From Alteripontixanthobacter maritimus (lineage in GTDB: Bacteria > Pseudomonadota > Alphaproteobacteria > Sphingomonadales > Sphingomonadaceae), in contig NZ_QBKA01000002.1 of assembly GCF_003340475.1 (NCBI RefSeq), positions 1,187,501 to 1,251,500 of the forward strand: 64,000 bases of DNA, given 5' to 3'. Positions 1-64,000 of the stretch are shown piece by piece. A program made the position numbers and the translations under genes. A model generated the notes under the pieces. That model saw only the letters and a list, made by a program, of their open reading frames with translations. It was not told the origin of the DNA and searched no databases. The first letter of the stretch is position 1; each line of letters opens with the position of its first letter.

Positions 1-902
1 AAACCAACATATTTGCCGACCACGCCAATAGTCACTTCGCCTTCCGGATTGAAAAAGCGGTCGGTTACATCCGCCCAGCGTGCAAGGTCCGGGTCCTTCG
101 CGTCCGTGATGCCGAAACCGCGCAGGACTTCGGTATCCAGCCCCTCATGGTGGTACTGCAGCGGCACGGAATAGATTGACGGCGCGTCGAGAGCGGGGAT
201 GACTGCTTCTGCGCGGACGTTACAAAACGCCGCGATTTTGCGGCGTTCACCTTCCGGCAGAGGATGTTCGCAGCGGCAAAGAAGGACGTCGGGTTTAATG
301 CCCAATGACGCCAGCTCACGGACGGAATGCTGCGTCGGCTTGGTCTTCAATTCACCTGCTGCCGCGATAAACGGCACTAGCGTCACGTGGACGCTAAGTG
401 TCTGCATCGGCTCCAGCTCGTTCCGCAATTGTCGAATGGCTTCCATGAATGGCAGCGATTCGATGTCGCCTACGGTGCCGCCGATTTCGCACAACACGAA
501 GTCCAAATCGTCGGTATCGTCGAGCGCGAATGCCTTGATCGCGTCGGTCACGTGCGGGATTACCTGCACGGTTGCGCCCAGATAGTCGCCGCGCCGTTCG
601 CGCGCGATGATATCGCGATAGACGCGCCCGGATGTGATGTTGTCGCTCTGCCGCGCGGAGACGCCGGTGAAACGTTCGTAATGGCCAAGGTCGAGGTCGG
701 TTTCCGCCCCGTCATCGGTCACGTAGACTTCACCATGCTGATAAGGGCTCATCGTGCCCGGATCGACATTCAGATAAGGGTCGAATTTCCGAATGCGGAC
801 CTTGTAGCCGCGCGCCTGCAACAAGGCAGCAAGGCTTGCTGCCATAAGACCTTTGCCGAGCGAGGAAACCACGCCGCCGGTAATAAAAATGAACCGCGCC
901 AT
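1..902 (-). CDS. pyrG: CTP synthase, N-terminal part (cut by window edge)
   Basis: CTP synthase makes CTP from UTP, ATP and glutamine, the last step of pyrimidine nucleotide synthesis in the cytoplasm. About 300 residues of the N-terminal synthetase domain are visible, beginning [18 protein letters not shown], which holds the ATP-binding loop. They continue through the family blocks [19 protein letters not shown] and [12 protein letters not shown]. The reading frame is open to base 1, so the glutaminase domain lies outside the window. The start is the ATG at 902, which fits the family N-terminus exactly. It is the last gene visible in a tpiA-secG-pyrG row on the same strand. Confidence 0.96.
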
Positions 903-1024
903 GGGAGCCGAGCCTTAGGGATAGCGCGTGAGTCGGCGCAAGCGCTTATCGTATGAAGCGCGCGCTAATCCACAGTTGCAGCAGGAAACGCGCCAAACGT
1001 CGGCCACGCGGTCGGGGTGTATTG

Positions 1025-1366
1025 TTACTCGGTAGCGCCAGCCAGCGGATCGTCATCGGCCGGAACTGCAGGCGCAGCAGTCGGAGCCGTCTCAGAAGGC
1101 GCCACAGTGCGATCGAGCGTAGAAGTCACGGCCTGGTCCTGCGCCTGATCCACGGCAACCGCCGCAATGACAATCGACAGGACAACGAAAACCACGCCCA
1201 GCCATTTCGTCGAGGTGGACAGCACATCTGCCGCGCCGCGCGCACTCATCAGGCCGGACGGACTGCCGCCGATACCCAGACCGCCACCTTCCGAACGCTG
1301 CATCAGGATCACGCCCACAAGCGCAGCAGCGATAATCGCCTGGAGAACGGTAAGGAACAGGAACAT
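1025..1366 (-). CDS. secG: Preprotein translocase subunit SecG
   Basis: SecG is the small integral membrane subunit of the SecYEG protein export channel. The 113 residues begin with a hydrophobic helix (about 1-22), then the conserved stretch VILMQRSEGGGLGIGG, then a second helix (about 55-72). An Ala/Pro/Thr-rich acidic tail with no clear function follows, as is common in alphaproteobacteria. The gene lies between tpiA (79 bp upstream) and pyrG (122 bp downstream) on one strand. This order is common in the group, so a shared transcript is likely. Confidence 0.93.
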   Translation of the reverse strand: MFLFLTVLQAIIAAALVGVILMQRSEGGGLGIGGSPSGLMSARGAADVLSTSTKWLGVVFVVLSIVIAAVAVDQAQDQAVTSTLDRTVAPSETAPTAAPAVPADDDPLAGATE

Positions 1367-1445
1367 CTGCTGGGTCTCTACTCGAATTAAAAACTATGCG
1401 CGCTATCTAGGCGTCGCGATGCCGGACGGCAAGTTTTTGGCGAAA

Positions 1446-2213
1446 TCAGGCCTTGTCCGCGACTTCAGCAGCGGCAACCACGATGCCAAGAAAGCTTTCC
1501 GCGGCCAAGCTGGCACCGCCAACCAGCGCCCCGCCCACTTCGTCGGCTGCCAGCAACTCGTTTGCGTTATCCGGATTGACCGAGCCGCCATACAAAATGC
1601 GTATGGCAGCTCCTTCATCCTCGCCGAACCGTTCCACCAGAAGCGCACGGATGGCGCGGTGCATAGCGCCGATATCGGACACCGTAGGTGTGCGGCCGGT
1701 GCCGATCGCCCAGATCGGTTCGTAAGCGACGGAAAGATTTGCACCCGCATCTTCGATGCTATCCGGCAATGAACCGCGCAGCTGTGTGGTTACGAAATCT
1801 TCTGCGGCACCCGCATCGCGAACCTGCTCGCTTTCGCCGCAGCAGATGATCAGACGCAAACCGGCGGCAAGCGCTGCTTCCGCCTTCTTCCGCACGAGAG
1901 CGTCGGTTTCGCCGTGACCTTCGCGGCGTTCACTATGGCCAAGAATGACGAATTTTGCCCCGGCATCGGCCACCATTGCAGCCGAAATGTCACCGGTCCG
2001 CGCGCCATCCTCGTCCGTATGGCAGTCCTGGGCGCCAATCGCGAGCTGGGCTGCCTCCTTGTGGACCGCATGTATAAGAGTGAATGGCGGGGCCAGTGCG
2101 ACCTCGACCTTCATCAGGCGTTGCGAGGAACGGTCGATGGCGCGTGCTTCGGAAAGCATCGCCCGTGTGCCGTTCATCTTCCAGTTTCCGACGACGTAGG
2201 GCCGTTCGGTCAT
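1446..2213 (-). CDS. tpiA: Triose-phosphate isomerase
   Basis: This enzyme interconverts dihydroxyacetone phosphate and glyceraldehyde 3-phosphate in glycolysis and gluconeogenesis. The 255-residue length is normal for the family. Lys12 lies in GNWKMNG, catalytic His93 in ILGHSERR, catalytic Glu165 in AYEPIWAIGTG, and the phosphate-binding ILYGGSVNPDN block is present near residue 205. It is the first gene of the tpiA-secG-pyrG row. It is divergent from the PpiD-like gene across a 215-bp gap that must hold promoters for both directions. Confidence 0.97.
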   Translation of the reverse strand: MTERPYVVGNWKMNGTRAMLSEARAIDRSSQRLMKVEVALAPPFTLIHAVHKEAAQLAIGAQDCHTDEDGARTGDISAAMVADAGAKFVILGHSERREGHGETDALVRKKAEAALAAGLRLIICCGESEQVRDAGAAEDFVTTQLRGSLPDSIEDAGANLSVAYEPIWAIGTGRTPTVSDIGAMHRAIRALLVERFGEDEGAAIRILYGGSVNPDNANELLAADEVGGALVGGASLAAESFLGIVVAAAEVADKA

Positions 2214-2428
2214 GATAATTTCCAGTCTCTGTCATGAAATATGCGCGCCCATTTAGGGCTGATGGTCCCGCTCCGCTAGTCGCAGTTCGCCTGAAATGCA
2301 AAAGGCCTGCCCACCTGTTGCGGTCGGGTCGCATGAGAGATACAGCGCGCAGCAATCTTGAACCTGCAAAAGCACCGCCCGCCCTGCCGTGAGCGCGTGT
2401 TCCTTGCCTGCCGGACTTTATCCACACC

Positions 2429-4366
2429 ATGATCCAAACATTCCGCAGATTTTTCACTTCCAAGATCGGGATCGTGGTCTCGCTGGCCTTTCTCGCTCTG
2501 ATCGCCCTGGCATTTGCCAGTATGGATGTGTCCAGCAATGCAAGCTTTGGCGGGTTGTCGAGCGGGGACACCGTTGCAGTCGTCGGCGATAACGAGATCA
2601 AGGCGCGCGACCTTACGCAGGCGGCGAATTCCGGGCTGGACCAGCAACGGCAGCAGGATCCCACCGCATCGATGGCCAGCTTCGTCGAGCGCGGGGCCTT
2701 CGATGACGTTCTCATGGGTTTGATCGACCGCAATGCGCTGCGCTCGTTCGGGGAACGTTATGGCCTTCGGTCCGGGAAAAACCTTATCAACAGCGAGATC
2801 CTGCAAATTCCGGCGTTCCGGGGTGCGGATGGCGAATTCGACGAAAACGCCTACCAGCAGATACTTTCGCAACAAGGCGTTACCGACGCGATGCTGCGTG
2901 ACGATCTGGCGCAAGGACTGTTCGCGCGGCAATTGCTCCAGCCTGCCGGTCTGGGCGCCTCCCTGCCTGAAACATTGATCCGGCGCATCGCCGCCTTTTC
3001 GTCGGAGCGACGGGTCGGCGGATTCGCTGTCATCCCGAGCGCAGCCTTTGCCCCGGAAGGCAAGCCTGACGCGGCGACCTTACGCGCATTCTACGAAGAC
3101 AATCGCGCTGATTTCATCCGGCCCGAGCGTCGCACTTTGCGCTATGCCACCTTCAATGCAGACGCGCTGGGGGATGCAATCAATCCGACCGATGCCGAAA
3201 TTGCTGCACGGTACCGGGAAAACGCCAGCGAATATGCAGCGAGCGAAAATCGGTCCGTCACCCAGCTGATCGTTCCGACGGAAGCTGCCGCCAAATCCAT
3301 CGCGCAACGTGTGCGGGGCGGTACCTCGCTGGCAGCGGCAGCCCGGGAAGCGGGCCTTGGAACAACATCCATCGGGCCGGCAGACCGCAAGACCTTTGCC
3401 TCGCAAACTTCTGCCGCCGTTACGCAGGCTATCTTCGATACAGGCGAAGGCCGCGTGGCGCCGCCCGCGCGAAGCGGCCTTGGCTGGCACGTAGCGCTGG
3501 TGACGGATGTCGAATCGGTTGCAGGACGCACTCTGGCGCAAGCTCGCAGCGAGATTGCCGGTGAACTGCGCGAAGAAAAGCGCCGCCGCCTGCTTAATGA
3601 AACTGCCGGCGATCTGGAACAGCGGCTTAGCGATGGCGAGGCGCTGTCCGACGTGGCGAAGGATCTGGGCATCAAGGTTCAAATTACCCGCCCGCTGATC
3701 GCCACCGGGCAGATCTACGGCTCGGCAGGTGAGTTCGGACCGGACGTCATTGCTCCGGCTTTACAAAGTGCCTTCGAAATGGACGAAAGCGAACCGCAAC
3801 TGGCCGAAGTCGAGCGCGGTGAAACCTTCCTCCTTTACGAAGTCACTCGCATCGAACAGTCGGCCGCTGCCCCGATCAAGGATATCGAGGAAGAGTTGAC
3901 GCTGGCATGGCGCATCTCGGAAGGTTCGAAAAAGGCGCGGGCCGCTGCCGACCGTATTATGAAACGTGTTGCGGGCGGCCAGTCGCTCGCCGCGGCCGTC
4001 AATGCGGAGAAAGCAACGCTTCCAGCCCCGCGCCCCGTCAATATGACCCGTCAGCAGCTGGCCGCCGCGCAGCCGCAAGGCGTGGAGCCGCAAATGGCGC
4101 TGCTGTTCTCGATGGCGGAAGGCACTACCAAAAAATTGGCGGCGCCGCGCAACATAGGCTGGTTCGTGGTCAATCTTGACGAGATCGAAACCGGCACGGT
4201 GGCCGACGATTCGCCGCTTCTCGAGCAGGCACGCCAGCAGATCGGAACCCTTGCAGCACAGGAATATTCCGAGCAGCTTATCAATGCCATCCGTTCCGCC
4301 GAAGGGGTGGAACGGAACGAAGAGGCTATTGCCGAAGTGCGCGCCTCGTTGCTCGGCAACAATTGA
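2429..4366 (+). CDS. ppiD: PpiD-like periplasmic peptidyl-prolyl isomerase / chaperone
   Basis: This is probably an inner-membrane-anchored foldase that helps proteins leaving the Sec channel to fold. The 645-residue chain has a short cytoplasmic start, one membrane helix (about residues 12-30) and a SurA_N-like chaperone region. A parvulin-type domain follows at about 255-360; its end, GLGWHVALVTDV, matches the family's terminal strand. A second, poorly conserved region follows to the C-terminus, as in E. coli PpiD. It precedes the trp genes on the same strand, and its TGA stop is in the same frame as trpE. Prolyl isomerase activity is not assured, since many PpiD parvulin domains are inactive. 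Confidence 0.85.
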   Translation: MIQTFRRFFTSKIGIVVSLAFLALIALAFASMDVSSNASFGGLSSGDTVAVVGDNEIKARDLTQAANSGLDQQRQQDPTASMASFVERGAFDDVLMGLIDRNALRSFGERYGLRSGKNLINSEILQIPAFRGADGEFDENAYQQILSQQGVTDAMLRDDLAQGLFARQLLQPAGLGASLPETLIRRIAAFSSERRVGGFAVIPSAAFAPEGKPDAATLRAFYEDNRADFIRPERRTLRYATFNADALGDAINPTDAEIAARYRENASEYAASENRSVTQLIVPTEAAAKSIAQRVRGGTSLAAAAREAGLGTTSIGPADRKTFASQTSAAVTQAIFDTGEGRVAPPARSGLGWHVALVTDVESVAGRTLAQARSEIAGELREEKRRRLLNETAGDLEQRLSDGEALSDVAKDLGIKVQITRPLIATGQIYGSAGEFGPDVIAPALQSAFEMDESEPQLAEVERGETFLLYEVTRIEQSAAAPIKDIEEELTLAWRISEGSKKARAAADRIMKRVAGGQSLAAAVNAEKATLPAPRPVNMTRQQLAAAQPQGVEPQMALLFSMAEGTTKKLAAPRNIGWFVVNLDEIETGTVADDSPLLEQARQQIGTLAAQEYSEQLINAIRSAEGVERNEEAIAEVRASLLGNN

Positions 4367-4426
4367 CGCGATCGGACCGGGCCGCTGACTAATAAGCTTG
4401 CCGATCCACAACACCCGTTTCCCGGA

Positions 4427-5935
4427 TTGCGCGGCGCAGATGACGCGGTGCAGCAGTTGGGGGACGGGAAGCCTGCGCTTGTCTGGCGGACCATCGTGGC
4501 GGACTGCGACACGCCGGTAGGTGCCGCCACGAAGTTGATGCAGCCCGAACGCGGAGACTTCCTGCTGGAATCCGTCGAAGGCGGCGAAATTCGCGGTCGC
4601 TACAGCCTGCTCGGGCTCGATCCGGACCTGCTGTTCCGAAGTGTGGATGGTAGACCCGCGATCAACCGGCAGTGGCAGCATGACCGTGACGCGTTCGAAG
4701 GGCTGGACGGTAGCGCGCTGGCGCAGCTTCGCGGCCTCGTCATTGCTTGCAAGATCGACGTACCAGACGGTCTGCCGCCGGCGCTTGCCTGCCTGGTAGG
4801 TTACTTCGCCTATGAAACCATCGGTGAGGTGGAGACCGTAACACGCGCTAAAGGCGAAGGGTTGGACCTGCCCGACATGGTATTCGTCCGCCCGACTGTG
4901 TTGCTGGTGTTCGATTCTCTGAGCGATGAACTGCACTGTATTGCGCCGATTTGGGCGAGCCCGGTTTCGCCGGAACACACAGTGGCAAAGGCTCACGACC
5001 GGATCGACGAAACGCTGCGGCAGCTTGCTCTGGGCCAACCCACCTCACCCGGCCCCCTTGCGAGCGAAGGCGAAACGGATTTGACGCCGCAGCCCATGAT
5101 GAAACCGGGCGAATATGCGTCCATGGTTGCGCAGGCGAAGGACTATATCGTGGCAGGGGACGTTTTTCAGGTGGTGCTTTCGCAGCGCTATTCCGCACCG
5201 TTCACCTTGCCACCGCTGGCGCTCTACCGCGCGCTGCGGCGGGTCAATCCATCGCCGTTCCTCTATTTTCTCGACTTGCCCGGATTTGCCGTAGTCGGTT
5301 CGAGCCCCGAAATCCTTGTCCGCGTGCGGAACGACGAGGTCACCATCCGTCCGATTGCAGGTACGCGGCCGCGAGGAGCCACGCCGGAGGAGGACCGCGC
5401 GGCGGAGGAAAGCCTGCTCGCCGATGCCAAGGAACGCGCCGAGCATTTAATGCTGCTCGACCTCGGTCGCAACGATGTTGGCCGGGTTGCCAGGCGCGGC
5501 ACGGTCGAAGTTACGGACAGCTACACCGTGGAACGCTATAGCCATGTCATGCACATCGTCAGCAACGTGGTAGGACAACTGGACGACCGGTACGATGCCG
5601 TCGACGCCTTGTTTGCAGGCTTTCCGGCAGGCACTGTCAGCGGCGCGCCAAAGCTGCGCGCATGCGAGATCATTGCCGAACTCGAACATGACCGCCGCGG
5701 GCCATATGCAGGCGGTGTGGGGTATTTCTCGCCGGATGGCTCTGTGGACAGCTGCATCGTATTGCGAACGGGTGTAGTGAAGGACGGACGGCTCCACGTG
5801 CAGGCAGGTGCCGGCATTGTTGCAGATAGCGACCCTGTTTACGAAGAACGCGAATGCGAAGCCAAGGCCGGGGCCTTATTTGCCGCCGCGCGCGAAGCCG
5901 TGCGGGTCGCAAGCGAAGTGGATTACGGTCAATGA
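4427..5935 (+). CDS. trpE: Anthranilate synthase component I
   Basis: TrpE converts chorismate to anthranilate using ammonia supplied by TrpG, the first committed step of tryptophan synthesis. The 502-residue frame has the N-terminal regulatory segment with the family motif LLES (feedback site region) and the chorismate-binding core (IRPIAGTRPRG, DLGRNDVGRV, SGAPKLRACEIIAELE). No ATG occurs between the upstream stop at 4364-4366 and the conserved region. The start given is TTG 4427; CTG 4385 and GTG 4448 are alternatives in the same frame, and none has a convincing ribosome site. The stop overlaps the next gene's start. Confidence 0.93.
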   Translation: MRGADDAVQQLGDGKPALVWRTIVADCDTPVGAATKLMQPERGDFLLESVEGGEIRGRYSLLGLDPDLLFRSVDGRPAINRQWQHDRDAFEGLDGSALAQLRGLVIACKIDVPDGLPPALACLVGYFAYETIGEVETVTRAKGEGLDLPDMVFVRPTVLLVFDSLSDELHCIAPIWASPVSPEHTVAKAHDRIDETLRQLALGQPTSPGPLASEGETDLTPQPMMKPGEYASMVAQAKDYIVAGDVFQVVLSQRYSAPFTLPPLALYRALRRVNPSPFLYFLDLPGFAVVGSSPEILVRVRNDEVTIRPIAGTRPRGATPEEDRAAEESLLADAKERAEHLMLLDLGRNDVGRVARRGTVEVTDSYTVERYSHVMHIVSNVVGQLDDRYDAVDALFAGFPAGTVSGAPKLRACEIIAELEHDRRGPYAGGVGYFSPDGSVDSCIVLRTGVVKDGRLHVQAGAGIVADSDPVYEERECEAKAGALFAAAREAVRVASEVDYGQ

Positions 5936-6789
5936 TGCGGCTGCTCATCGTTCCTCTGGCACTGACGCTGGTGTCCTGCGGAGACACGCCGGAAGGAAAG
6001 CCCGTCATGCGCACCGAAATCGGTAGCGGAGTGGCCGAGGATATCGCCGCGACGGGTGCAGAACCGGGGCAAGTCCTATCCGACGATCCCGCGTTGACAC
6101 CGGGCCGTCCATCCGCCTGCCGCACGCTGATGTTCGAGGGCGCGCGCTTTACTCATTGCATTGCCGACCCTGCCAGCCACCGGATTACCACCGCACTGGG
6201 ACCTGAAGGCGGCGCTCCATACCGCAGCCTGGCCCGCCTCGCCGCGGAGCGTGAGGCAAACGCCCCGCCGGTCGCCTTCGCCGTAAACGCCGGCATGTAT
6301 GACGATGAGGGCAAACCCATCGGTTATTTCGTCGAGAACGGTAACCGCCGCAAGGAACTGAGTCGCACCGAAGGAGCGGGCAATTTCCATCTGATGCCCA
6401 ATGGCGTTTTCTTCGGCACGAGCGGGAAATGGCAGGTGCGCACGAGCGACGACTTCTACCGCAATGTGGGCGACCGACCCCGATTCGGCACACAGAGCGG
6501 CCCGATGCTGGTAATCAAGGGCAAGCTGCATCCGGAAATTTCGCAGGACGGGCCGAGCAAGGCCATCCGCAACGGCGTTGGTGTGGCCAAGGACGGCAAG
6601 GCGCATTTCCTCATCTCGAACGAACCGGTCAGTTTCGGCAAGCTTGCCCGACTGTACCGCGACGAATTGAAGGTGCCCGACGCGCTGTTCCTCGACGGGA
6701 ATGTAAGCTCACTTTGGGACCCTGTCTCGGGACGGCTCGACACCGGGCCCGCGATTGGCCCATTACTCGTTGTCGAACTGAAGGAGTAG
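5932..6789 (+). CDS. Phosphodiester glycosidase family lipoprotein (DUF2233)
   Basis: The 285-residue protein starts MMRLLIVPLALTLVSCGD, a lipoprotein signal with lipobox LVSC, so it is probably anchored on the periplasmic side of a membrane. The rest matches the DUF2233/NAGPA phosphodiester glycosidase fold: VAFAVNAGMYDDEGKPIGY, NGVFFGTSG, a GTQSGPMLV block and a C-terminal DALFLDGNVSSLW. Relatives cleave sugar phosphodiesters; the substrate here is unknown. An upstream in-frame start at 5854 would place a non-signal extension inside trpE and was rejected. The start overlaps the trpE stop, and trpG begins 9 bp downstream, so the gene is embedded in the trp operon. Confidence 0.85.
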   Translation: MMRLLIVPLALTLVSCGDTPEGKPVMRTEIGSGVAEDIAATGAEPGQVLSDDPALTPGRPSACRTLMFEGARFTHCIADPASHRITTALGPEGGAPYRSLARLAAEREANAPPVAFAVNAGMYDDEGKPIGYFVENGNRRKELSRTEGAGNFHLMPNGVFFGTSGKWQVRTSDDFYRNVGDRPRFGTQSGPMLVIKGKLHPEISQDGPSKAIRNGVGVAKDGKAHFLISNEPVSFGKLARLYRDELKVPDALFLDGNVSSLWDPVSGRLDTGPAIGPLLVVELKE

Positions 6790-6798
6790 CGGGCAGCC

Positions 6799-7410
6799 AT
6801 GACCTCACCCGACATCCTCGTCATCGACAATTACGACAGCTTCACCTTCAACCTGGTGCACTACCTGATGGAATTGGGTGCGACGGTACAAGTGGAGCGC
6901 AACGATGCGCTGACTGTGCAGCAGGCGACAGACCTCGCGCCGCGCGGTATCCTGCTGTCCCCAGGACCGCGCACCCCGGACGATGCCGGTATTTCGCTGC
7001 CGCTGGTCGCTGCCTGTGCCGACAAACGCCTGCCGCTTCTCGGAGTATGTCTCGGCCATCAAGCGATCGGCCAGCATTTTGGCGGGCGCGTGGTGCGTGG
7101 CGGGCTGATGCACGGCAAGACAAGTCCGGTGACGCATGACGGTAGCGGGGTTTTTACAGACCTGCCCTCCCCGTTCCTCGCCACCCGCTATCACTCGCTG
7201 GTCGTGGACGGCATCCCCGATGTGCTGGAAACAAACGCCACCAGCGAAACACCGGGGCTGGACGGGACCAGCGTGATGGGGTTCCGCCACCGCGAGCTTC
7301 CGATCCACGGCGTGCAATTCCATCCCGAAAGCATCGCCACAGAACACGGCCACGCCTTGCTTGCCAATTTCCTCCAGATCTGCGGTATCGAAACGAAAGT
7401 GCCGGCATGA
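6799..7410 (+). CDS. trpG: Anthranilate synthase component II (glutamine amidotransferase)
   Basis: TrpG releases ammonia from glutamine for TrpE. The 203 residues form a class I glutamine amidotransferase: [11 protein letters not shown] at the N-terminus, oxyanion motif LSPGPRTP, nucleophile Cys84 in [12 protein letters not shown], and the catalytic His and Glu in GVQFHPESI near residue 175. It starts 9 bp after the glycosidase gene and overlaps trpD by ATGA, which suggests translational coupling. In some bacteria this subunit also serves p-aminobenzoate synthase; nothing here shows whether it does. Confidence 0.95.
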
Positions 7411-8399
7411 CCGAACTCCCCACAGCCGATACGCAACTGACGGAAGCCGAGGCGGAAGTGGTCTTCGGCCAAATCCTCGACGGAGAAGTCGGCGATGAAG
7501 AAATCGGCAGGTTCCTTGTCGATTTAAGCCAGCGCAGCGAAACGGCAGAGGAAATCGCCGGGGCTGCGCGCGCGCTGCGGGCCCGGCTGGTTCCGATAGA
7601 TGCGCCCGATGGCGCAATCGATGTGTGCGGTACGGGCGGCGACGGGCATCACACGCTGAATGTCTCCACCGCCGTATCGCTTGTTGTCGCAGCTTGCGGC
7701 GTGCCGGTCGCCAAACATGGCAACCGCGCGGCATCGTCGAAATCGGGCGCAGCGGATACGCTGGAAGCGCTCGGTCTGGATATGGAAGCGGCCGGACGCA
7801 CTGCGGAAAAGACGCTGGCGGAAATCGGCATCTGTTTCCTGTTTGCCAAGAACCACCACCCGGCCATGGGCCGCATCCAGCCCATTCGCCAGCGACTTGG
7901 CTGCCGGACGATTTTCAACCTGATGGGCCCACTGTCGAACCCCGCGCGGGTGGACCGGCAACTGATCGGCATCGCGCGGCCGGCTTACGTGCCGATCTAT
8001 GCACGCGCCAAGGCGCAGCTCGGCACCAGTTTCACCATGATCGTTTCGGGAGACGAGGGTCTGGACGAGTTGAGCCTGGCCGGCGGGAACGAGGTGGCCG
8101 AAGTACGCGGCAGCAGTTTCGCCATGCGCCGCTACGATGCCTCATTGGTGGACGTGCCAAACGCCCCTGTCGAAGCGATCCGCGGCGATGATGCAATTTA
8201 CAACGCCCGTGCATTGAAGGCTTTGCTGCATGGCGCACCGGGGGCCTACCGCGATGCGGTGGTGTTCAACGCCGCAGCTTCGCTGATCGTCTCCGGCACC
8301 TCGACCGAATGGGACGATGCAGCCGACCGTGCGCGTGCAGCGCTGGATATAGGCGCGGCAGAACGGTTGCTGGGACAATGGATTGAGATGGCGCAATGA
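7407..8399 (+). CDS. trpD: Anthranilate phosphoribosyltransferase
   Basis: TrpD joins anthranilate to PRPP. The 330 residues carry the family signatures: [20 protein letters not shown] (PRPP binding, about 73-92), [20 protein letters not shown] (about 105-125), and [16 protein letters not shown] near 165-180. The C-terminus is complete. The gene overlaps trpG and trpC by four bases on each side (ATGA), so trpGDC is a tight translational unit. Confidence 0.96.
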
Positions 8400-9181
8400 A
8401 CAAGCTGCAGGAAATCTGCGCAACCAAACGCGCCGAAGTCACTGCGCGAAAGGCAGTGCTGTCGCTGGCGGATCTGGACGCCCGCGCTCAGCAACATAGC
8501 GCCCCGCGCGGCTTCAGGGCTGCATTGGAGTCCAAGGCGAAGGACGGGTTCGCTTTGATCGCGGAGATAAAGAAAGCCTCCCCTTCGAAGGGATTGATAC
8601 GCACCGACTTCGATCCGGCGTCCCACGCGGTTGCGTATGAGAAAGGCGGTGCCGCCTGTCTTTCGGTACTGACCGACGCCCCCTATTTTCAGGGTCATGA
8701 AGATTACCTGATTGCCGCGCGCAATGTCTGCGCACTCCCGGTCCTGCGCAAGGATTTCATGGTCGATCCATGGCAGGTCGCAGAAGCCCGCGCGATCGGC
8801 GGTGATGCGATCCTGATCATCGTGGCCGCACTGGAAGATGGCGCGATGGCAGAAATCGAAGCGGCGGCGTTGGAGCATGGCATGGACGTTCTGGTCGAAG
8901 TGCATGACGAGGCCGAACTGGAACGCGCCCTGACGTTGCAATCCCGGCTGATCGGCGTCAACAACCGCGATCTGCGTACATTCACGACCGATCTGGCGAC
9001 CACCGAACGGCTCGCTCCCCTTGCGCCAACCGGCACGCTAATGGTGGCCGAGAGCGGCATTGCCAGTCACGATGATTGCACCCGGCTCGCCCGATCCGGC
9101 ATACATACGTTCCTCGTGGGCGAAAGCCTGATGCGTCAGGACGATGTCGCCGCGGCGACGCGGGAACTTCTGGTCGGATGA
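8396..9181 (+). CDS. trpC: Indole-3-glycerol phosphate synthase
   Basis: TrpC closes the indole ring of the tryptophan precursor. The 261-residue (beta/alpha)8 barrel shows [15 protein letters not shown] (catalytic lysine and phosphate site), [34 protein letters not shown] and VAESGI in the expected order. It is not fused to TrpF. The trpF, trpB and trpA genes are not in this window. The ends overlap trpD and moaC by ATGA. Confidence 0.96.
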
Positions 9182-9651
9182 GCAAGCTGACCCATCTTGA
9201 TAGCGACGGTAATGCCCGCATGGTCGATGTCGGAGCGAAAGCCGCGACGGCCAGGCGGGCGGTCGCGCAGGGCAGGATCACCATGTCGGCGGAGGCTCTG
9301 GAAAGTATCCGCGATGGCAATGCTCCAAAGGGTGACGTGCTGGCCGCCGCTCGCATCGCAGGTATTATGGCGGCGAAGCGTACGGGCGACCTTATCCCGC
9401 TGTGCCATCCGCTTGCGCTGGACGCGGTAACCGTAGACTTTGCGTTCGAGGACGGGGGACTGACCGTCACTGTGGCAGCATCCCTGACAGGCAAGACCGG
9501 CATCGAGATGGAGGCGTTAACGGGTGTAAGCGTGGCGTGCCTCACCATCTACGACATGGCCAAGGCGCTCGATAAATCAATGGTCATAGAAGGCATCCGG
9601 CTGCTGTCGAAATCGGGCGGCAAGTCGGGCGACTGGCACGCTCCGGCATGA
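9178..9651 (+). CDS. moaC: Cyclic pyranopterin monophosphate synthase
   Basis: MoaC converts the MoaA product to cyclic pyranopterin monophosphate in molybdenum cofactor synthesis. The 157 residues include [11 protein letters not shown], the active-site block [14 protein letters not shown], and the C-terminal [20 protein letters not shown]. The ATG at 9178 overlaps the trpC stop. An in-frame extension to 9076 only covers trpC sequence and was rejected. Its position in the trp/lexA operon is a typical sphingomonad arrangement rather than a functional link to tryptophan. Confidence 0.95.
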
Positions 9652-10841
9652 GCGCGCTGATATCGCTCGTCGATGCCCAGGAGCGGTTGCTAACGCTGGT
9701 GAATGCGGCCGATACTATCGCGCCGCAGCCTGTCGAAAGCCTGCTGGGCGGATATCTGGCAGAGCCGCTCCTCGCAGCCCGCACGCAACCTGCAGCGGAC
9801 GTGTCAGCGATGGATGGCTATGCGGTCGCCGGTAAGGGTGCTTGGAAATTGGTCGGGGAAAGCCGGTGCGGCCTACCGTTCGGCAGTCATCTGGCCGACG
9901 GTGATGCTGTTCGCATATCGACCGGTGCCCATTGTCCGGCCGGAACGCAGGCAATCCTGATACAGGAGAACGCCCAGGTCGAAGGCGAGATCTTGAGCCA
10001 GGCCGATGGTGCGCTGGTTCCCGGCGAACACATTCGGAGAGAAGGCTTCGACTTTGCCGATGGCGACCCATTGCTGCCTGGCGGAACCCGGATCGGCCCG
10101 GCACAGATCGCACTTGCCCGCGCGGCAGGTCACGGCCGGCTTCCTGCAAGGCGTAAACCGCGGATCGTTATTCTGGAATGCGGGGACGAGTTGACCTCCG
10201 ATCCTGCGTCGTGCGGGCATGGGCAAATACCCGCCAGCAACGGCGCGATGCTCGCCGCGATGGCAAGCGCGGAACTGTGCGACATAGTGGCCACCCCACC
10301 CTTGCGCGACACGCCTGACGCTCTGGTCGACGCATTGGATGCCCATGCCACCGCCGATCTTCTGGTTTTCTCCGGCGGCGCCTCGGTCGGCGATCACGAT
10401 CATGTTCGCCCATCGCTCCAACGGGCCGGCGCGGACATTGCGTTCTGGAAAGTAGCGATGCGGCCCGGCAAGCCGGTGATGGTCGCACAGTTGGGCAAGC
10501 AATTAATCCTCGGCCTGCCGGGCAATCCCGTGTCGAGCTTCGTCACGGCCTTCCATTTCATGCTGCCTGCAATCCGGCGGCTTTGCGGTGCGAGCGAATG
10601 CCTTGTGCGCCCCGTACCGATCCTATTGGGACGGGACATGGCTGCGGTCGGTGGACGGCAGGAGTTTGTGCGCGCGCAAATAGCAGACGGGGTCGTCACA
10701 CCGCTGGACCAGCGCGACAGCAGCGCGCTACTTACGCTCGCCACCGCAAACGCGCTGATCGATCGGCCTGCTCACAGCGCAGAGATGAAAGCAGGAACAC
10801 ACGTTCCGACCTATCCGATCCAGAATGGCGGAAATGCTTGA
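9648..10841 (+). CDS. moeA: Molybdopterin molybdenumtransferase
   Basis: MoeA inserts molybdate into adenylylated molybdopterin. The 397 residues have the expected blocks: AMDGYAV near residue 47, the MoCF_biosynth motif [13 protein letters not shown] near 245, [13 protein letters not shown], and [20 protein letters not shown] near 287. A C-terminal domain IV follows. The start overlaps the moaC stop (ATGA). The stop lies inside the predicted -35 element of lexA, so lexA transcription can start within the end of this gene. Confidence 0.94.
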
Positions 10842-10866
10842 CTTGATGAAATTCGTTTCCTAATTG
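10838..10866 (+). promoter_or_regulatory. Predicted lexA promoter (-35 and -10)
   Basis: TTGACT (10838-10843) and TAATTG (10861-10866) are separated by exactly 17 bases, a good sigma-70-type spacing. The -35 overlaps the moeA stop codon. The -10 adjoins the LexA box, so a bound repressor would cover the transcription start region. This is prediction from spacing and motif only. Confidence 0.6.
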
Positions 10867-10880
10867 TTCCGTATTCGTTC
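10866..10880 (+). promoter_or_regulatory. LexA operator (SOS box, alphaproteobacterial type)
   Basis: The sequence reads GTTC, seven bases, GTTC: the direct-repeat operator established for alphaproteobacterial LexA. It lies 45 bp before the lexA ATG and begins in the last base of the -10 element, the classic position for self-repression. Confidence 0.85.
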
Positions 10881-10924
10881 ACCATAAGGTGGCGAAGGAA
10901 CGGGCGATTAAGGAGCATTTCGCC

Positions 10925-11617
10925 ATGCTGACCGCAAAGCAGCACGAACTTATTCAGTTCATCCAGCGACGCCTGGAAGAAACCGGCATTTCCCCCTCTT
11001 TCGAAGAGATGAAGGACGCGCTGGACCTGAAAAGCAAGTCCGGCGTCCACCGCCTGATTTCCGCGTTGGAAGAACGCGGCTTCATTCGCCGCCTTCCGAA
11101 CAGGGCGCGTGCGTTGGAAGTGATAAAGCAACCCGAAGATGCGACGCCAGTGTCCGCTGCGAACAGCGCGGATAACAGCAATGTGATTTCTCTCGCAGCG
11201 GCGAAGGCTGCGCGGGCACCCGAGCCTGCTAACGACGTGATCGACGTACCCTTGCATGGGCGTATTGCGGCAGGCGCACCGATCGAGGCGATCGAGGGGC
11301 AGAACAGCCTGCCTGTTCCTGCCGCATTGCTCGGCCCCGGTGAACATTATGCGTTGGAAGTCTCCGGCGATTCCATGATCGAAGCAGGTATTTTCGACGG
11401 TGATTTCGCTCTCGTGAAGCGCACCGATACCGCGCGAGACGGGGAGATTGTGGTGGCACTCGTCAATAACGAGGAAGCGACGCTTAAGTATCTGCGGCGC
11501 GAAGATGGGCAGGTCGTGCTCGATCCAGCCAATCAGGCCTACGACGCACAGATTTACCGTCCGGGCGAAGTAGAGGTTCAGGGCAAGCTGGCAGGACTGC
11601 TACGGCGCTACCACTAG
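10925..11617 (+). CDS. lexA: LexA repressor
   Basis: LexA represses SOS DNA-damage genes and cleaves itself when RecA is activated. The 230-residue protein begins [19 protein letters not shown] and has the winged helix-turn-helix at about 1-65. The self-cleavage pair is Ala116-Gly117 in [12 protein letters not shown], with catalytic Ser150 in SGDSMIEAG and Lys188 in EEATLKYL. An in-frame extension to 10889 would add 12 residues without family support and would run close to the SOS box, so the ATG at 10925 is preferred. A terminator hairpin follows the stop. Confidence 0.95.
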
Positions 11618-11654
11618 TAGCGCGAAAGCTACCAACAGAGAATTTGAAGTTGGC

Positions 11655-11685
11655 AAGGGGCGGCAGATTGCTGCCCCTTCGCTTT
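11655..11685 (+). terminator. Intrinsic terminator of the trp-moa-lexA operon
   Basis: An 11-pair stem (11655-11665 with 11669-11679, one G-U pair) around a 3-base loop is followed by a short T-rich stretch (CTTTATT). It sits 38 bp after the lexA stop and before the convergent comEC gene. Confidence 0.7.
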
Positions 11686-11777
11686 ATTAGCTTCTCGCGC
11701 GGGGGTCTCGGTGCTCTAAGAATGTGCAGCGCGGTGAATTTGCAGCCAGTGTTTGCGTAACCCGCCCGGCTTGCCAG

Positions 11778-13970
11778 TCATCGGTCGTCCGGTTTCCACC
11801 ACCCGTGGCTTCCCTGCGTATCGGCAACGGCATCGAAGCGCGCTCCGTCCAGATCAACGGCCAACCCTCCAGTTTGCTCCAACAATCTGCGATCCGCCTT
11901 AAGCCAGCGCGGCGCACAGCTTTGCGGCAGATATCGGTCCGCAACCACGATATCGCTGCGTTCGCACGCTGCGGCAAGCGCGCGCTCCTCGACCAGATCC
12001 CGACTTCGGGCGAGCAGGATTTGCCAGGTCTGCCCGCCCCGCTCCAACGCCACCACGCAAAAGTCCGGGCTACAGCTCGCTCCCGGCCAATCTGCGATGG
12101 CCACAGGCTGCCCGGCCACACCCGCCAGTTCGGTAAAGTTGTCGAGGACATAGCTGCTGCGACTATCCCGGAGCAGGATAAGCTGGTTGCCCTCCCCCGC
12201 TATACCGACATGCCGACCATCGCCGGAAATCAACATATCAGGCGCGGGAGTTGCCGCCGCCATGACAGCGGCGGTTGCGATCGGCAGGAGACCATATAGC
12301 CGCGCATTACCGCGCCACAACGCAAGCCAGAGCGCCCCGCCCACATACAGCATCACTGTTCCCAGCCCAATCTGGGGTGCCAGCTTCACAGCGCCCGGCA
12401 GCGACGCCGTATAATGTGCTATACCGAGCAGCGCCTCCAGCGATTTGCCTGCCACCCACCATGCCGGTGCACCCAGCCCCACCACATCGAGGAACAGCGC
12501 CACTGCGATGAGCGGCATCGACGCGAACGTCACCAGCGGGATCGCGATTACATTCGCGAACGCCCCGAATAGCCCCGCACGATGGAAGTGGAACATGACG
12601 ATCGGCATAAGCGCAATCTCGATGACGAAGCCGGTCACAAGCAACATCACAGTCCCCCGCCCCATCCGCGCGAACCAGCTTTCGTCCCTTGTTAGCAGGA
12701 ACGCCCGCACAGGTGCGCTGTTGTGCAGGGCGACGATGGCGATCACAGCGCTGAAACTCATCTGGAAGCTGGGTCCGACGAGCGATTCCGGCCAAAGGAG
12801 CAGCACGAATAGCGCGGCCAACGCGACCATTCGCAAACTCAATGGCTCCCGCCCCAGCGCCAGCGCCGTCAAGACAAGCAGCGCTGCTACACAGCTGCGC
12901 ACGGTTGGCACCTCCGCCCCGGTCAGGAGTGTGTAAGCGACACCCGCCAGTGCAGCCAACCCGGCAGCCACCACCGGCAACCGCACCCTCAATGTCAACC
13001 ATGGCCATAAAGCCAACAGCCGTATCGCGAGCAGATACGCCGCCGCGATCACGGCGCTGACATGCAGCCCGCTGATCGATAGCAAATGTGTGAGGCCGGC
13101 ATCGCGCATCGCGTCGGCATCGCGCTCGGTCACGCCGCCCCGGTCGCCGCTGGCAAAAGCGGCCGCGATTGTACCGGGCGATCCGCCGAGCTGCTCGCGC
13201 ACATGCCCCGATATCTGCCGCTGCCAGCGCGCAATCTGGCCCCCGCCCTGCCCTGCCGAGACCACTTCCAGATCGCCCACCAAAGTGGCGGTCGCAGCCA
13301 ATCCCTTGAACCAGGCCGCGCGTGCAAAATCGTAGCTGCCTGGAAGCATTGGCGGCGCAGGGGGCATCAGGCGTGCACGCAATCGCAGCACAGCACCTTC
13401 CGCCGCCAGCGGCTTGTCGCGCGCGAGCGGTACGTTGATCCGCACCTTGCGCGCAGTGCCGGTGGCCGCATCCCGCATGGCCAACGTCAGGCGGACGCGG
13501 TCCTGCGAAGGTTGTTCCTCACGCTCCAGAACCCGGCCTTCGAAGCGCATCACTCGCGGGTAATCGAGCGGCTCCGCGCCGATCATCTCGCTTCGGCTCC
13601 AGACGGTCGCAGTGCCCAGCAACGTCATTATCGACAGCGCAATGACCGCGATCCGTATATTCGCCCGCGTGCCGCCGGGTTCAAGCAGAGCCGAAGCCGC
13701 GATTGCAGCCAGTGCCAGCGCCGCCATGGCCCCGATCCACTGCCACGGCGCATCGAGCCAGAACCACAGTCCGATCCCGCCGGCGAACGCCACTGCCAGC
13801 CATGGTCCGCGGTCATGGCTTGCCGTCCCCAGAAAGCCTTCGAAACGGTCCGCCAGCCAGCCTGCGGTACTGGACACGGCCCGGCCCATGCGCCAAGGAC
13901 GCTGCACTGCAACATTTTCGCCATCGCCCGCATTACCCAGCGGGATTTCGGGCGCCGACTGGCTGCTCAT
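11778..13970 (-). CDS. comEC: ComEC/Rec2-family DNA uptake channel protein
   Basis: ComEC forms the inner-membrane channel for single-stranded DNA in natural transformation. The 730 residues show an N-terminal hydrophobic and OB-like region and the competence domain with HLLSISGLHVSAV followed by many membrane helices. A C-terminal soluble part of about 150 residues follows. That part retains strand-like segments but no HxHxDH metal motif of the beta-lactamase-like nuclease domain. The ATG at 13970 (MSSQSAPEI) is chosen over an in-frame start at 14090 that would lie inside gltX. The gltX start is only 28 bp away on the other strand. No other competence gene is in the window. Confidence 0.85.
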   Translation of the reverse strand: MSSQSAPEIPLGNAGDGENVAVQRPWRMGRAVSSTAGWLADRFEGFLGTASHDRGPWLAVAFAGGIGLWFWLDAPWQWIGAMAALALAAIAASALLEPGGTRANIRIAVIALSIMTLLGTATVWSRSEMIGAEPLDYPRVMRFEGRVLEREEQPSQDRVRLTLAMRDAATGTARKVRINVPLARDKPLAAEGAVLRLRARLMPPAPPMLPGSYDFARAAWFKGLAATATLVGDLEVVSAGQGGGQIARWQRQISGHVREQLGGSPGTIAAAFASGDRGGVTERDADAMRDAGLTHLLSISGLHVSAVIAAAYLLAIRLLALWPWLTLRVRLPVVAAGLAALAGVAYTLLTGAEVPTVRSCVAALLVLTALALGREPLSLRMVALAALFVLLLWPESLVGPSFQMSFSAVIAIVALHNSAPVRAFLLTRDESWFARMGRGTVMLLVTGFVIEIALMPIVMFHFHRAGLFGAFANVIAIPLVTFASMPLIAVALFLDVVGLGAPAWWVAGKSLEALLGIAHYTASLPGAVKLAPQIGLGTVMLYVGGALWLALWRGNARLYGLLPIATAAVMAAATPAPDMLISGDGRHVGIAGEGNQLILLRDSRSSYVLDNFTELAGVAGQPVAIADWPGASCSPDFCVVALERGGQTWQILLARSRDLVEERALAAACERSDIVVADRYLPQSCAPRWLKADRRLLEQTGGLAVDLDGARFDAVADTQGSHGWWKPDDR

Positions 13971-13998
13971 GGTGCACATTGATAGGAAGCTTACCGGT

Positions 13999-15444
13999 AT
14001 GGCAACAGGCAGCGGACAGGTGGTCACCCGCTTCGCCCCTTCCCCCACGGGATTCCTGCATATCGGCGGCGCGCGGACCGCGCTGTTCAACTGGCTTTTC
14101 GCGCGTCATCACGGCGGCAAGGCCCTGTTGCGGATCGAGGACACCGATCAGAAGCGTTCCACGCAAGAGGCGATAGATGCAATTGTGGAAGGGCTGGACT
14201 GGCTCGGCCTGGACTGGGACGAACCGTCTGTATTCCAGTCGCAGAATGCCGCACGCCACGCCGAAGTGGCGCAGCTGCTGCTCGATCATGGCCATGCCTA
14301 TAAATGCTATGCCAGTACCGAAGAACTTGAGGAAATGCGGGCGGCACAGCGCGCAGCCAAACAGCCCATGCGCTATGATGGGCGCTGGCGCGACCGCGAT
14401 CCGACAGATGCCGCCGAGGGGACTCCCTTTGTCGTTCGATTGAAAACTCCGTCCACTGGCGAGACCACGATTGCCGATGAAGTGCAGGGCGAGGTCACCG
14501 TCGCAAACGAGGAAATTGACGACTACGTGCTGCTGCGCGCCGACGGCACACCGACTTATATGCTCGCCGCCGTGGTGGACGACCACGATATGGGTTGCAC
14601 CCATATCATCCGCGGCGACGATCATCTGAACAACGCCTTCCGGCAATTACCGATTTACCATGCCATGGATAGGATCGAGGGTGGCTGGCCTCAGCCTGTC
14701 TACGCTCACATTCCGCTGATCCACGGCAGCGACGGTGCTAAGCTATCGAAACGGCACGGCGCCCTTGGCGTCGAGGCCTATCGCGACGAGATGGGTATTT
14801 TGCCCGAGGCGCTCTTCAACTACCTTCTCCGGCTCGGCTGGGGCCATGGCGACCGCGAAGAGATCACCCGCGTCGAAGCCACGTCGCTATTCACTCTCGA
14901 TGGCGTTGGTAAGAGCCCGTCGCGCTTCGATCTGAAGAAGCTGCAGAACCTGAACGCTCATTATATCCGCGAAGCAGATCCGACCAGGTTGGCAGGCATC
15001 GTCGCGCCGCTGATCGATGGCGATGTTGACGAGCAATTGCTGGCCCGGGCGATGCCGGTGCTGACAGTTCGCGCGAAGGACACAGGCGAACTCGCCGAAG
15101 GTGCGGCGTTTCTGTTTGCCAAGCGTCCGCTTGCCGTTACGGAAAAGGCGGCCAAGCTGCTTGACGATACCGGACGCGAGCGACTGGCGCAGGTTTCGGA
15201 GCGGTTGAAGGGCGAAAAGGACTGGACAGCAGATGCACTTGAGGCCAGTCTGAAAGCCTATGCCGAGCAGCTCGAACTGGGTCTTGGCAAGCTGGCGCAG
15301 CCCATGCGTGCGGCACTCACCGGAACGACGACCTCGCCCGGTATTTTCGATGTTCTCGTCCTGCTCGGCAGGGAGGAAGCGCTGGCACGGATCGACGATC
15401 AGGTCGATCGGTCGGCCGCCCCCCGGACCGACGCAGACACATAA
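13999..15444 (+). CDS. gltX: Glutamate--tRNA ligase
   Basis: This enzyme charges tRNA-Glu (and in many alphaproteobacteria tRNA-Gln, for later amidation). The 481-residue protein begins [18 protein letters not shown]. The class I HIGH motif appears as HIGG at residues 21-24 and the KMSKS loop as KLSKR near 247. The anticodon-binding C-terminal half is complete. The ATG at 13999 is preferred to the ATG at 13969, which would overlap the comEC start codon. gltA follows after 16 bp. A second GltX paralogue is common in this group but is not seen here. Confidence 0.95.
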
Positions 15445-15460
15445 ATTCAGGAGCTTTCGC

Positions 15461-16747
15461 ATGGTGGATAACAACGCGACCCTTAATCTGGGCGAGCAAA
15501 GCCTCGACCTACCCGTTCTGGAGGGCAGCTGCGGCCCGGATGTCGTCGATATCCGCAAGCTTTACGCACAGACCGGAAACTTCACATACGATCCGGGATT
15601 CACCTCGACCGCCAGTTGCGAGAGCGCGCTGACCTTCATCGATGGCGAAGAAGGCGTGCTGCTGCATCGCGGCTACCCCATCGGCCAGTTGGCTGAAAGT
15701 TCCAGCTTCATGGAAACCAGCTATCTGCTGTTGAACGGCGAGCTGCCCGATCAAGACACGCTCAATGACTTTACGCATACAATCACGCGGCACACGATGT
15801 TGCATGACCAGTTGCGCCAGTTCTACCAGGGCTTCCGCCGCGATGCGCACCCGATGGCAATCATGTGCGGCGTGGTCGGTGCGCTGTCCGCGTTCTATCA
15901 CGACAGCACCGACATTTCCGATCCCGAACACCGCAAGATTTCCAGCCACCGGCTGATCGCCAAGATGCCGACGATCGCGGCATGGGCCTATAAGTACTCC
16001 ATCGGGCAGCCATTCCTGCAGCCCGATAATTCGCTCAGCTACACCGGCAATTTCCTGCGCATGACCTTCGGCGTTCCGGCTGAGGAATACGAAGTTCTTC
16101 CGGCAGTAGAGCGCGCGATGGACCGTATTTTCATCCTCCACGCCGATCACGAGCAGAACGCCAGCACTTCCACCGTGCGGCTCGCCGGATCGTCCGGTGC
16201 CAATCCGTTTGCCTGCGTTGCGGCTGGTATTGCCTGCCTTTGGGGGCCGGCTCATGGCGGCGCGAACGAAGCGGCGCTCAATATGCTGCAGGAAATCGGC
16301 ACGCCCGATCGCATCCCTGAATATATCGAGCGTGCGAAGGACAAGAACGACCCGTTCCGCCTGATGGGTTTCGGACACCGCGTGTACAAGAACTACGACC
16401 CCCGCGCGACGGTAATGCAGAAGACGGTTCGCGAGGTCTTCGAAGCCCTGAACGTCACCGACCCGGTATTCGAAACCGCGTTGCGGCTGGAAGAGCTGGC
16501 ATTGAGCGACGATTACTTTGCCGAGAAGAAACTGTTCCCGAATGTAGACTTCTACTCAGGCATCATTCTGTCTGCGATCGGTTTCCCGACCACGATGTTC
16601 ACCGCGCTCTTCGCTCTTGCCCGCACGGTCGGTTGGGTAGCCCAATGGAACGAAATGATTTCCGATCCCGGCCAGAAGATCGGTCGTCCGCGTCAGCTTT
16701 ATACTGGCCCGACGCAGCGCGACTATATCTCGCTCGACAAGCGTTAA
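15461..16747 (+). CDS. gltA: Citrate synthase (type II)
   Basis: Condenses acetyl-CoA and oxaloacetate to citrate, the entry step of the TCA cycle. The 428-residue length is typical of the hexameric, NADH-regulated bacterial type. Active-site blocks are [30 protein letters not shown] and the late PNVDFYSGI. The ATG at 15461 has a good ribosome site (AGGAG, 15449-15453). An earlier open frame from 15260 only reflects gltX. It is probably co-transcribed with gltX and ends at a strong terminator. Confidence 0.97.
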
Positions 16748-16769
16748 TTCTAAACGACTATTTCAGGAA

Positions 16770-16794
16770 GGGCGCCGATCTCGGCGCCCTTTTT
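16770..16794 (+). terminator. Intrinsic terminator after gltA
   Basis: GGGCGCCGA and TCGGCGCCC form a near-perfect stem (16770-16789) followed directly by five T residues. It lies 22 bp after the gltA stop and abuts the end of the convergent kinase-like gene. Confidence 0.88.
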
Positions 16795-16797
16795 GCG

Positions 16798-18219
16798 TCA
16801 GGATGCGGCGGGCAACAGCAGCGTGAACGTCGCACCCTTGTCCGGTTCGCTCGAGACAACCAAATCCCCACCCATCGCTCTTGCAAGGCTTCGTGAGATA
16901 TACAGACCAAGGCCGGATCCGCCATCCCCGCCCCGTCCGAGACGCTCGAACTTGTCGAAGACGACTGCCTGTTGCTCCTTGGTAAGGCCCTTCCCTTCGT
17001 CCGCAATTGCAATACCAACGCGATCACCTTCGCTTTTCAGGGAAAGCGTGACGGCCGATCCCTCCGGAGAATATTGCATCGCATTGCCTACCAGATTGAG
17101 AAGTATCTGGAGAACGCGCCGATCTTCTGCCGTTGCGAAAACACTTGTTGCTGCTTCCGGTTTGACGAGCGTGATCTTGCGTTCTGCAGCCTTCACCGCG
17201 AGGATACCCGCTGCGCGCTGTGCCGCATCGCCAAGGTTCACACGGTCTGCCGCCGTCGAAAAATCGCCGGATTCCAAAACTTCCAGATCCGACAGGTCGT
17301 CGATAAGCGACAGCAGATGCTGGCCGGCAGTAGCGATGTCGGCTGCGTAATTGCTGTACTCGTCTGCCAAGGGGCCTGCCAGTTTAGTTCGGATGGTCTC
17401 GGCATTGGCGATGATGCGCGCGATCGGTTGGCGCAGCACAGGCGACAGTTCGCTTCCCAGTCGGGGTGCGTGAGAATTGTGGACCGCAGGAGCTTCGTCC
17501 TGCGTAAATTTAGCTGGGCCTTCCTCAATCGGAGTGTCGGCAACCAGCAGCAATTCGAAGCCGGAACCACCAGGCTCGGGCACGCCGAGTGGAACCAGAT
17601 GCGCTGTCCAGCGCCTATCCGAACCGGGAAGCGAACATATACTGCCGTCCATCAGTCGCCAATGGAGCGGCATTTGATGCGCGGCATCTTCCAACGTTAC
17701 GAAATCGGTCCAGGGTCGGCCGATATTGGCTAGCATGCGGTCGGCGCATTGGTTGGTGTCGACAGCATGGGGTTCCGCCGAGAGCAAGTGTTGCCGCTTG
17801 TCGAGCCGCGCGGTCAAATCGGCCGAATGCCGATCGATGGCGACCTTGCGTTCGGCTACATCGTTCTGGTTCGGCCGCGCGATCGGGGATGTTTGCCAAG
17901 TGGCCACGCCGATCTCGAACCCGCCAGTAGCTGGGCCATCGGGTTTTTCATCGTCTGATGACATTGGAATGATTTCGACCCAACTGCGGATGACATCTTC
18001 GCCGTCCATCGCTTCCATGGGTCGGGCGATACGAAAACCGTAGGTCCGTGCCTTGTGTACCAGCTCCGACAGTTCGGGAATGGCTATCCGGCCGGGTATC
18101 GTGCCGCCGCAGCGTTTTTGCAGGGTTGCAAGCGGTTCGTCGGCAGACAGCAGTTGGCCGTCCGCATCGGTACGCCCATAGGCCAGCATCTTCCCGGAAC
18201 TGGCACCAATAGCGCTCAT
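16798..18219 (-). CDS. Histidine-kinase-like protein lacking the phospho-acceptor histidine
   Basis: The 473 residues have no membrane helix. An N-terminal half of uncertain, possibly PAS-like, fold leads to a dimerisation helix pair (about 250-310) and an HATPase_c domain. The ATP domain is intact: N box LLNLVGNAMQYSP (about 373-385), G1 DEGKG (407-411) and G2 GGSGLGLYISR (from 433). The H box reads SPVLRQPIARII where the family has S-H-E-L-R-T-P-L, so the phosphorylated histidine is Pro260. ATP binding is therefore plausible but ordinary autophosphorylation is not. The start at 18219 overlaps the upstream gene's stop (ATGA), and no response regulator is adjacent. The partner is unknown. Confidence 0.8.
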   Translation of the reverse strand: MSAIGASSGKMLAYGRTDADGQLLSADEPLATLQKRCGGTIPGRIAIPELSELVHKARTYGFRIARPMEAMDGEDVIRSWVEIIPMSSDDEKPDGPATGGFEIGVATWQTSPIARPNQNDVAERKVAIDRHSADLTARLDKRQHLLSAEPHAVDTNQCADRMLANIGRPWTDFVTLEDAAHQMPLHWRLMDGSICSLPGSDRRWTAHLVPLGVPEPGGSGFELLLVADTPIEEGPAKFTQDEAPAVHNSHAPRLGSELSPVLRQPIARIIANAETIRTKLAGPLADEYSNYAADIATAGQHLLSLIDDLSDLEVLESGDFSTAADRVNLGDAAQRAAGILAVKAAERKITLVKPEAATSVFATAEDRRVLQILLNLVGNAMQYSPEGSAVTLSLKSEGDRVGIAIADEGKGLTKEQQAVVFDKFERLGRGGDGGSGLGLYISRSLARAMGGDLVVSSEPDKGATFTLLLPAAS

Positions 18220-19172
18220 GGCGCAGAATGCCCGCCGCCCGCCTGCGCAATCATCGTCGCAGCGCGGTCGACCCGCAGATGTTCGAACCCTTCGGGCAAC
18301 GCGAAATCGGGGTGCACACACATGAACTGTTTTTCGATTTCGGAAGGCCGCAAACCAGCGGCGCGCAGTCCAAGTGCGAGGCGAGCCAGTTGACGCTCGC
18401 CAGTGCTGGCCACGACCACCTCGCGGGTTTGACCGCTCAAGTCGGCAAGCGCGGTCAGGAACAGGGCTGCACCGGAGTGCTGCACATTTAACGCCGCCCG
18501 CGCACCGGGGCCCATATTCGCAGTGACGCGGGATAGCAGCCCAAGACGGCTCGTGCGCTCGTCCATCGAATCCCTGATGCGCGCCTCGGCCTTCTGCGTG
18601 TCGCCCACAATGTCGCTGAAATTCGCCAGCGTCCTATGCAGCAAGTCGCCCGGCAATTCGGACAGCGGCAGCTCCATCCTGCGTTGCGCCTGTGTAAATC
18701 GGGCCTGAGCAGCGAGCAGGGCCATAGCGGTTTCCGCAACACTTTCGTCATCGGCAGCAATCAGGCTTTGCAGCAAAGGGCACAGGACCAGATCGATGGC
18801 GCTCCGGGCCTCGAGCCGAAATGACAACTGCCATTCCAGTGCCAGCGCGTGGACGTGGTGCAGCAACGCCGGATCGCGGGCGAGTTGCGCCCCGAACGGT
18901 GCGGCATGGTCGATTGCAAACTGCCTTGCTTCCTCTACCTCCAGCGTTTCGGCATGGACGCGCAACATTTGCGCGGCAACGTGTTCGATCATGGTCCGCA
19001 CCCGCACCACAATCTCGTCACTGAACATCGAATTGTCGGTGCTGGCCAGCAGATGTCCCAACACCGGTGCGATCGTCCCGCGCGCAAGATCCCCCTGGTC
19101 GAGTTCCTCCTGAAGGATGGCCTCGACCGGAGCTTCATCTTTTCGCGATTCCGCAGGCTCGATCATGCGCAC
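18216..19172 (-). CDS. Unrecognised helical protein
   Basis: I do not recognise this 318-residue protein. It looks almost entirely alpha-helical and soluble, has no signal or membrane helix, and is rich in Leu, Ala, Glu and Arg. Family DUF2336 was considered because of its size and helical nature, but no diagnostic motif was seen. It starts 3 bp after the nucleotidyltransferase-like membrane gene and overlaps the kinase-like gene by four bases, so it is translated from the same message as both. That arrangement suggests a role in the same pathway. Confidence 0.75.
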   Translation of the reverse strand: MRMIEPAESRKDEAPVEAILQEELDQGDLARGTIAPVLGHLLASTDNSMFSDEIVVRVRTMIEHVAAQMLRVHAETLEVEEARQFAIDHAAPFGAQLARDPALLHHVHALALEWQLSFRLEARSAIDLVLCPLLQSLIAADDESVAETAMALLAAQARFTQAQRRMELPLSELPGDLLHRTLANFSDIVGDTQKAEARIRDSMDERTSRLGLLSRVTANMGPGARAALNVQHSGAALFLTALADLSGQTREVVVASTGERQLARLALGLRAAGLRPSEIEKQFMCVHPDFALPEGFEHLRVDRAATMIAQAGGGHSAP

Positions 19173-19175
19173 GCC

Positions 19176-20363
19176 CTATCGCAGTTTAGTTAATCCGTGG
19201 TTAGTGAAAACAGCCCAGCGTGACAGCGCGATTGTCACCGTGGCGAGGCCGGCCATCAGCGCTGCTGCAGTAACCCAGCTTCCAAGGATTCCGCCACTTG
19301 TCAGCGCCAGCGGCAGCACTCCCTTGTCGGCGAATATCGAGCCGAACCGACCCGGTTCCGCCGCCGCCGTGCGGACCAGTGCAAATGTCGCAACCGCGAC
19401 GAACACTGCAAACAGCATCGGCACGGCTGCAGAGAGGGCGAGTGCCAGCAGCACCGTCCCAGTCAGATCCAGCACTATAGTGATCACAATGCGGGTCCTA
19501 GGAGGCATGGCCCTACCGCGGATCGCGCTAATGAGATTGGCTGCGCCCAGCACGAGTACGCCGGCAGACAACAGAGTCATGCCGACAAGTGGCAACAGTT
19601 GAAACGCGCACAGAACTGCCAGCGCGGCCAGCGCCCAGCCAAGTCCAGCCAGCACCAATGGAGCCCTGTCCGCCCGCTCCGCAATGCGCTGTAATGGATT
19701 GCGCAGCATTTCGGCCACGAAGCGCGAGGCTGGGCCGGGCACAGCTGCGATGGCTGCCTTGACGTGCAGTGTACCGTGCCGCGCCGCAACCACGCTGTCG
19801 GTGATGATCGGGGCCGTGCGCTGGTCCAGCGTCCGGACCGGGATGTTGCCGTTGCGGACAATCCGGATCAGCGCAGGAACAGGTGCGAAGCCGTCGCCAA
19901 GCATGTCTAGTTGCGAAAACAACGTCCCTGGCACCACCATTAAGCCTGCCCATTGCAGCGTTCCATCGATGCGGTTTGCAGCAGGATCGGCTGGCTCGCT
20001 GCTCGCATCGCCTGCCGAAAGCACATCCATCCGCGAGGCATCCCAGATGCCGCTATCGATAACGCCGCCGCTGGGGAGGAATCCATCATCCAGCACAACG
20101 ACAATATCGTCCGCCTGCACCAATCCGGGCAGTTGCGAGGCGTTCGGGACAAGCACCACATTGACCCGGCGGCGTTCCGCCTGATGCTGAAGGTTCAATG
20201 CCAGTTCGTCGGGCCTGTCCACCTGCAACAAAATGCGCTCGCACCCCGCATCGATCAGCGCAGCAACCTGCTGTTCGACCACGGTACGGCCAGCCACGCG
20301 CAGTCGGCCGCGAGCCGGACCGTGCGGACCTTCCGCAATTGTCAGCAACGCCGCCCGAGCCAT
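19176..20363 (-). CDS. Nucleotidyltransferase-like domain fused to a membrane region
   Basis: Of 395 residues, the first 200 or so resemble a sugar-phosphate nucleotidyltransferase fold: a GRTVVEQQVAALIDAGCERI segment, alternating strands and helices, and VVVLDDGFLPSGGVID. The usual GGxGTRL-type loop is not evident. From about residue 230 there are five or more hydrophobic helices. The CDP-alcohol phosphotransferase motif (DGxxAR...GxxxDxxxD) is absent, so this is not a simple nucleotidyltransferase-phosphotransferase fusion. The ATG is at 20363. The gene is the second of a four-gene minus-strand set. Function unknown. Confidence 0.7.
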   Translation of the reverse strand: MARAALLTIAEGPHGPARGRLRVAGRTVVEQQVAALIDAGCERILLQVDRPDELALNLQHQAERRRVNVVLVPNASQLPGLVQADDIVVVLDDGFLPSGGVIDSGIWDASRMDVLSAGDASSEPADPAANRIDGTLQWAGLMVVPGTLFSQLDMLGDGFAPVPALIRIVRNGNIPVRTLDQRTAPIITDSVVAARHGTLHVKAAIAAVPGPASRFVAEMLRNPLQRIAERADRAPLVLAGLGWALAALAVLCAFQLLPLVGMTLLSAGVLVLGAANLISAIRGRAMPPRTRIVITIVLDLTGTVLLALALSAAVPMLFAVFVAVATFALVRTAAAEPGRFGSIFADKGVLPLALTSGGILGSWVTAAALMAGLATVTIALSRWAVFTNHGLTKLR

Positions 20364-20463
20364 GGCTTGTCCGCCCTTCCCACTGCCAAACCGATTTGCG
20401 GTTCGACCGAAGGCTTAGGCGCGCAGGACAGCACTGCCAAGCAGCAGCGCAATTGCCAGTTGG

Positions 20464-20775
20464 TCAATCGGCAGGAGAGCTAGTGAATTCCACAAGTATG
20501 GCATTCAGCTTGCGCAGGATACCGGGTTCACCCGGTGCGCTGCTCACGGCTGCGTCAGCCAAGTCCATTAACGGCAAGACATGGAAACTGGCCGCCAACC
20601 CCTTGATCCGCTGCGCCGCGACAACCCAGTTGCCATCGCATCTTGCCCGTGAAAGCAGGTCGATATGCCCGGCGAGACTTTCTGCAAAGGCGGCACGCAA
20701 CTCTGCATGAAGCGCCGGATCATCCCCCGCCGCTGCCGCCAAAGTTGAATCGAATGCGCCATCTTCCTGTACCAT
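20464..20775 (-). CDS. Hpt-like protein lacking the phospho-histidine
   Basis: This 103-residue helical protein matches the histidine phosphotransfer (Hpt) pattern. AAQRIKGLAASFHVLPLMD aligns with the usual H-x-(L/I)-K-G-x-A-A-x-x-G segment, but the histidine position is Gln55 (codon CAG). It could still bind a response regulator or kinase without relaying phosphate. It is the first gene of the minus-strand set and starts 70 bp from the divergent TipN-like gene. The 100 bp to the next gene may hold a separate promoter. Confidence 0.65.
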   Translation of the reverse strand: MVQEDGAFDSTLAAAAGDDPALHAELRAAFAESLAGHIDLLSRARCDGNWVVAAQRIKGLAASFHVLPLMDLADAAVSSAPGEPGILRKLNAILVEFTSSPAD

Positions 20776-20845
20776 GCGAAGGGCGGTACGTCGCAGGCAG
20801 TTACGGAAGGGTTTAATCGCCGCCGAATTATGGTAAATCTTTTGT

Positions 20846-23518
20846 ATGACTCAAGGACATCATATTCGATCGATCGGATCGGGCGCTTCCGATGACAATG
20901 TCACAAATGTGAACGAACCCGTTGTAACTTATGAGGAATCCAGTTTCGAAGAAGTGCCGGTCGCAGACAGTGAGGCGATCTATTTCGAACAGGACGACGA
21001 GTGGAACGAAGCCGACCCAGGCGAGACCCATACCCCATCTGCATGGCGCGACTGGGCGGTTCCCGTGCTGGCCGGTCTTGTTATCATAGTCTGGAGCGCG
21101 TTTTTCGCTTGGACCTATAGGGACGCAATATCCGCTGGCGCAGCGCCCGCACAATGGGTCGAGTGGGTCGGGGCGTGGAGTGTACCGGTATTGCTGGTGG
21201 TCGCGCTCTGGCTACTTGTGATGCGCAATAGCCGGCGGGAATCCGCACGGTTCGCGGATGCCGCCAGCGCTTTGTCTCGCGAATCGCGGGAGCTGGAGGA
21301 ACGCCTTCTGGTCATCAATCGCGAGCTCAGCTTGGCACGCGAATTTCTCGGCACGCAGTCGCTGGCGATCGAGTCGGTAGGACGCGTTGCGACAGAGCGT
21401 CTGTCCGAACATGCCGACCACCTCGCTGCATTGGTGCATGACAATGATGCGCAGATAGACCGCATTGCAAATGTCAGTCTTACCGCCCGGGAAAACATGG
21501 AGAAATTGCGCGGCGACTTGCCCGTTATCGCAAATTCGGCCCGCGATGTCGCCAGCTCCATTGGCCAGGCTGGCGATGTGTCGGCCGAACGGCTCGACGT
21601 GCTTGTCGACGGATTTCGACGTCTCAACAGTTTTGGCGAAGCAAGCGAGCGGCAAGTGACATCGTTCCGTGGCGCGGTCGATGAAGCTTTGAGCGAGTTC
21701 GAAACGCAGGCCGGGAAATTGGGCGACATTGCCGACAGCCGCTTTGCCGAGCTTCGACATCAAGGCGAGGAATACCGGCTTCACTTGGATGGCCAGGAGA
21801 TAGAGGCGCTGGCAGCGATTCGTCATCGCGCCGAAACCATGCGAGCGGAAATCGCAGCGACCCGAGACGAGATTGGGGCCGAAGAAAACGCCAGCATCGA
21901 AGCGGTGCAGGAACGTGTTGCCGCCCTCCGCAGCGATACCGCCGGTATGCTGACGAACATCGACGAACACGGTGCGGCCATGCGTTTGCATTGGGAACAA
22001 CAGATCGACGCCCTTTCCGACCGGCTTAAAAACGCAATCGCGGAAGTGGGCGACATCGACCGCGCGGCGATGGACCGAGCCCGCAGCCGTATTACCGAAT
22101 TGAAAGACGAGGCCGCAGAAGTGGACGCTCGCCTGGAAGAAAGGACCCAGGCGTTCCTCACCGGTTCAATTCGACGGCGGGAAGAAAGCGAAGCGGCGGA
22201 TGAGGCAGCCCTTGCTACGCTTACCGCCCGGTTGGCCGACTTCGACAGCGACTTGGCCACGCGCGAAGAACAGCAGATCGCGCGCGTTCAGACTTTATCA
22301 GACGCGGCGGACTCTCTCGGCATGAAGATCGCCGCGATCGGCGAAACTATTACACGACTGGGCGCCGATAGCGCCGCAACTGGCGAGCGTGTTGTAGGCG
22401 ATGCCCAAGGTATCGAAGCGTGTCTGGCAGAAAGCAGGGCCAACATCGAATTGATCGGGACGGATTTGTCCGAATTGACCGATGGCAGTGTGCGCCTGCT
22501 CGAACTGATCCAGGCCAGCAGCCAGCATGGGCGCGAAAAACTTCCGGAAGCGCTGACCGAGGCGGAGGCCCGCCTTTCCGAAGCCGAGGACCGTACGAAC
22601 CGTCTGCACGATACGCTCGTCAACGCCGTTCAGCACGGAAGCGATTTGTCCAATTACGTACTCGCGACCCGCGAAGCAGGACAGGCTGCGATTGGCGATA
22701 TCGACGCCTTGCAAGCGCGCGTTACGGAACAAACCGATGCCGCCGCAGGCCGCGTTGCAGAACTGCGAGGTGCCGTAGCTGCGCTCGCCGACGAAACGCG
22801 CACCGTATCCGATCATGCAAGAATCGAACTGCAGGATACATTCGGCGAATTACAGGAAGCAATGCACGCAGCGTCCACAGCGATGGCGGAGGGTACAACC
22901 GTAGATATCAGGGCGCTCGCCGGGCAAATAGGCGAGCAAGCCGGCGAGGCGCTGCAAAACGCTGTCGCTCAGAATAGCACAGGTGCCATCGCCGATCTGG
23001 AGGCCGCGGCACTTGCCGCCGCCAGCAGCAGCCGCGAAGCGACCGCGCAATTGCGCGACCAGCTTGCCAAGGTGAACGAATTGACCGGCAATTTGGAAAG
23101 CCGGGTCGCCCGCGCGCGCGAGCAGGCGGAAGAGCAGGTGAACAATGACTTCTCCCGCCGTGTTGCGCTCATTACCGAGAGCCTTAATTCCCATTCCATA
23201 GACATCGAGAAAACGCTCGCCATTGAAGTGGACGATACGTCCTGGGCGTCCTACCTTCGCGGCGATCGTGGTATCTTCACACGCCGTGCAGTGCGACTGC
23301 TTGAGAACAGCGAAGCGCGCGATATTGCCGAAGTGTATGATGAAGACGCGGATTTCCGCGAAAATGTGAGCCGGTACATCCACGACTTCGAGGCGATGTT
23401 GCGCACGTTACTATCGACGCGCGACGGTCATGCTATCGGCGTGACACTGCTAAGCTCCGACATTGGCAAATTGTACGTGGCGCTCGCCCAGGCTATCGAG
23501 CGTCTACGGGAGGCATAA
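20846..23518 (+). CDS. TipN-like coiled-coil membrane protein
   Basis: The 890-residue protein has an acidic cytoplasmic N-terminus and two membrane helices (about 71-90 and 107-126). A very long Ala/Glu/Arg-rich, coiled-coil-prone region follows (about 135-800), then a short conserved-looking C-terminus (from about 820, with DDTSWASYLRGDRGIF). This architecture and length match Caulobacter TipN, the new-pole landmark protein (two N-terminal membrane helices, large coiled coil, 882 residues). The assignment rests on architecture, not on a recognised motif. Other long coiled-coil membrane proteins remain possible. It is divergent from the Hpt-like gene across 70 bp. Confidence 0.65.
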   Translation: MTQGHHIRSIGSGASDDNVTNVNEPVVTYEESSFEEVPVADSEAIYFEQDDEWNEADPGETHTPSAWRDWAVPVLAGLVIIVWSAFFAWTYRDAISAGAAPAQWVEWVGAWSVPVLLVVALWLLVMRNSRRESARFADAASALSRESRELEERLLVINRELSLAREFLGTQSLAIESVGRVATERLSEHADHLAALVHDNDAQIDRIANVSLTARENMEKLRGDLPVIANSARDVASSIGQAGDVSAERLDVLVDGFRRLNSFGEASERQVTSFRGAVDEALSEFETQAGKLGDIADSRFAELRHQGEEYRLHLDGQEIEALAAIRHRAETMRAEIAATRDEIGAEENASIEAVQERVAALRSDTAGMLTNIDEHGAAMRLHWEQQIDALSDRLKNAIAEVGDIDRAAMDRARSRITELKDEAAEVDARLEERTQAFLTGSIRRREESEAADEAALATLTARLADFDSDLATREEQQIARVQTLSDAADSLGMKIAAIGETITRLGADSAATGERVVGDAQGIEACLAESRANIELIGTDLSELTDGSVRLLELIQASSQHGREKLPEALTEAEARLSEAEDRTNRLHDTLVNAVQHGSDLSNYVLATREAGQAAIGDIDALQARVTEQTDAAAGRVAELRGAVAALADETRTVSDHARIELQDTFGELQEAMHAASTAMAEGTTVDIRALAGQIGEQAGEALQNAVAQNSTGAIADLEAAALAAASSSREATAQLRDQLAKVNELTGNLESRVARAREQAEEQVNNDFSRRVALITESLNSHSIDIEKTLAIEVDDTSWASYLRGDRGIFTRRAVRLLENSEARDIAEVYDEDADFRENVSRYIHDFEAMLRTLLSTRDGHAIGVTLLSSDIGKLYVALAQAIERLREA

Positions 23519-23549
23519 CCCATATAGTCGGTCCTGATCCCCTGCGGGC

Positions 23550-23855
23550 TCAAGTTGGGTCCGGGTGCCGGTAATCGGCTGGATCAGGCGGGTTGCCGAA
23601 GATATTGATGTCATCCGGTGTGATCCAGCCATACGCATAATTGGCGACGTAAATTCCGGTCAAAACTGCGGCCAGGACGGTTGCCCGGACCATCACCCGC
23701 CCGGGCCGAAAATTGCCGGGCGCGCTATCGGCCTGCCCGGCAGTTTTCTCGATCCCCATCTCGTCATGTGTCTTGATGCCGAACGGTAATAGCAGGAACG
23801 CGCTCATCACCCAGAAGAGCACGTAGATCGCCAGAATCGATGTCCACTGCATCAT
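23550..23855 (-). CDS. DUF1467 family membrane protein
   Basis: The 101-residue protein has two membrane helices (about 5-25 and 55-75) separated by a short polar loop beginning LLPFGIKTHDEMG, the pattern typical of alphaproteobacterial DUF1467 proteins, whose function is unknown. It lies 2 bp after rnj on the same strand and is the last gene of the long nuo-birA-coaX-rnj row. It converges with the TipN-like gene across 31 bp in which I see no clear terminator. Confidence 0.85.
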   Translation of the reverse strand: MMQWTSILAIYVLFWVMSAFLLLPFGIKTHDEMGIEKTAGQADSAPGNFRPGRVMVRATVLAAVLTGIYVANYAYGWITPDDINIFGNPPDPADYRHPDPT

Positions 23856-23857
23856 GA

Positions 23858-25504
23858 TCAGCTACCCGGCAACATGACCTTGATCTGCGGGCTTTTCCCG
23901 CTCCAGCGACGCGATGCACGCCGAGCCGCCAGACGGGCGGCCTCGGTAACCTTGCGGGCATCCTTACGATCTTTCGGACCGAGCTTGTCGAGAGCACGCA
24001 TGATGTCCTTGCCAGCTTCTGCTGCAAAGTCTTCAAAGTCCTCGTCCAGTGGTAACCCAAGCGCGTCGATCTGAACCGTCTTGTTTTCACGTAGCACTAC
24101 TATGACCATCCCCTCACGCGCAATGCGGCGCCGCATCGTAATCGCATCGCCCTCGGCCGGCACAATGATGTCACCGTCCAAGACGAGCCGACCCGCCTCG
24201 ATTTGGGCAATACGTTCAGGTTTGCCCGGTGCCAGACGCAGGATATCGCCGTTCTTTTGCACTGGTGCGTGGGGAATGCCCGCTTCCAGCGCCACACGTG
24301 ATTGCTCCATCATGTGCCGCATTTCGCCATGCACCGGCAGCAGGATCTCGGGCTGCATCCAGTCGTAGAGTTCCAGCAGTTCCGGACGACCCGGATGGCC
24401 GGAGACATGGATCTCGCTCTGCCGGTCGGTCACCATCACGATGCCGCTCTCAGCGAGCTTGTTCTGAATGCGCCCGATCGCAACCTCGTTGCCAGGGATC
24501 TGGCGGCTTGAAAACAGCACCACATCGCCCTTGCTCAGTGATATCTTGTGGTTGCCTTCCGCCACACGGCTCAATGCCGCGCGCGGTTCGCCCTGCCCGC
24601 CGGTTGCCATAATCAACACCTCGCCGCGCGGCAGCCGCATGGCGGTGTCCCAGTCCACCCGGTCCGGAAGGTCCGTCAGGTACCCATTATCCTGCGACAC
24701 TTCGATAATTCGGTCGAGCGAGCGCCCGGCCACACATAATTGTCGCCCTGTTTCCCGCGCAACGTTGCCGAGCGTCTGCAAACGCGCCACATTGGAAGCG
24801 AACGTGGTGACCATGATGCGGCGCCCTTCCCACTTCTGCGCCTCCGCCAGCAGGCCGCGGTAGACGGCCCCTTCGGACCCCGAGGGTTCCGGATTGAACA
24901 CGTTAGTGGAATCGCAGACAAGCGCCAGCACGCCAGCGTCGCCAATTTCCCGCAATTCGTCCTGAGTGGTCGGCTCCCCGATGATGGGATCTTCGTCGAG
25001 CTTCCAGTCACCGGTATGAAACACACGCCCATGCGGCGTGTCGATCAGCAGCGCATTACCTTCCGCGATGGAATGCGCGAGCGGTACATATTGCACCCCC
25101 CAATCGCCAACCTCGAAGCGTTCAAGGTCGTCGACCACGATCAACTCGACCTCACCCGTCAGGTTTGCTTCCTGCAGCTTGCGCCGCACCAGTTCAGCTG
25201 TGAACGGGGTGGCATAAAGCGGGACGCCAAGCTCTGCGGCGAAATAGGGCACGGCGCCGATATGGTCCTCATGACCGTGGGTCAGCACGATACCGTCGAG
25301 CATGTCCGCGCGATCCTCGATAAAGTCGAGATCGGCAAACACCAGATCGACGCCGGGATATTCATTGCCGGAGAAGGTCATGCCCAGATCGACCATCAGC
25401 CAGCGGCCGTTGCAGCCGTAAAGATTGACGTTCATGCCAATCTCGCCCGATCCGCCGAGCGCAAGGAACAGCAGCTCGTCTTCGGGCGCGTAATTCTTTT
25501 TCAT
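23858..25504 (-). CDS. rnj: Ribonuclease J
   Basis: RNase J is a metallo-beta-lactamase/beta-CASP nuclease with 5'-3' exonuclease and endonuclease activity in RNA maturation and decay. The 548 residues contain the metal site THGHEDHIGAVP (76-83), FHTGDWKLDEDP, the beta-CASP region with VMVTTFASN-like block and SGHPGRPELLELYDWMQPE, and the closing PVHGEMRHM. The C-terminal domain is present. It coexists with RNase E encoded 30 kb away in this window. coaX lies 10 bp upstream. Confidence 0.94.
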   Translation of the reverse strand: MKKNYAPEDELLFLALGGSGEIGMNVNLYGCNGRWLMVDLGMTFSGNEYPGVDLVFADLDFIEDRADMLDGIVLTHGHEDHIGAVPYFAAELGVPLYATPFTAELVRRKLQEANLTGEVELIVVDDLERFEVGDWGVQYVPLAHSIAEGNALLIDTPHGRVFHTGDWKLDEDPIIGEPTTQDELREIGDAGVLALVCDSTNVFNPEPSGSEGAVYRGLLAEAQKWEGRRIMVTTFASNVARLQTLGNVARETGRQLCVAGRSLDRIIEVSQDNGYLTDLPDRVDWDTAMRLPRGEVLIMATGGQGEPRAALSRVAEGNHKISLSKGDVVLFSSRQIPGNEVAIGRIQNKLAESGIVMVTDRQSEIHVSGHPGRPELLELYDWMQPEILLPVHGEMRHMMEQSRVALEAGIPHAPVQKNGDILRLAPGKPERIAQIEAGRLVLDGDIIVPAEGDAITMRRRIAREGMVIVVLRENKTVQIDALGLPLDEDFEDFAAEAGKDIMRALDKLGPKDRKDARKVTEAARLAARRASRRWSGKSPQIKVMLPGS

Positions 25505-25514
25505 TGTGAACTTT

Positions 25515-26312
25515 CTAGGTGCCAGCCCGATCCGCCAGGATGGCGAGACCGCGGATGGTCAGATCCGGATCGACGACGTCGAATATCCGGGTGTTGTCAT
25601 CGAACAATATGGCGAGCCCGCCCGTCGCTACAACCTTTACCGGGCGCCCGATTTCGTTCTTCATACGATCGATCAGGCCTTCCATCATGGCAACGTAGCC
25701 CCAGAATACCCCGATGAGCATCTGATCCTCGGTGTTGCGACCGATCACGCTTGCGCTGTCGGGCGCACGAATGGCGATGCGCGGTAGCTTCGCGGTCTTT
25801 CCAACCAGCGCGTCCAGGCTGAGATTGATGCCGGGCGCGATGATGCCACCCTTGTACGCACCGTTGAAGTCGACCGCCTCGAACTTGGTTGCGGTCCCGA
25901 AATCGACCACGATCATGTCACCGCCCACTAGCTCTGTCGCGGCAAGCACGTTCAACGCGCGGTCCGCACCCAGCGAACTGGGCTGGTCGACATCGATGGA
26001 AAAGCCCCACTCCGCCTTGCCATGCCCGGCGATCAGCGGCGTGATGCCGAAGTACTGCTCCGCCAAAACGGTCAGATTATGGTCGGCTCGCGGGACCACC
26101 GAGGCAAAGATTATCTGGGTGATGTCGCTGCGATCGAACCCTTCGATACTGAGCAATTGCAACAACCAGACCGCATATTGATCGCCCGTCCGCCGCCCAT
26201 CGGTCGCGATCCGCCAGCGCGCCTTCAGTTGCGCGGCTGCCCCTCCGCCCGCACTCGTATCGAACAGCGCGAAAACCAGATTGGTGTTACCGACATCGAT
26301 GGCGAGCAGCAT
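25515..26312 (-). CDS. coaX: Type III pantothenate kinase
   Basis: CoaX phosphorylates pantothenate, the first step of coenzyme A synthesis. The 265-residue protein starts [18 protein letters not shown] (phosphate-1 motif) and contains [14 protein letters not shown] and [13 protein letters not shown] plus the [11 protein letters not shown] block. All are diagnostic of type III and unlike CoaA. A longer frame to 26399 only extends into birA. birA ends 13 bp upstream and rnj starts 10 bp downstream. Confidence 0.95.
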
Positions 26313-26325
26313 GGTAGCGAAGTCC

Positions 26326-27036
26326 CTAAACGAGATTGACGTCGCCGGCGTGGATGGCACGGACCGAGCCGTCCTCCAACCCCAGCATGAGCGAGCCATC
26401 GGAGGCGAGGCCAGCGAATGTACCGCGTATGGCGCCCTCGCCCGGCTCCGATACGGTCAGCCGCGTGCCGAGCGGATGTGCCGCCGCCTGCCAGCGGCGG
26501 GTCAGGAGCTCCAACCCGTGAGAGCGCCAGCGGGTCAGTTCGGTTGCGAATTGTTCGGCGAGGCTTTCGGCAAAGTGATCGCGGCCGGGCGCCGGCCCGA
26601 ATTGCGATAATGCCGCTGTCCTGCGATCCGTCAGCGCGGGCGCATGAACCAGATTGACACCGATCCCGACGACTACTGCGTTCGCCGTGCCCTCCAGCAG
26701 GATGCCTGCGAGTTTGGCCTCGCCAACCATAAGATCATTCGGCCATTTTAGCGCCAGGCCGGGATGGGGTGGAAGGACAGGCCGTACGGCTTCGTACACT
26801 GCCAATCCCGCCACCAGCGCGAGGCTTGGTGCAGGAGGATCACCAGCACCGCGCCGGACGATGGTGGACCCCATGAAATTGCCAAGCCCATCGTGCCATT
26901 CGCGCGACTGGCGGCCTCGCCCTGCGCTCTGCCGATCCGCAACCAGCCAATCGCCTTCATGCACCGCCTCGTTGGCAGCGATGCGGGTCAGCAGGTCGGC
27001 ATTGGTCGATCCCGTCTCGGCGATGTAGTCGAGCAA
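26326..27036 (-). CDS. birA: Biotin--[acetyl-CoA-carboxylase] ligase
   Basis: BirA attaches biotin to acyl-CoA carboxylase carrier protein. The protein (236 residues from TTG 27036) has the catalytic core: [21 protein letters not shown] (biotinyl-AMP binding), [16 protein letters not shown] and GIGVNL, plus a small C-terminal domain. It lacks the N-terminal DNA-binding domain of E. coli BirA, so it is a ligase only. The TTG start immediately overlaps the nuoN end; an ATG at 27081 lies inside nuoN and gives residues unlike the family. Confidence 0.9.
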
Positions 27037-27037
27037 A

Positions 27038-28498
27038 TCAGATAAACAGCGACGCTGCCGCGCGGTCCGCCATGGCGCCAAGCAGCGGGATCAGGAAATA
27101 GCCCAGCGGCGACACGATCAACGCCGTGATGGCGAGCAGTACCCAGTGCGACATTTCGCCGTCGTGCCTCACTGCCTTACCCGCAGGCTTGTCGAAATAC
27201 ATCACCTTCACCACCTTCAGGTAATAGAACGCCCCTATGACGCTGGCGGCAATTCCAATGGCGGCGAGGATGACCATGTCGGCCTCGACAGCGGCTTGAA
27301 ACACAACTAGCTTGCCCCAGAAGCCGAACAGGGGTGGAATGCCGGCAAGGCTGAACATCATCGCCGCGAAGACCAACGCGATTACCGGCCGCGCCCGCGA
27401 AAGACCCGCAATGTCCGAAAGGTCGTCCAACTGGTTGCCCGCCGCATCGCGCAGCAGCAAGATGCAGACGAATGCGCCGAGCGACATCGCAACATAGATA
27501 TCGAGATAGACCAGCATGGCCGAGATGCCAGCAGACGTAGCGGCGGCAAGACCAATCAGGATAAAGCCTACATTGTTAATCGAGCTATAGGCCAGCAGAC
27601 GCTTCAATCCGGTCTGGCCGATAGCGCCCAATGCACCGACCACGATGGAAGCGAGCGCCGCGAAGATAACGATCTGCCGCCATGCATCGATTTGGCTGCC
27701 GAATGCCTCGATCGCGACACGGGCGGTAAGGGCAACTGCAGCAACCTTGGGCGCGGTTGCGAACAAAGTGGTCACCGGAGTGGGCGCGCCTTCGTAAACG
27801 TCGGGCGTCCACATGTGGAACGGCACTGCGGCGATCTTGAAAGCCAGCCCGGCCAATACGAAGATCAATCCGAATAGCTGCCCGGTCGTGTACTCACCCG
27901 CCAATGCAACATTCACTGCGGCGAAGTTGGTCGAACCGGTAAAGCCGTAAAGCAGGCTAATCCCGTAAAGCAGGATGCCCGAAGCCAGCGCGCCGAGGAT
28001 AAAGTATTTCAAGCCTGCTTCGGTCGATTTGCTATTGTCGCGAAGAAATGCGGCCAGAACGTAGGCGGACAGGCTGTTGAGCTCCAACCCGATATACAGG
28101 GTAATGAAATCGGTGGCCGACACCATGATGCCCATGCCGAGCGCTGCGAACAACACCAGCACAGGGTATTCCGCGCGCATGGCGCCGATCCGATCGAAGA
28201 ACCGTGGTGAGATGATAAGGCAGGCGGCAGCGGAGCCGAAAATCAGGATTTTCGCAAAGGCCGCAAACGCATCAGCCGCGAACTGGCCGCCAAAGGCCAA
28301 CGTGTCCGGTCCGCTGGCACCCTCGATTAGCGCGGGCGCAACCATGAACGCGGCGCCCACCAGCAATGCCGTTGCGGCGATGCTGATGAACCGAGTGCCG
28401 CGATCCTGCATCCAACCGGCGACCAGCAGCAGCACGAGGCCGCCAACGGTAAGCACGATTTCGGGTGCGACGAGAGCAAGATAAGCCTGGAAGTCCAT
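27038..28498 (-). CDS. nuoN: NADH-quinone oxidoreductase subunit N
   Basis: NuoN is one of three antiporter-like membrane subunits of respiratory complex I and pumps protons. The 486 residues are nearly all membrane helices. The conserved channel region includes FKIAAVPFHMWTPDVYEGAP and the lysine-bearing KRLLAYSSINNVGF. Length is normal. Start and nuoM stop overlap as TGATG, indicating coupled translation. Confidence 0.96.
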   Translation of the reverse strand: MDFQAYLALVAPEIVLTVGGLVLLLVAGWMQDRGTRFISIAATALLVGAAFMVAPALIEGASGPDTLAFGGQFAADAFAAFAKILIFGSAAACLIISPRFFDRIGAMRAEYPVLVLFAALGMGIMVSATDFITLYIGLELNSLSAYVLAAFLRDNSKSTEAGLKYFILGALASGILLYGISLLYGFTGSTNFAAVNVALAGEYTTGQLFGLIFVLAGLAFKIAAVPFHMWTPDVYEGAPTPVTTLFATAPKVAAVALTARVAIEAFGSQIDAWRQIVIFAALASIVVGALGAIGQTGLKRLLAYSSINNVGFILIGLAAATSAGISAMLVYLDIYVAMSLGAFVCILLLRDAAGNQLDDLSDIAGLSRARPVIALVFAAMMFSLAGIPPLFGFWGKLVVFQAAVEADMVILAAIGIAASVIGAFYYLKVVKVMYFDKPAGKAVRHDGEMSHWVLLAITALIVSPLGYFLIPLLGAMADRAAASLFI

Positions 28499-30048
28499 CA
28501 GTGCGCCCCCTCACCATGAGCGGCGGGTGCGGCAACCGTATTGGCAGCCTCCGTTCGTGGAGCGCCGGCAGCCAGTCGGGAATCGCCTTCAGGCGCAGCG
28601 CGCGCAAGACGGGCGTCAAGCACGGCTATATCGGCGCGCATGGGGGCGAGAAAGCTCTCTGGATACACGCCCATCCACAGCGTAGCGGCAGCCACCGGGC
28701 CGAGCATCAGCCATTCGCGCATATTCATATCTTTCATCGCCGCGGCATCCTCGTTTTTCTGAATGCCGAACGCGACGCGGCGATAGAGATACAGCATGTA
28801 TGCCGCGCCCAGGATAATCCCGGTGGTCAATACCAGCGTGACAGTAGTGGAAACCTGGTAGACTCCAGCGAGACTGAGGAACTCGGCCACGAAACCGCTC
28901 GTCCCCGGCAATCCGATGCTCGCCATGGTGAAGAACAGGAAGAAAATGGCGTATCGCGGCATGTTGATGGCCAACCCGCCATAACGGTCGATCTCGCGCG
29001 TATGCAGCCGGTCGTAGATCACGCCCACACATAGAAACAACGCGCCCGAAACCAGGCCGTGGCTCAGCATCATTACCATCGCGCCTTCGAGCCCCTGCAC
29101 ATTGAAAGCGAACAGACCCGCGGTAACAATCGCCATGTGCGCGACTGAGGAATAAGCGATCAGCTTCTTCATATCGTGCTGGACCAGTGCGATCAGGCTG
29201 GTGACGATCACCGCCACCATCGACAGGCCGAAGATAAGCCACATGAATTGTGCGCTGGCCTCCGGAAACATCGGCAGGCTGAACCGGATAAACCCGTAAC
29301 CGCCCATTTTCAGCAATACGCCGGCAAGAATGACGGAGCCCGCTGTCGGCGCCTGAACGTGCGCATCCGGCAACCAAGTATGCACCGGCCACATCGGCAT
29401 TTTTACAGCGAAGCTGGCAAAGAACGCGAGCCACAGCCACGTCTGTGCAGTAGGCGCGAAATCATATTGCATCAGCGTGGGAATGTCGGTCGTGCCAGCA
29501 ACATTGATCATCCACAGCATCGCGACCAGCATCAGGACTGATCCGAGCAGCGTGTAGAGGAAGAATTTGTAGCTCGCGTAAATCCGGTTGTCGCCGCCCC
29601 AAATCCCGATGATGAGATACATCGGGATCAGACCGGCTTCGAAAAAGATGTAGAACAGCAGCAGGTCCTGCGCCGCGAATACGCCGATCATGAGCAGTTC
29701 CATGATCAGGAACGCAGCCATGTATTCGCCCACGCGAGTCTGGATCGATTCCCAGCTTGCAAGAATACAAACCGGCATCAGGAACACGCTGAGCACGATT
29801 AGCATCAGCGCAATGCCATCGATGCCAAGCGCATATTTGAAGCCGGCGAATAGCGGAAGGCTCTCGGTAAACTGCCATTGCGCGCCGCCAATATCGTAGC
29901 TCGCCCAAAGCAGGATGCCGAGCGCCAGATTGACCAGCGTCGCCACCAGCGCAATCATCCGCGCGGCACTTGCAGAAACAAAGAAGCACGCGACTGCGGC
30001 CACAAGCGGGACCAGCAACATCGTGGAAAGGATCGGGAAACCGCCCAT
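28498..30048 (-). CDS. nuoM: NADH-quinone oxidoreductase subunit M
   Basis: NuoM is the second antiporter-like proton-pumping subunit of complex I. The 516 residues include [20 protein letters not shown] and [12 protein letters not shown], the central histidine/lysine proton path. The C-terminus carries a short Ala-rich, His-ending tail (AAHGEGAH). The ATG at 30048 overlaps the nuoL stop (TGATG). The alternative ATG at 30063 lies within nuoL. Confidence 0.96.
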
Positions 30049-32108
30049 CAGAACAGCACCCATGTAATAGCGGCGACAAGGCCAAGCAGCATCACCAGCG
30101 CGTAGCTATAGAGATAGCCAGACTGCAGGCTCTTGGCCGCAACAGAGCTTCTCGAGACAACCCAAGCCGCGCCATCAGGGCCGAACCGGTCGATTACACC
30201 CTTGTCCAGCAATATCCAGAACTTGCGGCCGAGCCAGAAGGCGGGGCGTACGAACAGAAAGTTGTAAATCTCGTCGAAATACCACTTGTTCAGCAGGAAC
30301 CGGTAGACCGGACCCAGTTGCTTGGCAGTTTCCGCCGGGATAGCCGTGTTCCGAATGTAAGCGAGCCAGGCGAAAAACAGCCCCGCCAACATCGCTACGG
30401 TCGCCGATAGTTTTACCCACAGCGGTACGACGTGCAAAGCGGCGACCAGATTCTCGTTATAGAAAATCGAGCCATCCCAGAATGCCTCGCTGTCGACGAA
30501 CGCGTCGGTAAACATCCACCCTGCAAAGACTGCGCCCAATGTGAGGACGCCGAGCGGTACCAGCATCGTGAGCGGACTTTCGTGCGGGTGATACCCTGCG
30601 GTCCCATCATGCTCGTCAGGTGATGGTACGGAATGCGTCGGACTGTCGCCAGCATGTTCCTGCGCCGCTGGGTTGTGTTCGTCAGCAGCATCATGGCCAA
30701 CATGGACCGCGTGCTGGATATGCTCGCTCTGTGCCCAGCGGGGCTTGCCCCAGAAGGTCAGGAACATCAGACGCCAGCTGTAAAAACTGGTCAGGAACGC
30801 TGCGAACGCGCCGATGAAAAAAGCGGTGCGTCCAAGATCGGTGCCGCGCCCGAAAGCCGCTTCGAGAATTGCGTCCTTGGAATGGAAGCCCGCGAAACCT
30901 GCACCTAACCAATAAATGCCGACACCGGTAATCGCGAGCGTCCCGGCCAGCATGGCCCAGAACGTGATCGGTATCTCTTTCCGCAATCCGCCGTAATACC
31001 GCATGTCCTGTTCGTGATGCATGGCGTGAATGACACTGCCCGCGCCCAGGAACAGCAACGCCTTGAAGAACGCGTGCGTAAACAGGTGGAACATCGCGAC
31101 GCCGTAAGCACCCACACCGGCGGCGAAGAACATGTATCCAAGCTGCGAACAGGTGGAATACGCGATCACGCGCTTGATATCCCATTGGGTCGTGCCGACG
31201 GTCGCGGCAAACAGGCAGGTCAGCGCGCCGATAATGGTCACTACCGCCAGCGCCGTCGGCGCGGTTTCGAACATGGGCGACAAGCGGCAGACCATGAATA
31301 CGCCGGCCGTAACCATGGTCGCAGCATGGATCAGCGCGGACACAGGCGTCGGCCCCTCCATGGCGTCCGGCAACCACGTGTGCAGCCCAAGCTGCGCAGA
31401 CTTCCCCATCGCACCGATGAACAACAGGATGCACAGGATATCCATAGTGTAGAGACGGTATCCGAGAAAGCCGATGCTGCTGCCGCTCATCGCTGGCGCC
31501 GCCTCGAGTATCTCGGGGATCGATGTGGTCTGGAACACCAGATAGGTGCCGAAGATACCAAGCATGAAGCCCAGATCGCCTACGCGATTGACCACGAACG
31601 CCTTGATCGCCGCCGCGTTTGCGCTGGGCTTCTTGAACCAGAAGCCGATTAGCAAATAAGACGCCAGCCCCACCCCTTCCCAACCGAAGAACATTTGGAC
31701 GAGGTTGTTTGCCGTCACCAGCATCAGCATGGCGAAGGTGAACAGGCTGAGATAGGCGAAGAACCGCGGCTGGTCGGGGTCCTCGTCCATGTAACCCCAG
31801 CTATAGATATGCACGAGCGCCGAAACAGTCGTTATCACCACCAGCATGACAGCCGTAAGGGCATCTACCCGTAACGCCCAGTCGAAGCTGAGCGAGCCGG
31901 ACTTGACCCATTGCAGCACTGGCACGACTTCCGCCTGTGCACTGCCCGATATGAAGCCGAGGAAAATCGGCCAGCTTAGCGCACACGCCGTGACTAGCGC
32001 GCCGGTCGTGACGACCTTGGCGAAAATGGCCGGCACACCCTTGTTTACGAAGCCAGCGACGATTGCTGCCAGCAAAGGCAGAAACACGATGATCAGGATC
32101 GAGGACAT
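30048..32108 (-). CDS. nuoL: NADH-quinone oxidoreductase subunit L
   Basis: NuoL is the distal proton-pumping subunit of complex I with the long lateral helix. The 686 residues include [53 protein letters not shown] and the C-terminal lateral-helix region. A histidine-rich acidic loop (about residues 475-520, with [17 protein letters not shown]) precedes the last part, as often in this group. The start lies 8 bp after the nuoK stop. Confidence 0.96.
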
Positions 32109-32116
32109 GTCCGGCT

Positions 32117-32422
32117 TCAGCCCTTCATCCGGTTAGCATCGTCAACGGCAATGGTGCCGCGACCACGGAAATAGATGACCAGGATAGCAAGCCCGATCGC
32201 AGCCTCACCGGCCGCCACGGTCAATACGAACATGGCAAAGACCTGCCCCGTCAGATCGCCCAGAAATGCGCTGAACGCGACTAGATTGATGTTTACGGCA
32301 AGCAATATCAGTTCGATCGCCATTAGGATCACGATGATGTTCTTGCGGTTCAGGAAGATGCCCAGCACGCCCAACACGAACAGGATCGCGCCGACGACAA
32401 TATAGTGTTCGATACCGATCAC
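32117..32422 (-). CDS. nuoK: NADH-quinone oxidoreductase subunit K
   Basis: NuoK is a small membrane subunit in the proton path of complex I. The 101 residues form three helices with the conserved acidic residues in [19 protein letters not shown] and in the [11 protein letters not shown] segment. Length is typical. It overlaps nuoJ by four bases (ATGA). Confidence 0.96.
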
Positions 32423-33039
32423 AGCTCGACCCCCTTGCCGATCGTGGGCTGACGCATGACGGTCGCCTCATCCGGATTGCGGCGCACCTGCTTACCGATA
32501 TCCTGATGGCCGCGCACGGTTTTGGAACCGCGCAAGGTCAGCACGATCGCGCCGACCATCGCCACCAGCAGGATGATGCCGGCAGTTTCGAACAGGAACA
32601 GATATTGGCTGTAAAGTAGCGCCCCGAGGCTTTCGGTATTGCTTTGGCCAAGGATCGGCGCAGCGTTGCCGGATGGCGTACCAAGTTGCAGTGCGCCCGC
32701 GCGGTAAGCCCCGATGCCGAGCACCAGCTCCGCCAGCAAGATCAATGCGAGCGCGATGCCGAGGGGAAAGTTCTTTACCAGTCCGCTACGCATCGATGCA
32801 AAATCGACGTCCAGCATCATCACCACGAACAGAAACAGCACTGCCACCGCGCCGACATAGACGATTACCAGCAGCATCGCGATGAACTCAGCGCCTACCA
32901 GCACCATCAACCCGGCGGCGTTGAAAAATGCCATGATCAGCCACAGCACCGAATGGACCGGGTTGCGGCTGAGGATCGTCAGCACACCGCTGGCGACCAC
33001 TAAAGTCGCAAACAGGTAAAAGGCGATAACTTGAATCAT
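32419..33039 (-). CDS. nuoJ: NADH-quinone oxidoreductase subunit J
   Basis: NuoJ is a membrane subunit near the quinone end of complex I. The 206 residues have five hydrophobic helices, and the family block [21 protein letters not shown] with the following MMLDVD is present at about 51-80. It ends in a polar tail ([15 protein letters not shown]). It starts 42 bp after nuoI. Confidence 0.95.
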
Positions 33040-33081
33040 GAGCCCCCGGGACTTGGTCGTGCCGAATACGTTGCCGCGCGC

Positions 33082-33567
33082 CTAGCGGTAGGGTGCGTCG
33101 GCTTCAAGGTTTGCGGCAATGGCCCGCTCCCACTTGTCCCCGTTCGCCAGCAGTTTTGCCTTGTCGTACAGCAATTCTTCACGCGTTTCGGTCGCGTATT
33201 CGAAATTCGGGCCTTCGACCACCGCGTCAACCGGGCATGCCTCCTGACAGAATCCGCAGTAGATACACTTGGTCATGTCGATATCGTAACGCGTGGTCCG
33301 GCGGCTGCCGTCGTCGCGCGGTTCGCTTTCGATGGTGATGGCCTGCGCCGGACATACCGCCTCGCAAAGTTTGCACGCGATGCACCGTTCCTCGCCATTG
33401 GGGTACCGGCGCAGCACATGCTCCCCCCGGAACCGTGGCGAAATCGGGTTCTTCTCATACGGATAGTTGATAGTCACTTTGGGCTTGAAGAAATACTTCA
33501 GGGTCAGCCAATGCGCCTTCAGGAATTCCCAAAGGGTGAAGGACTTGATGAGGTGAGTGAGGGTCAT
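33082..33567 (-). CDS. nuoI: NADH-quinone oxidoreductase subunit I
   Basis: NuoI carries the two [4Fe-4S] clusters (N6a, N6b) that pass electrons toward quinone in complex I. The 161 residues contain both motifs: [18 protein letters not shown] and [17 protein letters not shown]. The ATG at 33567 overlaps the nuoH stop (ATGA). A longer open frame to 33828 is only nuoH read in another frame. Confidence 0.97.
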
Positions 33568-34613
33568 CCGTACCTCGTAAACATGAGCCAGCCCGAAATC
33601 AGGACGACAAAAAACAGGCTGAGCGGCAGGAACACTTTCCAACCAAGGCGCATCAACTGGTCGTAGCGGAACCGGGGTACGGTCGCCTTGATCCAGCTGA
33701 AGATGAAGAAGAACAGCAAAATCTTGCCAAACAGCCAGATCCATCCCGGAATGTCGAACCAAGGAATCAGATCGATGTTGAGCGGCGGTAGCCATCCGCC
33801 GAAGAACAGGATCGCGTTTAGCGCGCACATCAGCAGGACATTGGCATACTCGCCAAGCCAGAACAGGGCGAAGCTCATGGAAGAATATTCTGTCTGGTAG
33901 CCCGCAACCAGCTCGCTTTCCGCCTCAGTAAGGTCGAACGGCGCGCGGGCAGTTTCGGCAAGGGTCGAAATGAGGAACACCACCCAGATCGGGAACAGCA
34001 GAGGGTTGAACACGAACCCGTTCAAAAGGCCAAAGATATGGCCCTGTTGTGCCAAGATGATCTCGTTCATCTTGAACGAATCTGCGTACAGCACCACGCA
34101 AACCAGCGTGAAACCGATCGACACCTCGTAGGAAATCATCTGCGCCGCGGCACGCATGGCGGAGAAAAACGGATACTTTGAGTTAGAGGCCCAGCCCGCA
34201 ACCACGACGCCGTAAACCCCCAGCGAACTGATCGCGAGCACATAGAGCAAACCGACATTGATGTCGGAAAGCACAGCGTCCGGCCCGAACGGGATGACCG
34301 CCCAAGCCAACAAAGCCACTGTGAAAGTGACGATGGGCGCAATCAGAAACAGGCCCTTATTGGCCGCAGATGGAATGATGGTTTCCTGCAGGAACACCTT
34401 GAGCCCATCGGCAAAGCTTTGCAGCAGCCCGAACGGGCCGACCACATTGGGCCCGCGCCGCAAGGCGATTGCAGCCCAGACTTTACGGTCCATGTAAATA
34501 ATCATCGCTACGCTGAGCATCAGCGGCAACGCGATCAGCAGGATCCCGCTGATCGTCGCCGTGAACCAAGCGAACTCGTAGGACATGCCGAGTGAGACGA
34601 AGAAGTCGGTCAT
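33564..34613 (-). CDS. nuoH: NADH-quinone oxidoreductase subunit H
   Basis: NuoH is the membrane subunit that forms the quinone-binding chamber of complex I with NuoB and NuoD. The 349 residues show [36 protein letters not shown] (the acidic loop near quinone) and [20 protein letters not shown]. The start overlaps the nuoG stop (ATGA). Confidence 0.97.
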
Positions 34614-36628
34614 TCCGCTGCCTCCGCCAAATCTTCACCGTGAAGCAGTTCCAGCGAACAATGATTCATCACCTCGCTCGCCCGTGCGATGGGGTTGGTA
34701 AGGTAGAAGTCTGCAATCGGATACGTAATCGCGCCTTCGGCCTTTACCTTATCCTTCTCCTTTGCACCCGGGGTTGGAAGCGTACCGAAATGGGCCAGCC
34801 CTTCCTCGCCCAAAGCAGGCACAGAAGCGATCATGGCAGCTTGCAGTTCGGCGAAGCTGTCGAACCCGACCTTTACTCCCAGGGCATCGGCGAGCGCCCG
34901 CAGGATCGTCCAGTCCTCGCGCGCGTCGCCGGGCGCGAACACGGCCTTTTCGGCAAATTGCACACGGCCTTCGGTATTGACGTAGGTTCCGTCCTTCTCC
35001 GCAAAGCTTGCAGCAGGCAGAATGATGTCCGCCGAATGCGCGCCTTTATCGCCGTGATGCCCGATATAGACTTTGAGACTATCGGCGAACTCTAAGTAAT
35101 CCACCTCATCCGCGCCGAGCGAGAGCAGGACTTTAGGCGCAGCCTTGGCGATGTCCCCAATACCGCCCTTCTGCGCATAACCCAGCATCAGGCCGCCGAC
35201 GCGGCTGGCCGCCATGTGCAGCACGTTGAAGCCGTTCCAGCCATCCCGCACCAGGTTGAACTTGCTTGCGAGGGCAAGCGCCGGGCCGAGCGCACCCTTG
35301 GCCAGACCGCCCCCGCCCACTATGATCGCCGGGCGGTCCGCCGCTTGTAGCGCATCGATTGCTTCCTTGGGCAGTTTGCCAAGGACCCCGGCATCGTCGC
35401 CAAGGAACGTAGCGGGAAAAGTCGTTTCCCATTCCGGACCAACCACGAACATCTTGGCACCGCGCTTGGCAGCTTTGCGCAAACGGACGTTGACGAGCGG
35501 CGCTTCCCAGCGGACATGGCTGCCCACAATCAGCACAGCATCGGCATTCTCTATTTCGGCAAACGTGCTGCCAAAGACCGAAGCGGCGATATTGGATGCG
35601 TCATAATCCAAGCCAGTTTGCCGACCTTCCAGCAAATTGGAGCCCATGGCGCCCAGCAGAGCCTTCGCGGCGAACATGGTTTCGCAATCCACCAAATCGC
35701 CCGCAATCGCGGCAATCGATTTACCCGGCTTGACCTTGGCGATGGCCTTGAAAGCCTCGTCCCAGCTGGCTTCTGCCAATTTGCCTTTGCGGCGGATAAA
35801 GACCTTGTCGAGGCGGCGGCGTTGCAATCCATCGACCTGATAGCGGCCCTTGTCGCTCAGCCATTCCTCATTGACGTCGTCATTGATACGGGGAAGCGCG
35901 CGCATCACCTCACGGCCGCGCGAATGCAGCGTGATATTGCTTCCGACCGCATCGGACACATCGACGCTGAGTGTACGCTTCAATTCCCACGGGCGTGCCT
36001 CGTATGCGTATGGGCGGCTGGTAAGCGCGCCGACTGGGCACAGATCGATCACATTGGCGCTCAGCTCGTGGCTGGCGGCCTGTTCGAGATAGGTCGTGAT
36101 CTGCATGTCCTCGCCGCGATACAGCGCGCCGATTTCATCCACGCCGGCGATCTCTTCTGAGAACCGTACACAACGGGTGCAATGAATGCAGCGGGTCATG
36201 ATCGTCTTGATCAGGGGCCCCATGTATTTTTCGGTCACCGCTCGCTTGTTCTCGTCATACCGAGACGCGCCGCGGCCATACATCATGGCCTGATCCTGCA
36301 GATCGCACTCGCCGCCCTGATCGCAAATCGGGCAATCGAGCGGGTGGTTGATGAGCAGGAACTCCATCACCCCTTCGCGCGCGGTCTTGACCATTTCGCT
36401 GTCGGTACGAATTTCCTGGCCGTCGGTGGCTGGCAGCGCGCAGCTTGCCTGTGGCTTAGGCGGCCCCGGCTTCACTTCGACCAGGCACATCCGGCAATTG
36501 CCGGCGATAGACAACCGCTCGTGATAGCAGAAGCGAGGAATTTCTTTCCCCGCCAGCTCACACGCCTGCAGCACGGTCGCACCATCGGGCGCGTCCACTT
36601 CGATTCCATCTACGGTGACCTTAGGCAT
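34610..36628 (-). CDS. nuoG: NADH-quinone oxidoreductase subunit G
   Basis: NuoG is the large iron-sulfur subunit of the complex I peripheral arm. The 672 residues start with a ferredoxin-like [2Fe-2S] domain ([16 protein letters not shown], a later Cys near 62). The His-Cys3 cluster segment ([18 protein letters not shown]) and a [4Fe-4S] motif ([14 protein letters not shown]) follow, then a molybdopterin-oxidoreductase-like domain without cofactor. It overlaps nuoF by TAATG and nuoH by ATGA. Confidence 0.96.
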
Positions 36629-37920
36629 TATTCCGCCGCCTCCGCAAATTGAGCGTTATGCTCGTGAATTCGCCGCTCCAATTCCGGGCGGAAATGCTTG
36701 ATAAGTCCCTGGATCGGCCAAGCAGCAGCATCGCCCAAGGCACAGATCGTGTGGCCCTCCACCTGCTTCGTCACTTGCTGCAGCATATCGATTTCCTCGA
36801 TCGCCGCGTCGCCGGTGCGCAGGCGTTCCATCATGCGCCACATCCAGCCCGTGCCTTCGCGGCATGGCGTGCATTGGCCGCAGCTTTCATGCTTGTAAAA
36901 ATAGCTCAGGCGGGAAATCGCGCGCACGATGTCGGTCGATTTGTCCATCACGATGACTGCCGCCGTACCAAGCCCGCTGCCGACTTCCTTCAATCCGTCG
37001 AAGTCCATTGGCGCGTCCATGATCTGCTCAGCCGGGACGAGCGGAACGGACGAGCCGCCCGGGATCACCGCCAGCAGATTGTCCCACCCGCCGGTGATAC
37101 CGCCACAATGTTTCTCGATCAGTTCGCGGAAGGGAATGCTCATCTCTTCCTCGACCACACAGGGCTGCCGCACATGACCGCTGATCTGGAACAGCTTGGT
37201 TCCGTGGTTGCCCTCGCGCCCGAAGCCGGAGAACCAGCTGGCGCCGCGCCGCAGGATCGTCGGGACGACTGCGATGCTTTCCACGTTGTTGACGGTGGTG
37301 GGGCAACCATACAGGCCCGCGCCTGCCGGGAATGGCGGTTTAAGGCGCGGCTGGCCCTTCTTGCCTTCCAGGCTCTCAATCATCGCGGTTTCCTCGCCGC
37401 AAATATACGCGCCTGCACCGCGGTGCATGAATACGTCGAAATCGTAGCCGGATCCGCTGGCGTTCTTGCCGATCAATCCCGCGTCATACGCCTCGTCGAT
37501 TGCCGCCTGCAGCGTCTCTGCCTCGCGAATATACTCGCCGCGAATATAAATATAGGCCGCCCGCGCACGCATGGCGAAACCTGCGACCAGAGCGCCTTCG
37601 ATCAGCTTGTGCGGATCGTGGCGGATGATCTCGCGATCCTTGCAGGAACCCGGCTCAGATTCGTCAGCGTTGATGACCAGGAAGGATGGGCGGCCATCCT
37701 TCGATTCCTTGGGCATGAACGACCATTTAAGGCCAGTCGGAAATCCCGCCCCGCCCCGGCCGCGCAAGCCCGACGCCTTCATCTCGTCGATGATGCTGTC
37801 ATTGCCGCGCTGGATCAGCGCTTTGGTATCGTCCCAATCGCCACGTTTCTGCGCCGCCTTCAGACCCCAGTCCTGAAAGCCATACAGATTGGTGAATATG
37901 CGGTCCCGGTCAGCGAGCAT
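36628..37920 (-). CDS. nuoF: NADH-quinone oxidoreductase subunit F (NADH binding)
   Basis: NuoF binds NADH and FMN and starts electron transfer in complex I. The 430 residues carry the NADH/FMN loop [13 protein letters not shown], the FMN region [19 protein letters not shown] and the [4Fe-4S] N3 motif [12 protein letters not shown] with a later Cys in [12 protein letters not shown]. The start [16 protein letters not shown] matches the family. It follows a 45-residue membrane gene. Confidence 0.97.
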
Positions 37921-37956
37921 GAGCGAGCGCCCCCAAAAAGGTGTCCTGAAGCGCCA

Positions 37957-38094
37957 TTATGCCGCTGCCTGCGAGAGGAAATAAAGCGCGCCAAGGATCA
38001 CCGCACCGATCAGGGCGAACTTGACGATGCCGGTCAGTACCTTCCACGCGATGAAGATCACGACGAGCGCAATGATGATGGTGGTGATTTCCAT
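37957..38094 (-). CDS. Small membrane protein inside the nuo operon (45 residues)
   Basis: A short frame starts with ATG 38094, directly overlapping the nuoE stop (TAATG), and ends TAA at 37957. It encodes MEITTIIIALVVIFIAWK followed by a second hydrophobic stretch ending FLSQAAA: one long or two short membrane helices with Lys residues near the interface. I do not recognise a family. Tight coupling to nuoE and location just before nuoF suggest it is translated with complex I and may be an accessory or assembly factor. Confidence 0.7.
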   Translation of the reverse strand: MEITTIIIALVVIFIAWKVLTGIVKFALIGAVILGALYFLSQAAA

Positions 38095-38765
38095 TACGCC
38101 CATTCGCTCCGGTAATCGTGGTTTTCGTCGGTCATCGCCTCGAGTGTAGTCACCCCGCCCGCAGGTTCGGACGTATGTCGGCCGGGCTCTTGCGTGCCCG
38201 GCTTTGGCTGCTCACCCTTGGCGAGAGAGTTGAGCACGGTGTCGAGGCGTTCAGGCGTCAGATCCTCGTAATTGTCATCGTTGATCTGCACCATCGGCGC
38301 GGTGGCGCAATTGCCCATGCATTCCACCTCGGTCAGGGTCCACAAGCCGTCATCGGAGACCTTTCCCTTGGCCATTCCGCGCGATTTGCACGTGTCGAAC
38401 AATGCGTCCGATCCGCGCAGCATGCACGGCGTTGTGCCGCAAACCTGCACGTGGAATTTACCGACCGGTTTCATGTTGTACATGAAATAGAAGGTCGCGA
38501 CTTCCAGCACGCGGATTACCGGCATATCGAGATAGCTGGCCACATATTCGATCACCGGCAGCGGCAGCCAACCCTGCGTATCGGTTTCCTTGCCCACCTG
38601 TCGCTGGGCAAGATCGAGCAGCGGCATGACAGCCGATTTCTGCCGCCCTTCCGGATAGCGCGCGATGGCCTTGTCGGCCTGCGCCTTGTGGTCTGCATCG
38701 AATGCAAACGCACCCCACCGCTCACGCAGTTCGGGTGTGTCGGGTGCAGGTGTGCGATCAGCCAT
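38094..38765 (-). CDS. nuoE: NADH-quinone oxidoreductase subunit E
   Basis: NuoE holds the [2Fe-2S] cluster N1a of complex I. The 223 residues show the thioredoxin-like core with cluster ligands in VCGTTPCMLRGSD and VECMGNCATAPM. A polar C-terminal extension of about 45 residues follows (from GEQPKPGTQEPG). The ATG at 38765 (MADRTPAPD) is used. It overlaps the end of the 102-residue gene by a few bases. Confidence 0.95.
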   Translation of the reverse strand: MADRTPAPDTPELRERWGAFAFDADHKAQADKAIARYPEGRQKSAVMPLLDLAQRQVGKETDTQGWLPLPVIEYVASYLDMPVIRVLEVATFYFMYNMKPVGKFHVQVCGTTPCMLRGSDALFDTCKSRGMAKGKVSDDGLWTLTEVECMGNCATAPMVQINDDNYEDLTPERLDTVLNSLAKGEQPKPGTQEPGRHTSEPAGGVTTLEAMTDENHDYRSEWA

Positions 38766-39066
38766 TAGAACGCCCCCAAGCCCGGTTGACGGCCCGATAT
38801 TGGAACACAAATCCGCCAATAAGTATGGCAGCGGCCCATAGACCAGCACTACCAACCATGAACTTCTCTATCATTGATGTTTCTGACCACCGCGGAACGA
38901 ACGGTGCGATAGCTAAGGCTGGCAAGGCCGCTAGCAAAATTAACTTGGCTTCATTGCGCTTCGATCGCTTCAAGCCACGAAAACGAACGGGAGCATTCCG
39001 TCCATGAAACTGCTGCTGAAGAGCATTTTCCTCACGGAACGCCCAGTGTTTTCCTAACCTCTTCAC
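38758..39066 (-). CDS. Small membrane protein between nuoD and nuoE (102 residues)
   Basis: The frame begins at GTG 39066, overlapping the nuoD stop (GTGA), and ends inside the start of nuoE. The product has a strongly basic first 40 residues ([21 protein letters not shown]) and then two hydrophobic helices (about 42-58 and 68-88). I do not recognise it. The base composition is visibly more A/T-rich than the flanking nuo genes, and codon use differs, which hints at later insertion into the operon. The two-sided overlap supports real translation. Confidence 0.65.
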
Positions 39067-40280
39067 CGGTCACACTCCCCGAACACCACGTCGATCGCGC
39101 ACAGCACCGGGATTGCGTCGGGCAGCATGTGGCCTTTGCACATGAAGTCCATGGCCTGGAGGTGGCTGAATGCGGTCGGGCGGATCTTGCAGCGGTAGGG
39201 TTTGTTGCTGCCATCGCTCACCAGGTAGACGCCGAATTCACCCTTGGGGCTTTCGGTGGCCACGTAGACTTCACCGGCTGGAACGTGGAAGCCCTCGGTA
39301 TAAAGCTTGAAGTGGTGGATCAGCGCTTCCATCGACTGCTTCATCTCGCCGCGTTTGGGGGGCGAAACCTTGCGGTCGCTACTGGCAATCGGGCCTTCGG
39401 GCATTTCAGCCAGGCACTGCTTGATGATCTTCGCGCTTTCGTAAACTTCCTTTACGCGCAGCACGAACCGGTCGTAGCAATCGGAATTGGTGCCGACGGG
39501 AATGTCGAATTCCATACGGTCATACACGTCGTAAGGCTGCGATTTGCGCAGGTCCCACGGCACGCCGGCAGCGCGGATCATCGGGCCGGTGAAGCCCCAT
39601 GCAATCGCGTCTTCCTTCGACACCACGCCGATATCGACATTGCGCTGTTTGAAGATACGGTTGTCGAGCACCAGGCTCATCGCGTCGCCGAACAGTTCGG
39701 GCAGGCGGCCATCCACCCAGTCGCCGATATCGGTCAGCAGTTTGAGCGGCACGTCCTGATGCACCCCGCCCGGACGGAACCACGCGGCATGCATCCGCGC
39801 ACCCGATGCGCGTTCGAAGAAATTCATGCAGTCTTCGCGCAGTTCGAAGACCCAAAGGTTCGGCGTCATCGCACCGACATCCATGACATGCGCGCCGATG
39901 TTCAGCATGTGATTGCAGATGCGCGTCAGTTCCGCAAACAACACACGTAGATATTGCGCGCGGATCGGCACTTCCACATTTAGTAGCTTTTCGATCGCCA
40001 GAACATAGCTGTGTTCCTGGCAGAGCGGCGAGCAGTAATCGAGCCGGTCGAAATAGGGCAGCGCCTGCAGATAGGTCTTCTGCTCGATCAGCTTTTCGGT
40101 GCCACGGTGCAGGAGGCCGACATGCGGGTCGATCCGTTCGATGATCTCGCCGTCCAGCTCCATCACCATCCGCAACACGCCATGCGCGGCTGGATGCTGC
40201 GGGCCGAAATTGATCGTGTAATTGCTGATTTCATCGTCGCCGGCCGTGGTCGGGGACTGTTCGAGAGTGAGGCCGTTCAT
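39063..40280 (-). CDS. nuoD: NADH-quinone oxidoreductase subunit D
   Basis: NuoD is the 49-kDa subunit that shapes the quinone site at the arm junction. The 405 residues include [37 protein letters not shown] and the C-terminal DVVFGECDR. It is separate from NuoC, not fused. The start overlaps the nuoC stop by ATGA; the stop overlaps the start of the 102-residue gene. Confidence 0.97.
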
Positions 40281-41131
40281 GCGCCCTTCCCCTTCTTCGT
40301 CTCGGTCGCAGCGGCAGTATCGGCAGCGGTCTTCTTGCGCTTCGCCTTGCCTTTGCGGTCCTCGGTAGGTGTGGGAGCGTCGGGTTCCGCGATATCGGTA
40401 TCCACTTCGGCAGGCGCACCTTCGCTCACGGGTTCGGCAGCCTTGGCATCCGCCTTTGCACCGGCGCCTGTATCTTCCGGTCCTTCGGTAACCTTGGGAT
40501 CGTCGATCGGCGGAGTGGCCGCCTTCTCGTCACCGGGAAGCACGTAATCCGCGCCTTCCCAAGGGCTGAGGAAATCGAAACTGCGCATGTCCTGCGCAAG
40601 TTCGACAGGTTCGTAAACAACGCGCTTGTCCTCTTCGGAATAGCGCAGTTCGACGTATCCGGTCATCGGGAAATCCTTGCGGAAAGGATGTCCTTCGAAG
40701 CCATAATCGGTGAGGATGCGGCGTAGGTCGGTATTGCCATCGAACACCACGCCATACATGTCGAACACCTCGCGTTCGAGCCAACCGGCCACCGGCCAAA
40801 GCGTAGTAACTGTCGGTACGGGCGTGTTTTCCGCTGCCGAAACCTTTACCATAATGCGGTGGTTCTTGGTCAGGCTGAGCAGCATGTAGACGACTTCGAA
40901 CCGCTCGGCACGGTCCGGATAGTCGACACCCGCAATCTCGACCAGTTGCTGGTACTCATGCTCGTCGCGCAGCAGGCGCAGGGCGTTCTCGATCTCGCCG
41001 CGCTGTACGGTGAACAGCAGCTCGCCATGTTCTTCATGCGCGCCGAGCAGCATGGTCCCCAGCGCAGCGGAAAGGTCTGCCTTCGCATTTTCGACCAAAG
41101 TGAATTTCGGGGCGGAATGGACTACCGTCAT
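40277..41131 (-). CDS. nuoC: NADH-quinone oxidoreductase subunit C with long C-terminal tail
   Basis: NuoC is the 30-kDa peripheral subunit that packs on NuoD. Residues 1-205 hold the family fold, with [20 protein letters not shown] and [20 protein letters not shown]. An Ala/Pro/Glu-rich tail of about 80 residues follows and ends in a lysine-rich stretch (KGKAKRKK ... KKGKGA). The tail is not part of the conserved fold. ATGA overlaps occur on both sides. Confidence 0.95.
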
Positions 41132-41718
41132 CGCTCGACCGTCCCGCTGCGGCGGATTTTGCGCTGCAACTGCATTACGCCGTACAGCAAGGCCTCTGCC
41201 GTCGGCGGGCAGCCGGGAATGTAGATATCGACCGGTACGATCCGGTCACACCCGCGCACCACGGAATAGCTGTAGTGGTAATAGCCGCCACCATTGGCGC
41301 AGCTGCCCATCGAAATGACGTATTTCGGGTTGGACATCTGGTCGTAAACCTTGCGCAACGCCGGGGCCATCTTGTTGCAAAGGGTTCCGGCCACGATCAT
41401 CACGTCCGACTGGCGCGGGCTGGCGCGCGGGGCCACGCCGAAGCGCTCCATATCGTAACGCGGCATATTGACGTGGATCATCTCCACCGCGCAACAGGCG
41501 AGCCCGAAGGTCATCCACCAGAGCGAGCCGGTGCGCGCCCATTCGAACAGGTCTTCGGTACTTGCGACGAGGAAACCCTTGTCGTTCACCTCGGTCTGGA
41601 GCGCGTTGAAATAATCGGCATCCGGCTGGCGGACTTCTCCGCCCTGTGCAGTTACTGATGCGGAGGGCTGAATAAGCGCGTCGCGGCCGTTCGGGCTCAT
41701 GGTTCTTTGCGTGGTCAT
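41128..41718 (-). CDS. nuoB: NADH-quinone oxidoreductase subunit B
   Basis: NuoB binds the terminal [4Fe-4S] cluster N2 beside the quinone. The 196 residues include [14 protein letters not shown] with the tandem cysteines and, further on, the cluster ligands in [10 protein letters not shown] and [15 protein letters not shown]. The ATG at 41718 is chosen, 4 bp after the nuoA stop; ATG 41700 is a possible shorter start. Confidence 0.96.
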
Positions 41719-41722
41719 AATT

Positions 41723-42097
41723 CTATTCCCACTCCAGCGCGCCGATTTTCCACGCATAGGCAAAGCCGATGATCAATTCGGCGAGGAAGATCATCATCGT
41801 GATCCAGCCAGGCCAGCCGGTCAGATCGAGGCTGACGGCCCATGGAAACAGGAATGCCGCCTCAAGGTCGAAGATGATAAACAGAATGGCGACGAGATAG
41901 AACCGGACGTCGAACTGGCTGCGCGGATCCTCGAACGCGGGGAAGCCGCATTCGTACTCGCTCAGCTTTTCAGCGTCGGGACTATGCGAACCTGTCAGGC
42001 GCGACACGCCCATGGGCAGGAACACGAACAGGGCGGACAAGCCCAGTGCAATCCCCATAAACAGGAGGATCGGCAGATATTGCGATAGGTCGACCAA
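41723..42097 (-). CDS. nuoA: NADH-quinone oxidoreductase subunit A
   Basis: NuoA is a three-helix membrane subunit near the quinone site. The 124 residues contain the loop [20 protein letters not shown] with the family's conserved cysteine, then [21 protein letters not shown]. The first codon is TTG (42097), which gives [11 protein letters not shown], the expected family start; GAGAAAG about 10 bases upstream may be the ribosome site. It is the first gene of the nuo operon. Confidence 0.94.
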
Positions 42098-42136
42098 GTT
42101 CGCGGGCTTTCTCAGCGGATTGCGTGCTTCATGCGC

Positions 42137-42165
42137 GCCCTAGTCCCGCGCGGGGTTCGGCGCAA
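42137..42165 (-). promoter_or_regulatory. Possible nuo operon promoter
   Basis: On the minus strand, TTGCGC (42160-42165) and TAGGGC (42137-42142) are 17 bases apart, about 40 bp before the nuoA TTG. Both elements are weak matches, and the -35 lies in a strong hairpin, so this is tentative. Confidence 0.3.
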
Positions 42166-42223
42166 GGGGTTCAGGCCCCTTGCGCCGACGCTTTTCCCGC
42201 ATTTTCACGCCTTTTTTAAGGCG
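42159..42223 (-). terminator. Two hairpins between the aldehyde dehydrogenase gene and nuoA
   Basis: A perfect 11-pair hairpin (42159-42169 with 42176-42186, 6-base loop) and a 6-pair hairpin (42208-42213 with 42218-42223) lie just after the dehydrogenase stop. Neither is followed by a T run on the minus strand, so they may mark a processed or Rho-dependent 3' end rather than an intrinsic terminator. Confidence 0.4.
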
Positions 42224-42237
42224 CATCGGCGCGCCTG

Positions 42238-43668
42238 TCAGGCGGCCTTGGCTTTGTCTTTCTTGCCATAAGGCGGTTTCATACCGGCGACCTTGGCCAC
42301 ATCGACCTTGGTCTGGGTGTAAACGGCGCGGGCGTGGCTGAATTCGCGGAAGCCCTCCACCCCGTGATATGCACCCATGCCGGACGAGCCGACGCCGCCA
42401 AACGGCATATCGTCCATGGAGACGTGGAAGATCACATCGTTCACGGTAACGCCGCCGGAAATGGTGCGGGACAGCACATGCTCCTGCTCACCCTTGTCGG
42501 TGCCGAAATAATACAAGCCCAGCGGATTGTCGTTCTCGTTCACGTAATCGATTGCCTCGTTCACGTCGCGATAGGTTTTCACCGGCAGAACCGGACCGAA
42601 GATCTCTTCCTGCATGGCCTGCATATCGTCGGTTACATTGCGAAGGATCGTGAGCGGCATCTTGCGGGCGTTACTGGCGGAGAAATCTTCCCCGCCCGGA
42701 TTAACCTCGATGACGTCCGCACCCTTGTCCCGGGCATCGGCAATCATGGATTGCAGCCGGTCGTGATGCCGGTCGCTGACCAAAGACGCATAGTCGTCGT
42801 TTTCGAGAAGCGTCGGGTACATAGAATGAACGGCGGACTGGACGGAACCGATCGCGTCCATCTCCTTGTCTTCGGGTACCATCATGTAATCGGGCGCGAG
42901 GCATATCTGCCCGGCATTCATCATCTTGCCCAAAGCGATGCGTTCCCCCGCCTTGTCGAAATCGGCGCTGCGCCCAAGAATAACAGGCGATTTGCCGCCA
43001 AGCTCCAACGTAACGGGCACAAGGTTCTTGGCCGCAGCTTCCATTACCTTCTTGCCGGTTTCGGTAGAGCCAGTGAACACCATATGATCGAACGGCAGGG
43101 ACGAAAAAGCGGCAGCCACTTCCGGGCTTCCGGTAAACACCGAGCATTCCTCCGGCGCAAAATACTGTTTGACCAGCTGATCGGTCAGTTCGCTGGTCGC
43201 TTCTGTGAACTCGCTCGGCTTGATCATGGCACGGTTGCCGGCAGCGAACACCTGCATCAACGGCCCGAAGCTTAGGTTTACCGGGAAGTTCCACGGGCTG
43301 AGGATGCCGACCACGCCCTTGGGCTCGTACCGCACCTCGCCCTTGGCACGCAGGAGGGAGAGCGGGAACTGCAGCTTGCGCTTATCACCCTTTGACCAGG
43401 CGTCCATGTTGTCGAGACAGTATTTGCCGAAGTTCTTGGTGCCTTCGATATCGGTAATCATCGATTGGTGTGCGCTGCGATTGCCGAAATCCGCGCTCAT
43501 CGCTTTGCAAAGCGCATCGGAATGGTCGGTCAGCAGTGCCATTGCGCGCTTGATACGGTCGCGGCGTAGCGCCAGCGGCTCGGGACGTGCGGCAATGAAG
43601 GCATCGCGCTGCAGCTTGAGCGCGGACATCATCTCGTCGTTACGGTCGGTCCGGTTCGTTGCAGCCAT
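42238..43668 (-). CDS. Aldehyde dehydrogenase, coniferyl-aldehyde dehydrogenase type
   Basis: This is a cytoplasmic NAD(P)-dependent aldehyde dehydrogenase of 476 residues. Seen are GILSPWNFPVNLSFGPL (Rossmann and substrate tunnel), FTGSTETGKKV (cofactor), the general-base glutamate in VTLELGGKSP and the nucleophile in NAGQICLAPDY. The closing VNDVIFHVSMDDMPFGGVGSSGMG is also present. The overall length and N-terminus resemble coniferyl aldehyde dehydrogenases, but the natural substrate could be another aromatic or aliphatic aldehyde. GGAGAGA precedes the ATG at 43668. It is divergent from a thiolase gene across 85 bp. Confidence 0.88.
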   Translation of the reverse strand: MAATNRTDRNDEMMSALKLQRDAFIAARPEPLALRRDRIKRAMALLTDHSDALCKAMSADFGNRSAHQSMITDIEGTKNFGKYCLDNMDAWSKGDKRKLQFPLSLLRAKGEVRYEPKGVVGILSPWNFPVNLSFGPLMQVFAAGNRAMIKPSEFTEATSELTDQLVKQYFAPEECSVFTGSPEVAAAFSSLPFDHMVFTGSTETGKKVMEAAAKNLVPVTLELGGKSPVILGRSADFDKAGERIALGKMMNAGQICLAPDYMMVPEDKEMDAIGSVQSAVHSMYPTLLENDDYASLVSDRHHDRLQSMIADARDKGADVIEVNPGGEDFSASNARKMPLTILRNVTDDMQAMQEEIFGPVLPVKTYRDVNEAIDYVNENDNPLGLYYFGTDKGEQEHVLSRTISGGVTVNDVIFHVSMDDMPFGGVGSSGMGAYHGVEGFREFSHARAVYTQTKVDVAKVAGMKPPYGKKDKAKAA

Positions 43669-43690
43669 CTCGTTCTCTCCAATTGCGTTC

Positions 43691-43721
43691 GCTGCATTGC
43701 AGCATTAGGTTTGTTGCAAAC
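43691..43721. promoter_or_regulatory. Two inverted repeats in the divergent promoter region
   Basis: GCTGC-ATT-GCAGC (43691-43703) and GTTTG-TTG-CAAAC (43709-43721) are both perfect 5-3-5 palindromes placed between the divergent dehydrogenase and thiolase starts. They are candidate operators that would control both genes. No regulator gene is adjacent, so the binder is unknown. Confidence 0.45.
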
Positions 43722-43753
43722 GCTCTACCCCTCATTTGAAAGGCACGCAAAGC

Positions 43754-44950
43754 ATGTCCCACTTCAACGCCGCCGACCCTATTGTGATCCTGTCCTACGC
43801 CCGCACCCCGATGGGCGCCATGCAGGGCGCACTGGCGGACGTATCCGCGACGGAGCTTGGCGCGGCGGCAGTGAAAGCGGCGGTTGAGCGTGCGGGGATC
43901 GACAGCGGAGATACGGACCGCATCTACATGGGCTGCGTGCTGCCCGCGGGGCTCGGTCAAGCCCCTGCGCGGCAGGCTGCGATCAAGGCAGGGCTCCCGA
44001 AATCGGTGGAAGCCACGACTGTGAACAAGGTTTGCGGTTCGGGAATGCAAACGGTCATTATGGGTGCGGAAGCGCTGGCGACAGGCAATGTCGATATGGT
44101 TATCGCAGGCGGGATGGAGAGCATGACCAACGCGCCTTACCTGCTCAAGAAGCATCGCAGCGGGGCGCGCATCGGCCACGATACGGCATACGACCACATG
44201 TTCCTCGACGGGCTGGAAGATGCCTATGAGGAAGGTCGCGCCATGGGTACCTTCGCGCAGGACACCGCCAACGAATACCAGCTAACACGTGAATCCATGG
44301 ACGAATATTCCATCGAATCCCTGCGCCGCGCCAATGCCGCCATCGACAGCGGCGCCTTCGCGGACGAGCTGGTCGCAGTGACGGTAAAATCGCGCAAGGG
44401 CGACGTGACCGTTGATACCGACGAAGCGCCGGGTCGCGGCAATCCGGAGAAGATCCCCAAATTGCGTCCCGCTTTCGCCAAGGATGGGACCATCACCGCT
44501 GCGACATCAAGTTCCATTTCCGATGGAGCCGCCGCCGTCGTTCTGACGCGTGAGAGTGTGGCGAAGCACAAGGGCCTCGCGCCCGTTGCCAAGGTTGTAG
44601 CCATGGCGGCCCACGCGCAGGAGCCATCCGAATTCACCGTCGCGCCGATCGGTGCCATCAATAAAGTACTCGAGAAAGCTGGCTGGAGCGTCGGCGATGT
44701 CGAGCTCTGGGAAGTGAACGAGGCGTTTGCCTGTGTCGCCATGTTCGCTATGCGCGACGTTGGCATTCCGCATGACAAGATCAACGTAAACGGCGGCGGC
44801 ACCGCCTTGGGTCACCCCATCGGGGCGAGCGGAACGCGCATTATCGTTACCCTGCTCAATGCCCTGAAACAGAAGGGCTTGACGAAGGGCGTTGCGAGCC
44901 TGTGCATCGGCGGTGGTGAGGCGACAGCCGTCGCGGTCGAGCTAGTCTGA
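43754..44950 (+). CDS. Acetyl-CoA C-acetyltransferase (thiolase)
   Basis: This enzyme condenses or cleaves beta-ketoacyl-CoA, in acetoacetyl-CoA metabolism or fatty-acid oxidation. The 398 residues have the acyl-accepting cysteine in VNKVCGSGMQTV (near 93), the NEAFA loop and the catalytic His and second Cys in GGGTALGHPIGASG and LCIGGGEA. ATG 43754 (MSHFNAADP) is preferred over a TTG at 43736. A hairpin terminator follows. Whether it works in biosynthesis (PhaA/AtoB-like) or degradation cannot be decided from sequence. Confidence 0.92.
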   Translation: MSHFNAADPIVILSYARTPMGAMQGALADVSATELGAAAVKAAVERAGIDSGDTDRIYMGCVLPAGLGQAPARQAAIKAGLPKSVEATTVNKVCGSGMQTVIMGAEALATGNVDMVIAGGMESMTNAPYLLKKHRSGARIGHDTAYDHMFLDGLEDAYEEGRAMGTFAQDTANEYQLTRESMDEYSIESLRRANAAIDSGAFADELVAVTVKSRKGDVTVDTDEAPGRGNPEKIPKLRPAFAKDGTITAATSSSISDGAAAVVLTRESVAKHKGLAPVAKVVAMAAHAQEPSEFTVAPIGAINKVLEKAGWSVGDVELWEVNEAFACVAMFAMRDVGIPHDKINVNGGGTALGHPIGASGTRIIVTLLNALKQKGLTKGVASLCIGGGEATAVAVELV

Positions 44951-44974
44951 TCAGCATCGCAATGCTAATTTATG

Positions 44975-45002
44975 AAGGGCGGCCCGGCGGGTCGCCCTTT
45001 CC
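44975..45002 (+). terminator. Hairpin terminator after the thiolase gene
   Basis: AAGGGCG (44975-44981) pairs with CGCCCTT (44993-44999), with extra pairing of CCC and GGG in the loop, followed by a short T/C stretch. It lies between convergent genes and could act in both directions. Confidence 0.65.
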
Positions 45003-45038
45003 GTTTGCGGTTCATTCTCCAGCTAAAGCCGGGCGAAG

Positions 45039-45551
45039 TTACTTCGCGGGCTCGCCGTCACCGTAGATTTTCTTGTCTGGGATCCAGCCTTGGTGGCCCT
45101 CGGTATTGAAGCGGCACCAGCCTGCTTTGCAAGCGCCGAGCCGTCCGGTCCGCCCGGGCTCGACCCGCCAAAGCAATTTTGCGTCTGCCGAAGGTTTCTC
45201 GCGCATTTCCGCAACACCATCGCCAATTACGATGGCAGTGCGCGTTTCGCTTAGCAGGCTGGCTGAGATCCATCCTTGCGCGCCATCGGGATCGCGGACC
45301 AGCCGGAACCCCTCGTGCCGGCGCACGACTGTGATGGGTAGGTTTTCCCGCTTGTAAACCCACTCGATCGGGAAGTCCGGCCCTGGACCGACACGCATGA
45401 AGGCCTTTTCCGTTCTAATCGAAGCCCAGTACGGCACCGGCTTGCCTTGTGCGGTAACGCTTGCAGGCAGTATCGACAGCACGCAGCCCATCGCGCAACC
45501 AATTGCGGTGGCAACATGTCGAAATCCGGAACTGGTGGAACATCGGCTCAT
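45039..45551 (-). CDS. Exported SH3-domain protein
   Basis: The 170-residue protein starts MSRCSTSSGFRHVATAIGCA and has a hydrophobic signal peptide ending near SVTAQG, so it is probably periplasmic. Two bacterial SH3-like repeats follow: AFMRVGPGPDFPIEWVY to GAQGWISASLL, and AEMREKPSADAKLLWRV to HQGWIPDKKIYG. Each ends with the typical G-W-(I) segment. Such domains often bind cell wall peptides. The long frame upstream to 46346 is antisense to the hydroxyacid dehydrogenase and is not counted. The ATG at 45551 is divergent from that gene. Confidence 0.85.
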   Translation of the reverse strand: MSRCSTSSGFRHVATAIGCAMGCVLSILPASVTAQGKPVPYWASIRTEKAFMRVGPGPDFPIEWVYKRENLPITVVRRHEGFRLVRDPDGAQGWISASLLSETRTAIVIGDGVAEMREKPSADAKLLWRVEPGRTGRLGACKAGWCRFNTEGHQGWIPDKKIYGDGEPAK

Positions 45552-45677
45552 ACGCGCTACGTTAGTCCTATCGCCATGCCCTCTACAAGCCACAGCGTAG
45601 CCATAACCCCCATCACGGAATCGTATGCGTGCCCGCGCCGCTTGACCAGCCAGCCTGCCAGCGCCTAGCCGCAAGCT

Positions 45678-46694
45678 ATGAATAGCAGCAAAGAAGCAGG
45701 CGCTCGCCGTGTGACCGGCAAACCGCGCGTGGTAGTTACCCGCCATCTCAATCCGCATGTCGAAAGCCGTATGGAAGAGCTGTTCGACACCGTTCTCAAT
45801 ACTGCCGACACGCCGATGACTGCGGACAAGTTGGTAACGGCCGTGCAGGATTGCGACGTGCTGGTGCCGACCGTCACCGACCGGATCGATGCCGACTTGC
45901 TGAACCAGGCAGGCGATCGGTTGGGCCTGATAGCCAATTTTGGGGCAGGAACCGACCATATCGACCTGGCGGCTGCCAAGGCGCGCGGGATCATGGTGAC
46001 CAATACTCCCGGCGTTTTCACCGACGATACCGCCGATCTGGCCATGGCGATGATCATCGGGGTGCCGCGCCGCATCCGTGAAGGCACCAGCCTTGTCCGG
46101 CGCGGTGAGTGGACCGGCTGGGCACCGTCCGGTCTGCTGGGACGGCGGTTGGGCGGCAAGACGCTTGGTATCGTAGGCATGGGGCGTATCGGGCAAGCCG
46201 TGGCGCATCGCGCCCGCGCGTTCGGCCTGGCAATCGCCTATCACAACCGCCACCGGCTGCCCGCCGCGCTCGAAAACCAGCTGGGTGCCGACTACTATCC
46301 AACGCTGGACGAGCTGTTGGCGCATAGCGACATCGTGACACTGCATTGCCCCTCAACCCCCACTTCGCGCCATATGTTCGGCGCAGAACGCATCGCCCGG
46401 ATGAAGGATGGTGCGGCGCTCATCAATACTGCGCGCGGCGATCTGATCGACCAGAATGTGCTGGTCGAGGCGCTGGAAACCGGCAAGCTGATCGGTGCCG
46501 GGCTGGACGTCTACCCGGAAGAACCGGAAGTGGACGCACGTCTGTTTGCGCATCCCAACGTGATGACCCTGCCACATATCGGCAGCGCCACCGCCGAAGG
46601 TCGCGAGGCGTCGGGCGACAAGGTAATCGCCAATATCCGTTTCTGGATCGACGGCCACCGTCCACCGGACCAGGTGCTGGAAGGCCTCGTATGA
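45678..46694 (+). CDS. D-2-hydroxyacid dehydrogenase (glyoxylate/hydroxypyruvate reductase type)
   Basis: This NAD(P)-dependent enzyme reduces a 2-keto acid such as glyoxylate or hydroxypyruvate. The 338 residues show IANFGAGTDHIDL, the dinucleotide-binding GIVGMGRIGQAVAHRARAFG, and the catalytic triad: Arg in NTARGDLID, Glu in PEEPEV and His in LPHIGSAT. The closest resemblance is to alphaproteobacterial glyoxylate reductases. The substrate is not decided by sequence. It is followed by amtB after 109 bp. Confidence 0.9.
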   Translation: MNSSKEAGARRVTGKPRVVVTRHLNPHVESRMEELFDTVLNTADTPMTADKLVTAVQDCDVLVPTVTDRIDADLLNQAGDRLGLIANFGAGTDHIDLAAAKARGIMVTNTPGVFTDDTADLAMAMIIGVPRRIREGTSLVRRGEWTGWAPSGLLGRRLGGKTLGIVGMGRIGQAVAHRARAFGLAIAYHNRHRLPAALENQLGADYYPTLDELLAHSDIVTLHCPSTPTSRHMFGAERIARMKDGAALINTARGDLIDQNVLVEALETGKLIGAGLDVYPEEPEVDARLFAHPNVMTLPHIGSATAEGREASGDKVIANIRFWIDGHRPPDQVLEGLV

Positions 46695-46773
46695 AGACCG
46701 CCCGTTCCATAAGGTAACAAAGCTATTGGGTTGTCGTTTGAGCGGTTCATCGCTTAACGCCTGGCGCATAGGG

Positions 46774-46797
46774 CGCTGCCAGCGGCAGCGAGGGGAG
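46774..46797 (+). promoter_or_regulatory. Hairpin beside the amtB ribosome-binding site
   Basis: CGCTGC (46774-46779) pairs with GCAGCG (46785-46790), one base before the strong ribosome site GGGGAG (46792-46797). The hairpin could modulate ribosome access or simply insulate the site. Confidence 0.35.
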
Positions 46798-46803
46798 AAT
46801 TCG

Positions 46804-48171
46804 ATGTTCCGCAAACTGTCAGCCGCAGCCGGACTTGCTGCAATGCCTGCATTTGCAACCGCGCAGGAAGCATCGCCTGTCGCTGGGGAAGCGGGTCTTT
46901 CGCAAGCGATCGCCGATCCCGCGCCGGCAGTGATCGATGTGGCACAACTCGCGCTGAACGATAGCGGCGATACCGCATGGATATTGGCCGCATCGGCGCT
47001 GGTCCTGATGATGACGCTTCCCGGGCTGGGCCTGTTCTATGGCGGTCTGGTACGGGCCAAGAACTTCCTGTCCGTACTGTTGCAGATCGGCGCGGTGGCA
47101 GCGATTGCTTCGGTCCTGTGGATCATAATCGGGTATACGCTGGCGTTCGGCGATGTATCGAACGGCTGGTTGGGGGATGGGCGCGCATGGATGCTCAATG
47201 ATCTGGGCACATTGCGCGAAGGCACGACAATTCCGGAAAGCGCGTTCGTCCTGTTCCAGATGACCTTTGCCGTCATCACCCCTGCCCTGATGATCGGTGC
47301 CTGGGTGGACCGGGCGAGGTTCGGCTGGGTGGTGGCGTTCTGTGCGCTGTGGGGGCTGGTGGTCTATGCGCCCGTTGCGCATTGGATGTGGGGCGGCGGC
47401 TGGCTGGCCGGTATCGGCGCGCTCGATTTCGCTGGCGGCATCGTGGTGCACACCACTGCCGGGGTGTCGGCGCTGGTGATTGCTCTACTGCTAGGTCGCC
47501 GCAAGGGCTTCCCCGGACCTGCAATGCTACCGCACAGTCCTGCACTGACCATGGCGGGCGCGGCTTTGCTGTGGGTTGGCTGGTTCGGATTTAACGGCGG
47601 CTCCGCCCTGTCGGCCACCGACGATGCATCTTCCGCGATCATCAACACGCATCTGGCAGCCAGTATGGCCTCGCTGGTATGGATCCTAATCGAGCGGTTC
47701 TCGCTCGGCAAACCGACCAGCGTCGGCTGGGCAACCGGCGCGATTGCCGGGCTTGCGACCATTACGCCTGCTGCCGGCCTTGTCGGTCCGGGCGGCGCAA
47801 TCATCCTCGGCGTGCTGGGCGCAGTGACGTGTTATGGGGCAATCCAGCTTATCAAACAGCGCCTGCAAATCGACGATTCGCTGGACGTGTTCGCGGTCCA
47901 CGGCGTTGGCGGGATGCTGGGTTCGTTGCTGCTCGCGATCTTCATGGCCGAAGGTCTGGGCGGCGTCGGCTTTACCGATGGCGGCGGCATGGGCGTACAG
48001 TTCGTGGCGCAGGCAATCGGCGTGGGCGTGGTTGCCTTGTGGAGCGCAGTGGGCACCACGATCCTCGCGCTGATGGTCAGTCTGGTGCTCCCGATGCGGG
48101 TATCCGCCGACGACGAGCGCGAAGGGTTGGACATCGCCAATCACGGCGAACGGGCATGGGACCTGAATTGA
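46804..48171 (+). CDS. amtB: Ammonium transporter
   Basis: AmtB conducts ammonium across the inner membrane. The 455 residues begin with a cleavable signal (MFRKLSAAAGLAAMPAFATA), followed by a short periplasmic segment and eleven hydrophobic helices. The conserved pore residues are present: the twin histidines in VVHTTAGVSAL and VHGVGGMLGS, and the GGxxWVGWFGFNGGSAL-type block. The ATG at 46804 has an excellent ribosome site. A glnK (PII) gene, normally paired with amtB, is not adjacent here. The 10-bp inverted repeat after the stop may protect the 3' end. Confidence 0.94.
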   Translation: MFRKLSAAAGLAAMPAFATAQEASPVAGEAGLSQAIADPAPAVIDVAQLALNDSGDTAWILAASALVLMMTLPGLGLFYGGLVRAKNFLSVLLQIGAVAAIASVLWIIIGYTLAFGDVSNGWLGDGRAWMLNDLGTLREGTTIPESAFVLFQMTFAVITPALMIGAWVDRARFGWVVAFCALWGLVVYAPVAHWMWGGGWLAGIGALDFAGGIVVHTTAGVSALVIALLLGRRKGFPGPAMLPHSPALTMAGAALLWVGWFGFNGGSALSATDDASSAIINTHLAASMASLVWILIERFSLGKPTSVGWATGAIAGLATITPAAGLVGPGGAIILGVLGAVTCYGAIQLIKQRLQIDDSLDVFAVHGVGGMLGSLLLAIFMAEGLGGVGFTDGGGMGVQFVAQAIGVGVVALWSAVGTTILALMVSLVLPMRVSADDEREGLDIANHGERAWDLN

Positions 48172-48177
48172 GCTGAA

Positions 48178-48220
48178 CGCCGTTCGCGAACACGCACTTG
48201 ATGCGCAGTTGCGAACGGCG
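48178..48220. repeat. Inverted repeat between convergent genes
   Basis: CGCCGTTCGC (48178-48187) and GCGAACGGCG (48211-48220) are a perfect 10-bp inverted repeat with a 23-base loop in the 73-bp gap between amtB and the flavoprotein gene. No T run follows on either strand. It may stabilise both 3' ends. Confidence 0.55.
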
Positions 48221-48244
48221 CGATGGGTTGCCCGTTACCGGTCG

Positions 48245-49651
48245 TCAGTCCCCCGTCAGAATGCGATCGACAAGCTGCTTCACTGTCGGCGTAAAGCCGT
48301 TGGAATAGAACGGATCGGTCTTGAAATTATAGGCCGCGTGACCCGCAAAGGCGAGGTTCTCATCGGTCGGGCCGCCATGCGCAATGTCTTGCAGCGTTTT
48401 CTGGATGCAGAAACTGCGCGGATCAGCCAGACGCCCGGTAGTGTAATCGTCATGGTCCTTCCATGACGAAAACGCGCAATGCGACAGGCAGCCCATGCAA
48501 TCCTTCTGGTCCTTGCGGATTTCATCGCGCTTGTCGGGCGTGACGTAAACCACCGTATCCTCCGGCGTTTTGAGCGCTTCGGTATGACCTTCCCCGAACC
48601 AGACCTTCGCACGCTCCTTGTCCTGCGGCTTCACGAACATATTCTTGCCGCGCACGCCCACATCGAGCTGTTCGGTATGTTCTTCGTCCGCGCCCTTGGT
48701 AAACGCAATCTGGCGTTCGGAGCGATGGATGAGATCGTAGAGGAACGGGTTCTTGACCGCGCTGGAATAGAAGCCCGTGGGGGAAAATTTGTGCAACAGA
48801 ACGTCGCCCTCGTCCACGGTGCGCAGCATATCCTTCCACCCTTGCGGGATCGGGCTTTCCCTCGTCAGCAGCGGGCGCGTACCGAACTGGAAAACCACCT
48901 GGCCAAGCTCCGGATTATCGATCCATTCGTTCCAGTCGCGCAGGAACCAGACTCCGCCCGCCATGACGATGGCTGTATCTTCCGAAACGCCTTCCTTGCG
49001 CATCGTTGCGCGCAATTCCTTCACGCGTGGATAGGGGTCCTGCGGTTCGCGCGGGTCTTCGGCGTTGGACAGGCCGTTATGCCCGCCCGCCAGCCACGGG
49101 TCTTCGTAGACAACGGCCGCCATCAGTTCCGGCACTTTGGAATAGCTGCGTTTCCACAGCGCTCGGAAGGCGCGGGCCGAACTGATGATGGGCAGATACT
49201 GGACCTGATACCGCGCGGCGATTTCCGCCAGCTTGTACGGCATACCCGCGCCGCAGGTTACACCGGTGACGAGGCCTTTGGTCTGTTCCAGCACCCCTTC
49301 CAGCACTGCCTGCGCGCCGCCCATTTCCCACAATACGTTGATGTTGATGGCGCCTTCGCCATTCGCCATTTCATGCGCGCGCTTTACCTGTTCTGTAGCG
49401 CCGTCAATGGCATAGCGGACAAGCTGTTCGTGGCGTTCCTTCCGGGTCGCGGCGTCATAAACCTGGGGCACGACATTGCCGACCGCATCGTAGCTGTCCG
49501 CATTGACCGCGCTGACCGTGCCGATACCGCCAGCGGCCGCCCATGCGCCGCTGCTCTTGTGGTTGGTGGCGGACACGCCCTTGCCGCCCTCGACCAGCGG
49601 CCACACTTCCTTGCCACCGTATTGGAACGGTTTCAGACCCTTGAATGCCAT
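48245..49651 (-). CDS. Nitronate monooxygenase-like flavoprotein with C-terminal cysteine motif
   Basis: The first 320 or so residues look like an FMN-dependent (beta/alpha)8 oxidoreductase of the 2-nitropropane dioxygenase family, with segments such as GAWAAAGGIGTVSA, GVTCGAGMPYKLAEIA and VMAGGVWFLRDW. At 468 residues it is longer than classical members (310-380). The added C-terminal part carries CMGCLSHC (about residues 386-393) and a further Cys near 414, a spacing that could ligate an iron-sulfur cluster. The substrate is unknown; nitronate oxidation is only inferred from the family. Confidence 0.8.
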   Translation of the reverse strand: MAFKGLKPFQYGGKEVWPLVEGGKGVSATNHKSSGAWAAAGGIGTVSAVNADSYDAVGNVVPQVYDAATRKERHEQLVRYAIDGATEQVKRAHEMANGEGAININVLWEMGGAQAVLEGVLEQTKGLVTGVTCGAGMPYKLAEIAARYQVQYLPIISSARAFRALWKRSYSKVPELMAAVVYEDPWLAGGHNGLSNAEDPREPQDPYPRVKELRATMRKEGVSEDTAIVMAGGVWFLRDWNEWIDNPELGQVVFQFGTRPLLTRESPIPQGWKDMLRTVDEGDVLLHKFSPTGFYSSAVKNPFLYDLIHRSERQIAFTKGADEEHTEQLDVGVRGKNMFVKPQDKERAKVWFGEGHTEALKTPEDTVVYVTPDKRDEIRKDQKDCMGCLSHCAFSSWKDHDDYTTGRLADPRSFCIQKTLQDIAHGGPTDENLAFAGHAAYNFKTDPFYSNGFTPTVKQLVDRILTGD

Positions 49652-49695
49652 CTAGTTTTCAGTCCTTTGTTGGCTGCCTTATCGGCGCCGCGCCC

Positions 49696-50421
49696 CTAAC
49701 CGCCCGCCCGGTTACCGCGGCACGGTTTTATGTCCCCTGGTTCGGGCCTCCTAGCGGCTGCTTCGAACTGTGCATAGTAGCCCGCCAGTTCGGGCGCATC
49801 GCGAAACGCCACAAGTTCGAACCCGACGCTGCGCATTTCGCAGCTCAGCAGCAACGGATCGATGCCGTGCTGGTCGGTCGGCCGGTCCACGTCCACCACG
49901 ATTACCTGTCCGCCTTCGCGTAATGCTGGCCATAGTCGCCACAGAAATGCGTAAGGCTCGGTCACCTCGTGATACATGTGCACCAGGAATATTCGATCGA
50001 AACTGTCATTCGGCAGGTGCGGATCGTCTGCCGCCCCGCGCGAGATTGACACGTTATCCAGTCTTTCGCGGTCGACCCGCTCGCCGAGCCGGTCCATCGC
50101 CTCGGCATCGATATCCTGCGCAACCACGCGGCCCTTCTTGCCCACGCGCTGGGCAAGCCGGATCGTGTAATAGCCATTGCCGGCACCGATATCGGCCACG
50201 GTCATGCCGGGTTCGATCTCGGCGAAATCCATCACCGTCTGCGCCTCGCCGCGGCTGTCGCGCGCAGTTTCGGTACTGAACTGGTTAGAACTCAGATCCG
50301 AAACAGGACGGTCGGCCCGCGGGAATTGCAGCGCAGTTTCAGGCCGATCGGCATCGTCCAGCTGCTGGCAGGCCGTGGCAGTCAGCAGGACCAACGCAGC
50401 AAGGGCGCCCCGCAGCTTCAT
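49696..50421 (-). CDS. Lipoprotein-like class I SAM-dependent methyltransferase
   Basis: The 241 residues start [18 protein letters not shown], which looks like a lipoprotein signal ending at the first cysteine (the -3 residue is Ala, so the lipobox is weak). A UbiE-type methyltransferase core follows: [17 protein letters not shown] (SAM motif I), [10 protein letters not shown] (acidic ribose contact), [12 protein letters not shown] and [12 protein letters not shown]. The ATG at 50421 overlaps the prfB stop (ATGA). A longer frame to 50598 is prfB in another frame. An exported SAM enzyme is odd because SAM is cytoplasmic; the N-terminus may instead be a membrane anchor. Confidence 0.8.
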
Positions 50422-51545
50422 TCGACGTCTTCCACCTCGACCGTTTCGCCCGTCACCCGCTGTGCCAGCGCGGCAGAGATAAACTGATCGATCGAGCCAT
50501 CTAACACGGCATCGGGCGCGGTCGAGGTTACGCCGGTGCGCAGATCCTTGACCATCTGGTATGGCTGGAGGACATAACTGCGGATCTGGTGGCCCCATCC
50601 GATATCGGTTTTTTCCTGATACTCGCCGCTTGCCGCCGCCTCGCGTTCCGCCATTTCCCGCTCGAACAGGCGCGCTTTCAGCATGTTCATCGCAGTTGCG
50701 CGGTTCTTGTGCTGGCTGCGGTCGTTCTGGCTGGCGACCACGATGCCGGTTGGCTGGTGCGTAATGCGGACGGCGGAATCGGTTGTGTTGACGTGCTGCC
50801 CACCGGCGCCGGACGCGCGGTAGGTGTCGATCTTCAGGTCGCTTTCGTTGATCTCGATATCGATTTCATCGTCGATGACCGGATACACCCAAACGCTGCT
50901 GAACGATGTGTGGCGGCGTGCGCTGCTGTCATACGGGCTGATGCGGACCAGGCGATGCACACCGCTTTCGGTCTTGGCATAGCCATAGGCGTTCTCGCCC
51001 TTCACCAGCAGCGTGGCGGACTTGATGCCCGCCTGATCGCCCGCGTGGTAATCCACGATTTCGACCTTGTAGCCCTTCTGTTCGGCCCAGCGCGCATACA
51101 TGCGTTGCAGCATTTCGGCCCAGTCCTGGCTTTCGGTACCGCCCGCGCCGGAATGGATTTCTATGTACGTGTCATTGCCATCGGCCTCACCCGCCAGCAA
51201 TGCCTGCACTTTGTCGGCATCGGCGCGATCGGCGAGGCGTTCCAGCGTGGCATAGCCGTCATCGGCGATGTCGGCTTCGCCCTCGGCCTCGCCCATGTCG
51301 ATGAATTCCACCGCGTCGGCCATTTCCGCCGAGATGCCATTCACCGTGCCCACGGCTGCTTCCAACCGGCGGCGTTCGCGCATTACGGCTTCGGCGGCCT
51401 TTGGATCGTCCCACAGGGTGGGGTCCTCGACGCGCGCATTCAGTTCGTCGAGGCGGCGCAGCGCGCGCTCCCAGTCCAGCGATAACCGCACCAGGGCAAG
51501 GGCGGCTTCGATACGGTCGATATGGGCTTGCCCTTCGGCACGCAT
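50418..51545 (-). CDS. prfB: Peptide chain release factor 2
   Basis: RF2 releases finished proteins at UGA and UAA codons. The 375-residue protein begins [19 protein letters not shown]. The peptidyl-hydrolysis motif is in [16 protein letters not shown], and the anticodon-like tripeptide lies in [15 protein letters not shown] (SPY in place of E. coli SPF). The coding frame is continuous: the in-frame UGA and frameshift site of E. coli prfB are absent, so that feedback control does not operate. PBP1A ends 124 bp upstream. Confidence 0.94.
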
Positions 51546-51669
51546 CTTGGGTCTCCAGTGAACAGCGAATGAGGCGCTTAGACTACCGGCGGGATCGGGC
51601 CAAGGGTTTGGCGGAACAGTCTGGGTATCGCCGCAAAGATTGCTGGTGCGACGTTCCAGCAATGGCCCG

Positions 51670-54240
51670 TCACGTGGTCGGCTGAATGACCGGTATCGAT
51701 ACCACCGGAATGGTAGGTTCCGGCTGCGGCGTGGGTTGCGACTGCGGCGGCGGTTTAGATGACGATGGCCGCGACGTCGACGGCCGCGACACGCGCGGTC
51801 CCCGCTGGCCCTTGCGGATCAACGCCAGCAGTTCTTCGCGCTTGGCCTGCAGTTCGTCCTGCTTGGTGGCGCGTGGCGGTTCGGTATCGGGCTTGAATGC
51901 TTCCCATATCACCGCCGCCTTGGGATCGGTGCCCGGCCACGCATCGAAGACGCGCTTTCCCGAGCGCCGATCGACGCGAACCATGCGCACGCCCTTGGGG
52001 GCTGTAAACGGGGAGCCGCTCCAGCGATCCTTTGTGTCTTTAACGAACTGCTGGAAGATCGGGGCGGCAGTGTTCCCACCCTGCACATAGTTGCCCATAT
52101 CACGCGGCTGGTCGAAACCGAGATATGTCCCTGCGACGATATCCGGCGAACCGCCCACGAACCAGGCGTTGGTCGGGCCGGTGGTCGTGCCGGTCTTGCC
52201 GAACAGCGGCAGTTCCAGGCTGCGCAAACGGGTTGCGGTGCCGCGCTGCACCACACCTTCGAGCATGTGCACGGTCTGGTAGGCGGTGCGCGCGTCGATC
52301 ACCTGCTTGCCGGATTCCGGAAGACGCGGCATCGGTGCGCCATCCCATTTCGGCATGTTGCACGCTTCGCATTTGCGATCGTCCGCCCGCCAGATCACTT
52401 CGCCCTGCCGGTTCTGGACGTAGTCGATGACCGATGGTTCGTGCTGCAATCCGTGATTGGCCAGCGCGGCATAGGCGTTCACCATCTTGATCACGGTGGT
52501 GTCGCCCGCCCCCAAAGCAAACGCGGGATACGGTTCATAACTGCCGATCCCGACCTTTTCGAACGTCTTGATGACATTCGGCATACCGGCTTCCATCGCG
52601 ATATGGACTGTCATCAGATTGCGTGACTGTTCCAGCCCGAAGCGCATCGGATAGATCCCGCCGCCCCTGCTCCCGCCAAAATTCGTAAAGCACTTCCGTC
52701 CCAGCTTGCTACCCTGGTAGTAGCAATACGTCTGATCGGGAACCTGCGTGGCGGGCGTCATGCCGTTGTCGAGGCCGGTCGCGTAGACGAATGGCTTGAT
52801 AGTGGAACCCGGTTGCCGTTCAGCCTGCGTGGCGCGGTTGAAACTGCCAAGCCGACTGTCAAACCCGCCCTGCATGGCGAGCACACGGCCGGTGTGCACA
52901 TCCTGCGCCGCGAACCCGCCCGATACTTCCGGAATGGCACGCAAGCGGTAACCATCGCCCGATTCCTCGGCCACAACCACATCGGCAACTTTCAGGCTCC
53001 CCGGCGCACCGGACAGTGGGTAAGTTTCGCCATCGGTAAAGCCTATTGTCGCCGAATTGCCATCCCGCGCGGTGACTACGCCAATGCGCCAGTCCTTGTA
53101 ATTTATATCGAGATTGGAGCTGGCCAGTTGCTGGGTCAGGCTGCCATTATCCGGGTTAAGCTTGGCGACCGGCCCCGTCCATCCGCGGTTGCCATGATAA
53201 CGCAGCATCCCCGCCCGCAAGGCGTCGCGCGCCGCATCCTGCAATTCGGTGTCAAGCGAGGTCCGCACCCACAATCCGCCGCCATATACACTGTTCGCGC
53301 CATCTTCCGCATTCTCGCCATATCGGTCGAGCAATTGGCGGCGTACTTCTTCCATAAAGTATCCGGCATCGGCGCTGCGATAGGCGCTGACCTGCTTTTC
53401 CAGGCCAAGCGGCTGCGCCTTCGCGCGAGTCACGTCGGCCTCGCTCGCCCAACCGTTTTCGGCCATCTGACCCAGCACCCAGTTGCGGCGTTCGATCGCG
53501 CGTTCTTCGTTGCCGGCGCGGCCATAGCGTTCCGGCGCCTTCGGCAGAATTGCCAGAAACGCGAACTGATGCAGATCGAGGTCGCCCACATCCTTGTTGA
53601 AATAGGCGCGCGCTGCAGCCTGAACACCGAAGCTGCGGCGGCCAAGCGGAATGTCGTTAAGGTAAAGCTCAAGAATTTCCTGCTTCGTCAGAACGTCCTC
53701 GATATCGCCTGCGAGAAGCATTTCCTTCAGCTTGCGGGTGACCGAATATTCATCGCCCAGCAGGCTGTTCTTAGCGACCTGCTGGGTGATGGTGGAGCCG
53801 CCTACCGCCCGCTCCCCCGAACCGAACTTGGTGGCGAAATCGAACACCGCGTTCAGCGTACCCGTCAGATCGACGCCGCCATGGCTAAAAAACGTTCGAT
53901 CCTCTGCCGCGAGGTAAGCATTTATCAGGGGCCGCGGAAAATCAGCATACTGCAGTTGCACCCGCCGGTCGCGCGCGAACGATCCGACGATCTCGCCATC
54001 GATCCCGCGCACCATCGTAGGCAGCGGTGGTTCGTAATCTTCCAGTGTCGAAGCGTCGGGCAAATTGTAGACCAGATACGCCCATAGCAGGAACAAGGCT
54101 GCGAACCCCGCCAGCGCGGCGTAGATCGCCCAGCGCACCAAGCGATGTTCGCGCATGATGCGCCGCATCCAGCTCCACGCGCCCGACGCGTCGCGCCGGA
54201 TGCGGTAACGGATAGATTCGCCTGTGAGTTGGTTAGCCAT
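51670..54240 (-). CDS. mrcA: Penicillin-binding protein 1A (bifunctional transglycosylase/transpeptidase)
   Basis: This class A PBP polymerises and cross-links peptidoglycan. The 856 residues have a basic cytoplasmic start and one membrane helix (about 37-60). The GT51 domain includes [15 protein letters not shown] and [15 protein letters not shown]; an OB-like insertion follows. The transpeptidase domain has the serine motif in [20 protein letters not shown] and [16 protein letters not shown]. The C-terminus is a Pro/Ser/Thr-rich tail. An amidase gene lies 74 bp upstream on the same strand, a sensible cell-wall pairing. Confidence 0.95.
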
Positions 54241-54314
54241 AAATCGTGCGCAGCCCTAGCACGGCGATTCTGTCGTGCGCCAGAACGAAAACGGCGGATA
54301 GCGGGGTCACCGAC

Positions 54315-55184
54315 TTATTCGCCGGACCGCCGCGCGAGAAAAATGCGGATCGCGCGCGCCATGGTGCTGGCGAATTGCTCGCGTCCCTCCGCGGAAGTCA
54401 GGCGTTCGGCATCTTCGGGATTGGTAATGAAACCGGCCTCGTACAATACCGCCGGCACGTCGGGTGCGCGCAAAACCGCCAGCGGTGCGGATCGGCGCGC
54501 TTGTGGATGGAACTGCAGCTTGCCCTGCCCCTCCCGCTCGATCAGGCTTGCCAGTTCGGCGGACGCACCCTGCACCCGGCGCTGTGCCAGCTCAACAAGG
54601 ATATCCACCACTTCCTGGCTTCTGCCATCGACCCCGATGCCGTTCACCCGATCGACCCGGTTTTCGCGCGCTGCAAACCGGGCGGCCGCTTCGCTCGATG
54701 CCTGCTGCGACAGGGTATAGATGCTGGCGCCGCTCACACCGCTCGCCCCGGCGGCGCTGTCGGCGTGAATGGAAACGAGGAGATCGGCGCGCAGCCGTCG
54801 GGCGATTTCGGGGCGCTCTTCCAATACCAGGAAGCTGTCATCTTCGCGCGTCATGGCCACGCGGACACCGCCGTTTGCCAGCAGCGCCTCCTTCAACGAC
54901 TGTGCCAGGCCCAGGACGACGGTCTTTTCACGGATAGCTGCGCCGCTGGCACCGGGGTCGCGTCCGCCATGGCCGGCGTCAATCACGACAAGGGGGCGGC
55001 TATTGTCCTGCGGTCCATAGACCTTTGGCAGATCGACCGGCTGCCCCGCGTCCGGCAACACCAGCCGCAGGACGTAATCACGCCCGAGATGCGGGACCGG
55101 CACGGTCAGCCCGAGCGCGAATAGCCCCGCCACCAGCAGCACCGGGGCAAGGAAAATCATCCACAACTGCAATCGCAATGTCAT
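54315..55184 (-). CDS. N-acetylmuramoyl-L-alanine amidase (Amidase_3)
   Basis: This zinc enzyme cuts the bond between glycan and peptide in peptidoglycan, used in daughter cell separation. The 289 residues begin with an N-terminal membrane helix or signal (about 6-28) and continue to the catalytic domain. The latter has VVIDAGHGGRDPGASG with the first zinc histidine, a glutamate near IREKTV, LVSIHADSA with the second histidine and the catalytic glutamate in VLYEAGFITNPEDAERL. No LysM or AMIN domain is seen. It is divergent from rne. Confidence 0.92.
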   Translation of the reverse strand: MTLRLQLWMIFLAPVLLVAGLFALGLTVPVPHLGRDYVLRLVLPDAGQPVDLPKVYGPQDNSRPLVVIDAGHGGRDPGASGAAIREKTVVLGLAQSLKEALLANGGVRVAMTREDDSFLVLEERPEIARRLRADLLVSIHADSAAGASGVSGASIYTLSQQASSEAAARFAARENRVDRVNGIGVDGRSQEVVDILVELAQRRVQGASAELASLIEREGQGKLQFHPQARRSAPLAVLRAPDVPAVLYEAGFITNPEDAERLTSAEGREQFASTMARAIRIFLARRSGE

Positions 55185-55613
55185 ACCGGGGGCAGCGTTA
55201 GGGCGGCTTTAGGGTCGGTTGCAATATGGTTGCCGCATCGTTGGCAGGGTGCTACTTGCCAAATGTAGGCGAATGGGGGCCGGTTATGCCGTCAACTCCC
55301 GCCGTCTTGTCCGGCCGCACACGCGGTCCGGGACTTACGACAGGTTGATGCAGTTTCATGAATAGCCACCACCCGATCCAGCAATTGCGTACCTGCGGGC
55401 ACGCGGTTGCGTTGGCGGGGTTGGCAGCGCCTTCGACGCGCGTTCCGGACCTTGCAGACACATCATTCCGCCGCGGTGCCACGATGGCGCAGTTGCGGTA
55501 TTCTTTTGCCGCGCATCGGTCAGAGCCGCGCGGCTTTCACAATAAATTGCGCCCTTCCCTAGCAGGTCCAGCCACAGGCTTGGCCCCGCCCGGAGGCGCA
55601 TGGAGAATAACTA
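55185..55613 (+). promoter_or_regulatory. Long leader / divergent promoter region before rne
   Basis: These 429 bases hold no convincing gene. They must contain promoters for the amidase (minus) and rne (plus). Seen are a hairpin with CCGC/GCGG core and GTCC/GGAC flanks (55309-55334), and a perfect 12-bp palindrome AGCCGCGCGGCT (55524-55535). RNase E genes in other bacteria have long 5' leaders used for feedback; that such control acts here is inference. Confidence 0.45.
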
Positions 55614-58466
55614 ATGGCAACGCGCATGCTAATCGATGCGCGCCACACCGAAGAAACGCGTGTGGCGGTCCTCAAGGGAAACCGGATTGAGGAATTCGAC
55701 TTCGAATCTGCCGAACACAAGCAGATCAAAGGCAACATCTACCTCGCCAAGGTAACCCGTGTAGAACCCAGCCTGCAGGCCGCTTTCGTCGATTTCGGCG
55801 GCAACCGGCATGGCTTCCTGGCATTCAGCGAAATTCACCCCGATTACTATCAGATCCCGAAAGAGGATCGCGAGGCATTGCTCGCCGAAGATGCCGAGGC
55901 TGCGGAAGAAGAATCGCGCCTCCGCGCCGAGGAAGAGGATGAGGGACACACGCCCGGTGATGAGTATGACGCCGATGACGAATCATCTGGCGCGCTTGCC
56001 GAAGATTTGTCCGAAGACGGGATGGAAGAAGTCGACACCGACGAAAAGGACGCCGTCGCCACGATCGAGGAGGGTCAGGTCGAAGGCGACGATGATGCAG
56101 GTGACGACGACAACGATGATGACGATACCGACGCGGAAGCTTCCGACGACGATGGCAAGAAAGGCCGTGGTCGCGGTCGTGGCCGTCGTCAGGGTCGCGG
56201 CAAGAAAGGCGGCAAAGGTTCGGGCGGCGGCAGCCGAGCGAAGCAGGTCGACGAAGTACGCGCGCGCCGTCAGGAATTGCGCCGCCGGTACAAGATCCAG
56301 GACGTCATCCAGCGCCGCCAGGTGCTGCTGGTGCAGGTCGTAAAGGAAGAGCGCGGCAATAAGGGCGCGGCCCTTACCACCTATCTCTCCCTCGCCGGGC
56401 GTTACACGGTACTTATGCCAAACAGCACGCATGGCGGCGGCATCAGTCGCAAGATCGCCAATGCTGGCGACCGTAAGCGTCTGAAGCAGGTGGTCGGCGC
56501 GCTCGACCTGCCACGCTCCATGGGCCTGATCGTGCGAACCGCCGGGCTCAGCCGGACGAAAACGGAAATCAAGCGCGACTTCGACTACCTTGCCCGTGTG
56601 TGGGACGAGATCCGCGAGAACACGCTCGGCTCGAGTGCACCTGCCCTGATCCATTCGGACAGCGATCTAATCAAGCGTGCCATTCGTGACATCTACAATC
56701 GCGAGATAGAAGAAGTGATCGTGGAAGGCGAAGCAGGCTACAAATCTGCCAAGGCCTTCATGAAGATGCTGATGCCCAGCCATGCGCGCCGGGTGAAGGC
56801 TTATTCCGATCCCGTGCCGCTGTTCCAGCGCTACGGCGCGGAAGACCAGTTGCGCGCGATGTACGAACCGGTCGTGCAATTGAAGTCGGGCGGCTATCTG
56901 GTCATCAACCCGACCGAGGCGCTGGTATCGATCGACATCAACTCCGGCCGTTCCACCAAGGAACATGGGATCGAGCAGACGGCGACGGCGACCAATCTGG
57001 AAGCCGCGCGGGAAATTGCCCGCCAGCTGCGCCTGCGCGACATGGCCGGACTGGTCGTGATCGATTTCATCGACATGGATTACAACAACAACGTGCGTAA
57101 GGTCGAACGCGCGATGAAAGATGCGCTGAAGAACGACCGCGCCCGCATTCAGGTGGGCCGCATCTCCAGCTTCGGCCTGATGGAAATGAGCCGCCAGCGC
57201 CTGCGTACGGGCGTTCTGGAAGCCACCACGCGCGAATGCCCGCATTGCGACGGCACCGGCCTGGTCCGCACTGCATCGAGCGCCGGACTTTCAGCGCTGC
57301 GCCTGATCGAGGACGAAGCGGCCAAGGGCAAGGGCACCGCCATCACCCTGCGCGGCAGCACCGAAGCGGCGGTGTACCTGCTCAACTCCAAGCGCGCTGA
57401 GCTTCAGGAAATCGAGGATCGCTACAACGTTTCGATCGACGTGATTCCCGAAGGCGAAGACGAAGGCGCCAAGATGGAAGTCGGCAGCAGCGGACCCAAA
57501 CCTACCGAACCGCCGAAGTTTGAACCAATCGTCGATGACGATGACGATGATGACGATATCGAAGAAACCTCCGATGAGGACGAAGACGAGGAAGACGACA
57601 ATCGCCGCGGAAATCGCGGTCGCGGCGGCCGTGGTCGCGATGACCGCAACGAAGACGATGATCGTCCGCGCAAACGCCGCCGTCGTGGCGGTCGCGGTCG
57701 CAACAAGAACCGGGACGAATCTTCGGACGATAGCGATACCGACAACCGCTCGGACAATGACGGCGAAAACGACGCTAACACCAGTACCGACAGCAACGAC
57801 CAGGACGAGGATGGCAAGCCGCGCAAGCGCCGCCGTCGGCGTGGCGGCCGGGGCCGCAATCGCAACCGCAGCGACCAGGATGGCCAGCAGGACGAAAGCT
57901 CGAACGACAAACGGACGGTTACATCGCAAGACGCCGAAGGCCTCGCAGATGTAGCTGACCAGATGCAGGACGACATAGCGGTCGTCGCTGGTCCCGACGG
58001 TGCACCCGAAACGGCGGAAGCCGCCGAGGCCGCACAGTCCGACGCCAAACCCAAGCGCAAGCGAGCTCCTCGTAAGAAAGCCGCATCCGAAGGTGACGAC
58101 AAATCGGCGGACGACCAGGCTGCCGAAAAGACTGCCGAGAAACCCAAGGCCAAACGCGCGCCGCGCAAGAAAAAAGTCGAGGACGAAGCCGGAGCACCAG
58201 ACACGGCGGCAGCTCCTGCGGAGGAGAAGCCGAAAGCCAAGCGGGCTCCGCGCAAGAAAGCCGCGCCAAAGGCTGCCGCGGTACAGACCGACAGCGAGCA
58301 GTCTGCCAGCAAGGATGCAGCGATCCCGGCATCCGCCCCCAGCGCGCTGAAGGGCGATACGAAGCCTGCGGATGACAAGCCTGCCAAACCTCAGGAAGCT
58401 GCCGGAGCTACGGCTCCTGAAGGCAAGCCCCGCCGGGGTTGGTGGCAACGCACGTTCGGGGAGTAG
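55614..58466 (+). CDS. rne: Ribonuclease E
   Basis: RNase E is the endonuclease scaffold of the RNA degradosome. The 950 residues have an S1 domain split by an acidic, then RG-rich insertion (about 85-225), a hallmark of alphaproteobacterial enzymes. The catalytic half follows with VSIDINSGRSTKE and VVIDFIDMD and the zinc link ECPHCDGTG. The C-terminal half (from about 620) is disordered, with acidic runs, Arg/Gly-rich blocks and three KAKRAPRKK-like repeats (57-58 kb). It ends in RRGWWQRTFGE. In Caulobacter a similar GWW-containing tail docks PNPase. The ATG at 55614 is the family start. Confidence 0.96.
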   Translation: MATRMLIDARHTEETRVAVLKGNRIEEFDFESAEHKQIKGNIYLAKVTRVEPSLQAAFVDFGGNRHGFLAFSEIHPDYYQIPKEDREALLAEDAEAAEEESRLRAEEEDEGHTPGDEYDADDESSGALAEDLSEDGMEEVDTDEKDAVATIEEGQVEGDDDAGDDDNDDDDTDAEASDDDGKKGRGRGRGRRQGRGKKGGKGSGGGSRAKQVDEVRARRQELRRRYKIQDVIQRRQVLLVQVVKEERGNKGAALTTYLSLAGRYTVLMPNSTHGGGISRKIANAGDRKRLKQVVGALDLPRSMGLIVRTAGLSRTKTEIKRDFDYLARVWDEIRENTLGSSAPALIHSDSDLIKRAIRDIYNREIEEVIVEGEAGYKSAKAFMKMLMPSHARRVKAYSDPVPLFQRYGAEDQLRAMYEPVVQLKSGGYLVINPTEALVSIDINSGRSTKEHGIEQTATATNLEAAREIARQLRLRDMAGLVVIDFIDMDYNNNVRKVERAMKDALKNDRARIQVGRISSFGLMEMSRQRLRTGVLEATTRECPHCDGTGLVRTASSAGLSALRLIEDEAAKGKGTAITLRGSTEAAVYLLNSKRAELQEIEDRYNVSIDVIPEGEDEGAKMEVGSSGPKPTEPPKFEPIVDDDDDDDDIEETSDEDEDEEDDNRRGNRGRGGRGRDDRNEDDDRPRKRRRRGGRGRNKNRDESSDDSDTDNRSDNDGENDANTSTDSNDQDEDGKPRKRRRRRGGRGRNRNRSDQDGQQDESSNDKRTVTSQDAEGLADVADQMQDDIAVVAGPDGAPETAEAAEAAQSDAKPKRKRAPRKKAASEGDDKSADDQAAEKTAEKPKAKRAPRKKKVEDEAGAPDTAAAPAEEKPKAKRAPRKKAAPKAAAVQTDSEQSASKDAAIPASAPSALKGDTKPADDKPAKPQEAAGATAPEGKPRRGWWQRTFGE

Positions 58467-58492
58467 CTCCGCCGGACACAACCAAAAAGCCG

Positions 58493-58530
58493 ACGGCGCG
58501 GATACCATATGGTGTCCGCGCCGTTATCTT
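58493..58530 (+). terminator. Terminator hairpin after rne
   Basis: A 14-pair stem (58493-58506 with 58511-58524, one G-U pair) around an ATAT loop is followed by TATCTT. It lies 26 bp after the rne stop and before the dehalogenase gene. Confidence 0.75.
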
Positions 58531-58616
58531 GTCTGGTCCGCGAATCGTCGTCGCCTGACCTTGCGCTCGACGCGTCGGTAGCCCACGCTGACGCTTCATC
58601 CACGCAGGAGCCTTCC

Positions 58617-59513
58617 ATGACCGCGATTGCCCGCACACCCGACGACCGCTTTACCGACTTGCCCGACTTCCCTTTCGAACCACACTACCATGAGCTGGAA
58701 GACGGTCTGCGCCTGCATTATCTCGACGAGGGACCGCGCGGAGCCACGCCGGTGCTAATGATGCATGGCGAACCGAGCTGGTGCTACCTCTACCGCCACA
58801 TGATCGGGCCGGTGGTCGACGCCGGGTACCGGGTCGTCGCGCCGGACCTCATTGGGTTCGGTCGCAGCGACAAGCCGACCGACCAAGCCGCCTATTCCTA
58901 TGCCGGACACGTGGCATGGATGCGCGAATGGGTGGAAGCGATGGACCTGACCGGCGTTGTGCTGGCGTGCCAGGACTGGGGCTCACTGATCGGATTGCGG
59001 CTGGTTGCGGAAATGCCCGAGCGGTTTGCGGCTGTAATTCTGTCGAACGGTGGTTTGCCTGCCGGCCAGGAGCCGCCGGAAGCTTTTGCGGCATGGCGGA
59101 AATTCTCGCTCGAAAGCCCTGCCTTTCCCGTGGGCGATATCATCAATGGCGGGGTCTCACGAGAGCTTTCCGCGGAGGAAATCGCCGCATACGACGCGCC
59201 CTTCCCCGATGAAGCCAGCAAGGCCTGCGCGCGCGTCTTTCCAAGCCTTGTGCCTCTGGGCGAGAATGTCGCGGTGCCCGATCAGCTTGCTGCGTGGGAA
59301 AGCCTCAAGACATTTGGCAAACCGTTCACCTGTGCATTCAGCGACGCGGACAAGATTACCACGGGCGGGGAGAAAGCTTTTGTGGGGGTCGTGCCCGGTA
59401 CTAAGGGCCACGACCTGCACCGCACGCTGAGCGGCAATCACTTCATTCAGGAGGATGATCCCGAAGGCTTCGTCGCAGCAATCCTGGATACGGCGCGCCA
59501 CGCCGGGGTTTAG
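58617..59513 (+). CDS. Haloalkane dehalogenase (HLD-I type)
   Basis: Alpha/beta hydrolases of this type replace a halogen on an alkane with hydroxyl using water, without a cofactor. The 298 residues carry the nucleophile Asp120 and halide-binding Trp121 in ACQDWGSLIG, and the second halide-binding Trp160 in the cap. The acid is Asp245 (DADKIT) and the base His275 in SGNHFIQED. The cap segment AAYDAPFPDEASKACARVFP closely resembles DhlA of the HLD-I subfamily. ATG 58617 has AGGAG upstream; an earlier frame from 58509 overlaps the rne terminator and was rejected. The native substrate is unknown. Confidence 0.87.
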   Translation: MTAIARTPDDRFTDLPDFPFEPHYHELEDGLRLHYLDEGPRGATPVLMMHGEPSWCYLYRHMIGPVVDAGYRVVAPDLIGFGRSDKPTDQAAYSYAGHVAWMREWVEAMDLTGVVLACQDWGSLIGLRLVAEMPERFAAVILSNGGLPAGQEPPEAFAAWRKFSLESPAFPVGDIINGGVSRELSAEEIAAYDAPFPDEASKACARVFPSLVPLGENVAVPDQLAAWESLKTFGKPFTCAFSDADKITTGGEKAFVGVVPGTKGHDLHRTLSGNHFIQEDDPEGFVAAILDTARHAGV

Positions 59514-60289
59514 GGCGGGCCCGCTTCCGCCCCAGCTTCGCGTGCCGCCAGCAGCTTTTCGGCCAGCAAAAGGTCGGCTTGCTTGTCCACATCGATTGCC
59601 GCGTGCCCTTCGACCGCCCGAACCAGAGCGACGGCGATCCCGATACGCTTGCCCAACCGTGCAAGTCCGTCAGCCATAGTCAGCCGCCGCGTCAGATAGG
59701 CGAACAACGTCGGCAGGCCGAGCCTCGCCACAATGCGCCATGGCCGCTTCCGGTTTGCCTCTACGTGACGCCATAGTTCCAGCGCAGCGCGGCCTCGCGG
59801 ACTGGCGATGTAAAACAGGTTGCAGCCAGACCAGCGGCCATCGGCGAAACCGAGATATGTGCGCCGGGTGCCGGGTGCGGCGCGTTCCACATCCTCTTGG
59901 CGAGCCAACATCACCGATACGTCAGCATTGGCCGACGTGTCCGCCACCAGTTGCTGCACCCACTCGGGCTGCAACAGCGCGTGATCGGCGGTCGTGATAA
60001 CCAGCGGAGCGCCGATTATATCAAGCGCAGCAAGAGCGCTCTGGCTAGGTCCGGCCTCGGTCGCAACCACATCACACCCGGTCCGTCGCGCCAGATCTGC
60101 TACCGCCCCGTCATCGCAGCTGACGGCGATCCGGTTGGCCCCGGCACCCTGCAGGGCAGTAATCACACGTTCCAGCATCGGTATGCCGCCGACCTCGATA
60201 AGACCCTTATGCAAAACCCCTATTTCACGGGCAAACGGATCGCCGCCGGGCCGTGTTCCTGCCAGGATAAGGGCCGCAAACCCGCTCAT
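59510..60289 (-). CDS. MobA-like nucleotidyltransferase
   Basis: The 259 residues have a GT-A-like NTP transferase fold: LILAGTRPGGDPFA (nucleotide loop, a variant of GGxSxRMG), HKGLIEVGGIPMLERV and VVATEAGPSQSALAAL, then LVITTADHALLQPEWV with the metal-binding Asp. A C-terminal helical part follows. It is likely to activate or modify a sugar or alcohol phosphate for glycan synthesis. The substrate is unknown. The start overlaps the flippase stop (ATGA), and its stop overlaps the convergent dehalogenase stop by 3 bases. Confidence 0.78.
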   Translation of the reverse strand: MSGFAALILAGTRPGGDPFAREIGVLHKGLIEVGGIPMLERVITALQGAGANRIAVSCDDGAVADLARRTGCDVVATEAGPSQSALAALDIIGAPLVITTADHALLQPEWVQQLVADTSANADVSVMLARQEDVERAAPGTRRTYLGFADGRWSGCNLFYIASPRGRAALELWRHVEANRKRPWRIVARLGLPTLFAYLTRRLTMADGLARLGKRIGIAVALVRAVEGHAAIDVDKQADLLLAEKLLAAREAGAEAGPP

Positions 60290-61611
60290 GCCGTGACCGC
60301 ATCCATCTGGCGCAACACCCGCCAGACCATCACCGACATGACAAAATAGGCCGCGCCCAGTCCGATCGCGACCGCCCAGCCGATCCCCAATGTGCCCGCC
60401 CCCAGCAAGGCCAGAATACAGCCAGCCATCACCGCAATTGCTATCAGCCGGGCAAATAGCGGGTACGCCGCATGGCCGGAGGAGTGCAGCACCGGTTCGT
60501 ACGACACGCTCGCCAGTTCGAATGCCGCACCAATGGACAGCGGCACGAGCACCAGCGCACCCGCGGCAAACGGCGCGCCGCCGATCAGCGATAGGACCGC
60601 TTCCCCTGCAACGATCGCTAGCAGCACGACCACCAGTCCGGTGCCGATCACGAGAATGTTGATCCGCCGGACCAGCTTGCGAAACTGGTTGGCAGGCGCC
60701 GCCGAACGTTGGCGCGTAACCTCGGGATACAGCGCCTGCGTGACCAGCGTCGCCAGTTTGGATAGCCCCTTCGCCAGTTGGTCCGCGACGCGATAGATAC
60801 CGGCCGCACTGGTGCCCAGGAAATACCCGACCGCCAGCAAGGGTCCTTGCTGCAACGCGGCCATGGCAGATGAATTGAAGTAGAGGATGCCGAGAAAGCC
60901 GAACAAGCCCTCGTTCTCGTTGAGGGTCCTGCGCCAATGGCGCAGACGGGCAAAGGACAGCACGCCCGGCCGCAACCGCCAGGCGATTGTCCAGTACAAT
61001 ACCGCCACAACCATCTCGATCGCAGCCCAGGCGAACAGGAACCGTTCCACGCTTGGCCCGGTTAGCCAGATCAGCGTCGCCGCGATCAGCCTGCCTGCCG
61101 GATTGAGCGCGCCTGCCGCGACAGTCAGATCATATCTGTCGTACACCCGGATTACGCCGACCGGTGCGCTCACACGGGCCAGCACAAGCGCACAGATGAA
61201 CCAGAATGTCGTGTCGATATAGCGCGGGTTGAGGTCCAGCATCGGGCCGAACCCGTAGATCAGCAATGCCGCGAGCGCGCATCCGGACAGCGCCCCTAGG
61301 ACGTCGATGGCCCCGCCAAGCATCGCCAGACGCCCGAATTTGTCCCACGCACCCTTCGCAATATGGTCCGTGCCGTAACGCACGATGCCCTGCCACGTCT
61401 GGAACCCCGACAGCGCCACCAGCGCCTGCCCGGTACCGAAGATCAGCGAGAAGTGGCCGAAGTCCTTTACGCCCAGCGAACGCACCAGGATCGCCAGATA
61501 GATCAGACTGCAAACGCCGCCGAACCCCTTCCCGCCCAGCAACCAACCGACATTCTTTAAAATACGCTGCCATCCATCATGCGCATGATGCGTATCGATC
61601 TGCTCGGCCAT
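60286..61611 (-). CDS. Oligosaccharide flippase family protein (Wzx-like)
   Basis: This 441-residue membrane protein has about 12-14 hydrophobic helices and a polar N-terminus (MAEQIDTHHAHDGWQRIL). The N-terminal half fits the polysaccharide flippase family (IYLAILVRSLGVKDFGHFS). Such proteins move lipid-linked sugars across the inner membrane. It is coupled by overlap to the nucleotidyltransferase gene and divergent from two transferase genes across 195 bp, so all four probably build one surface glycan. Confidence 0.85.
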   Translation of the reverse strand: MAEQIDTHHAHDGWQRILKNVGWLLGGKGFGGVCSLIYLAILVRSLGVKDFGHFSLIFGTGQALVALSGFQTWQGIVRYGTDHIAKGAWDKFGRLAMLGGAIDVLGALSGCALAALLIYGFGPMLDLNPRYIDTTFWFICALVLARVSAPVGVIRVYDRYDLTVAAGALNPAGRLIAATLIWLTGPSVERFLFAWAAIEMVVAVLYWTIAWRLRPGVLSFARLRHWRRTLNENEGLFGFLGILYFNSSAMAALQQGPLLAVGYFLGTSAAGIYRVADQLAKGLSKLATLVTQALYPEVTRQRSAAPANQFRKLVRRINILVIGTGLVVVLLAIVAGEAVLSLIGGAPFAAGALVLVPLSIGAAFELASVSYEPVLHSSGHAAYPLFARLIAIAVMAGCILALLGAGTLGIGWAVAIGLGAAYFVMSVMVWRVLRQMDAVTA

Positions 61612-61806
61612 GCGGGCGGCATGAACTATTCAAACTGGCGAGACAAGCGAGCCGATGGCTGCCCTCCCCCGCACGGACATTACTAGTCGCGATCAGACGA
61701 AGCAGGTTGGCGCGTCGCGGTCTTGCGCGCGGGGACCGAGCGGCTATTGCCATGCAACGCCGAACCATTGCCTCGGCCCAGTCCCGTCGTCATCCCGGAA
61801 CCAACC

Positions 61807-62940
61807 GTGCGCCTTGCTTTCCTGTACATTGCGGAGACCTATCAGGCCTATCACTGCGCGGCGGTGATGCTGGACCTGATGGCGCGCCCCGATGTCGATG
61901 TGGACGTGTATTATATCGATCCAGCTACTCCCCACACGCTGGAATTGCTGCGGCAGGCCCACGGCGCACCGGCCTTTCCTATGCACCATATGGAGGCGGG
62001 CTGGCTGGGCAAGGCAATCCAACGCGTCAGACTGCTGGGCCTCGCCAAGCCGCAAGTGCTAGCCGCCAATGAGGAGCGCCTGCGAGGCTACGACGCTGTA
62101 ATTTCGACCGAGGATGGTATTGCGGACCTGTTCGCGGGGGAGCCGGAAAATCAGCGGCCTTCCCGCATACTCATCACCCACGGGGCTGGTGGGCGCGCGG
62201 TGCCAAGCTTCTCCAAGCGTGTGCATTGCGACCTGTTGCTGCTGAAAGGCGAGGCGGACGCAGCCTATTACGTCAGACATGGCCTGTCGCGTCCCGGCCA
62301 TGTCGCAGCGGCAGGTTATACTAAATTTGCCTCCTCCCGCGCGCTGGCTCGCGCGCAGCAACCGCTGTTCCCGAACGACAACCCGGTCGTGCTCTACAAT
62401 CCGCACAAGGATCGCAAACAGCGCAGTTGGGACCGGTTCTTCGAACCGATGATGGCCGCGTTCAGGCAGGACGATAGCCGCAACCTTATCGTTGCCCCGC
62501 ATACGAAACTGTTCAAGCGCCGCAGCGAACAAGTCCGCCAGCGGCTCCGGGATCGCAGCACCGATACCATCATCGTCGATCCTGCCTCCCCCCGCCTGCT
62601 CGACAACAGCTATACCGAGGCGTCGGGCATCTACGTCGGCGATGTCAGCAGCCAGGTTTATGAATTTACCATCCGCCCTCGCCCCTGCGTGTTCCTGAAC
62701 GCCCACGGCGTCGACTGGCGCGGCGATCCGCATTACGCCTTCTGGCAAATGGGCGAGGTGGTGGACGATCCGGGCGACCTGATGGCAGCAATCGAGCGCG
62801 CGCCCGCTCTGCACAATCAGTTCCGAAATAAGCAGGTCGAACTCACCGCCCTAGCGCTGGGTGAAACCAGTGACGACGTGGTCCCACGTGCCGCCGACTG
62901 GATCGTCGAATATGTGCGCAACGGTAAGATTGCGACATGA
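61807..62940 (+). CDS. CDP-glycerol glycerophosphotransferase-like protein A
   Basis: The 377-residue protein (from GTG 61807, VRLAFLYIAETYQAYH) has a GT-B-like arrangement. Blocks matching the glycerophosphotransferase family appear in order: ITHGAGGRAV, AAGYTKFASS, VLYNPHKDRKQ, VAPHTKLFKRR and IYVGDVSSQVYEF. The last corresponds to the family's TDYSS-type substrate loop. The upstream frame to 61723 uses a TTG and lacks support. The start is uncertain. It overlaps the next, paralogous gene by ATGA. Teichoic-acid polymerases of this fold act in Gram-positives; here another phosphodiester polymer is likely. Confidence 0.75.
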   Translation: MRLAFLYIAETYQAYHCAAVMLDLMARPDVDVDVYYIDPATPHTLELLRQAHGAPAFPMHHMEAGWLGKAIQRVRLLGLAKPQVLAANEERLRGYDAVISTEDGIADLFAGEPENQRPSRILITHGAGGRAVPSFSKRVHCDLLLLKGEADAAYYVRHGLSRPGHVAAAGYTKFASSRALARAQQPLFPNDNPVVLYNPHKDRKQRSWDRFFEPMMAAFRQDDSRNLIVAPHTKLFKRRSEQVRQRLRDRSTDTIIVDPASPRLLDNSYTEASGIYVGDVSSQVYEFTIRPRPCVFLNAHGVDWRGDPHYAFWQMGEVVDDPGDLMAAIERAPALHNQFRNKQVELTALALGETSDDVVPRAADWIVEYVRNGKIAT

Positions 62941-64000
62941 GCACGCAGCGGCGGACCGTGCTGTTCCTGTACAATCACGATGCAGCGCATCAGGCCGCGC
63001 ATATCGCCGGTGTGATGGGGGCGCTGGCAGAGTCCCGGCCCGAACTAGATGTGCTGGCCGCGACGGGTAGTCCCGCAATCGAGACGCAGGTTCGCAGCCT
63101 GATCACACCTGCGCAGGGGGGCGCAATACGCTGGGTTGACCTATCCTTACCAGGGTGGATGAACGGCGCGCTTGCGCTGCTTAACAAACTCGCGCCGGTC
63201 ATCCGGCTGGCTCGATTGCGCCGGCACATTGCGCTGTTCGAGACGGCCGATCTGATCGTCTCGCCGGAACGCACTTGCCTTCGTGTCCGCCGCAAGTTGC
63301 GTCGCGGAATGGGTAACACCGCTCCGCGTTTCGTTTTCATCCCACATGGCGCGGGCGATCGCAGCGTCAGCTACCACCCGGAGCTGGCGCAATTCGATTA
63401 CTTCCTTTTGAGCGGGCAAAAGGTTGCGGACGAGATGGTCGCGCATGGCCTCGCCGCGCCGGACCAGTGCCGCCTGATCGGCTATGCCAAATTCGATGCG
63501 GTCGGGAATGGCGGGCCGCGAAAGCTCTTCGATAACGACCTGCCGACGATCGTCTACAACCCGCATTTCGACCCGCATCTGTCGTCATGGTACGATACCG
63601 GGCCTGCGTTCCTGCGCTGGGTGGCAACGCAGCAGGGCCGCTTCAACTGCGTGTTCGCGCCGCACGTCATGCTGTTTCGCAAGAAGCTGCACATATCGCC
63701 CGAATACAAGACCGCGCGCCGCAGGCCGGAGATACCGGCGGAAGCGCTGGCAGCGGACAATATCCTGATCGACACCAACAGCCCGGCGCTGTTCGACATG
63801 ACCTATACCAATTCGGGCGACATCTATGTGGGTGATGTCAGCAGTCAGGTTTACGAATTCCTGCGCCGCCCTCGTCCGGTAGTTTTTATCGACGCGGCGG
63901 GCCAAGGCGCGGATGCATATCAGTTCTGGCAGAACGGCCCGGTGGTAACCTCGGCCAGCGATCTGGCCGAACAACTGGCCGATTGGCGCGAGACGGGAGC
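62937..64000 (+). CDS. CDP-glycerol glycerophosphotransferase-like protein B (cut by window edge)
   Basis: This is the paralogue of the gene before it, open to the window end (about 354 residues). The same landmarks recur: IPHGAGDRSV, IGYAKFDAVG, IVYNPHFDPH, FAPHVMLFRKK and IYVGDVSSQVYEF. It starts MSTQRRTVLFLYNHDAAHQ with the ATG overlapping the previous stop. Two divergent copies in tandem suggest sequential or heteromeric transfer steps in one polymer pathway. Confidence 0.78.
   Translation, partial: MSTQRRTVLFLYNHDAAHQAAHIAGVMGALAESRPELDVLAATGSPAIETQVRSLITPAQGGAIRWVDLSLPGWMNGALALLNKLAPVIRLARLRRHIALFETADLIVSPERTCLRVRRKLRRGMGNTAPRFVFIPHGAGDRSVSYHPELAQFDYFLLSGQKVADEMVAHGLAAPDQCRLIGYAKFDAVGNGGPRKLFDNDLPTIVYNPHFDPHLSSWYDTGPAFLRWVATQQGRFNCVFAPHVMLFRKKLHISPEYKTARRRPEIPAEALAADNILIDTNSPALFDMTYTNSGDIYVGDVSSQVYEFLRRPRPVVFIDAAGQGADAYQFWQNGPVVTSASDLAEQLADWRETG

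Follow-up and report, generated by a model that had tools for sequence, protein, structure and literature searches.

What would a histidine kinase and an Hpt protein that both lack their phospho-accepting histidine be kept for, side by side with the gene of a candidate polar scaffold? This question is raised by a five-gene island located between gltA and RNase J in the window (the whole stretch of Alteripontixanthobacter maritimus DNA that was analyzed, 64,000 nt in length). Four genes in head-to-tail order, here named KIN, HEL, NTR and HPT, occupy the minus strand, and the fifth, TIP, is on the plus strand and divergent from HPT. The KIN start and the HEL stop share an ATGA overlap, NTR and HEL are spaced by 9 bp (3 bp if HEL begins at the GTG at 19172), HPT and NTR by 100 bp, and the divergent HPT-TIP promoter region (20776..20845) is 70 bp long. 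These coordinates agree with an earlier, sequence-only reading, which had described four packed minus-strand genes divergent from a scaffold gene over 70 bp; its claim that both phosphorelay folds lack their histidine was confirmed as well.

The five gene products and the divergent promoter

KIN (16798..18219, minus strand) is classified as a pseudo-histidine kinase by Pfam, by an alignment of 25 KINs and by hydropathy, which gave no transmembrane (TM) segment. The Pfam scores (30.6 bits for HisKA, 90 bits for HATPase_c) make the HisKA/HATPase assignment a firm one. The 507-aa frame begins too early; the ATG at 18219, coupled to HEL, gives a protein of 473 aa. No phospho-accepting His was found in the aligned HisKA domain of KIN, where the position is occupied by Pro260 (codon 17440..17442, minus strand), while the HATPase motifs are intact and no key residue of the N, G1 or G2 box varies among the 25 aligned KINs. 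DivL is likewise a HisKA/HATPase protein without the phospho-accepting His, but in DivL the His is replaced by Tyr, whereas KIN proteins carry Pro or other residues. We rejected the possibility that KIN is DivL itself, because the genome encodes a separate DivL-like kinase elsewhere, with the motif SYELRTPL (Tyr at the His position). In the available text of PMC9430884, DivL is a pseudo-histidine kinase of the CckA pathway with a proposed allosteric role. A plasmid search with KIN at 1e-40 gave no match, although Sphingomonas parapaucimobilis has a diverged KIN.

HPT (20464..20775, minus strand, 103 aa) has no Pfam hit, and a PDB sequence search with its profile returned nothing credible. Its AlphaFold model (pLDDT 90.4) shows the Hpt fold: the first 17 Foldseek rows were all Hpt-type domains, none reaching E 0.001, and VIA-align to HptB gave a Z of 11.7. 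The phospho-accepting His (HxxKG) is not present in the window HPT and is replaced by Gln55 (codon 20611..20613, minus strand), so that we refer to it as a pseudo-Hpt. The top Foldseek match was ShpA (E 0.29, probability 1.00), the Caulobacter Hpt of the ShkA-ShpA-TacA relay according to the available text of PMC7010744. ShpA is also homologous to the His-bearing Hpt that adjoins TIP in one other locus (L113, E 1.2e-8), and it differs from the window HPT by the His that the latter lacks.

NTR (19176..20363, minus strand) is a membrane protein by hydropathy, and its profile matches the C-terminal part of the CTP:inositol-1-P cytidylyltransferase/DIPPS (IPCT-DIPPS) of A. fulgidus (4mnd, E 1.2e-7). 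Both catalytic motifs of IPCT-DIPPS are missing from NTR: the CDP-alcohol transferase motif DxxDGxxAR(x8)GxxxDxxxD and the nucleotide motif GxGxR were found in 0 of 45 NTRs when whole frames were scanned. In the earlier label ‘nucleotidyltransferase-like membrane protein’, the first part is corrected to a degenerate IPCT-DIPPS relative. Direct labels above cut-off were obtained for none of HEL, NTR and HPT in Pfam, NCBIfam or PHROG.

HEL (18216..19166, minus strand, 316 aa; the start may be the GTG at 19172) is all-helical in its AlphaFold model (pLDDT 93.4). A fold search gave no match at E 0.001 or better (best VIA Z 2.9), a plain absence that leaves room for other folds, a PDB sequence search with the HEL profile gave nothing credible, and the window HEL has no hit to Pfam DUF2336 (PF10098). 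Among the proteins in the HEL position of relatives, 7 of 10 scanned exceed the PF10098 cut-off of 34.6 bits (35.9 to 133.3); of the remaining ones, that of genome G005 scores 22.9 bits, and those of G123 and S. parapaucimobilis have no DUF2336 hit. By hhalign to DUF2336 the window HEL alignment reached a probability of 4.9% and the basal HELs (alignment A7) 76.7%, and the window HEL alignment, when compared as a profile with the protein in the HEL position of locus L108, gave no significant match. Since the comparison of the window HEL with DUF2336 is not significant, the DUF2336 link rests on the more basal co-linear relatives, from whose scores HEL is probably a diverged DUF2336 protein. 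The label ‘unrecognised helical protein’ of the sequence-only reading is corrected to this probable identity. A search of one literature library for DUF2336 found no paper.

TIP (20846..23518, plus strand, 890 aa) has two N-terminal TM segments by hydropathy (70-88 and 108-126), a long helical region, which is suggested by sequence and weak coiled-coil-type hits, and a C-terminal domain common to TipN and RgsE (23096..23515, plus strand). The same three-part arrangement is found in TipN (882 aa) and in GPR/RgsE (2089 aa for RgsE). A class-wide profile of the C-terminal domain (A8) matched the 2089-aa S. meliloti protein with 162 bits and a TipN-sized 882-aa protein of C. vibrioides with an E of 5e-10. 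The full-length TIP profile (A4, less diverse) gave no hit at 1e-5 in four Caulobacterales genomes, which taken alone would have spoken against the TipN link; the C-terminal-domain profile reversed this. At the level of distant homology, TIP thus belongs, by profile, to the family of TipN (Caulobacter) and RgsE/GPR (Sinorhizobium, Agrobacterium) and is a candidate polar scaffold. The earlier designation ‘TipN-like’ is tenable in this sense, with RgsE/GPR scoring far higher; a similarity between GPR and TipN is already in print (PMC8546619, available text).

The divergent promoter contains a degenerate CtrA-like box (TTAC-N7-TTTA, 20801..20815) whose position is conserved in relatives and which is weak in the window itself, with 2 mismatches to TTAA-N7-TTAA. 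In 48 HPT-TIP promoters, which as relatives are not independent, this motif was found exactly in 9 and with at most one mismatch in 23 (0.08 and 1.66 in shuffles). GANTC sites were absent from 26 of 27 non-empty stretches of the divergent promoter.

Linkage and histidine loss among relatives

Next, we investigated the locus across the family (Sphingomonadaceae), in 62 further genomes. KIN is linked to TIP in 44 of the 62, HPT adjoins TIP in 48, and the complete set of five genes is present in 32. The sequence-only reading would have been refuted by genes unlinked in most relatives, which the 44 of 62 loci with KIN and TIP contradict; island synteny was also found in S. parapaucimobilis. The linkage is not due to chance, because KIN, HEL and TIP lie within one 17-kb stretch in all 31 of the 31 relatives fetched for HEL. 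However, the five genes do not always form a unit: 14 of 62 loci gave no sign of HPT next to TIP, and in 14 of the 19 genomes that lack a TIP-linked KIN and were searched, a KIN was located elsewhere, in 13 of them without the His (13/19).

None of the 44 TIP-linked KINs has the His, and 46 of 47 alignable HPTs in the family lack it, with two extra KIN domain fragments left uncounted and one HPT (L231) not alignable. The sequence-only reading had associated a decaying locus with relatives that keep both histidines; relatives in the family do not keep them, except for a single genome, G053, the only one in the family with the His in KIN and the only one with the His in HPT. In G053, a response regulator and a further Hpt come after HPT, and KIN and HPT are found on different contigs. 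In quick trees G053 falls outside a single clade that holds all other family rows, for TIP (47 rows, value 99) as well as for KIN (44 rows, value 99), near-duplicate rows having been removed by hand from both trees (15 loci in the case of TIP). The G053 branch is long (1.51) and represents the only intermediate. G105 and G133, which branch off next after G053, have neither KIN nor HPT, so that two successive branches are possible for each His loss.

Outside the family, all 10 of 10 Hpts found beside TIP keep the His (the queries used were His-bearing); they occur in 5 of 8 loci from the order's other families, in 4 of 19 class loci and in S. meliloti, where the His-bearing Hpt is divergent from rgsE. 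In all 8 of these 8 loci from the order's other families, TIP has a response regulator and a second Hpt for neighbors, as in G053. Hpt and TIP are separated by small frames in several outgroup loci and can be as far as 1565 bp from each other, and no Hpt was found next to the TipN-sized gene of C. vibrioides in a 15-kb stretch.

A probable former phosphorelay beside a candidate pole scaffold

From these observations we lean, by a narrow balance, towards the explanation that the locus is a former phosphorelay on a TipN/GPR-type pole scaffold, whose dead parts are kept as a switch that works without phosphotransfer. A His-bearing Hpt as the opposite-strand neighbor of the scaffold is old, since S. 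meliloti, other families of the order and further genomes of the class have it. Comparison indicates that, once the G053 lineage had split off, the phospho-accepting His was lost in the same genomes from the Hpt and from a PAS histidine kinase coupled to DUF2336; on the simplest reading, both histidines of a working relay disappeared early in the family. That KIN and HPT of G053 formed one relay is inferred, because the two lie on different contigs. Both dead proteins have been retained under purifying selection, usually in one operon with the degenerate IPCT-DIPPS-like membrane protein. KIN may still bind ATP and act, by analogy to DivL, as a conformational switch, HEL and HPT may, through binding, convey the state of KIN to membrane-located TIP, and CtrA may time the divergent HPT and TIP genes. 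The sequence-only reading, which had proposed an allosteric or scaffolding pathway perhaps tied to pole or cell-cycle control, is partly supported, by the linkage and the absent histidines; the mode of action, the polar localization and the cell-cycle role are putative. More doubtful is the proposition that the whole relay turned early into a phosphate-free complex, with the histidines lost together, the partners collected in one operon that includes a dead membrane enzyme, and pole or envelope control kept family-wide.

An alternative to which we give rather little credit is that two unrelated units, HPT-TIP at the pole scaffold and NTR-HEL-KIN as a membrane or envelope sensor, have merely inherited their adjacency by descent. 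The NTR-HEL-KIN trio of G005, intact though away from HPT-TIP, would fit this, as would the KINs located elsewhere and the 12 of 62 loci in which the HPT-TIP pair occurs without the rest of the island. The cohesion of the G005 trio also counts in favor of the former-phosphorelay explanation. However, the linkage of KIN and TIP in 44 loci was retained despite high divergence, and the coincidence of both histidines in G053 alone suggests a joint change of KIN and HPT. Less probable still is that KIN phosphorylates another protein or residue in trans and that HPT uses a moved His, His65 of an SFH motif. The invariant ATPase-box residues of KIN are what such an output would require us to expect, and His65 is present in 24 of 28 aligned HPTs; yet TIP-linked copies of KIN differ in the residue at the His position (P, R, Q, E, S, A, T, V, D), 4 of the 28 HPTs lack His65, which more basal copies do not keep either, and a shift of 10 residues along the helix would probably place it on another face. 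Decay towards loss, with the genes as pseudogenes of a former relay, is already disfavored and very improbable: parts or the whole of the locus are lost in G105, G133 and G135, but the frames are open in dozens of genomes, HPT residues R43, R45, C46, D47, N49 and W50 are invariant in 28 rows from that part of the family to which the window belongs (some more basal copies deviate), and dN/dS lies well below 1 (HPT 0.04-0.20 in 7 pairs, KIN 0.03-0.27 in 6 pairs; rough ratios, because dS is mostly >1), which points to purifying selection on both proteins and argues against decay.

Single pseudo-kinases such as DivL are known. If the former-phosphorelay explanation is true, a kinase and an Hpt losing the His in the same lineage beside a pole scaffold would be a natural case in which a phosphorelay became an allosteric device, and G053 would be a His-bearing living relative for comparison. 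The pair of Hpt and RgsE is not described in the available part of PMC9022086, and the S. meliloti Hpt is a candidate phosphotransfer partner for RgsE/GPR. The old neighborhood of Hpt and TipN/GPR offers a fresh starting point for work on how Sinorhizobium and related bacteria establish polarity and grow at the pole.

Organization of the island and its linkage to TIP

All five genes of the sequence-only reading were recovered in the window at the positions it had assigned. Four of them are arranged head to tail on the minus strand: an Hpt-like protein (HPT, 20464-20775), a nucleotidyltransferase-like membrane protein (NTR, 19176-20363), a helical protein (HEL, 18216-19166) and a HisKA/HATPase protein (KIN, 16798-18219), the last two overlapping by ATGA. 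TIP (20846-23518, plus strand), a polar scaffold candidate of the TipN/GPR(RgsE) family, is divergent from HPT, with 70 bp between them. The citrate synthase gene gltA (15461-16747) flanks the island upstream and accompanies 41 of the 44 KIN-linked TIP loci of the family; DUF1467 and RNase J genes, then coaX, lie downstream. The position of gltA recalls Caulobacter, where CitA, a citrate synthase, is described as interacting genetically with tipN cpdR, its loss relieving the defects of cells with that genotype (PMC7083601); we claim nothing from this likeness.

HEL was detected in 32 of the 147 sampled genomes of the order Sphingomonadales, every one in the window's own family, Sphingomonadaceae. 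In all 31 HEL-bearing relatives (window excluded) KIN, HEL and TIP lie within one 17-kb stretch; 27 of them also have a detected HPT, 26 an NTR and 30 a gltA gene. We also counted TIP loci in the 62 other family genomes of the order sample that carry TIP (the full-length profile found none in one family genome, G121). KIN was linked to TIP in 44 of these loci and NTR in 45, HPT adjoined TIP in 48, and the full set of five occurred in 32, including one locus (L223) added by hand, in which the HPT frame overlaps the TIP start. In 14 of the 19 family genomes without a TIP-linked KIN the gene was found elsewhere, and one of them (G005) preserves the order NTR-HEL-KIN at that other site. A named example of the island is Sphingomonas parapaucimobilis YK209 (NZ_CP155749.1), with citrate synthase, a small gene, KIN, a HEL-position gene, NTR, Hpt and TIP, followed by two other genes, DUF1467 and RNase J; HEL was assigned there by place alone, because its product matched neither the HEL profile nor Pfam DUF2336. 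Two further neighbours were observed. In G035 a kinase that carries its histidine and has a long helical N-terminal region (L103:3875-5530) lies near HPT-TIP; by score it is not the KIN orthologue, which sits elsewhere in that genome. In G105, where the island is lost, a CDP-alcohol phosphatidyltransferase with intact motif (L110:7893-8756) adjoins TIP.

The HPT-TIP gap contains a box resembling TTAA-N7-TTAA, reported as the CtrA motif across Alphaproteobacteria (PMC9437464). Scored in the window and 47 other loci (48 upstream regions in all) against 100 dinucleotide shuffles, the exact box occurred in 9 regions versus a mean of 0.08, and with at most one mismatch in 23 versus 1.66 (maximum 6); in 44 regions the best match lay 23-27 bases away from the start of HPT. 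As these regions are related by descent and the window copy has two mismatches, we regard the CtrA-like box as putative and as a lead.

TIP and its Hpt neighbours outside the family

The best conserved part of TIP is its C-terminal 140 residues. At a threshold of 1e-10 the full-length profile matched 126 of the 147 order genomes and 65 of 289 in the class, and at 1e-5 it gave no hit in the four Caulobacterales genomes searched; a class-wide profile of the C-terminal domain matched all five Caulobacterales genomes searched with it, at 1e-8 or better, two of these matches being in short frames. This domain ends an 882-aa frame of C. vibrioides DSM 9893 (counted from the first Met) that has two TM segments at its N-terminus and that we identify as TipN by architecture and by length, 882 being the published value (PMC13170164). 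The TIP C-terminal profile also scores 162 bits on a 2089-aa 'kinesin' of S. meliloti CP090106.1 that carries an apolipoprotein domain; 2089 aa is the published length of RgsE, the homologue of GPR (PMC7327166), and the likeness of GPR to TipN has already been published (PMC8546619). GPR is reported to lose function without its C-terminal 221 residues and to be less severely affected by a longer deletion (PMC8262873), and we infer that these residues are the site of the domain shared with TIP. CP090106.1 (3.7 Mb) is labelled plasmid pSymB; its size and rgsE suggest the main chromosome.

Searching with His-bearing queries, we found an Hpt beside TIP in five of the eight loci from other families within the order, in 4 of the 19 loci from the class and in S. 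meliloti. All ten keep the phospho-accepting histidine and lie on the strand opposite TIP, at 75 to 1565 bp in the nine loci other than S. meliloti, with small frames between in several. In S. meliloti (L203) a single-domain His-bearing Hpt (2105-2473) is divergent from the rgsE-sized gene (3091-9360), and similar neighbours occur in L113-L117, L132, L133, L136 and L138; this Hpt is a candidate partner of the polar growth protein GPR/RgsE. At the TIP locus of G053, a family genome, the Hpt is succeeded by a response regulator and then another Hpt, and the same regulator and additional Hpt adjoin TIP in all eight loci from other families within the order. Beside TIP in L111 and L113-L120 (other families and G053), a second Hpt-like protein, which in most of them reads HDMKGQGGTFGY, neighbours a receiver protein whose C-terminus carries the conserved motif FGPDRRR.

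Histidine loss in KIN and HPT

KIN contains HisKA (30.6 bits) and HATPase_c (90 bits) domains, with Pro260 at the histidine position; across 25 aligned KINs the N, G1 and G2 boxes keep their key residues without variation. HPT matched no family in Pfam, NCBIfam or PHROG, and its predicted model (pLDDT 90.4) has an Hpt fold with Gln55 at the histidine position. The top Foldseek match of the model was Caulobacter ShpA (TM 0.64, probability 1.00, E 0.29), none reaching E 0.001, and the top VIA-align match was HptB (Z 11.7, rmsd 2.5, 100 aligned).

The histidine is missing in all 44 TIP-linked KINs of the family (P 32, R 3, Q 2, E 2, and S, A, T, V and D once each), in 13 of 14 KINs away from TIP and in 46 of 47 alignable HPTs beside TIP; S. 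parapaucimobilis has Arg in KIN and Leu in HPT. Both exceptions come from G053, whose HPT reads THRLKG at the site and whose KIN orthologue (E 7e-68) reads MSHELRTPL and immediately follows the gene of a DUF2336 protein (133 bits). Open frames and low dN/dS (0.04-0.20 for HPT in seven pairs; 0.03-0.27 for KIN in the six of eight pairs with finite dS; both rough, with dS mostly >1) argue that HPT and KIN are not decaying. Twenty columns are invariant in 28 HPT rows, including R43, R45, C46, D47, N49 and W50, several not being retained in more basal copies. Elsewhere in the window genome a DivL-like kinase has SYELRTPL replacing SHELRTPL (G000:C2:836979-837182, L145).

The other 47 family rows of the TIP tree and the other 44 KIN rows of the kinase tree each form one clade excluding G053 (99* in both); its placement is less sure than this support suggests, because these are quick trees and the G053 TIP branch is long. 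Since G053 and the outgroup Hpts retain the histidine, parsimony would date the two losses to after the split from G053 and before the last ancestor shared by the remaining family genomes. G105 and G133, which are the next to branch off after G053, have neither KIN nor HPT, so each loss may fall on either of two successive branches.

HEL, NTR and a proposed binding mechanism

HEL is predicted to be all-helical (pLDDT 93.4), with no clear PDB match in structure comparison. The window HEL has no DUF2336 match in Pfam. HEL is probably a diverged DUF2336 protein, because 7 of 10 HEL-position proteins of relatives pass the 34.6-bit cut-off (G053 133.3, G122 60, G039 56.4, G047 51.7, G044 47.2, G144 40, G056 35.9); that of G005 scores 22.9, under the cut-off, and those of G123 and S. 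parapaucimobilis have no DUF2336 match. No paper on DUF2336 by name was found within the literature searched. The NTR profile matches 4mnd (IPCT-DIPPS, 1.2e-7) over the membrane part. Neither the CDP-alcohol transferase nor the GxGxR motif occurs in any of 45 NTRs, and both are present in two distant class homologues (L159 and L160). The operon therefore contains three proteins without the catalytic residues of their families.

Comparison established the family memberships, the linkage, the loss of the two histidines from the same set of genomes and the selection. We propose that KIN would bind ATP and shift its shape on a signal sensed by its N-terminal half, with HEL, translationally coupled to KIN, acting as its partner. 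HPT may be a module that binds TIP or a receiver, and NTR may tether the complex to the membrane. DivL, described as a kinase-like protein that acts through binding (PMC9430884), offers a working precedent for KIN in such a role.
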